A stretch of DNA of 39,203 bases from Spirochaetaceae bacterium. Its GTDB lineage: Bacteria > Spirochaetota > Spirochaetia > DSM-27196 > PWMO01. Location: positions 1 to 39,203 of the forward strand of contig REDM01000165.1 of the NCBI GenBank assembly GCA_007693485.1, read 5' to 3'. Shown piece by piece: positions 1 through 39,203 of the stretch. Numbering within the stretch: the stretch's first letter is position 1; each line of letters starts with the position of its first letter. The notes beneath the pieces were generated by a model, which searched no databases, was not told the origin of the DNA, and was given only the letters and a program-made list of their open reading frames with translations. The position numbers were made by a program, and so were the translations under genes.

Positions 1-436
1 ACCGACCATCCCGATGGCGTGGTGGACGCGCGGACGGAATCGGTGGCGGCTCCGGTGGCTCGGGCAGCCGGCGTTCTGACGCCCCGGTTGATTGCCTTCG
101 ACGACTCGCGCACCCTGGTAGACCGGCCGTTCTCGCTGTGGGAACGCGTGCATTGAGGACGTCATCGAGACGCGATTCATCCACGGCGACATCCATCCAA
201 TGAACGTCATGTGCTCGTCCGCCGGCGAGCTACTGGCCATCATCGATTGGGGTGACGCGGGCTGGGGTGATCCGTTCCTGGATTTCGCGGGGATTCCGTT
301 CGACCATATTCCCGCCGCGCTGGAGGGATACGAAGCCGAGGCGCCTGGACTGTTGGGCAGAAATCCCGACCTCCGTGTCGCGTGGAATAGACTGCTCGAC
401 GCCATTGACGGACTCTTCGAAACCTCCGCGCCGTGA
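1..436 (+). pseudogene. Aminoglycoside/choline phosphotransferase (APH)-family remnant, truncated at the window edge, with internal deletion/frameshift
   Basis: Frame 1 reads ...TPRLIAFDDSRTLVDRPFSLWERVH then TGA at 154-156; frame 2 continues EDVIETRFIHGDIHPMNVM...IIDWGDAGWGDPFLDFAG (APH HGDxHPxNV and IDWxD motifs). The usual segment of several tens of residues between WERVH and HGD is missing. Confidence 0.75.
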
Positions 437-549
437 TCGGGTTGATGCGCCGGGCCGGACTACGTGATCCGCGCAATAATCATTCCCCACCAGACATACC
501 TGTTGATTTTTCGGTAGCGCATGATGGCGTTCCGTAGTACATCAATGGC

Positions 550-1611
550 ATGATCAGTTCAGTGATACCACCCACCGTTGATTCCGCCGAGTTGTATCGG
601 GCTCTCTGTGATCGCGACCCGAGTTACCTCGGAACGTTTGTTGCCGGGGTGAAGACCACCGGGATCTTTTGTCTGCCGACCTGCCGTGCGCGCAAACCCA
701 AAGCGGAGAACGTGGAGTTCTTCGAAGACGCGGGTGCTGCCCTTCTATCGGGGTATCGCCCCTGCAAGATCTGCCGGCCGACCGAGCAGCTGATACCGGC
801 GCCCGATGAAGTAACACGAGCAATGCAGCTGCTGCAGCGTAGCGACGCCCCGCGCATTCGCGACCAGGACCTTCGAGCAGCCGGTTTGCACCCGGAGACG
901 GTTCGTCGCCATTTCAAACGGGTCTACCACATGACGTTTCACGCCTACCAGCGGATGCTCCGGCTGAACGCGGCCTATCGGGCCCTGCAGCGCGGCGAAG
1001 GCGTGCTGGAGGCCGGACTCGAAGGGAAGTACGACTCCTCAAGCGGCTTCTATCGCGCGTACGAGCGGGTGATGCGCCAGACCCCGGCGGCCGGGTCGCG
1101 TGCCCGGGTCATCACCCTCAGCCATATCGACACGCCGCTTGGTCCCATGATCGCCGGCGCAACCGACGAGAGCCTCTGCCTGCTCGAGTTCACCGATCGG
1201 CGGATGCTCGAAACGCAGCTCGACACCCTCGTGAAGCGGCTCGATGCGCGCTTCCTCTACGGGACCCATCGCGTCATCGAGCAGGTTCGCGACGAGCTCG
1301 CCGCCTACTTTGCCGGCAATCTGCGTGAGTTTACCGTGCCCCTCCTCACGCCCGGCACGCCGTTCCAGAATCTGGTCTGGCAGCAGCTGCAGGGGATTCC
1401 CTACGCCTCCACCCGCAGCTACGCAGAGCAGGCGCGAGCGATCGGCAGACCGAGTGCGGTGAGAGCGGTGGCGGCGGCAAACGGCCACAATCGAGTCGCC
1501 ATTGTGATACCGTGCCACCGGGTGGTCGGCTCCGACGGATCGATGACCGGCTACGGCGGCGGAATCGCCCGCAAGAAATGGCTGCTCGCCCATGAGCGAG
1601 GACGCGGGTGA
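550..1611 (+). CDS. ada: Bifunctional Ada protein: methylphosphotriester-DNA/O6-alkylguanine methyltransferase with AraC-type HTH
   Basis: N-terminal Ada zinc motif (FCLPTCRARKPKAENVEFF...YRPCKICRP), AraC-like region, C-terminal MGMT active site IPCHRVVGSDGSMTGYGGG. Confidence 0.93.
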   Translation: MISSVIPPTVDSAELYRALCDRDPSYLGTFVAGVKTTGIFCLPTCRARKPKAENVEFFEDAGAALLSGYRPCKICRPTEQLIPAPDEVTRAMQLLQRSDAPRIRDQDLRAAGLHPETVRRHFKRVYHMTFHAYQRMLRLNAAYRALQRGEGVLEAGLEGKYDSSSGFYRAYERVMRQTPAAGSRARVITLSHIDTPLGPMIAGATDESLCLLEFTDRRMLETQLDTLVKRLDARFLYGTHRVIEQVRDELAAYFAGNLREFTVPLLTPGTPFQNLVWQQLQGIPYASTRSYAEQARAIGRPSAVRAVAAANGHNRVAIVIPCHRVVGSDGSMTGYGGGIARKKWLLAHERGRG

Positions 1612-1674
1612 ATAGTCTCACGAGACTCGACACAGTGGTCCGAGAGCGGTAATCCGCCATCAGGAGGAAGTGGA

Positions 1675-1704
1675 ATGAGTGCTACGGCAGCTGAAGCTCC
1701 TGAA
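1675..1704 (+). pseudogene. 5' stub of an interrupted gene (ATG after a strong Shine-Dalgarno)
   Basis: AGGAGG at 1662-1667 followed by ATG at 1675 (MSATAAEAPEP); reading frame then runs into the IS element antisense to its transposase. Confidence 0.4.
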
Positions 1705-1713
1705 CCCGGCCTG

Positions 1714-2589
1714 TTAGGCCGGATCTCTAACATTTTCCGTGTCCAGTGTTCTGGGGAAGATCTCTTCGAACTGCACCGGAGACAACCCGCCGAGGTGCTC
1801 ATGGCGGCGCCTTCGGTTGTAGAAGGCCTCGATGTAGTTGAACACATCGGCGCGTGCTTCGGCGACTGTTCGATACGTCCGTCGCCTGACACGCTCCTTC
1901 TTCAGGCTTGCGAAGAACGATTCCATCGCCGCGTTGTCGCAGGCGTTACCGCGACGACTCATGCTGCGGACGAGGTTGTGCTCGGCGCAGAACCGGATCC
2001 AGTCATCGATAGCGTACTGGGAACCCTGGTCCGAATGGATGAGCACCGCATGCTTCGGTCGCCTGTGCCAGATGGCTGCGAGCAGCGCCTGCAGCACGAG
2101 GTCGCGGTGCATTGTTCGCTGCATCGACCGTCCGATGATTCTCCTCGAGGCGAGGTCCATCACTGCCGCCAGATAGAGCCATCCTTCCCACGTACGGATG
2201 CAGGTGATGTCGGTGACCCAAGCGGTGTCGAGCTCTTTGCGACTGAACTGCCGATCGAGGATATTCGATTCGCCCCTCTGCGGTGTCGCGTACGAATCGT
2301 TGCGACGTTTACGCGGCGAGACAGCAGATATTCCACTCTGCCGCATGAGCTTCGCCACGCGGTTCTTACCCTATCTCTCACCGACCTCTCGCAGGTCGAG
2401 GAAGATTCTCGGGCTGCCGTAGACACCGTCACGCTCGTTCCAGAAGTGGCGAATCTGCTCGACCAGCCGTTCGCTCTCCAGGGCACGTCGAAACAGAGGA
2501 TTCTTCAGCCACGCGTAGAAGCCGCTGCGGTGGATTCCTAGCACGCGACACATCGTCGTTCCTCGAAACTCACTCAGTCCGATGATCGT
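1714..2589 (-). pseudogene. IS3-family transposase OrfB (DDE integrase), broken by a 4-bp duplication and an amber stop
   Basis: MCRVLGIHRSGFYAW..., DITCIRTWEGWLYLAAVMDL, HSDQGSQY, CDNAAMESFFASLKKE. In-frame TAG (plus-strand CTA 2371-2373) and tandem CTCA|CTCA at 2569-2576 break the frame. Confidence 0.88.
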
Positions 2590-2889
2590 TCACGAAGGCG
2601 TACCTCGCTCCGACTCCTTCGCGAAGTACGCCGCGGCTATTCGCAGGATATCTCTTTCTTCCTGCGCTCGCTTCAGCTCAAGCTTCAGCCGCGAATTCTC
2701 GGCCGCCAGATCCGCCGAACCGCTCGACTCCTCGCCCTGCCGTCGAGCACGCTTCACCCACTGGTAGAGGCTGTGCTCCGACACGCCAATGCGTTTAGCC
2801 ACCTCGCGGACGCCGTAACCGCGATCGATGACCTGTGCGACCGCTTCGGCCTTGAACTCGCCCGAATACCGGGTTCCCGGTCCTCCCAT
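2590..2889 (-). CDS. IS3-family transposase OrfA (HTH)
   Basis: RYSGEFKAEAVAQVIDRGYGVREVAKRIGVSEHSLYQWVKRARR...EERDILRIAAAYFAKES. Confidence 0.9.
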   Translation of the reverse strand: MGGPGTRYSGEFKAEAVAQVIDRGYGVREVAKRIGVSEHSLYQWVKRARRQGEESSGSADLAAENSRLKLELKRAQEERDILRIAAAYFAKESERGTPS

Positions 2890-2952
2890 GCAAACACCTT
2901 CCTTTGTCTCCTTTCGAGACTATCAGGTGTCCCCGGTTTTGGGGGAGTTCCA

Positions 2953-3679
2953 CCTGAAGGCACACGGGCTGCTGCAGGCCTACTCGCGCACCAACCGTAT
3001 CCTGAACTCGGTCAAGACCTACGGCAATGTTGTCTCGTTTCGCAACCTCGAGCAGGCCACCAACGACGCCCTCGCCCTCTTCGGCAACCGCGACGCCCGG
3101 GGCATCGTGCTGCTGAAGCCCTACGCCGAGTACCACGCCGAGTATCGCAGCGCGTCGGAGACGGAGAGAGAGCGTATCAACGACGACGTGGTGTTTGAGA
3201 TCGAACTGATCAAGCAGGTGGAGGTCAACGTCGATTACATCCTGATGCTGGTCGAAGCCTACCTGAAGACCAAGGGCAGCGGCCGCGACCGGGAGGTCCG
3301 CGCAAATATTGAACGCGCGATTGACTCGTGCCCGAGCCTTCGCAACAAGAAGGACCTGATCGAGCAGTTCGTGGACTCGGTATCAACCCGGGGCAGGGTG
3401 GACACCCAGTGGCAGGACTTCGTCCTCGCTCGCAAGGCAGGAGAGCTCGAGCGCATCATAGAGGAAGAGAACCTCAACGCCGCGGAAACCCGCGCTTTCA
3501 TCGAAAACGCCTTCCGCGACGGCGCCATCCCCACCGCCGGCACCGCCGTCACCCGCATCCTGCCGCCCGCCTCACGCTTCTCCCGCGACAACGACCACGG
3601 CCGCAAGAAACAGAGCGGCCGCTGCCGCGACCGCCTCGCCGCCTTCTTCGACCGCTACGCGAGGCTGGCTTCGTCGTGA
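2953..3679 (+). pseudogene. hsdR: C-terminal remnant of type I restriction enzyme R subunit (HsdR)
   Basis: LKAHGLLQAYSRTNRILNSVKTYGNVVSFRNLEQATNDALALFGNRDARGIVLLKPY...VVFEIELIKQVEVNVDYILMLVEAYL is typical of HsdR C-termini; nuclease and helicase motor domains absent. Confidence 0.88.
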
Positions 3680-3720
3680 GGGGCAACGCGATTGTCTGGG
3701 GGATTGCACTTCTCGAACTA

Positions 3721-3945
3721 CTAGCGACCCGCCTCGAGCTTCTGAGCCAGCCAGACTTTGATAACCGACTGCCGTGTCACGCCCAGTCTTCGCGCTTCAC
3801 GGTCGAGCGATTCCACCATCCAAACCGGAAAGTCCACGTTCACCCGCTTGATCTCCTGGTTCGGACGGCGCCCCGACTCCAGATCGAGGTACTCAGAGAT
3901 ATCGTCGCCATCATCGAATGCCTTGTCAAAATCCTCAGCCTTCAT
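3721..3945 (-). CDS. brnA: BrnA-family antitoxin
   Basis: 74 aa, RRPNQEIKRVNVDFPVWMVESLDREARRLGVTRQSVIKVWLAQKLE (BrnA/CopG-like ribbon-helix-helix), immediately downstream of and overlapping BrnT-like ORF. Confidence 0.8.
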   Translation of the reverse strand: MKAEDFDKAFDDGDDISEYLDLESGRRPNQEIKRVNVDFPVWMVESLDREARRLGVTRQSVIKVWLAQKLEAGR

Positions 3946-4195
3946 ACAACTCTATCTCCGTAGTCCGCGAGCGTCGTACCGAAATCAGCCGAACCCTCTT
4001 GTCTCGATATGTTATCACGGCGGCCCAATGCTTCGCCCCAATGCAGCCCACCACCAGGAACCGTGACTCCTGCTCAGTCTTCGCCGGGATCTCGAGCAGA
4101 TCCGGATCGTCCCACAGCAACTGAGCCTCGTCGAAGTCGATCCCGTGCTTGTTTCGGTTGATCTCACTTTTGAAGGAATCGAACTCGAACTCCAT
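3935..4195 (-). CDS. brnT: BrnT-family ribonuclease toxin
   Basis: MEFEFDSFKSEINRNKHGIDFDEAQLLWDDPD...VVGCIGAKHWAAVITYRDKRVRLISVRRSRTTEIELYE, the BrnT pattern (NxxKHGIxFxEA ... RxISxRR). Confidence 0.88.
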   Translation of the reverse strand: MEFEFDSFKSEINRNKHGIDFDEAQLLWDDPDLLEIPAKTEQESRFLVVGCIGAKHWAAVITYRDKRVRLISVRRSRTTEIELYEG

Positions 4196-4196
4196 C

Positions 4197-4215
4197 GAGT
4201 ATAATTATTATACTC
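4197..4215. promoter_or_regulatory. Perfect inverted repeat GAGTATAA-TTA-TTATACTC, putative BrnA operator overlapping the brnT -10
   Basis: 8-bp arms, 3-nt spacer, 1 nt upstream of the brnT ATG; minus-strand TATAAT at 4212-4207 lies inside; TTGACA at 4233-4228. Confidence 0.6.
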
Positions 4216-4279
4216 CACTGTTGCAGCTGTCAACAACAACTTCCGGCCGGCCACGCAGCATTCGCCACCCCCTTCCCCC

Positions 4280-6889
4280 TCACCGCGCCAGCCGCCGGCT
4301 GATCGCCTTCTCCGCCTCAACCAGCAGAAACGCGACCACGCCCGCGACGACAATCCCGGCCCAGTACACGGCCGGGATGGGGGCGGTGCCAAACAGGGTG
4401 TTCATGAACGGCAGATAGGTAGACCCAAGCTGCAGCAGCACCAGAACCCCGGTCAGGCCGAAGGCGAGTCGATTCTCGAATATGCGGGAACTGATGCTGG
4501 TCTCATACAGCTTGCGGCAGGTGAACAGATAGAAGGTGTGTGCAATCACCAGCATGTTTACCGCCGTGGTGCGGGCAACAGCCAGATCGCTTCCTTCCAT
4601 ACCCGCCTCGTAGAGCAGTGCGAAGGCGGCAAAGGTCAGTCCACCGCTCAAGAGTGAGACAAACACCACTCGGCGGAAGAAGCCGGCACCCAGGATGGGC
4701 TCGTCGGGGGCTCGCGGCGGGCGCTGCATCACCTTGCGCTCCATCGGCTCGACGGTAAGGGCGAGTGCCAGCGTGACCGCCGAGACCATGTTCACCCACA
4801 GCACCTGGACCGGGCTGATTGGCAAGGTGAGTCCAAGCAGCAGCGCGACGATGATAACCGAGGCCTCCGCGCCGTTTGCCGGCAGCAGGTAGAGGATGGT
4901 CTTTCGGATATTGTCGTAGATGGTTCGACCCTCTTCCACCGCATGCACAATGCTCGCGAAGTTGTCGTCGGCGAGCACCATCTCGGCCGCTTCCTTGGTG
5001 ACCTCGGTCCCCTTGATGCCCATCGCGATACCGATGTCGGAACGTTTGAGGGCGGGAGCATCGTTCACCCCGTCACCGGTCATGGCAACGAGGTTTCCGC
5101 GCTGCTGCAGCGCCTTTACCAGTCGCAGCTTGTGCTCCGGGCTGGTCCGCGCGAAAACGCTGTGCGTCTTCACGCAATCGAGAAGCGCCTCGTCGTCCAT
5201 GGATTCGATATCACTGCCGGTTACCGGCTCTTCGCTCGACTCGATCCCGAGCTTCTCGGCAATTGCGCCCGCGGTAATCGCATGGTCTCCGGTGATCATC
5301 ATGACCCGGATACCGGCTTCGTGGCACTCCGCAATGGCCTGAACGACTTCGTCCCGCGGCGGGTCGATGATCCCGACCAACCCGAGCAGGGTGAACCCCT
5401 CCTGGAGATCATCGTGGCCGATGGAATCGGTTGATTCGGACTCTTCCCGAACTGCAAGCGCCAGAACCCGTTCACCGCGTCCGGCTATGACATCAACGCG
5501 CTCCTGCCAGCTCTCTCGGTCGAGATCCTCGCTGTCCGAACCCTTCATCTGTGAGGAACAGCGGTCGAGCACCCGTTCCGGCGCCCCCTTCAGATAGATC
5601 CGGCGCCCTTCGTCGGTCTCGTTCAGGGTTGCCATGTACTTGTGCTCCGACTCGAAGGGGAGCGAGTCGATGCGATCCGGGTTCCACTGTGCAAGTCCGC
5701 CCTTGTGGGCGAGCGTGATGAGGGCTCCCTCGGTGGGAGTTCCTTCGACGCTCCACCTGCCCTCCTCTTCTTCTTCGATGCGGCTCTCGTTGCACGCCTT
5801 GCCGCAGCGCAGTAGTTCCATTACGGAAGCCGGCAAATCTGTGTCACCGTCGGCGGGGCGCACCGAGACCGCAGTCATCTCGTTTCGAGTCAGGGTGCCT
5901 GTCTTGTCGGAGCAGATGACGCTTACCGAACCGAGCGTCTCAACCGACGGGAGCTTTCGAATAATCGCGTTGCGCCGTGCCATCCGCTGAACGCCCAGGG
6001 CGAGTGTAATCGTCAGGATGGCGGGAAGCCCTTCGGGAATCGAAGCTACGACAATGCTGATGGCCGCGAGAAACATCTCCTCGAGCTCAAAACCCTGCAC
6101 CAGGTAACCAAAGGCAAAAAATCCGCCGGCGAGGGCCAGAATGACTACGGAGAGAATGGCCCCAAACCGATCGATCTTCTGGATGAGCGGAGTGGTCTTT
6201 TCGGCCGCCTCCGAGATCATGGTGTTGATCTTTCCGAGCTCGGTCTCGGCGCCGGTGGCGACCACAATCCCCTGCGCTTCCCCGTAGGTGACAGTGGTGC
6301 CGGAAAATCCGAGGCACTTCCGGTCACCAAGCGCAGCATCCTCGTCAACGCTGTCGGTGTGCTTCTCAACGCCCTCCGACTCACCGGTCAGTGCCGCTTC
6401 CTCCACACGCAAACTTTTCACCCGCACGAAGCGCAGATCGGCGGGAATCCGGTCGCCGGACTTCACGCTCACCAGGTCTCCCGGCACCAGCTGCTCGGCG
6501 TCCACGGTTTGCCGCTCCCCATCCCGGGTTACGGCGGCCTCAAGCGAGAGCATACCCTTGATGCTCTCGAGCGCCTTTTCGGCTTTGCCCTCCTGTATGA
6601 AACTGACGGTGACGTTGATCAGCACCACTGCCGCAATAACAATCGCCTCGATCCACTCTCCAAGAAATCCGGCAATCACGGCCGCCGCGATCAGGAGATA
6701 GATCAACACGTTGTGGAACTGCGAGAGAAACCGCACCAGCGGCCCGCGCTTCTTTTTTTCGGGAAGCCGGTTCGGTCCGTGCTCTTCAAGCCGCCGTTCG
6801 GCCGCCTGCGTGGAAAGACCGGACCTCTGATCAGTCTCAAGGTCGCTGGTGATGGTCTCGATGTCGCTGGTGTGCCAGTTCGTGCTCAT
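4280..6889 (-). CDS. P-type cation-transporting ATPase (Ca2+/PMR1-like P2A class); likely start ATG at 6889
   Basis: [14 protein letters not shown] phosphorylation site, [32 protein letters not shown] upstream of MSTNWHTSD. Confidence 0.93.
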
Positions 6890-7010
6890 TGCAAAACTCC
6901 GTAGCGTGGACAGTGGTACCACGACGATACGAAGATACGGCGGACAGGTCCAGTGAGGCGGCGGGAGACGTGTGACAGGCAGGCAAACTCTGTTCTCATC
7001 CGCTCAACTC

Positions 7011-7039
7011 TTGCGTGTCGCTACGCCGCCGGTTATACT
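7011..7039 (+). promoter_or_regulatory. Putative mazEF promoter TTGCGT-17-TATACT
   Basis: -35 at 7011-7016, -10 at 7034-7039; ATG at 7046, six nt downstream of the -10. Confidence 0.5.
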
Positions 7040-7045
7040 ATCGGT

Positions 7046-7282
7046 ATGAAGACCGCCGTATCGATTCCAGATTCTGTATTCGCGAAGACCGACCGGTACG
7101 CTCAACACGTGAAGAAGTCGAGAAGCCAGATCGTTTCCGAAGCCTTACGCGAGTATCTAGCCCGCCACGCTCCCGATGAAGTAACCGACGCGATGGACCA
7201 TGCGATTGATACGATCGGCGATCAGCGCGATCCGTTCGTAACCAGATCTGGTGATCAAATCCTGAGTCGCCAGGAATGGTGA
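7046..7282 (+). CDS. mazE: MazE-like ribbon-helix-helix antitoxin
   Basis: MKTAVSIPDSVFAKTDRYAQHVKKSRSQIVSEALREYLARH; overlaps a MazF-like ORF. Confidence 0.8.
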   Translation: MKTAVSIPDSVFAKTDRYAQHVKKSRSQIVSEALREYLARHAPDEVTDAMDHAIDTIGDQRDPFVTRSGDQILSRQEW

Positions 7283-7620
7283 TATCTCAAGGCGAAGTAT
7301 GGTGGGCAGATCTTGCGGAGCCGGTCGGTTCCAGCGCCGGTTTCAGGCGACCTGTGGTTGTCGTCCAAGGCGATAGTATCAACCGGAGTCGTATTTCGAC
7401 CGTGGTCTGCGTGCCACTTACGTCCAATCTCGGGTGGTCTCGTGCTCCCGGAAACGTGGAGCTCTGGTCCCACACCACCGGACTTCAAAAAGACTCGGTG
7501 GCCAATGCGTCGCAAATAATCACCGTCGACCGGGTACAACTCACAGAACGCACCGGGAAGCTCCCCCACCCTAAGGTACAGCTGATTCTCGCGGGCATCG
7601 ATACAATTCTCGGCAGGTGA
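7276..7620 (+). CDS. mazF: MazF/PemK-family endoribonuclease toxin
   Basis: ISQGEVWWADLAEPVGSSAGFRRPVVVVQGDSINRSRISTVVCVPLTSN...ANASQIITVDRVQLTERTGKLP. Confidence 0.9.
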   Translation: MVISQGEVWWADLAEPVGSSAGFRRPVVVVQGDSINRSRISTVVCVPLTSNLGWSRAPGNVELWSHTTGLQKDSVANASQIITVDRVQLTERTGKLPHPKVQLILAGIDTILGR

Positions 7621-7632
7621 TCGCCCGGCTCG

Positions 7633-9648
7633 TCACGTTCGGGGTGAATCGATACGCCGCTGCATTCGCTCAAGCATGGTGTGATACGCTTTGGGCAGAG
7701 GCTCTACCTCCAGAAACTGATGCGCGAGGTGGTCGGTTCCCGCCGGCACCCCATGGACGCCCGGTGGCCCAACGTCCGCCGTATAGCGTCGCAACAGCGG
7801 CTCCGGTGCGCCGAAACGATCCACCAGGTGTTGAACCGCAGCGTCGGAGACGTACATGCCGTGGTAGTATGCGAGACTCGAAACAAGCCTCCCAACGATT
7901 CTGCCCACGTCCTCCTGAACCTCTCGCACCAGTGCGACCCCCCACCCGATTCGCGTCTCGCGCGAAAGCCCGGCTTCCACGGAGCCGACGTTCGCCGCCG
8001 CCGATGCTTCGATTGCCAACTGGAGATCGCTGTTTCCGAGTGAGAGTACCTGGTCGATTGCGATAGCCACCCCGGCAGCGATCTGCTTGTACCCGTCGCT
8101 GCTCAGTTGACTGACGCTGCCGTCCTCGCCCCTATCCGGGTGCTGAATAAACCGAACACCGTGCTCGGTCTCAGCCAACACCTCCGACACGCGAAGGGCG
8201 AGCCGCATCCGATCCCTCGCAGAGAGAAGTTCCTCTCGAGGAACCAGCCGAACCCCCTCCCCTGCTTCACCCGGGGAAAGAACCTTCATTCTCTGGGGCT
8301 CCCGCACCGCGCGGAGACGCGCTTCATACTCACGCAGAGCACGGTTGTACGACACCCGTCGGCGTTTGACCTGCTCGTTCGCCCGATAGAGTGAATCCCA
8401 CAACGTCAGCATCGTGCGATAGAACGAAACCTCGTCAACCGCGAACCGGCGCCCTGCACCGATCGCCGCGGCGTCACCCGTACCATCGCCGGATATCGGT
8501 TCTTTGCCGCCTCGTCGGTTCCTGCTCCGGGTTGCCGCCGGCAGACGCCGCTCAAGCACACCGTGCACCTCCGCCACGGCCCGGCTGACGTTGCGCAATA
8601 CTTCCTCGACAGCCAGAATCACCGGAATCGCGGCGGGTATACGATGGATCGACTCAGAGTCGTTCAGATACTCCGCCAGAATCCGCAATCGGCTGTTGCG
8701 TACGTGGATCGCCACCCGCAACTCCCTGCGGGCCCGTTCAAGCCGCCTGTCCAACTCGCGCACCGCAGTCCCACCCACCCACTGCAGGGAAAAGAGCGTG
8801 AAACTGCGCCCCGCCAACAGCTCAAACGCAAGCGTCAGCATCTCTTCGGCATCGTTGAGACTCATGAGATCGGAGCTGTCCTGCTCACCGGCCGACAAGA
8901 CCCGTTCGATGAACCCCTCGGTACGTGGCCGTCCCTGCTGCTTTCGTGGTGCGTATCCGGCGAATCGACGGCGGACCTCCTGCGCCACAGTGGGAGAGCG
9001 CTGCTCGATGCCGGGCAGCGCTTCCATCAGAGTGGTGGTGTGTTTTCGGGATTCATCCCGCACCCGGGAACTCAATCCGGCGCGGCGAAACACCTCGATG
9101 GAGCGGACGGCGTCGGCGAGCGTCTCGTCACCGGTGAGATCGAGAAACGCCTGTCGAACCGCCTGCTCCGACGCATCAGCGTTATCGAGCAGGTACTTTG
9201 CCGCGAGGAGATCGCGGTCGTCACCCTCGTAGTACTCGAGGGTTCGGTTGCGAACCGCAGCGATCAGTTCCGGTATCCGACCCATGACTTCGGTGAGCGC
9301 TCGCTCCATCCGCTCGTGTTCGTGGCCCCGTAGCGCATTGTACCCAATGCGCATCATTACCGCGAACAGACCGGCGATCAAGGTATATGCACCGAAGTAG
9401 AAAAACAGTTCCGGCGGCGCCGGAACTCCAAAGCCGATGTAGTACCCGCCATTGAGCGCCAGATAGGTAACCGGCCCGGCAGTCCAGGCAAGCTGAACCA
9501 CCGTTCGCCCCCACGATTCCTTGCGCAGAGCCCGCGACAACCGGGAGATAAACTGACGGGAGAAGTCCTGGTAGTCGTTTCGCCGAAGCCATCGAGGATC
9601 TACGTCCGGTCGTTGTTTCATGATAGATCCATTGGAAGACTTCGCCAC
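7633..9648 (-). CDS. Large uncharacterised protein with two N-terminal TM segments and a helical cytoplasmic region
   Basis: 671-aa ORF; hydrophobic hairpin VVQLAWTAGPVTYLALNGGYYIGFGV...LFFYFGAYTLIAGLFAVMMRI then charged helical sequence; no recognised family. GTG start. Confidence 0.7.
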   Translation of the reverse strand: MAKSSNGSIMKQRPDVDPRWLRRNDYQDFSRQFISRLSRALRKESWGRTVVQLAWTAGPVTYLALNGGYYIGFGVPAPPELFFYFGAYTLIAGLFAVMMRIGYNALRGHEHERMERALTEVMGRIPELIAAVRNRTLEYYEGDDRDLLAAKYLLDNADASEQAVRQAFLDLTGDETLADAVRSIEVFRRAGLSSRVRDESRKHTTTLMEALPGIEQRSPTVAQEVRRRFAGYAPRKQQGRPRTEGFIERVLSAGEQDSSDLMSLNDAEEMLTLAFELLAGRSFTLFSLQWVGGTAVRELDRRLERARRELRVAIHVRNSRLRILAEYLNDSESIHRIPAAIPVILAVEEVLRNVSRAVAEVHGVLERRLPAATRSRNRRGGKEPISGDGTGDAAAIGAGRRFAVDEVSFYRTMLTLWDSLYRANEQVKRRRVSYNRALREYEARLRAVREPQRMKVLSPGEAGEGVRLVPREELLSARDRMRLALRVSEVLAETEHGVRFIQHPDRGEDGSVSQLSSDGYKQIAAGVAIAIDQVLSLGNSDLQLAIEASAAANVGSVEAGLSRETRIGWGVALVREVQEDVGRIVGRLVSSLAYYHGMYVSDAAVQHLVDRFGAPEPLLRRYTADVGPPGVHGVPAGTDHLAHQFLEVEPLPKAYHTMLERMQRRIDSPRT

Positions 9649-9685
9649 ACTACCGCCACTTCCTATCCTACCAGAACCCGACCCA

Positions 9686-10999
9686 TTACAGCATCAGCGC
9701 ACCGATCACGCCGACAATGATCAGCGGAATGTTGAAATGCAGAAACGTCGGCACGCAGGTATCCCAGATGTGGTCGTGCTGACCATCGACGTTCAGACCG
9801 GCGGTTGGGCCGAGGGTGCTGTCCGAGGCGGGGGACCCGGCGTCTCCGAGTGCGGCTGCGGTTCCAATGAGCAGAACGGTGGCGGGCACACTGAAGCCGA
9901 GGCTGGCGGCCAGCGGAACGTAGATCGCCGCAATGATGGGAATGGTCCCAAACGAGGTGCCGATACCCATGGTGATGAACAGCCCAACCAGAATCATGAC
10001 GACGGCCGCGATCAACCTGCTTCCGCCCATCAAACCACCGGCCGACGCGACCAGCGACTGTACGGCGCCCGTCTCGCGGATCACCGCACCGTATCCCGCC
10101 GCAACGAGCATTACGAAGGCGATGAACCCCATCATCCCGATCCCGCTGTGTAACATTTCATCGAGATCCACCCAGGTGATTGCGCGCCCGACCACCATGA
10201 TCGCCAGCCCTAGCAGCGCTCCAATCTGCAGCGAACCCACCGGACTCACCTGAACAGCGAGTGCCGAGACGGCTCCCACGAGCGCAATCCAGTGCCGGCG
10301 CGTCATCTTTGGTTCCTCTTCACTGTGCGAGGCCCTAGCAAGCGCCTTGGGCGCGATCTCCTGGTAGTCACGCGGCTTTCGGTAGGTAATTAACACTGCG
10401 ACCAGCAAGCCGGCAATCATCGCCGCGCCCAGAATCCAGAGGACCCGCCATATTCCACCTTGTTCGACCATCAGTCCGTTCTCGGCCATCTGGTCGGTGA
10501 TGATCCCATGAAAGATCCATCCATACCCAACCGGCAGCGCAACGTAGGGCGCCTTCAGACCGAAGGTGAGCGCAGTGGCCGCGGCGCGCCGGTCGATCTT
10601 CAGCCTGTTCAGAACTGCGAGCAGCGGCGGAACGAGAATCGGAATGAACGCGATGTGAACAGGGATCAGGTTCTGTGACAGGGACGCGACTGCGGCCAGC
10701 ACCAGCAGCAGCATTGCTCCTTTCCCCTGTACCCATCGCACGATGGAGCGGGCGAGCACGGTTGCGACGCCGGTTTTGTGTAACGCCGCGGCAAGCGCAC
10801 CCAGCAGGATGTAGCTCAGCGCGGTGCTGGAATTGCCGCCCATTCCGCCGACCAGGGCGTTCATCGTGGTTCCCAGCGGCATCCCCGCCAGCGCGCCGCC
10901 GACGAGTGCGGCGACCAGAAGGGAAAAGAGAACGTTCAACTTGAGAAGACAGAGCACGATCATCACGATGACGGAGAGAAACACGGGGTTGCTAATCAT
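9686..10999 (-). CDS. Na+/H+ antiporter-family (NhaC-like) membrane transporter; start at MISNP
   Basis: Multi-TM protein (SLSQNLIPVHIAFIPILVPPLLAVLNRLKIDRRAAATALTFGLKAPYVALPVGYGWIFH; GDAGSPASDSTLGPTAGLNVDGQHDHIWDTCVPTF). GAAAGGA Shine-Dalgarno before ATG at 10999. Confidence 0.75.
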   Translation of the reverse strand: MISNPVFLSVIVMIVLCLLKLNVLFSLLVAALVGGALAGMPLGTTMNALVGGMGGNSSTALSYILLGALAAALHKTGVATVLARSIVRWVQGKGAMLLLVLAAVASLSQNLIPVHIAFIPILVPPLLAVLNRLKIDRRAAATALTFGLKAPYVALPVGYGWIFHGIITDQMAENGLMVEQGGIWRVLWILGAAMIAGLLVAVLITYRKPRDYQEIAPKALARASHSEEEPKMTRRHWIALVGAVSALAVQVSPVGSLQIGALLGLAIMVVGRAITWVDLDEMLHSGIGMMGFIAFVMLVAAGYGAVIRETGAVQSLVASAGGLMGGSRLIAAVVMILVGLFITMGIGTSFGTIPIIAAIYVPLAASLGFSVPATVLLIGTAAALGDAGSPASDSTLGPTAGLNVDGQHDHIWDTCVPTFLHFNIPLIIVGVIGALML

Positions 11000-11148
11000 G
11001 AATTCATTCCTTTCTCTGCAGATTGGTTTGTCAGGGGTAGCCCGGCGAGCCATCCTAACATGGGATTGCCAAATCGCAAACTGTTTCCATCAGTGCTCAC
11101 GTGAACACCGAAGACGCCGACCGTTGTGATCATCGCGACACTCGAGTC

Positions 11149-12279
11149 TTACAGTGAAACAACGGGAAACCGACGCCACAGCGGAAGCACCGCAGCACCC
11201 AGGGCCGCGGCGTGGGGACCCAGACGCGAGAGCGTAATTCGCGGCGGGGGTGACTCCATGGGGCTTGTGCCGAGTGCGCCACGGACTGCTTCCACCAGCG
11301 ACTCACTCAGTGCAGCGACCGGCCCACCGATCACCACCGCAGGCGCGTCCAGACAGCGGATCACGTTTCGAAGGCCCATCGCGAACTGAGCGGCGTAGAC
11401 GCGCACAACACGGGTCGCCCTCGCCTCCCCCGCGGTCACAGCGGCGGCGAGACCGTCAAGATCGGGGCGTCGCGCATTCCAGAGCCGCAACAGCGCCGTC
11501 TGCGAGGCGTACTGCTCCCAGCAACCAATCGACCCGCAGTTGCAGCGCCGCCTCGCCCCTGGGATCGGCACGTGGCCAAACTCCCCCGCCCGGTACCGAG
11601 CGCCGCGATAGAGCCGCCCGTCAAGCAACACCCCCACGCCCACGCCCTCGGAGACCGAAACAAAAGCCAGACTCTCCCGTCGATCGGACGCTCCAACCCA
11701 GCTCTCGGCGAGGGCTGCAGCGTTGGCCTCGTTTTCAAAACAGACTTCGTCCGCAGCGCGAACAGCCGAGACGGCCTCGGAAAAAGCGCCGAGCGGTATC
11801 TCGTCGAGCAGCAGGTTGGGTGCCTCGGTCAGCAGGGCACGTTCTTCGTCGACAATGCCGGGAAGGCTCACTCCAGCACCCACGGGTCTGGATCCCCCGA
11901 ATGCAGGGAGCAACCGTGTGCACGCGTCGCTCACGGCGGCCAGGAGTGCTGCCTGGTCGGCCCGACGGAACGGCACATCACACGCGTCGAGCACGTTCAA
12001 GTCAAGGTCGGCGCGCACCGCCTCGACACGCTCGGGGTGGACCGCAATACCAATGGTGCACGCGCCGCGGGGCACAAAACGAACACGGCGTGGCTTGCGC
12101 CCGCCGGAGGACTTTGCGTACCCCGCCGACTCAGCCATTCCGGCGTCGTGCAGGGCGCGGATCAGCGCGGTGGCGGTGGGAACGCTGACGTTAAGCGCAT
12201 GTGCCGCGTCCGCCGCAGTGAGTTCACGGCGGCGACGCAGCAGGTGGAAGGCGGCGACGGTCGGCTCAGAGATAGCGGT
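11149..12279 (-). CDS. ROK-family transcriptional regulator (XylR-like); ATG ORF starts at 12138 but the wHTH is encoded upstream to about 12279
   Basis: ROK zinc motif [14 protein letters not shown]; upstream in the same open frame: [49 protein letters not shown] (HTH). Adjacent to xylA. Confidence 0.8.
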
Positions 12280-13579
12280 TCACGATCGCTTCGAGCATCT
12301 CGCGGCGCCCGGAGCGGTTGGTGATCTGGTCGTGCTCGAGGGCGTACGCCTCAAGCTCCTTGAAGCCGACTTCACCACGCACAATTTTCGCACCAATTCC
12401 GTCGCGATAACTCGCGTACCGATCCTGCACAAAGTCTTCGAGCTCCCGCGACTCCAGCAGACGGTGTGCCACTTCCAGCGCCCGAGCGTAGGTGTCCATG
12501 GCGGCAACGTGGCCGATGAAGATGTCATCCGGCTCGAAACTACCGCGGCGCAACTTGGCGTCAAAGTTGAGACCACCAGGGGCGAGCCCACCGGCTTTCA
12601 GCACCTCGTAGAGGGGGAAGATCGCTTCGTAGAGGTTGGTCGCCATCTGATCGGTGTCCCAGCCAAGCAGAAAGGCTCCTTCGTTGGCGTCGAGACTGCC
12701 AAGCACACCGTTGATGCGCGCGGTGTAGATTTCGTGCTGATAGGTGTGGCCCGCGAGGATGGCGTGGTTCTGCTCGATATTGATCTTGAAGTGCGGGAGC
12801 AGGTCGTACTTTCGCAGGAAGTTGAGGCACGCCTCGACGTCGGAGTCGTACTGGTGAGCCGTCGGCTCCATGGGCTTGGGTTCGATCAGGAACTGCCCGG
12901 TGAACCCGATCTCCTTGGCGTAGTCTACCGCCATGTGCAGAAAGCGGCCAAGGTTGTCGAGCTCAAGACCCATGTCGGTGTTGATGAGGCTGTCGTAGCC
13001 TTCCCGACCGCCCCAGAAGACGTAGTTCTGTCCACCAAGAGAATGCGTCACCTCGATTGCCTTCTTCACCTGTGCCGCAGCGTATGCATAGACGTCGGCG
13101 TTGCACGAGGTAGCCGCACCGTGCACGTAGCGGGGATGTGCGAAGAGGCACGCCGTCCCCCAGAGCAGCTTCTTTCCGGTAGAAGCGATCAGCTCGCGCG
13201 CCTGCTCCACGATGGTGTCCAGGTTACGGTTGGTCTCGCGCAGCGTCGCACCTTCGGGTGCGATGTCGCGGTCGTGGAAACAGAAGAAGGGCACGTCGAG
13301 CTTCTCAAGGATCTCGAAGCAGGCTCGCATACGCGCCGCCGCCTGCGCCATGGGATCGGTGATCGACAGCCAGGGGCGAAGGTTGGTGGCTACGCCGAAG
13401 GGATCGCCTCCGGTACCCGTGAGCGTGTGCCAGTAGGCGACCGAGAAGCGCAGGTGCTCCTCCATGGTTTTGTCGCCAACCTTCTTCTTGGGCTGGTAGT
13501 ACTTGAATGCCAGGGGATTGCGGGAATCGGGTCCCTCGTAAGGAATTTTCGGAATTTCGGGAAAGAATTCGTTCAACAT
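12266..13579 (-). CDS. xylA: Xylose isomerase
   Basis: [53 protein letters not shown]...[18 protein letters not shown]...[26 protein letters not shown] upstream. Confidence 0.97.
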
Positions 13580-13708
13580 AATCGGCCTCCGTGTGTGGGA
13601 ACATCATACACCGGGCTGGCCGTATCCGCAAGGAACTTTTTAAAATTGGTTTAGAAAGCGTGTGTTCCAAAGCCTGTGCATTTTTGCACAGGCTCCGGCA
13701 AATACTCT

Positions 13709-14866
13709 TTACTCTTCGTCGTAGTTGATCTGGGGAAAACCGAAACCGTGAATCTGCAAGAACTCGGTTCGGTAGCCCTCGAGGTCGGCGAGCTGCTCCA
13801 CGTTTTCCTGCGTCACCGTAGGCCAGATCCGGTCAACCTCTGCTTGCACGTCATCGCGCATCTCCCAGTCGTCCAGGCGGATGCGCTGCTGGTTGTCCAC
13901 CTCGGGAGCGGAACCGGTGTAGAGCCGGTCTGCGTAGAGGCGGTAGATCTGCTCGATGCAGCCCTCGTGAAGGCCCTTCTCCTTCATCACCCGGTAGAGA
14001 ATACCGAGGTAGAGCGGCACCACGGGAATCACCGCGCTGGCTCGCGTGACAAGGGCCTTGTTGACCGAGACCCACGCGTGACCGCCAATCTTCTGCAGCT
14101 GCTTGTCCAGATCTCTGGCGGTCTGCTCGAGATGATCCTTGGCACGCCCGATGGTTCCCTCACGGTAGACGGGTCTCGTCAGTTCAGGGCCGATGTACGA
14201 GTAGGCCACCGTGATGGCCCCTTCGGCGAGAACGCCAGCGGCGGAGAGTTTGTCGATCCAGAGCTTCCAGTCTTCGCCTCCCATCACCTTGACGGTGGCC
14301 GCGGCCTCCTCTTCGGTGGCAGGCTCGATGACCGCTTCGGAGATGGTGCTGGTGATCGGGTCGACGGTGGCGGCGCGGTACGTCTTGCCAAGCGGCTTGA
14401 GTACCGAGCGATACTGCTCCCCGGTATCGGGGTCAGGGCGCACGCCCGAGGCCAGGCTGTAGACCACCAGGTCCACGCTGCCAAACATTTCCTTGATCGC
14501 ATCGACGGTCTGCGCCTTGATTTCGTGCGAAAACGCGTCACCAATGATGGTCTTTGTAGGAAGCCCCGCCTCGCGCGCGGCGGCGTCAAACGCCTCTGTG
14601 GCGTACCAGCCCGAAGAGCCGCTGCGCTTCTCGCTGGGCTCGCGCTCGAAGGCCACGCAGAGGGTGCCTGCTCCGCAGCCAAAGGCGGACACAATGCGGC
14701 TGGCGAGGCCGTAGCCGGCGGACCCGCCAATCACCAGAACCCGCTTGGGACCAGGGACAGGACCTCTGCTTCGGACGTAATCAATCTGTTCCTGCACGTG
14801 CAGCTCACATCCCTTGGGATGGGCGTTCATGCAGATGCTGTTGCGAATCATCGGTGTGATGGGCAT
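13709..14866 (-). CDS. fabV: NADH-dependent trans-2-enoyl-CoA/ACP reductase (FabV/Ter)
   Basis: MPITPMIRNSICMNAHPKGCELHVQEQIDYV...VLVIGGSAGYGLASRI...VVYSLASGVRPDP...YSYIGPELT; GGAGGAAA Shine-Dalgarno 5' of ATG 14866. Confidence 0.95.
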   Translation of the reverse strand: MPITPMIRNSICMNAHPKGCELHVQEQIDYVRSRGPVPGPKRVLVIGGSAGYGLASRIVSAFGCGAGTLCVAFEREPSEKRSGSSGWYATEAFDAAAREAGLPTKTIIGDAFSHEIKAQTVDAIKEMFGSVDLVVYSLASGVRPDPDTGEQYRSVLKPLGKTYRAATVDPITSTISEAVIEPATEEEAAATVKVMGGEDWKLWIDKLSAAGVLAEGAITVAYSYIGPELTRPVYREGTIGRAKDHLEQTARDLDKQLQKIGGHAWVSVNKALVTRASAVIPVVPLYLGILYRVMKEKGLHEGCIEQIYRLYADRLYTGSAPEVDNQQRIRLDDWEMRDDVQAEVDRIWPTVTQENVEQLADLEGYRTEFLQIHGFGFPQINYDEE

Positions 14867-14950
14867 CTCGGTTTCCTCCATGAAGCCCGCATGTGCGGAC
14901 TCGTTGCGAGCTAAACCCTACCGCAGCAGACGGAAAATGGCAAGGCGAGA

Positions 14951-14979
14951 CCCCGTCGTCGGCTTTCCGACCGACGGGG
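14951..14979 (-). terminator. Stem-loop between PiT and fabV
   Basis: CCCCGTCGTCGG-CTTT-CCGACCGACGGGG, one-nt bulge; no strong T-tract. Confidence 0.45.
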
Positions 14980-15031
14980 TGTAACAACTTCCGGTCAAGA
15001 GCCCCGGAATTGCAGAGACTCCTGGTGGCGA

Positions 15032-16081
15032 CTACTGATAGACGCTCTGCATGAAGACGTTCTGCATGAAGAAGAGCGCCACGTACGAAAGGAGCGCCGC
15101 AGAGGTGGGCGTTGCCGCCCAGCCGAGCACGATGTTGCGCAGCAGTTTCAGATTGAGATTGCGCCCGCCCTTGGCAAGGCTGATGCCGATGATGGACCCC
15201 ACCGCGGCCTGCGACTGAGAAACCGGAACCAGCGGGAACGACGGCAGACCCATCGATTCCATCCAGAGCTTCAGTCCTTCAGAGGCAAACAGAAACAGCA
15301 CCGTCGCCGTTGAGACGGTCACGACGATGGCCGTCACGGGAGAGAGCTTGTAGAGGTTTGACCCGATTGTCATCATCACCTTCTTGGAGTAGGTGGCAAC
15401 ACCAACCGCCGTTGCCAACCCCCCGATCAGGAAGAGTTGCTGCGTACCGGTAATCAGCACCCCAAACAGGTTCAGATCGACAAAGGGAGACGCGGGGACA
15501 AATACCCCGACCACGTTGGCCATGTTGTTGGCGCCGAGGCTGTAGGCACCGAATATGCCGGCGAGAATCAGCGCGAAACGCGTGTACTTGTCGAGCTGGA
15601 TGAGATGGATCTTCATTCGCTCGAGGATGAACTTCACCACAAAAAACAGGATGAAGGCGATTCCGGCGCCAAGGATGGGGCCGTAGATCCAGGTGCCAAC
15701 GATGCGCGTAAGCGCGGTTCGATCGGTGGGATTTCCGGAAAAAAGGTTCCATCCGATGATCGCACCCACCACCGCCTGAGTGGTTGAAACCGGCAGCCCG
15801 GCGCGCGTCATCCACAGTACCGTGGTCGCAGCCGATGCGGAGACCACAAAGGAACCGGCCAGGGCATCTACCGCCCCCAGTGCGCCAAGCCCCTTCGCCG
15901 CACCGGCGCCGCTGATCACGGCACCAACCGTGACAAAAATGGCACAGATGACGGCGGCGGTGCGAAACGGAATCATCCGGGTACCAACCGCCGTTCCAAA
16001 GATGTTGGCCGCGTCGTTTGCGCCGAGCGACCAACCCATGTACAGACCGCTGGAAAGAAAGAGCACTCCTGCTACTTCCAT
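15032..16081 (-). CDS. pit: Inorganic phosphate transporter, PiT family
   Basis: GANDAANIFGTAVGTRMI ... GANNMANVVGVFV duplicated PiT signatures, multiple TM segments. Confidence 0.94.
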   Translation of the reverse strand: MEVAGVLFLSSGLYMGWSLGANDAANIFGTAVGTRMIPFRTAAVICAIFVTVGAVISGAGAAKGLGALGAVDALAGSFVVSASAATTVLWMTRAGLPVSTTQAVVGAIIGWNLFSGNPTDRTALTRIVGTWIYGPILGAGIAFILFFVVKFILERMKIHLIQLDKYTRFALILAGIFGAYSLGANNMANVVGVFVPASPFVDLNLFGVLITGTQQLFLIGGLATAVGVATYSKKVMMTIGSNLYKLSPVTAIVVTVSTATVLFLFASEGLKLWMESMGLPSFPLVPVSQSQAAVGSIIGISLAKGGRNLNLKLLRNIVLGWAATPTSAALLSYVALFFMQNVFMQSVYQ

Positions 16082-16092
16082 GCCCGCCCCCG

Positions 16093-16770
16093 TTACAGGT
16101 TCCGCTTGATCGCGTACACCGCGAGCCGCTCGGCCACTTCTTCGGCCTCGTCGGCGATCAGCGAAATTCGCTCGGCAAAGTAGCGCATATGTACCCGCTT
16201 GCTGAACAGCTGTATCTCGTCGGTGGCAAACGCCTTGCGCTTCACACGCTCTTCGATCTCGTCGGCCTCGTGCTCCCAGAAGTGCACCTTGTCAAGGTGT
16301 TCGGTCACCCGGTACACCTCGCGGAAGAACGCCCGCACCGCCAGGGTCAGCTCCAGAACCGCCTTGACCACTGATTCAGTCAGCTCCCGGAAGTCATCAC
16401 GAAGAAACGGGAGGATCTCCGGCTTCTCAATGCTGAAGTGGGTGGTGACGTGTTTGGACACGTCGAGCACGTTATCCAGCGTTTCCAGCAGCCCCAGAAC
16501 GTCGCCGCGGGAATCGGGAATGAGCATCTCGGCGTAGAGCCGGTGCTTGATCTGGCGGCGAACGGTGTCCGCCTCGTGCTCGACGGTGTCAATCTCAGCG
16601 CTCTTCTTCTCAAAGTCCTCGATCCGCCCTTCCAGATAGCGCTTGATTGCTTCCTCGAGGAGGAGTGCTCCCTGATCGATCAGGCTGAAATACCGATCCA
16701 TCTCAAGCTGGAGCTGTTTCGTTCTGGAGGTAAAGAGTCCCCCGGATCCTTCCGATCGCTGCTTCACGCT
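16093..16770 (-). CDS. DUF47/PhoU-like (TIGR00153-type) phosphate transport accessory protein; GTG start at 16770
   Basis: DTVEHEADTVRRQIKHRLYAEMLIPDSRGDVLGLLETLDNVLD; coupled to pit; AGGAG before GTG. Confidence 0.9.
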   Translation of the reverse strand, partial: SVKQRSEGSGGLFTSRTKQLQLEMDRYFSLIDQGALLLEEAIKRYLEGRIEDFEKKSAEIDTVEHEADTVRRQIKHRLYAEMLIPDSRGDVLGLLETLDNVLDVSKHVTTHFSIEKPEILPFLRDDFRELTESVVKAVLELTLAVRAFFREVYRVTEHLDKVHFWEHEADEIEERVKRKAFATDEIQLFSKRVHMRYFAERISLIADEAEEVAERLAVYAIKRNL

Positions 16771-16966
16771 GTTCTCCTTTCTGACTTCCGGGACAGATAT
16801 TGGCCACAAAACGCTACTGCCCACCAGTGTGTGTATTTCCCGGCAGTGTACACGCACCGGCCGAGCGCTGTCCAATAAAACCTCTTGATTGTACCCATCA
16901 GGTTATTTTTGCCGGTGCGCGTGGAACGCCACGAACCGGCGCATCCGAACCAGAACCCGCCAGTCG

Positions 16967-17695
16967 TTATCGCTGAAGATTGCTGCTGGTATAGAGCCGG
17001 TGAATTGTCTTGTCTGTGTTGGATGCCGACCCCACGTAGAGCCTCGTGATGTAGTCCCCCACTTCCTCCGCGGAGAGCCAGTCGTCCACCACTTCGGTTC
17101 GGCGGTCCCGCGTCTTCACCGGGTTGTACACCATGAGCGAATGAATGCGGATGTCGGTGCCGCGCGCTTCCTGCTTCAGTACCCGTGCGGTCATCAGCTG
17201 GGCTGCGGCGGCGATGGAAACCGCTCCGGTTTCCGGGGCAATCAACTCCGCGGCACCACCGTTGATCATCACGTAGACACCCTGATGGCGTTCGTGCATC
17301 AGCGAGACAAGAGTACGTACGCAGATGAAGTGCGTCCTGAGATTATCGTTGATGACCTGATCCCAGTGTTCTGCCGGCATATTGTGAAGGCTGTAGCCGT
17401 AGTACCAGCCCCCAAGACAGGCGACGCCCAGGTCCACCCGACCAAACCGATCCACCAGCTCCCGGCGGAATTCATTCATGGATTCAAGATCACCGATGTT
17501 GGCGGGCATGCAAACCAATCGGCCGGAGTCGGCCGCAACGTCCCGGACGTACTCCTCCAGCCGCTCGCGCTTGGCGTCGTTGCGATACGGTACCACCACC
17601 GTGGCTCCATCGCGAATGAGCGCCCGCACGACCCCTTCCCCGACGCTTCCCGTGCCGCCGGCAACCACGGCAATGCAATCTTTCAGTCGTTCCAC
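16967..17695 (-). CDS. SDR-fold NAD(P)-binding protein; probable GTG start at 17695
   Basis: VAVVAGGTGSVGEGVVRALIRDGATVVVPYR nucleotide-binding motif; NDNLRTHFICVRT; lacks canonical YxxxK. Confidence 0.85.
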   Translation of the reverse strand: MERLKDCIAVVAGGTGSVGEGVVRALIRDGATVVVPYRNDAKRERLEEYVRDVAADSGRLVCMPANIGDLESMNEFRRELVDRFGRVDLGVACLGGWYYGYSLHNMPAEHWDQVINDNLRTHFICVRTLVSLMHERHQGVYVMINGGAAELIAPETGAVSIAAAAQLMTARVLKQEARGTDIRIHSLMVYNPVKTRDRRTEVVDDWLSAEEVGDYITRLYVGSASNTDKTIHRLYTSSNLQR

Positions 17696-17784
17696 GATCC
17701 TGCACCCCCCTCTTGAGCGTATCGGGCTTCCCCTTGCGGTGTCAAATAAAACCTTTGTATACTGTGAGAACAAGAAATTTTATC

Positions 17785-18696
17785 ATGGACGTTGTGAAGT
17801 TTCGCGCATTCCATACGGTGGCCACGCTGAAAAACATCAGCAAGGCTGCCGAGCAACTCTACTATACGCAGCCCGCTGTGAGCGCCCAGATACGCGAACT
17901 GGAAAACACCTACGGAGCGCGGCTCTTCCGTCGCGTAGGCCAGCACCTCGAGCTCACTGACGCGGGCGAGCAGCTCTTTCCCCTGGCCGAACAGCTGCTC
18001 GCGATGTTCGACCAGTCGCTGAACGTGGTGCACAACGCGGTCGAAATGCACAACCGGATGATTCGAGTGGGGGCAAGTAGTCTCCCGGGCATACACCTGG
18101 TTCCCGAGCTGATCGCAGAGTTCCGCGACAGCGGCATCAAATGCGGATTCACGCTGGAGATCGCAAGTTCGGGGCGAATTGAACAAATGCTCGCATCCAA
18201 TGAAATCGACATTGCGATCCTGGGCAGGGCCACCAAACCCAAGCGCCGCTCGCGGTTTGCCGAGGTGTTCCTCTACCGGGATCCCATGGTAGCAGTGGTC
18301 TCAAACAACCACCCGTTCGCGGGCCGTCCATCCATCGACATCGCAGAGCTGTCTGAACAGCCGCTGATCCTGCCGTCGCGAGACCTGTTGACGCGTAAAG
18401 CGGTGGAAGAACGGCTTCGGGCGTTGAACCTGGTGTTCAACCTGGCGTTTGAAATGGCAAACCCCGAGGCGATCAAGCGCATGGTCATGCGCGGCCTCGG
18501 GGTGAGTATTCTCTGCGAGTTAATGGTAAAAACCGAGACGGCGAGCGGTTGGCTCACCCGGGTACCGGTGACCGGACTCAATCTGCACCGGAAGATCTGG
18601 CTCTCTCATCCCGAGAAAGAACCGATCACTCCGGTGCTTCAGAGCTTTATCGACTTCGTGGTCTCACGCTTTCGAAGCGAAGAATCCGTCGAGTAG
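17785..18696 (+). CDS. LysR-family transcriptional regulator
   Basis: MDVVKFRAFHTVATLKNISKAAEQLYYTQPAVSAQIRELENTYGARLFRRVGQHLELTDAGEQLF; divergent from SDR. Confidence 0.94.
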   Translation: MDVVKFRAFHTVATLKNISKAAEQLYYTQPAVSAQIRELENTYGARLFRRVGQHLELTDAGEQLFPLAEQLLAMFDQSLNVVHNAVEMHNRMIRVGASSLPGIHLVPELIAEFRDSGIKCGFTLEIASSGRIEQMLASNEIDIAILGRATKPKRRSRFAEVFLYRDPMVAVVSNNHPFAGRPSIDIAELSEQPLILPSRDLLTRKAVEERLRALNLVFNLAFEMANPEAIKRMVMRGLGVSILCELMVKTETASGWLTRVPVTGLNLHRKIWLSHPEKEPITPVLQSFIDFVVSRFRSEESVE

Positions 18697-19773
18697 CGGC
18701 TGTAGCTTCTTGCGCGAATAGCCGAGGTTTGCCTGGGCGAAGAGCGCCGTCGCCCCGTCCACGGAGTCGCTCGCGATTGCGGAGAGGCCGAGGTCGCTTG
18801 CGTTGAGAAAATCAAGCAGCCTGGTTCGCAACGCTTCGTTGGGGCAGTAGACGACCAGTTCGCGGGTAAAGTCGGGATTGGTGTAGGCGTTCATGGCGAT
18901 CAACACATCCAGCCCCTGGCTCTTCGCGTAGCCGGCCAGTGACGCAGAGAGTCCCGAGTCCTTCTTCAACCAGTCCGCAACCGACAGCAGAACCGACGAG
19001 ATACCCACCCGGGTCTCACCCATCTGCCACTGCTTGTAATCCTTGCGCAGCAGATCGGCACTGCTGAGCGCCGATACGTTGAACTTCTCAAACTGCAGCG
19101 CATCGAACAGCTCCGTCCGATTTGCACCGGAGAGGGACAACAGCTGATCCACGATCTTCTCGTCCTGCTCGGTAGCGCGCTTGGCTTCGGGATCCAGATT
19201 GACCGTGTCAAGCAGAATGGTTCCCAACAGCAGCTTCGCCGAACCTTCCTCCAGCAGCGCCGGATCGCGGTCCAGAATAGCCTGGGCAACCAGGGTGGCC
19301 GCGGAGCCTACGGGCTCGATCACCCGCGGCGTTGCGTCGGTGAAGAGCCCCTCGTCTTTGTGATGATCGATCACCTCTATCACGGTGGACGCGTAGCTCG
19401 CCTGTGCGGCGGCCGGCTTGTTGTGATCGACCAGCGCGATCTTCAGTCGTCCGCGGCTGTGCAGGGCCGCCAGGTCGATCTCATCGATGAAGATGAGCCA
19501 GTCAGGATCGATACCCGCCTCCGTGAACAGGTAGACCGCTTCCGTGCGGAGCTTGTAGTCCGCCCGCGGAATATTGATCACGGGTACATAGGTGATGCCG
19601 TTCGCGTCCGTGCTGAGATCGCGACAGTACGCGTACATCACTGCGGACGCCATTGAGTCGAGATCGGCGGCTTCATTTCCAACCACGCAACAGACGGTTC
19701 CGCCGCCGGCGATGCGGGTCCTGGTGGTAGCGAGATAGCTCCGGAGTTTTTCGATTCCCGGTGTCAGGGCCAT
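18664..19773 (-). CDS. DHH/DHHA2 phosphoesterase, PPX1/Prune-like exopolyphosphatase or Mn-dependent pyrophosphatase class
   Basis: CCVVGNEAADLDSMASAVMYAY, ALVDHNKPA, VIDHHKDE; AAGGAGG before ATG 19773. Confidence 0.85.
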   Translation of the reverse strand: MALTPGIEKLRSYLATTRTRIAGGGTVCCVVGNEAADLDSMASAVMYAYCRDLSTDANGITYVPVINIPRADYKLRTEAVYLFTEAGIDPDWLIFIDEIDLAALHSRGRLKIALVDHNKPAAAQASYASTVIEVIDHHKDEGLFTDATPRVIEPVGSAATLVAQAILDRDPALLEEGSAKLLLGTILLDTVNLDPEAKRATEQDEKIVDQLLSLSGANRTELFDALQFEKFNVSALSSADLLRKDYKQWQMGETRVGISSVLLSVADWLKKDSGLSASLAGYAKSQGLDVLIAMNAYTNPDFTRELVVYCPNEALRTRLLDFLNASDLGLSAIASDSVDGATALFAQANLGYSRKKLQPLLDGFFASKA

Positions 19774-20008
19774 AGGATGCCTCCTTAAGGATATGCACCA
19801 TGGTCCGGCATAGCAGGAACTCCTGTCAAGCAAATCGATATCCGGTGATCATAAAAGATCTCTATCCTCACGAACACGTATTTTGATTGGATCGAAATCG
19901 ATAGCCCATGATACAATACGGGCATTCATTGAACGGGTGTACCAAAGCGCTTGCACTGCACTCTGCCTACTGTGGCGCGCGGTACCATACAGAAAGGAGA
20001 CAGACAAC

Positions 20009-20647
20009 ATGCCGGACGTATACGCCAAAAACGAGGCAACCAGCAAGGAAGATGCCGCAAAAATCGTGCCCCGCGCCGAATTTCGCGTCTTCGAACAGGG
20101 AGTAATCGAGCACGTGCAACAGCGGATCTGGAACGGCAAGACCGTTCTGTTTGCCGCGCGTCGCATGCCCCTCGAGACCTACTTCCTCTCGGTGCACACC
20201 AACGAAGCAAACGTGAAGGTACGCGAAGGGCTGCTGGACATCAAGACCAAGGTGGGAGAGACCCCGGAAGGATACGAGATCTTCCAGCCCCGTGGGAAGT
20301 TTCAGTTTCCCGTCAAGCGCGATGACCTTGCCGAGATTGTGTCCCATCTCAAGGCGGACATGAAACTGGACGCCGACTCCTACACCATCGATGAGTTCAT
20401 CACCATGGCGCGCAGACACCCCGAGCTGGCCCCGGTCACCGTAGAAAAGATGCGCTACGGATTCACCATCGACGGAATCATCTGCGAATACGCTCAGGTC
20501 TGGTTTAACGGTGCCCTGATTGAAACCGCGTGCGCCGAGAGCGAGAACTACGCGGGTATGAAGCAGGTTGTCGAAGAACTCGGCCTTGCCGACAAGCCCA
20601 ACACCAACTACCTGCGGGCGGCGAAAAAAGTCGTCGGGATGGAGTAG
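20009..20647 (+). CDS. Conserved-looking protein, possibly CYTH-like
   Basis: AGAAAGGAGA before ATG; METYF-like stretch LETYFLSVHTNEANVKVREGLLDIKTKV resembles CYTH DTYFD...LRIRxxxxxLTLK; weak similarity by eye only. Confidence 0.45.
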   Translation: MPDVYAKNEATSKEDAAKIVPRAEFRVFEQGVIEHVQQRIWNGKTVLFAARRMPLETYFLSVHTNEANVKVREGLLDIKTKVGETPEGYEIFQPRGKFQFPVKRDDLAEIVSHLKADMKLDADSYTIDEFITMARRHPELAPVTVEKMRYGFTIDGIICEYAQVWFNGALIETACAESENYAGMKQVVEELGLADKPNTNYLRAAKKVVGME

Positions 20648-20670
20648 GCCCGCCGGAATCCTTGCCGGGT

Positions 20671-20702
20671 CCGCCCGTATTCCCCAACGGGAGTGCGGGC
20701 GG
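20671..20702 (+). terminator. GC-rich stem-loop downstream of the 20009-20647 gene
   Basis: CCGCCCG...CGGGCGG with inner CCC/GGG pairing, followed by TTTCC. Confidence 0.4.
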
Positions 20703-20763
20703 TTTCCGGTTCCCCCCAGATCGAGTTGACGAGCGCTTCCCGGAATAGTACCGTACGCACATC

Positions 20764-22074
20764 ATGAAGGTTCCCATCTATCGCTGGGCCGAGCTCGACT
20801 CCCAACGGCGCCGTGCCCTGCTTGCCCGCTCAGAGACCGATATCGAGGCGATTCTCCCGGCCGTGCGCGACATCATGGACGACGTGCGCCAACGCGGCGA
20901 CGCGGCGCTTCGCGACTGTGCACGCCGCTTCGACCAGGCGGAGTTTGACCACCTTCCCCTCATCGTCACCGAAGAAGAGTTTGACCGTGCCGAACAGCGA
21001 CTCGATCCCGCGGTCAAACGCGCGCTTGAGTACGCGATCGAAAACGTGCGCCGTTACCACGAGCCGCAGCATTCAGTTGCCATGCCGATGCACGAAATCC
21101 GCGGCGGGCTCTGGGCGGGTGAGCGCACCACGCCCATTCCGTCGGCGGGACTCTACGTGCCGCGCGGGCGCGGAAGCTTCCCCTCCATGTTCTACATGCT
21201 CGCGGTACCGGCGGTGATTGCCGGGGTGCCCGAGCTGGTGGTCACCACTCCGCCCGACCGAGACGGTACAATCGACGACGCGTGTTTGTACGCAGCGCGA
21301 CTCTGCGGCGTCACCCGAATTGCGCGCTGCGGCGGCAGTCAGGCGGTGGCGGCACTGACCTGGGGCACCGAGAGTGTACCCGCGGTGTGCAAGATCATTG
21401 GGCCGGGCAGCGTCTACGTCGCCGCGGCCAAGCGCATTGTCTCCGGCATGGTGGATGTAGGACTTCCGGCCGGCCCGTCGGAGAGCATCGTGCTGGCCGA
21501 CCGGTACGCCGATCCGTGGAAGGTGGCCCTGGACCTGCTGGTTGAGGCCGAACACGGCTCGGACTCCAGTGCCCTGCTCATAACCCCAAGCCTCCCCGTT
21601 GCCGAGGCGGTGGCCGAGATTGTCCCGGCCCTGGTGGCTGACGCTCCCGAGCCGCGGCGCACCTTCCTTACCGACGTCTTTGCCAACTACGGAGGGATCA
21701 TCCTCGCCGAAGACCTCGCCGACGCCGCACGCATCGTCGATCAGTTTGCCCCCGAGCATCTCCAGATCAACACCGCGGAGCCCTACGAGGTCCTCGGCAT
21801 GATCCACAACGCCTCCGAGATCCTGCTCGGCGAGCACTCGGTCTTCAGCCTGGCCAACTACGCTGCGGGGGCAAACGCCATCCTGCCTACCGGGGGAAAG
21901 GCAAAGACCTGGTCACCGGTCTCGGTGCACGACTTCCAGAAGCGCGCCTCGGTGGTGCACATCACACCGCAGGGATACCAGGACATGCGCGACCACGTCA
22001 TCGCACTGGCCGACTACGAGGGCTTCTATACCCACGCCGCCGCCCTGCGCCGCCGCGAAGAGGGTTCCCGGTGA
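20764..22074 (+). CDS. hisD: Histidinol dehydrogenase
   Basis: VPRGRGSFPSMFYMLAVPAVIAGVPELVVTTPPDRDG...GSQAVAALTWGTESVPAVCKIIGPGSVYVAAAKRIVSG...DLLVEAEHGSDSSALL...GEHSVFSLANYAAGANAILPTGGKAKTWSPVSVHDF. Confidence 0.97.
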   Translation: MKVPIYRWAELDSQRRRALLARSETDIEAILPAVRDIMDDVRQRGDAALRDCARRFDQAEFDHLPLIVTEEEFDRAEQRLDPAVKRALEYAIENVRRYHEPQHSVAMPMHEIRGGLWAGERTTPIPSAGLYVPRGRGSFPSMFYMLAVPAVIAGVPELVVTTPPDRDGTIDDACLYAARLCGVTRIARCGGSQAVAALTWGTESVPAVCKIIGPGSVYVAAAKRIVSGMVDVGLPAGPSESIVLADRYADPWKVALDLLVEAEHGSDSSALLITPSLPVAEAVAEIVPALVADAPEPRRTFLTDVFANYGGIILAEDLADAARIVDQFAPEHLQINTAEPYEVLGMIHNASEILLGEHSVFSLANYAAGANAILPTGGKAKTWSPVSVHDFQKRASVVHITPQGYQDMRDHVIALADYEGFYTHAAALRRREEGSR

Positions 22075-22120
22075 CCGCGGATCCAGGGAGCGCCGACCGC
22101 GCACTTTCCGTACCAGCAAG

Positions 22121-23497
22121 ATGATCGCGAGCGTCGAGGCGGGCTTCGCCTGGTTCGAGTCGTTCACCAACCTGGAGAAGCAGCCGGGAGGGGTTCACCG
22201 CGAGTACCGCCTCGACCGCATGCGCGAACTGCTCTCCGCCTTCGGTAATCCCCATCACGCGACCCCGGCCATCCACGTGGCCGGCTCCAAAGGCAAGGGC
22301 TCGACCTGTGCCTTCATCCAGAGCGTGCTCACCGCCGCAGGCTTTCGCGTGGGCGGCTACTACTCCCCCCACGTACGCTCCTACCGCGAGCGTTACCGGA
22401 TCGATCCCGCACCGGACGATCGCCTCGTTCTGGAACTGATGCGCGACATCGAGGAGCACGTGCGAGCGCGAATGCACGGCCGGGCACGCTCCGGAGCAGA
22501 CGGTGATGCAGACGGTTCCGCCGGCGGTGAAAAAGGCGATGGGTTCAGCGGCGAGCCGACCACCTTCGAGCTTCTCACCCTTCTCGCCTTCCTGCTCTTC
22601 CGGCGTGTTGGCCTCGACTGGGTGGTGCTCGAGACCGGACTCGGCGGACGACTCGACGCCACCAACGTGGTGCTTCCCGTGGCCTCGGTCATCACCCCCA
22701 TTGAACTTGAACACACCGAGTACCTTGGCACCACCATCGCGGCCATTGCCGGGGAGAAGGCGGGCATCATCAAGCCGGGGAAACCGGTCTTCATCTCTGC
22801 GCAGCGGCCCGAAGCGCACGCGGTGTTTGTGGAGCACGCTGTGCGAGCCGGGGCCCCGCTCTGGGATTTCACGGATAGCGTACTCGACCTGAGCTGGCAC
22901 GAGGGGGGCTGTGCCTTCTGCATCGATGGCGTTCGGTTTGCCGCACCGCTCCGCCTCATTGGAAGGCACCAGGCCGCTAACGCCGCCCTCGCGGCGGCAG
23001 TGGTGCGACGGCTGCTTCCCGACCTTCCACCACCGGTCATCGAGCGCGGGCTGTCCGATGCGTGGATTCCGGGCCGCCTCGAACAGCGTGAGAACGGGCC
23101 GCGCTTCTTCCTTGACGGCGCTCACACCACCGACTCGGTGCGTGCGGTAGCCGACGCGTTCGCCGAGGTTTCCACATCGCCGCGCATTCTGCTTTTCGGC
23201 GTCTCGCAGGGGAAGGATCCGCTGCCCATGGCCCGCGTCCTCGCCCCCCTGTTCGAGACCGTGGTGGTCACCCGTGCGGGTACGTTCAAACCCGCCGATC
23301 CGACCACTACCGCGGCTGCCTTCGCCAACTTGAACGTTCCCTGCACCCGCCTTGATGACCCCGCCGAGGCGGTCGACCATTGCCGCTTTCTAGCCGGAAT
23401 GAGCGGCAGCGTACTGGTTACCGGATCGTTCTACCTCGTGGGAACCGTCGCGAGCGTGCTCGACGACGGTGGACAGCCGCGGAGCGCGGGCGTATGA
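22121..23497 (+). CDS. folC: Bifunctional folylpolyglutamate/dihydrofolate synthase
   Basis: ATPAIHVAGSKGKGSTCAFIQSVLTAAGFRVGGYYSPHV; LETGLGGRLDATNVVLPVASVITPIELEHTEYLG; DGAHTTDSVRAV. Confidence 0.94.
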   Translation: MIASVEAGFAWFESFTNLEKQPGGVHREYRLDRMRELLSAFGNPHHATPAIHVAGSKGKGSTCAFIQSVLTAAGFRVGGYYSPHVRSYRERYRIDPAPDDRLVLELMRDIEEHVRARMHGRARSGADGDADGSAGGEKGDGFSGEPTTFELLTLLAFLLFRRVGLDWVVLETGLGGRLDATNVVLPVASVITPIELEHTEYLGTTIAAIAGEKAGIIKPGKPVFISAQRPEAHAVFVEHAVRAGAPLWDFTDSVLDLSWHEGGCAFCIDGVRFAAPLRLIGRHQAANAALAAAVVRRLLPDLPPPVIERGLSDAWIPGRLEQRENGPRFFLDGAHTTDSVRAVADAFAEVSTSPRILLFGVSQGKDPLPMARVLAPLFETVVVTRAGTFKPADPTTTAAAFANLNVPCTRLDDPAEAVDHCRFLAGMSGSVLVTGSFYLVGTVASVLDDGGQPRSAGV

Positions 23498-23498
23498 T
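23470..23498 (+). promoter_or_regulatory. Putative promoter TGGACA-17-TATGAT for the macro-domain gene, inside the folC 3' end
   Basis: -35 23470-23475, -10 23493-23498, ATG at 23505. Confidence 0.5.
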
Positions 23499-23504
23499 GG
23501 AACC

Positions 23505-24083
23505 ATGCAGGACACCATGCGTGAATACTATCAGGGACGGCTTATCGCAACCGTGGGCGACATCACGGAGATGTCGGTCGATGCCATTGTAAACGCGGCA
23601 AATGCGTCGCTGCTCGGTGGTGGCGGAGTCGACGGAGCCATCCATCACCGAGGCGGACCGGCAATCATGCGCGAGTGCCGCGAGATTCGCCGCCACTCGT
23701 TTCCCAAAGGGCTTCCAATTGGTCGTGCGTGCATCACCCGCGGCGGGAAGCTCGACGCCCGGTACGTCATCCACACCGTGGGACCCGTCTGGAAGGATGG
23801 AAAACAGCACGAAGACGCCCTGCTCGAAGCGTGCTACCGCAACAGCCTCGATCTGGCCGCCGGCCACGCGGCCAACAGTGTGGCAATCCCCGCCATCTCC
23901 ACGGGCGCCTACGGCTTCCCCCGCGAACGCGCCGCGCGCGTTGCATTTGGTGCCATCGGCGAGTTTCTCTATCGCAATACCGTGCCGCGCACCGTCTTCT
24001 GCGTCTTTTACTCGATCGAAGACTACGAGATTTTTGTCGCTGAGGCGGACGCCATTCTGCAGGCGGTTTCCGAGCAGGAGTAG
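23505..24083 (+). CDS. Macro-domain ADP-ribose-binding protein/O-acetyl-ADP-ribose deacetylase family
   Basis: VGDITEMSVDAIVNAANASLLGGGGVDGAIHHRGGPAIMRECR...ARYVIHTVGPVW...VAIPAISTGAYGFPRERAARVA. Confidence 0.95.
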   Translation: MQDTMREYYQGRLIATVGDITEMSVDAIVNAANASLLGGGGVDGAIHHRGGPAIMRECREIRRHSFPKGLPIGRACITRGGKLDARYVIHTVGPVWKDGKQHEDALLEACYRNSLDLAAGHAANSVAIPAISTGAYGFPRERAARVAFGAIGEFLYRNTVPRTVFCVFYSIEDYEIFVAEADAILQAVSEQE

Positions 24084-24087
24084 CCCG

Positions 24088-25527
24088 ATGTCGCTCAACT
24101 GGCGGGAGATCGACCGCGTTCTCGACGAGTTACCGCTGGTCGACTGTCACGTCAGAAAGATTGTCCAACCCGATTTCCGAAATCTTGTCCTCGAATGCTT
24201 CCGCCCCGGAGAAAGTTTCCATCTTCTGATCTCTCTCGAGCCACGCGCGTGCCGGATTCACCGCACCAGCTGGGCGCCCAAAGCCGGCGGTCGCCGGCAA
24301 CGGTTTGAGCAGCTCCTGCGCTCTCGTCTGCAGGGCGGACGCATCACAAGCGTGGAACACGTCAACTGTGACCGCATCGTATGTATCACCGTTCGTCGGG
24401 GCGGCGAGATTCTCCAGCTCTGGATACGGCTTTGGGGGCCTGCCGCCAACGCCCTGCTCACCGACGAGACGGGAACCATCATTGACGCCTGCTTCCGTCG
24501 CCCCGGCAAGAACGAAGTCAGCGGCGGAACCTACACCCCACAACCGCGCATCTCATCCCCGGCGGCACCGGCAGCACACTCCGTAGCCGACGACTTTGTG
24601 GTGCGTGAGCTGCCCGGCGAGGGGGACTTCAACGCGCGTCTCGACCGGCACTATCGCTTTGAAGCCTCGGCACGGCGACTCGAGCTCGCCCGAGAGCGCT
24701 CACGTCGGGAACTCACCGCTGAGATGGATCGACTCTCCCAACGGCGGGAGACCGTACTGCATCGGCTTCGGGAAACCGAAGACGATGCGCGCTTTCAGCG
24801 CCTCGGTAACCTGATCATGGCAAACCTCCACGCCGTTGCACCGGGTTCGCGGTGGTTGACGGTCGAGGATTACGAATCGCCCGGAAACGAGGTGACCATC
24901 GAGCTCGACGAGCGGCTGAGCGCGTCGGCAAACGCCGAGCGATACTTTCGCCGCCGCAAGCGTGCTTCTGCGGCACGAGTACATCTCGAACAGGACCTGC
25001 AGCAGATCGAGCACGGACTCGCCGAGACCCAGGCCCGGCTGACCTCGGTTGACACCGAACAGGACCCACGAGTTCTGGAGGCAGCCATCGGACGCGCGAC
25101 CGCGGGCCGGGGCGATGCGACCGGTGGGCGCGAGACTACGCCACCACCGGGGCTGAGCTTCTCCAGCGGTCCGTTTCGTATCCTTCTGGGGCGCACGGCA
25201 AAAGAAAACGATGAACTGTTGCGCAGACACACCCGCGGTAACGACATCTGGCTTCACGCCCGTGACTATCCGGGAGCCTACGTGTTTGTGAAGCAGATCC
25301 CGGGCAAGAGCGTCCCGCTCGAGGTTCTGCTCGACGCCGCGACCCTCGCCCTCGCCTACAGCAAGGGGAAGGCAGACGGCGACGTCTACTACACCCCGGT
25401 GAAGTACCTTCGCCGCGCCAAACACGGCAAGACCGGAACGGTGATCCCAACCCAGGAAAAGAACCTTACGGTTCGCATCGATCCCAGCCGGCTCGCACGG
25501 CTGCGCGGAGGCACCTCATCGGAATGA
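24088..25527 (+). CDS. rqcH: RqcH/NFACT (Rqc2 homologue, fibronectin-binding-like)
   Basis: NFACT-N with DR dipeptide (VEHVNCDRIVCITV), C-terminal NFACT-R RHTRGNDIWLHARDYPGAYVFVKQIPGKSVPLEVLLDAATLALAYSKGKADGDVYYTPVKYLRRAKHGKTGTV; AGGAG before ATG 24088. Confidence 0.9.
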   Translation: MSLNWREIDRVLDELPLVDCHVRKIVQPDFRNLVLECFRPGESFHLLISLEPRACRIHRTSWAPKAGGRRQRFEQLLRSRLQGGRITSVEHVNCDRIVCITVRRGGEILQLWIRLWGPAANALLTDETGTIIDACFRRPGKNEVSGGTYTPQPRISSPAAPAAHSVADDFVVRELPGEGDFNARLDRHYRFEASARRLELARERSRRELTAEMDRLSQRRETVLHRLRETEDDARFQRLGNLIMANLHAVAPGSRWLTVEDYESPGNEVTIELDERLSASANAERYFRRRKRASAARVHLEQDLQQIEHGLAETQARLTSVDTEQDPRVLEAAIGRATAGRGDATGGRETTPPPGLSFSSGPFRILLGRTAKENDELLRRHTRGNDIWLHARDYPGAYVFVKQIPGKSVPLEVLLDAATLALAYSKGKADGDVYYTPVKYLRRAKHGKTGTVIPTQEKNLTVRIDPSRLARLRGGTSSE

Positions 25528-26084
25528 CCAACGAGGGACGGCAGTGGCTGTTGCAACGAGCCCGCTCGGCCATCGCGGCGCGGGTTTCCCGAACACGACG
25601 TGAGCGCGAGGTGCTGGCCCCACACGAGGTGCGCCGGGCGAAATGCGGCATCTTTGTGTCGCTGCATACCCACGAGCGCAACGAACTGCGCGGCTGTGTC
25701 GGCTATCTTCACTGCCGGCGGTCACTCGAGCGCGACGTGGTGGCCGTTGCCCAGCAGGCGGCCTTTACCGACCATCGCTTTTCCCCGGTTGCCTCGGCGG
25801 AAGAGCTCGCCGAGCTGGACATTGAGATTTCCCTGCTGTCGCCCTTTGAGATCATCGCGTCCGAGCATCAAATCGTGCTCGGGACCCACGGCGCGTACAT
25901 CGAAATCGCCGGACGGACCGGGTTGCTGCTGCCCCAGGTTGCCGAAGGACGGAACTGGAGCGTCGAAGATTTTCTGATGCACGTCTGTGCCAAGGCGGGT
26001 CGTCGCGACATCTGCTGGCGCCATCCCGAAGCGGTCCTCTACCGGTTTACCGCCGAAGTATTTGACGATCGGTCGCTTCGGTGA
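25524..26084 (+). CDS. AMMECR1-domain protein (AmmeMemoRadiSam system protein A-like)
   Basis: CGIFVSLHTHERNELRGCVGYLHCRRSLERDVVAVAQQAAFTDHRFSPV...LDIEISLLSPFEII...GLLLPQVAEGRNWSVEDFLMHVCAKAG. Confidence 0.92.
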   Translation: MTNEGRQWLLQRARSAIAARVSRTRREREVLAPHEVRRAKCGIFVSLHTHERNELRGCVGYLHCRRSLERDVVAVAQQAAFTDHRFSPVASAEELAELDIEISLLSPFEIIASEHQIVLGTHGAYIEIAGRTGLLLPQVAEGRNWSVEDFLMHVCAKAGRRDICWRHPEAVLYRFTAEVFDDRSLR

Positions 26085-26105
26085 CATATTGAAGTACGAA
26101 GAGCC

Positions 26106-27584
26106 ATGGCAATGACAATCACCCCACTGACCGACGGTCTGGTGAGTATTCACCGGTCCGGAGAAGCCTTTCTCGGAATCGTCACGTACATTCCGGCCAA
26201 GCCTGTGAGCACCGCCGCACTTGCCAGGGAGAACCCTGGTCACGGCTGGATGGTTCACGGCGCGACGGTCACTCCGTGGCGCATCGCGGGGGTGACCCAG
26301 CACGAAGGACGAATCGTGCTCTACGGCGAGGCCGTCGCCGCACGTCCGCTGTCGGAGTTTCTCCGGCTCGACTGGGAGCACCTCCTGCCCTATCTTGCGC
26401 GCGTGGCAGACGGCTTTCGGGTGGCCGAGCGTGAGGGGCTGGAGATCGGGCCGGTTCACACCCGATCCATTCTCCTTACCGACGACGGCGGCCTCCTCTT
26501 CCTTCCTGCCGCGCTCTCCGCCGCCATTGCCACCCAGCAGTCTGCCGGCAACCGCATGGAGTTCTTCTCAGTCTATACCCATCCGGGTCGCACGGACCGG
26601 GAGAATCGCTCGTTTGCACTTGCGGTCATGGCGTACCGGGGGCTGACCGGCGAGTTTCCCTTCTCCACCACCGATGAAGACGAACTTCGCAACCTCATGC
26701 GCGCACGCGCGCCGATGGAGGCGTGGCTGCGAAACCCGGAGATTCTTCCCGAGGTCTCCCAACAGATCGACGCGGTACTCCGCCCCGAACACACCGATAC
26801 GATCGATGCCGCGGTATGGACCGAACGGTTTCGGCAGTGGCGTCACGAGTCGGTGTTTCGCCCCATTACCGACGAAGAGCGAAGCGAGATTCTCGCTCGG
26901 GCCGCGGTCGCCGACAAGCGATCCAGCGGGGTGTTCCGTCGCCGTGAGTTCTGGCGCAAGCACTGGAAGCGGGTTGTCACCATAGCGCTTGTTGTGGCGC
27001 TGGTGGGAAGTGTCCCGGGAACCATCATCCGCAACCGGTTGCAGCCACGGCAGACCGCGGGGCTTCCCCCCACCGAGGTGGTACGCGCCTTCTACGGTGC
27101 CATAAACGAGTTCAATCACGCGCTGATGGAAGACGCCGTGGTCGACGGCGCGGCGCGCGAAGAGATCCGCATGGTGACCAACCTCTTCGTCATGTCGCGC
27201 ATGCGCATGGCCGTAGAGATGACCTCGGGCTTCATCGACGCCGACGAGTGGCGGCGGGAGGGCAGCCCACCGATACCCGAAGGCGCCATGCCGTGGGGAA
27301 CGGCCCTGCTGGAACTGGAGCCAATCAGGGTAGAAGAGAACGAGGTCGTCTATCAGGCGCGCTTCGAAATGTGGATGCCGGGAGAGCCGGGTGAACCCGG
27401 CAGGCCGGTCGAGCAGGCACCGTCATCAACCGACACCGCCGTTGTGGAACGGGTCGCGGCGCAGGGGTTTCGCAGGACTGAGCGATTGTGGCTGCGTCCC
27501 GACGGGGAGGACTGGGTGATCTTTCGAATTCACCGAGAGGAAGAATCGGTGATCGATCCGGCCGAGTTTGACCGGGAGGAGTGA
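26106..27584 (+). CDS. Membrane protein with degenerate kinase-like cytoplasmic domain, one TM and an extracytoplasmic domain
   Basis: LLPYLARVADGFRVAEREGLEIGPVHTRSILLTDDGGLLFLPA and SFALAVMAYRGLTGEFPFSTTDEDELRNLM resemble Ser/Thr kinase C-lobe; TM RVVTIALVVALVGSVPGTII; then VVRAFYGAINEFNHALMEDAV (NTF2-like by eye). Confidence 0.65.
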   Translation: MAMTITPLTDGLVSIHRSGEAFLGIVTYIPAKPVSTAALARENPGHGWMVHGATVTPWRIAGVTQHEGRIVLYGEAVAARPLSEFLRLDWEHLLPYLARVADGFRVAEREGLEIGPVHTRSILLTDDGGLLFLPAALSAAIATQQSAGNRMEFFSVYTHPGRTDRENRSFALAVMAYRGLTGEFPFSTTDEDELRNLMRARAPMEAWLRNPEILPEVSQQIDAVLRPEHTDTIDAAVWTERFRQWRHESVFRPITDEERSEILARAAVADKRSSGVFRRREFWRKHWKRVVTIALVVALVGSVPGTIIRNRLQPRQTAGLPPTEVVRAFYGAINEFNHALMEDAVVDGAAREEIRMVTNLFVMSRMRMAVEMTSGFIDADEWRREGSPPIPEGAMPWGTALLELEPIRVEENEVVYQARFEMWMPGEPGEPGRPVEQAPSSTDTAVVERVAAQGFRRTERLWLRPDGEDWVIFRIHREEESVIDPAEFDREE

Positions 27585-27593
27585 GTCCTCACC

Positions 27594-28532
27594 ATGCGCG
27601 AGGTTTCCGGTCGCCTTGCCCTGTCGCCTGCCGCGCCTGAACTCACCGAGCGGCTTCGAGAGATACCGGCCGAAGGGCCCAACGCCGCACGGCGATTCAC
27701 CCAGAACGAAGAGTTTTTCTTCGAGCTCGATCGGCCCTTCGACGTTCTTCCAATTCCGATTCATCATCCCGTCGAAAAACTCGAACCCTCGCCCCACTAT
27801 CTTGACGCGGTGGGAAACCTTATCGATCAGACCGCTTCCTCGCTCGCCGGTGCGCTGCACGGGCTCGACTGCGCCTTCGACCCCATGCACGCATCGTGGG
27901 TCTTCTTTTTTGGTCTGCTCGCCGAAGCAGAACGTCCCACGCTCCTGCTCGTAACCGTCGATATGGCCTACCGACCGCTGGAGCACGAGGTGATTACCCG
28001 AGGCAGCAACGATATCGCACCGCGCTACCGAACCAACCGCATCTACCTCACGGTAGACTTTGTGCCGTTGCGTGACGCGGAGACGACCGACGGTACGCTG
28101 CGGGTTGGCATGGAACGATCGATCTCGCAGACCTGGATTGGCGAGACGGGTCGGGGTTACGTTACGCAGGGGATCTGGATCGACCGCGAGCTGAACCGCT
28201 TCTTCACCCGCCTCTTTCTGCCGCAGGGTGCCCGCATCTACCCCTGGTTTCCGCTGCACGCGCGCTACCGCTGCCTCTGTCACAGCCCGCTCGACATTTC
28301 CGCATCGGCACGACAGAATGCGCTGGACACGCTGCACGATGCGCGAACGATCATCCTTCCCCGGATGGACGAGATACTCGAAGAGCTGAAGGCTCAGCCG
28401 TTCTCAGACGAGCTACCGATCTTCCAGGAAATGCGCCGGCAGGTTACCCCGCACGAGGAGTGGTCCCGGATCCGCATGCGCCCCTACCTGAACGCGCAGA
28501 ACATGAAGGAGTACGTGGTTGAAGCGAAGTGA
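27594..28532 (+). CDS. Uncharacterised protein (312 aa)
   Basis: Long ORF with GGAGG upstream, coupled to murD; no recognised family. Confidence 0.7.
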   Translation: MREVSGRLALSPAAPELTERLREIPAEGPNAARRFTQNEEFFFELDRPFDVLPIPIHHPVEKLEPSPHYLDAVGNLIDQTASSLAGALHGLDCAFDPMHASWVFFFGLLAEAERPTLLLVTVDMAYRPLEHEVITRGSNDIAPRYRTNRIYLTVDFVPLRDAETTDGTLRVGMERSISQTWIGETGRGYVTQGIWIDRELNRFFTRLFLPQGARIYPWFPLHARYRCLCHSPLDISASARQNALDTLHDARTIILPRMDEILEELKAQPFSDELPIFQEMRRQVTPHEEWSRIRMRPYLNAQNMKEYVVEAK

Positions 28533-29949
28533 AACAGCAGACGGCCCATCAGCCGGTGCATTGAGCGGTGTGCGCGTCACCGTCATGGGGCTTGGTCTGC
28601 ACGGTGGCGGTCTGGCCGCGACCCGCTACCTCTGTGCTCACGGCGCGCAGGTGACCGTGACCGATCTGCGAACCGAGGAACAGCTCGCGTCGACGCTTGC
28701 GCAGCTCGGTTCGCTGCCGGTTCGGCTGGTGCTCGGTCGGCACGAGGACGACGATTTTCGCACAGCCGATATCGTACTGAAGAACCCGGCGGTTCCGCGC
28801 ACCTCGCGCTACCTGCAGCTCGCCTCCTTCATCGAAACCGATATCTCGCTCTTCCTGCGCCGCAACCCCGCGCGGGTCATTGCTATTACGGGAACCAAGG
28901 GAAAATCAACTACCGCCAGCTGCATGCACGATGCGCTCTCCCGACTTGGGGTCTCCAGCCGCCTCGGCGGAAATATTACCGTCTCTCCGCTGACCTTTGT
29001 GGATGAGCTGACCGAGGCTGACACGGTAGTGCTCGAACTCTCGTCGTTTCAGCTCGGCGACCTGCTGCTGCTTCCCGACAGCGATCCGGAGGAGCGCCGC
29101 GCGCCGCTGCTGCAACCCGAGGTCGCCGTGATCACCAATCTCATGCACGACCACATGGACTACTACGCCCGCTTCGAGGACTACTTTGCCGACAAGGCGG
29201 TGATCTTCAGCGGTCAGCCCACCGACGGCCTCACCCTGCTGCACGCCGACGACGAGTGGGGCCCCCGCTACGCCGCCCTCACCCCCGCCCGGCCGATGAT
29301 GGTGAGCGCTCACCCGCCGGCAGATGTGGCACCCGGGGCGTGGATCGACGGGGGCGAAGGGTGGATACTCACGGCTGAGGGGCCGCAGCGCATCCTCCCG
29401 CGCGAGGTGGCCCTGCTCGGCGAGCACAACCGCAAAAACCTTCTCTACGTGGCCGCGGCCCTGCGCTGTCTGGGACACCACCCCGACCGCGTGGCCGACG
29501 CGGTCTCCCGATTTGCCGGCATCCCGCACCGCATGGAGCTGGTGGCAACCATCGCGGGCGTGCGGTGGTACAACGACTCGGCGGCCACAATCGCAGAGGC
29601 TGCCCTCGCCGCCGCGGGCAGTTTTGACCGTCCGGTGCGACTGATTGGCGGCGGCAGCGATAAGGGGCTCGACGTGACTCCGTTCCGCGCGATTGCCTCG
29701 ATGGTTGCCGGCCTCTATCTGCTGGCGGGAACGGGAACGGATCGAATTGCAGCAGACCTCCGCGAAGCCGGGCTCTCATATCACGGCCCCTTCCCCACCC
29801 TCGAGGCTGCCGTTACGGCGGTAGCGACCGACGCTTCGGACGGGGAGGTGGCGGTGCTCTCGCCGGGCTGCGCGTCGTTTGGCATGTTCCGAAACGAGTT
29901 CCACCGCGGCGACTCCTTTCGGGAGCTGGTTCGCTCCCGTGCCACGTAG
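28519..29949 (+). CDS. murD: UDP-N-acetylmuramoylalanine--D-glutamate ligase
   Basis: VTVMGLGLHGGGLAATRYLCAHGAQVTVTDLR; VIAITGTKGKSTTASCMHDAL; VAVITNLMHDHMDYY; ALLGEHNRKNLLYVAAAL; WYNDSAATIAEAALAAAGSF. TTG start at 28519 with AAGGAG 7 nt upstream. Confidence 0.93.
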   Translation: MKRSETADGPSAGALSGVRVTVMGLGLHGGGLAATRYLCAHGAQVTVTDLRTEEQLASTLAQLGSLPVRLVLGRHEDDDFRTADIVLKNPAVPRTSRYLQLASFIETDISLFLRRNPARVIAITGTKGKSTTASCMHDALSRLGVSSRLGGNITVSPLTFVDELTEADTVVLELSSFQLGDLLLLPDSDPEERRAPLLQPEVAVITNLMHDHMDYYARFEDYFADKAVIFSGQPTDGLTLLHADDEWGPRYAALTPARPMMVSAHPPADVAPGAWIDGGEGWILTAEGPQRILPREVALLGEHNRKNLLYVAAALRCLGHHPDRVADAVSRFAGIPHRMELVATIAGVRWYNDSAATIAEAALAAAGSFDRPVRLIGGGSDKGLDVTPFRAIASMVAGLYLLAGTGTDRIAADLREAGLSYHGPFPTLEAAVTAVATDASDGEVAVLSPGCASFGMFRNEFHRGDSFRELVRSRAT

Positions 29950-30064
29950 CCACTGAGCCGGGTCGCCGCGTGCACGCGGGGCTACCTCGCGCCGGGAACG
30001 CCCGCGCGCGGGGATGCTGGTCGCGCACGCCGTTTTTTCCTATCATGACCCGCAGGAGGCCGAC

Positions 30065-31273
30065 ATGAGCCGCATACCCGATGAGTTCCTTCAGAGGATC
30101 CCCAAGACCGATCTTCACGTCCATCTGGACGGAAGCCTTCGCCTGTCGACACTGATCGAGCTGGCGCGCGAGCGCGACGTTCCCCTGCCCTCCTTCACCG
30201 AGGACGGCCTTCGCGAGCTGGTCTTTAAGCCTCACTACCGCGACCTCACCGAGTATCTCTCCGGTTTCCAGTGGACTTGTGCCGTTCTGCAGGATCACGA
30301 AAGCCTCGAACGCGTTGCGTACGAGCTCGCAATGGATAACGCGACCGAAGGAGTACGCTACCTCGAGGTCCGCTTTGCCCCGCAGCTCAACATGCACGAG
30401 ACCCAGTCGTTTGAAGAGGTGATGCGAGCGGTGGACGACGGGCTGCGCCGGGCGCGCACCCAACTGAACAGCGCCCTTAAGGACGGGGAGCCCCTGTTTG
30501 AGTACGGCATCATCGTCTGCGCGATGCGCTTCTTCACCGGTGGGTTCTCACGCTACTACCGCGAGTTTGTCGACGCGCACCGGTATTCCACCCCCGTGGA
30601 AATCACGCAGTACGCCTCGCTGGAGGCGGCCAAGGCGACGGTCAAGCTTCGAAACGAGAGCGACATCCAGATAGTCGGCTTTGATCTGGCGGGCGCCGAA
30701 CTTGGCAATCCCGCCGCGGTGCACGAGCGAGCCTTTGCCTGGGTCCACAAGCACTTCATCAACAAGACCGTTCACGCCGGAGAAGCGTACGGACCCGAGT
30801 CGATCTTCCAGGCCATCACCCGACTGCACGCCGACCGAATCGGCCACGGCCTGCATCTGTTCAACGAATCGCTGATTCGCTCTGAAGAGGTAACCGACCG
30901 GACCCGCTACGTAAAAAACCTCGCCAAGTTCATTGCCGACAATCGCACGACCATCGAGGTCTGCCTCACGAGTAACCTGCAAACCTCGCCCGACATCCGT
31001 CAGCCCCAAATGCACTCGCTCGGCCGCATGCTCGAAGAGAACCTCTCGGTCACCATCTGCACCGACAACCGCCTGGTATCGCACACAACCGTCACCGACG
31101 AGCTCCGCCTGGCAATCGACACCTTCGATATTTCGCCCAAGCAGTTGAAGAACATCATCGTCTACGGGTTCAAGCGCTCGTTCTTCTACCACCCCTACCC
31201 GGAGAAGCGACGCTACGTGCGAACGGTGATCGACGCCTACGAGCGGCTCGAACGCGAGTTCGGTCTGGTCTGA
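30065..31273 (+). CDS. add: Adenosine deaminase
   Basis: KTDLHVHLDGSLRLSTLIELA; VHAGEAYGPESIFQAI...ADRIGHGLHLF; VCLTSNLQT; CTDNRLVSHT. GGAGG before ATG. Confidence 0.93.
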   Translation: MSRIPDEFLQRIPKTDLHVHLDGSLRLSTLIELARERDVPLPSFTEDGLRELVFKPHYRDLTEYLSGFQWTCAVLQDHESLERVAYELAMDNATEGVRYLEVRFAPQLNMHETQSFEEVMRAVDDGLRRARTQLNSALKDGEPLFEYGIIVCAMRFFTGGFSRYYREFVDAHRYSTPVEITQYASLEAAKATVKLRNESDIQIVGFDLAGAELGNPAAVHERAFAWVHKHFINKTVHAGEAYGPESIFQAITRLHADRIGHGLHLFNESLIRSEEVTDRTRYVKNLAKFIADNRTTIEVCLTSNLQTSPDIRQPQMHSLGRMLEENLSVTICTDNRLVSHTTVTDELRLAIDTFDISPKQLKNIIVYGFKRSFFYHPYPEKRRYVRTVIDAYERLEREFGLV

Positions 31274-31308
31274 GCGATTGGTCCGGCGGAGTCGAAGCGT
31301 GATGCGGG

Positions 31309-32325
31309 TCAAAAGGAGCGTCGCACCCGCTTGAAGTAGAAGGTGCGCGCGCGCTCGGCTGCGCAGAAGAGCGCCGCACGAAGCGGCTGCACGCGCGCGT
31401 CCCAGCAGCCGGCGCGGTGCACGATCCTGCCGCCAAAACCGGTCTTGAACCGGTAGAGCCCCGCCATCGGGTGCGCCGGATCGTCCGTTGGGGGAATGCC
31501 AAACAGGTCGTAGGTACGGCAGCCGTCCTCGCGCACCCGCCGCATCGCCTCCCACTGGACGGCGTAACTCGCCATCAGATTGCGCTTCACGTTGGACGAT
31601 GCGCCGTAGAGATAGGTCGCGGAGGCGCCCACCTGCGACACCACAATCCCGGCCAGCAGATCTCCTTCGTGTTCGGCGATCAGAAGCCGCAGCCGGACAT
31701 CCGGCTCCTCGTCCGCCAGATCAAAGAGTCGCTGATAGTATTCTCCACTGTGCAGGACGATGCGGTCACGCTCGGCGGTTTCCCGGTAGAGCGCGTACCA
31801 GCGGGGCAGAAACGAACCGGAAACCTCGCGGACGGTGACCCCGCGCTTTTCGGCGAGCCGGATGTTGTAGCGCGTCTTGGGCTTCATGCTGGAAAGCAGA
31901 TCGGTGGGTTGGGGATCAAGGTCAACCACAACGGTCGATGCGGGCTGAATGTCGACCGGCGCCCGACGCAGACCCTGCGAGGTAAGGCCCGGGGCGTCCG
32001 CCTCGTGGGCAAAGTCAACGCGGAGCAGGGTAAGCCCGGTGGGGAGCCGGTCAGGAAGCGCGGAGGTAAGACGCGTTGGCAGGGTTGCCACGGTGTCCAG
32101 CGGCTGATCGGCCAGCGGGTGCGGAAGATACCCCAGTGCAAACCCCGCGCGCATCCGACGGGTCAGCAGCAGCAGCGGCCGGTCGTCGCCGCCGACGCCA
32201 GTCACCCGAAACCGATGCGCCTCCCAGCCAAACTCGGACTTCAGCCGCGCCCAGAGCTCGGTCTGCAACAAGGTGGAGCCAGCGGGCAGTTCACCGGCGG
32301 AAACCGGGACAAGCTCGACGGCCAT
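31309..32325 (-). CDS. FemAB/FemX-family peptidoglycan peptidyltransferase-like (GNAT fold) protein
   Basis: LLSSMKPKTRYNIRLAEKRGVTVRE...YGASSNVKRNLMASYAVQWEAMRRVREDGCRTYDLFGIP...GLYRFKTGFGGRIVHRAG. Confidence 0.9.
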   Translation of the reverse strand: MAVELVPVSAGELPAGSTLLQTELWARLKSEFGWEAHRFRVTGVGGDDRPLLLLTRRMRAGFALGYLPHPLADQPLDTVATLPTRLTSALPDRLPTGLTLLRVDFAHEADAPGLTSQGLRRAPVDIQPASTVVVDLDPQPTDLLSSMKPKTRYNIRLAEKRGVTVREVSGSFLPRWYALYRETAERDRIVLHSGEYYQRLFDLADEEPDVRLRLLIAEHEGDLLAGIVVSQVGASATYLYGASSNVKRNLMASYAVQWEAMRRVREDGCRTYDLFGIPPTDDPAHPMAGLYRFKTGFGGRIVHRAGCWDARVQPLRAALFCAAERARTFYFKRVRRSF

Positions 32326-32331
32326 GGGTGT

Positions 32332-34533
32332 TCAGCCCACCGGGCCGTTGGGTACCACCGGTGCGGTAACCGCCTGCCCCGCGCACTCGATCGCGGTGTC
32401 ACCCACGGTCAGGACGCGATCCTTCACCCGCAGAGGGATCGCAAAGAACGAGTCGATATCGATCTGCGACAGGGTTTCCTCGGACGGGGTGTCGCCGTGC
32501 AGAGCGAGCCGGTCTCCCGGCTTCGCATGATCGACAAAGAGCACATCGACCTTCTTGCTGCCGTCTTCGTTGGTGCCCTCGGCTGCGAGCAGCATGCCGC
32601 GGCTTTCCACACCGCGAAGCTTTGCCGGCTTGAGGTTGGAGACCAGCACAATGGTATGGCCCACGAGCTCTTCTTCGGTGTAGTGCCCCACCAGCCCTGA
32701 GACAATGGTGCGTGGTTCGCCGCTGCCGTCATCGACCTGCTCAATGAAGAGCTTGTCGGCCTTGGGGTGGCGTTCCACCGCGGTGATTTTCGCCGCCCGC
32801 AGCTCCACGCGTTCGCGGAAGCGCTCTTCCATGGTCGGCTCGGCCGCCTTCTTTGCGGCGCGCTCGGCCTGCGTTCCCGAGAAACGCGCGCGAAGCTCTT
32901 CGATCGTCTCTGCCTCGACGATGGAGAACAGAATCGTGGGAGCAGAGACGGTGGTGATTCCGCCGAGGTTGCCCAGATCGTCCCAGGTGGTAGCGTTCAG
33001 ACCCAGAAACTCCCCGATCCGCACGGCGGTATCCGGAAGGTAGGGAGCAATCAGAATCGAGAGATCACGAATCAGATAGATGAGGTTCTTCAAAAGAACG
33101 GCCGTGGCTTCCGGATTCTCCTTTCGCGTCTTCCACGGTTCTGCTTCCTGGAACACCTTGTTTCCATAGGAAGAGAGGGCAAACACAGTACGGAAGGCAT
33201 CGCGCAGCCGGGCGCCCTCGAGGTAATCGGTGATCTCCGACTCCATGGTTCGCACCGTGTTCCAGAACTCCTTCCATTCGGGACTGGTGACCGTTCCCGC
33301 GCTGTCCTCCTCAGGAAGGCTGTTTCCAAAAAACTTGGTCTGGAAAGCGAGCGTGCGGTTGACCAGGTTCCCCAGGTTTCCAATCAACTCGCCGTTGATC
33401 TTCTCGCGGAAGTCGTCCCAGGTGAAGGTGAAGTCCGACGTCTCGGGGCGGTTGTAGTAGAGATAAAACCGCCAGACGTCGGCCGGGATTCCGGTCTCCT
33501 GCGCGTCCGTGCCAAACACCCCAACCCCGCGGCTCTTGGAGAACTGGCCGCCCTCGTAGTTCAGGTATTCTGAAGAGGACATATGGTGCAGAAGAGTCCA
33601 CTTCTCTCCGGTACCGATGAGCGAACTCGGAAAGATTACCGTGTGAAAGGGGATGTTGTCTTTTCCAATGAACTGAAACAGGTCTACCTGCTCGGGGTTG
33701 CGCCACCACGCTTCCCAATTGTCGGTGAGCGAGGCGGTAATCGAGATATAGCCGATTGGAGCATCAAACCAGACGTAGAACACCTTCTCCCGAAAACCGT
33801 CCAGCGGTACGGGGATACCCCACTTCAGATCACGCGTGATGGCGCGTTCCTTGAGGCCGTCGCGGATCCATGCCTGCGTCATCTGCACGGCGTTGCGGGC
33901 CCAGCGCCCTTCCTCCGCGGCCACCTTGAGCCACACTTCCAGCCTGGGCCTGATCTTGGGAAGGTCGATGTAGAGATGACGGGTTGTTTTCATCACCGGT
34001 CTCGTGTTGTCGATAAGACTGCGCGGATCGATGAGGTCGGAGGGGTCGAGGAGTTTACCGCAGTTCTCGCACTGGTCGCCCCGGGCGTCGGCGTACCCAC
34101 AGTGCGGGCAGGTTCCGCGCACGTAGCGATCCGCGAGAAACATCTGCGACGCCTCGGAGTAGAGCTGCTCGATCTCGCGCTCGACCACGTAGCCGTTCTC
34201 GTGCAGCTTCTGAAAAATATGCTGCGTGATCTCGGTATGGTTCGGGGCCGAGGTTCGCCCGAAGTGGTCAAACGAGATGTTGAACCAGCGGTAGATCTCG
34301 CTGTGGATCTCGTAGTACCGGGTGCAGAGCTCCTTGGGAGAGATACCTTCTTCGCGTGCCCGGGTTTCGGTAGCGGTCCCGTACTCATCGGTTCCGCAGA
34401 TGTAGAGCGTCTCGTAGCCGCGCAGACGGCAGAACCGTGCAAACACATCGGCGGAGAGAACCTGAATGAGGTTTCCCAGGTGCGGAATGTTGTTGACGTA
34501 TGGCAGTGCCGAGGTGATCAGTCGCTTTTTCAT
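32332..34533 (-). CDS. metG: Methionyl-tRNA synthetase with C-terminal tRNA-binding domain
   Basis: MKKRLITSALPYVNNIPHLGNLIQVLSADVFARFCRLRGYETLYICGTDEYGTA; CPHCGYADARGDQCENCGKLLDP; FSKSRGVGVFG (KMSKS-type); C-terminal VERHPKADKLFIEQVDDGSGEPRTIVSGL. Confidence 0.97.
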   Translation of the reverse strand: MKKRLITSALPYVNNIPHLGNLIQVLSADVFARFCRLRGYETLYICGTDEYGTATETRAREEGISPKELCTRYYEIHSEIYRWFNISFDHFGRTSAPNHTEITQHIFQKLHENGYVVEREIEQLYSEASQMFLADRYVRGTCPHCGYADARGDQCENCGKLLDPSDLIDPRSLIDNTRPVMKTTRHLYIDLPKIRPRLEVWLKVAAEEGRWARNAVQMTQAWIRDGLKERAITRDLKWGIPVPLDGFREKVFYVWFDAPIGYISITASLTDNWEAWWRNPEQVDLFQFIGKDNIPFHTVIFPSSLIGTGEKWTLLHHMSSSEYLNYEGGQFSKSRGVGVFGTDAQETGIPADVWRFYLYYNRPETSDFTFTWDDFREKINGELIGNLGNLVNRTLAFQTKFFGNSLPEEDSAGTVTSPEWKEFWNTVRTMESEITDYLEGARLRDAFRTVFALSSYGNKVFQEAEPWKTRKENPEATAVLLKNLIYLIRDLSILIAPYLPDTAVRIGEFLGLNATTWDDLGNLGGITTVSAPTILFSIVEAETIEELRARFSGTQAERAAKKAAEPTMEERFRERVELRAAKITAVERHPKADKLFIEQVDDGSGEPRTIVSGLVGHYTEEELVGHTIVLVSNLKPAKLRGVESRGMLLAAEGTNEDGSKKVDVLFVDHAKPGDRLALHGDTPSEETLSQIDIDSFFAIPLRVKDRVLTVGDTAIECAGQAVTAPVVPNGPVG

Positions 34534-34541
34534 AACTCGTC

Positions 34542-34571
34542 ACTATAGGTTTGCCCTGAACGGCGTGTCAA
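34542..34571 (-). promoter_or_regulatory. metG promoter TTGACA-18-TATAGT
   Basis: Minus strand -35 TTGACA (34571-34566), -10 TATAGT (34547-34542), ATG at 34533, 8 nt downstream of the -10. Confidence 0.7.
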
Positions 34572-34582
34572 GGACAGCACTC

Positions 34583-34612
34583 TTGACTCCGTGTGCACCG
34601 CTCACCTATAGT
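34583..34612 (+). promoter_or_regulatory. ABC operon promoter TTGACT-18-TATAGT
   Basis: -35 34583-34588, -10 34607-34612, same ACCTATAGTGA context as the divergent metG promoter. Confidence 0.7.
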
Positions 34613-34649
34613 GACCCTCATATTCATACACAAAAGGAGTGATGAAACC

Positions 34650-36200
34650 GTGAAACGAATTGTTTTTACTCTCGTCGCGACTCTCATCGTGCTCGGTCTG
34701 GTGGCATGCGGGCCCCAAGCCGCAGACACCGCCGCGGTCCGCGATACCCTGACCATCGCCATTGGCGCTGAGCCGGAATCGCTCGATCCCGTCAAGATGA
34801 CCTCTGCACCTGCCGCCACCGTTGGTGAGCACGTGGTTGAGCGTCTCATTTACATGGAAGAGGACGGTACCCTCACGCCGATGCTCGCCACCAGCTGGTC
34901 GGCCAACGCAGACAGCACCGTCTGGACCTTCGAGATCCGTCAGGGCGTCACCTTCCACGATGGAGCGCCGTTGAACGCGGAAGCGGTTCGTGCCAATCTC
35001 GCCCGGTTTGTGGATCCCGAAGTGGGTGCCGCCTACCGCTTCCTGCTCGGCAGCGTGCAGGACATTCAGGCAACCGGCGAGTATACCCTGCAGATCACGC
35101 TAGCCCAGCCCTTTGCCCCGATCCTGTCGCACCTCTCGCACAGCTTCATCGGCATTGTGAGCCCCAACCAGATCAGCGACCTCGCGGCTGACGGAACCTT
35201 CGAGATTCCCGTCGGTACCGGCCCCTACGTAATGGAACGATGGAGCCGCGGCGACAGCATCCGCATGAGCGTGAACGCAGACTACTGGGGACCAATACCG
35301 CAGATTCCCAACCTGGTCTTCAACTTCATCCCCGAAGAGTCGGCACGGATCGTGGCGCTCGAGACCGGGGAGGCGGACGCGATCATGGCCGTTCCCCCGC
35401 AGGACGTCGCCCGTCTGCAGCAGAACCCGGACATCGACGTAGTCTTCCAGACCACCGTCCGGACCATCTACATCAGCTTCAACAATATCCGCGAGCCATT
35501 CACCGATCAGCGGGTTCGCCACGCGCTGAACTACGCGATCGACAAGCAGGCTATTGTTGACTCGATCTTCGAAGGCAACGCCTTTGTCGCCGATGCACCC
35601 ATTGTTGACGCAGTCTTTGGCCACACCACGGTTGGACCCTACGAGTTCAATCCCGACCGTGCCCGCGAACTGCTCGCCGAAGCGGGATTCCCCAACGGCT
35701 TCGATATGGTCTTGCACCACCCCACCGGCCGCTATCCGCTCGATGCGACCGTTGCGCAGGCGGTCCAGTCCATGCTCGCCGACGTCGGCGTGAACGCCAC
35801 CCTTGAGACCCGCGAGTGGTCTGCCTACCTGCAGTTCACCTCGCAACCGCCGGATCGCGCCGAGTACGATTCGTTCATGCTCGGGTGGGGAACCGTGACC
35901 CTGGATGCCGATTACGGTCTTTTCGCACTCTTGCACACCCGGCAGTGGAACCCCAACGGCAACAACCGTGGGTTCTACTCCAACCCAAGGGTTGACGAGC
36001 TGCTTGATGCGGCCCGCATCGAGACCAACCCGGATCGCCGCCGCACCATGTATCATGAGGCGGTTGATCTGATCTGGGACGATGCTCCGTGGATCTTCCT
36101 CTACAACGCCGGACAGATCAACGCTGTGCGTTCGAACGTACAGGGACTGATCCATCACCCGCTCGAGAACCTGAGCGCCTGGGCAGCATCGTTCCGCTGA
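34650..36200 (+). CDS. ABC transporter substrate-binding lipoprotein, peptide/glutathione family (SBP_bac_5); GTG start
   Basis: Lipobox LGLVAC; TLTIAIGAEPESLDPVKMTSAPAATVGEHVVERL...WTFEIRQGVTFHDGAPLNAEAV...GTGPYVMERW; AAAGGAG upstream. Confidence 0.95.
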   Translation: MKRIVFTLVATLIVLGLVACGPQAADTAAVRDTLTIAIGAEPESLDPVKMTSAPAATVGEHVVERLIYMEEDGTLTPMLATSWSANADSTVWTFEIRQGVTFHDGAPLNAEAVRANLARFVDPEVGAAYRFLLGSVQDIQATGEYTLQITLAQPFAPILSHLSHSFIGIVSPNQISDLAADGTFEIPVGTGPYVMERWSRGDSIRMSVNADYWGPIPQIPNLVFNFIPEESARIVALETGEADAIMAVPPQDVARLQQNPDIDVVFQTTVRTIYISFNNIREPFTDQRVRHALNYAIDKQAIVDSIFEGNAFVADAPIVDAVFGHTTVGPYEFNPDRARELLAEAGFPNGFDMVLHHPTGRYPLDATVAQAVQSMLADVGVNATLETREWSAYLQFTSQPPDRAEYDSFMLGWGTVTLDADYGLFALLHTRQWNPNGNNRGFYSNPRVDELLDAARIETNPDRRRTMYHEAVDLIWDDAPWIFLYNAGQINAVRSNVQGLIHHPLENLSAWAASFR

Positions 36201-36220
36201 TTCAGTACGCAATCCGGTTC

Positions 36221-36266
36221 GCCCCCTTCCCCTCGGGGAAGGGGGCCATTCCGGCCTGAGGGCCGG
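36221..36266 (+). other. Two tandem perfect stem-loops between substrate-binding protein and permease genes
   Basis: GCCCCCTTCCCC-TC-GGGGAAGGGGGC (36221-36246) and CCGGCC-TGAG-GGCCGG (36251-36266). Confidence 0.75.
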
Positions 36267-36297
36267 GGTGACGTAGCGCGCTCGGTCGACGAGCCCG

Positions 36298-37266
36298 ATG
36301 CGACACCACCTTAAGCGGGAGATTCGTTCCTTGTACCAATACATCGCACGTCGGCTGATGCTCGCCATTCCGGTGGTCATCGGTGTTTCCATCATTGTGT
36401 TTTCTCTGGTCCGGTTGATTCCCGGTGACCCTGCGCGGGCCATGGCGGGTGTCAACGCAACACCGGATTTCATTGAGGCGATTCGCGTCCGCCACGCACT
36501 CGATCAGCCCATTCCCGTCCAGTACGCCCGCTTTGTGGTGCGGTTTCTGCAGGGCGACCTCGGAAACTCCATCTTCAGTGGACGGCCGGTCACCACCGAG
36601 ATCGGCGAACGCTTTCCTCGGACGCTCATCCTCGCGACAATCGCGCTGGTGATTGCGACGACGCTTGGGGTAACGGCCGGCATCATTTCGGCCACGCGCC
36701 GCAACTCACTCTTCGACAATGCAAGCATGCTGGTCGCGCTGGTGGGGGTGGCGGCGCCGGTCTTCTGGATGGCGCTGATGCTGCAGCTGCTCTTTGCGGT
36801 GCAGCTGCGTATGCTGCCGGCCACCGGTATCGGCACAATCCGCCATCTGGTGCTGCCGAGCATCACCCTGGGAACCGCGAGTGCCGCCCTGATGGCGCGC
36901 ATCACCCGATCGAGCATGCTCGACGTGCTTCGCCAGGATTTCATCACCACCGCCCGCGCCAAGGGGCTGGACGAGCGGCTGGTCATCTACAAGCACGCGC
37001 TGAAAAACGCGCTCATTCCGGTGGTCACGGTGCTGGGCCTGCAGTTTGGCATTCTGCTCGGCGGCGCGGTGCTCACCGAGACCGTCTTCGCCTGGCCCGG
37101 TGTCGGCAGACTGCTGGTAGACGCAATTCTGCGTCGTGACTATCCCGTCGTCCAGGGCACGGTCATGCTGCTTGCGCTGCTCTTCGTGCTGATCAACCTG
37201 GTGGTGGACATCATCTACGCCTTTCTCGATCCACGCATCCACTATCTGTCCGGAAGGGGGGAGTAG
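36298..37266 (+). CDS. Peptide ABC transporter permease (DppB/GsiC type); start may be TTG at 36331
   Basis: YIARRLMLAIPVVIGVSIIVFSLVRLIPGDPARAMAG...DFITTARAKGLDERLVIYKHALKNALIPVVTVLGLQFGILLGGAVLTETVFAWPGVGRLL. Confidence 0.95.
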   Translation: MRHHLKREIRSLYQYIARRLMLAIPVVIGVSIIVFSLVRLIPGDPARAMAGVNATPDFIEAIRVRHALDQPIPVQYARFVVRFLQGDLGNSIFSGRPVTTEIGERFPRTLILATIALVIATTLGVTAGIISATRRNSLFDNASMLVALVGVAAPVFWMALMLQLLFAVQLRMLPATGIGTIRHLVLPSITLGTASAALMARITRSSMLDVLRQDFITTARAKGLDERLVIYKHALKNALIPVVTVLGLQFGILLGGAVLTETVFAWPGVGRLLVDAILRRDYPVVQGTVMLLALLFVLINLVVDIIYAFLDPRIHYLSGRGE

Positions 37267-37269
37267 CCG

Positions 37270-38154
37270 ATGGCAACTGAAGTAAACCCGACAACCGCCC
37301 CGTCCCCGCGCGAGAAGACCAGCGAGTTTCGCGAGGTACTCCGCCATCTGGTTCGAAACCGCGCAGCGGTGGTGGGCCTCTGCATCATCGGTGGCTTCGT
37401 CCTGGTATCGCTCTTTGCACCGCTGTTCGCAACGCACGATCCTCTGCGGATTAATCTGGGAAACCGCCTCAAACCGCCAAGCGCTGAGCACTTCCTGGGA
37501 ACCGATGAGCTCGGCCGCGATCTGTTCAGCCGCATGCTCTACGGCGGGCGCATCTCACTGAATATCGGCGTCATTTCCGTCTTTATCGGCGTGGTGATTG
37601 GCGTTCCGATTGGTGCGGTGAGCGGCTACTTTGGCGGAAAGCTCGACATGTTCACGCAACGCTTTATCGACATCATGATCGCCTTTCCCGGTATCCTTCT
37701 GGCAATTGTCGTGGTGACCGTGCTCGGCGTGGGCGTTGAGAACGTAATGATCGCCACCGGGATCGCGAGCGTGCCCATCTATGCGCGGCTGGTTCGCGGC
37801 TCGGTCCTGGCGATCAAGGAGCAGAGCTACGTGACGGCCGCTCACGCGGCAGGGCTTGGCGACATGCGCATCATCTTCCGCCAGATCCTTCCCAACTGCC
37901 TCGCGCCCATCATCGTGCAGAGCACGTTTCAGATTGCAACGTCGATCCTCTGGGCCGCCGGCCTCGGATTCCTGGGACTGGGAGCGCAGGCCCCCACCCC
38001 CGAGTGGGGTGCCATCCTCAGTAACGGCCGCGCCTATATCCGTACGGCCCACCACGTAACCACCTACCCGGGCCTGGCCATTCTGCTGATGGTGCTGGGG
38101 TTCAATCTGGTGGGAGACGGCCTGCGTGACGCACTCGACCCAAAGACCCGGTAG
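37270..38154 (+). CDS. Peptide ABC transporter permease (DppC/GsiD type)
   Basis: NRAAVVGLCIIGGFVLVSLFAPLFATHDP...HFLGTDELGRDLFSRMLYGGRISL...YVTAAHAAGLGDMRIIFRQILPNCLAPIIVQ. Confidence 0.95.
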   Translation: MATEVNPTTAPSPREKTSEFREVLRHLVRNRAAVVGLCIIGGFVLVSLFAPLFATHDPLRINLGNRLKPPSAEHFLGTDELGRDLFSRMLYGGRISLNIGVISVFIGVVIGVPIGAVSGYFGGKLDMFTQRFIDIMIAFPGILLAIVVVTVLGVGVENVMIATGIASVPIYARLVRGSVLAIKEQSYVTAAHAAGLGDMRIIFRQILPNCLAPIIVQSTFQIATSILWAAGLGFLGLGAQAPTPEWGAILSNGRAYIRTAHHVTTYPGLAILLMVLGFNLVGDGLRDALDPKTR

Positions 38155-38170
38155 TCAAAAAGGACGGTGA

Positions 38171-39181
38171 ATGGAGAACTTACTGCAAATCAGGAACCTG
38201 CGGACCAGTTTTCGTACCGAAGACGGAACGGTTCGCGCGGTTGACGATGTTTCATTTGACATTCGTGCCGGCGAGGTGGTTGGCCTCGTGGGAGAGAGCG
38301 GGTGCGGGAAGACCGCCGTCTCGCTGAGTATCCTGCAGCTGCTGCCCACACCGCCGGCCGTGATCGAAGGCGGTGAAATCCAGTTTGGCGACCGCGACCT
38401 TCTGAAACTCAATTCGGCACAGATTCGAAAGATTCGCGGCAACGATATCGCCATGATCTTTCAGGAACCGATGACAAGCCTGAACCCGGTCTATACCATC
38501 GGCAATCAGCTGATGGAGACCATCATGCTTCACCAGAAGCTCGACACCTCCGCTGCGAAGACGCGGGCAATCGAGATGCTGAAGCTGGTGGGTATTCCCC
38601 GGCCCGACGAGGTGATCGACGAGTACCCTCACCGCTTCTCCGGCGGGATGCGCCAGCGCGCGATGATCGCCATGGCGCTGAGCTGCAATCCGCGGCTTCT
38701 GATCGCCGACGAACCCACCACCGCCCTCGACGTGACCATTCAGGCACAGATTCTGGAACTGATGCGAGAGCTGCGCGAGCGGATCGGTATGTCGATCCTC
38801 TTCATCACCCACGACCTCAACGTCATCGCGGAGATGGCCGACCGCGTTGTGGTGATGTATTCGGGCAAGGTGGTGGAACAGGCAGACGTATTGACCCTCT
38901 TCCACGAGCCACAGCACCCCTACACCCAGGGGCTCATCGGTTCACGCCCGAGCGCAGACCAGGACACCGGAACTCGTGATGGGAAAAAAAGCCGCCTCCC
39001 CTTCATCCGCGGCAGCGTACCAAATCCGCTCTCCATGCCCGACGGCTGTCCCTTTCACCCGCGCTGCGACCACGCGATGCCGGTCTGCTCGCAACGCATG
39101 CCCGGGTATACGACAATGAAGCCGGGCCACGAGGTGCGCTGCTGGCTTCACGAGACCGATTCTCCGGAGGTTCGCGCATGA
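38171..39181 (+). CDS. Peptide ABC transporter ATP-binding protein (DppD type)
   Basis: [18 protein letters not shown] Walker [41 protein letters not shown] signature/Walker B; C-terminal [15 protein letters not shown]. Confidence 0.97.
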
Positions 39182-39203
39182 GCAGCAGCGCACGGACGGA
39201 CGC
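39178..39203 (+). CDS. Start of the next operon gene (probable second ATP-binding subunit, DppF type), truncated by the window
   Basis: ATG at 39178 overlapping the previous stop (ATGA); product inferred only from operon convention. Confidence 0.35.

Follow-up and report, generated by a model that had tools for sequence, protein, structure and literature searches.

A conserved start-proximal promoter predicts a leaderless methionyl-tRNA synthetase mRNA in Spirochaetia

The window analysed here, a stretch of 39,203 nucleotides from a Spirochaetaceae bacterium (contig REDM01000165.1), contains a metG gene with a near-consensus promoter whose -10 element lies 8 nt before the ATG, an arrangement from which we consider it very likely that the gene is transcribed as a leaderless mRNA and belongs to a stable group of genes of this type. 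The minus-strand layout reads TTGACA-18-TATAGT-8 nt-ATG, and a second promoter on the plus strand, TTGACT-18-TATAGT, faces away from it. Both promoters had been proposed in the original prediction; the coordinates proved exact, and the placement of the metG promoter is far beyond chance. The features of the locus are as follows.

32332..34533, minus strand: metG, methionyl-tRNA synthetase, 733 aa, with its ATG start at the predicted mRNA 5' end (NF001100; start invariant in relatives)
34531..34541, minus strand: gacgagttATG (ATG 34533-34531), predicted transcription start at the A of the ATG or 1-3 nt before it, without a Shine-Dalgarno sequence
34542..34547 (34547-34542), minus strand: metG promoter -10 element TATAGT, 18-nt spacer, 8 nt ahead of the ATG
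34566..34571 (34571-34566), minus strand: metG promoter -35 element TTGACA, kept as TTGAC in relatives
34539..34615, no strand: 34-nt inverted repeat with 25/34 matches (74%), a 9-nt centre and 12-nt perfect ends, formed by the two back-to-back promoters
34583..34588, plus strand: divergent promoter -35 element TTGACT, 18-nt spacer
34607..34612, plus strand: divergent promoter -10 element TATAGT, followed by a 37-nt gap, containing AAGGAG, before the GTG at 34650
34634..34639, plus strand: Shine-Dalgarno sequence AAGGAG of the solute-binding-protein gene, in an ordinary leader
34650..36200, plus strand: ABC transporter solute-binding lipoprotein (family 5), GTG start (PF00496, 329 bits; NCBIfam)

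A profile search identified the product as methionine--tRNA ligase (NF001100, 769 bits against a cut-off of 587). The canonical N-terminus, which had earlier been taken to make a misplaced start unlikely, was borne out: it is invariant in relatives, and the reading frame is closed by a stop at -9, so that no metG start can lie further upstream; together these rule out a misplaced start codon. No Shine-Dalgarno sequence was seen ahead of metG in the window. A riboswitch or T-box leader was likewise ruled out, given the 8 nt between the -10 element and the ATG and the absence of any match to an Rfam leader element anywhere in the window. Promoter-like sites in the region 32000-37000 number only two, the metG promoter and its divergent partner, with 0.8 expected, and a chance match at metG is ruled out by shuffled sequences and by the conservation described below.

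To trace this arrangement we assembled 118 distinct metG upstream regions from Spirochaetia and a few outgroups, drawn from 30 relatives, 80 named genome contigs and genomes sampled across the phylum; sequences within one family are not independent of each other. A promoter 4-10 nt (mostly 6-9) ahead of the metG start was found in 98/118 of these, as against 1.2 expected from shuffled upstreams. It is present in all 26 of the 26 distinct readable sequences from the window's own order, in 57/65 named Spirochaetales and Treponema loci, and in 15/20 other genomes of the class; Alkalispirochaeta alkalica (L052, with an upstream identical to L023) and many Spirochaetales and Treponema genomes show the layout. 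Among the 98 upstreams carrying the start-proximal promoter, the start codon is ATG in 97 and a Shine-Dalgarno sequence occurs in a single one. The earlier prediction that metG is leaderless is thus strongly backed by conservation across families and orders. The layout is missing from four members of one family with small genomes (putatively Borrelia-like), from the 1.1-Mb genome L148 of another family and, outside the class, from those members of the phylum that were sampled, a number of which have a Shine-Dalgarno-like leader instead. Relatives lacking the start-proximal promoter include L065, L068, L074, L145 and L148.

Across the 75 strong metG promoters the mean pairwise identity is 80% for the -35 and 87% for the -10 element, whereas the spacer and the sequences upstream and downstream show 26-31%, close to chance. 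The neighbouring gene changes as well. An ABC gene was seen beside metG in just two genomes, that of the window and that of a relative sharing 95% MetG identity; many other families have a Band_7 (HflK-like) gene as divergent neighbour (profile-tested for L009 only), and elsewhere metG is preceded by a co-oriented gene. Given that the hexamers are kept while the flanks and spacer lie near chance and the neighbour changes, selection has held the promoter at this distance from the start codon. The comparison indicates that the layout is inherited and dates back at least to the ancestor of the window's order; it is probably older still within the class.

With a promoter of the housekeeping-sigma type, the -10 element 8 nt upstream would place the first transcribed base on the A of the ATG or no more than about 3 nt away. 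Bacterial polymerases tend to start on a purine (+1) that follows a pyrimidine (-1). We noted that the base at -1 of metG is a pyrimidine (T or C) in 90 of the 98 upstreams, as against 51-55% in Shine-Dalgarno-led ATG genes of two genomes, which together with the polymerase preference fits the A of the ATG as +1, with a leader of 1-3 nt as the alternative. A separation of 8 nt falls towards the upper limit of typical distances from -10 element to transcription start, so a leader of 1-3 nt is as likely as none. Taking the promoter distance and the -1 pyrimidine rule together, we infer that the mRNA most likely starts with the A of the ATG or has a leader of no more than about 3 nt. The pyrimidine at -1 may stem from another cause; for other groups, a pyrimidine pair ahead of the start codon has been reported as an atypical signal (PMC3160421). 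Over its first 60 nt the metG mRNA folds less stably than shuffled versions (z +1.6), and such weak 5' folding suits a leaderless message. On the features compared, namely -10 placement, absence of a Shine-Dalgarno sequence and an AUG start, metG has those of leaderless genes. A 5'-terminal AUG without a Shine-Dalgarno sequence, as predicted for the metG mRNA, is also what typifies the lambda cI model of leaderless 70S initiation in E. coli (review PMC9031893). By analogy, metG would be translated by the same route, with a 70S ribosome carrying fMet-tRNA binding the 5'-terminal AUG in place of Shine-Dalgarno pairing, and it would presumably share the dependence on fMet-tRNA known for leaderless messages in E. 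coli (PMC9031893).

Leaderless genes as such are not new to spirochaetes. Predictions based on a -10 motif (TANNNT) shortly before the start codon placed such genes in 6/18 Spirochaetes genomes, at a mean of 3.9% of genes, and described leaderless genes as being passed down within lineages (Zheng et al. 2011, PMC3160421). metG resembles that class, in which the -10 element lies about 12 nt before the start and there is no Shine-Dalgarno sequence; that study offers genome-wide percentages, whereas the present case concerns conservation at one gene, and its main text mentions neither tRNA synthetases nor spirochaete genus names. dRNA-seq of Leptospira interrogans placed transcription start sites at most 10 nt from the start codon for about 430-450 genes (PMC5243855). 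This organism belongs to the same phylum but to a different class, ordinary -10/-35 motifs were not found there, and the main text of the study does not mention metG (PMC5243855). In the literature searched we found neither a conserved leaderless metG in spirochaetes nor leaderless leuS, ptsI or carD in this order, and the deep leaderless conservation at metG appears not to have been described previously. The gene offers a clean, testable case of leaderless initiation maintained over deep time in an essential translation gene, for which culturable free-living spirochaetes (e.g., Alkalispirochaeta) could serve as test organisms.

The notion that metG is the sole leaderless gene is ruled out by a sample comprising 402 kb from the window's genome and 400 kb from G011, in which genes were called without a trained gene finder, and by the conservation of leuS, ptsI and carD. 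In the window's genome the distances from -10 element to start codon are bimodal, with one group at 5-9 nt lacking a Shine-Dalgarno sequence, another at 15 nt or more often possessing one, and few between. Leaderless-type genes account for 26/186 first-in-unit genes (~14%) in the 402-kb sample, with 1.4 expected and none also having a Shine-Dalgarno sequence; they include metX, glgC, secA and hisD. The second genome of the order yielded 18 among 161 first-in-unit genes (3.2 expected). Within the order, orthologues are leaderless-type for leuS in 23/28 cases, ptsI in 20/21 and carD in 19/21; leuS had been chosen as a presumed leadered control. For gltX the figure is 4/27, showing that the method does not label every gene as leaderless, and the high values for the first three genes beside this low one indicate an inherited trait that differs from gene to gene. 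Across the wider class it is kept by carD in 13/21, by metG as given above, and by leuS in 6/23. The original view that a leaderless essential synthetase would be striking is accordingly weakened, as leaderless-type genes form a regular class including leuS, secA, ptsI and carD. The data indicate that an appreciable fraction of the genes opening a transcription unit here do without a Shine-Dalgarno sequence, and spirochaete start-codon annotation and expression design should allow for leaderless genes.

Several further observations concern promoters in this genome and order. In the window, the gene of a BrnT-type toxin (PF04365; start 4195, minus strand) has TTGACA-18-AATAAT-8 nt-ATG and appears leaderless-type, as does hisD (start 20764, plus strand) with TTGACG-17-TACCGT-9 nt-ATG. 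A third leaderless-type gene (start 23505, plus strand; TGGACA-17-TATGAT-6 nt-ATG) encodes a 192-aa protein with a macrodomain-like N-terminus, of which a 40-aa piece had no match in Pfam. The ptsI promoters of the order (L240-L269) share TTTGAC around the -35 element, one base beyond the hexamer. Strong TTGAC/TATART promoters (L111, L112, L118) also precede apparent tRNA genes in the window's genome, and among the 20 strongest promoter matches TATAGT is as frequent as TATAAT.

Given that MetG charges the initiator tRNA, its leaderless mRNA might form a dedicated control loop in which expression tracks initiator-tRNA charging. In E. coli, translation of leaderless messages is strongly stimulated by fMet-tRNA (review PMC9031893), and class-wide metG keeps its layout more often than leuS does. 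However, the same genomes contain many unrelated leaderless genes, and within the order leuS, ptsI and carD come close to metG in conservation, so no property peculiar to metG is required; moreover, the loop would be positive and not homeostatic. We regard such a loop as unlikely, and equally doubt that the leaderless state was selected across many Spirochaetia families as a sensor of initiator-tRNA charging that couples MetG synthesis to initiation capacity. The link between MetG and its own leaderless mRNA is an attractive, unproven idea.

It is also quite improbable that metG is mainly expressed from another, leadered promoter, with the start-proximal one minor or accidental. The relatives noted above that lack the start-proximal promoter would accommodate this, and by sequence alone a second, weaker start further upstream is conceivable. 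Yet the region 32000-37000 offers no promoter-like site besides the two described, the DNA upstream of metG belongs to the divergent gene, metG has no Shine-Dalgarno sequence, and all 26 distinct sequences of the order keep the promoter at a near-fixed distance amid chance-level flanks. Transcription from the start-proximal promoter, giving a leaderless mRNA, remains the preferred reading.

The plus-strand promoter would be the ordinary leadered promoter of the ABC operon that adjoins metG in this lineage, the family-5 solute-binding lipoprotein gene being the first gene of a peptide/nickel-type ABC operon. Its Shine-Dalgarno leader had been correctly anticipated, with AAGGAG lying within the 37-nt gap before the GTG. 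The 11-nt perfect inverted repeat reported between the two promoters is present; its arms, ACCTATAGTGAC, are in fact 12 nt long (34539-34550 and 34604-34615) and form the ends of the longer 34-nt repeat. Outside the promoter consensus the similarity is not beyond chance, with the spacers matching at 10/18 positions. The partner promoter with the repeat was found only in G000 and G005, and the metG promoter is kept elsewhere without the repeat. The repeat is explained by, and may be taken as a by-product of, two near-consensus promoters with equal 18-nt spacers. That it is instead the operator of a regulator co-controlling metG and the ABC operon is highly improbable: the perfect arms, the overall match and the spacer agreement would suit an operator, as would retention of the repeat in the nearest relative with 11-nt arms, but metG spacers of several other species match the plus spacer equally well (9-10 of 18), the 11-mer has no copy in the window's genome beyond these two places, and the same metG promoter stands elsewhere beside an HflK-like or co-oriented gene with the ABC neighbour missing. 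Since the repeat is accounted for by the promoters, unique in the genome and next to a neighbour that is not conserved, the suggestion of a shared regulator site is not supported.

After the Shine-Dalgarno sequence of the solute-binding-protein gene there is a three-codon frame, ATGAAACCGTGA (34642-34653 of the window), whose stop codon shares bases with the GTG start (GTGA); L002 shows this arrangement too.
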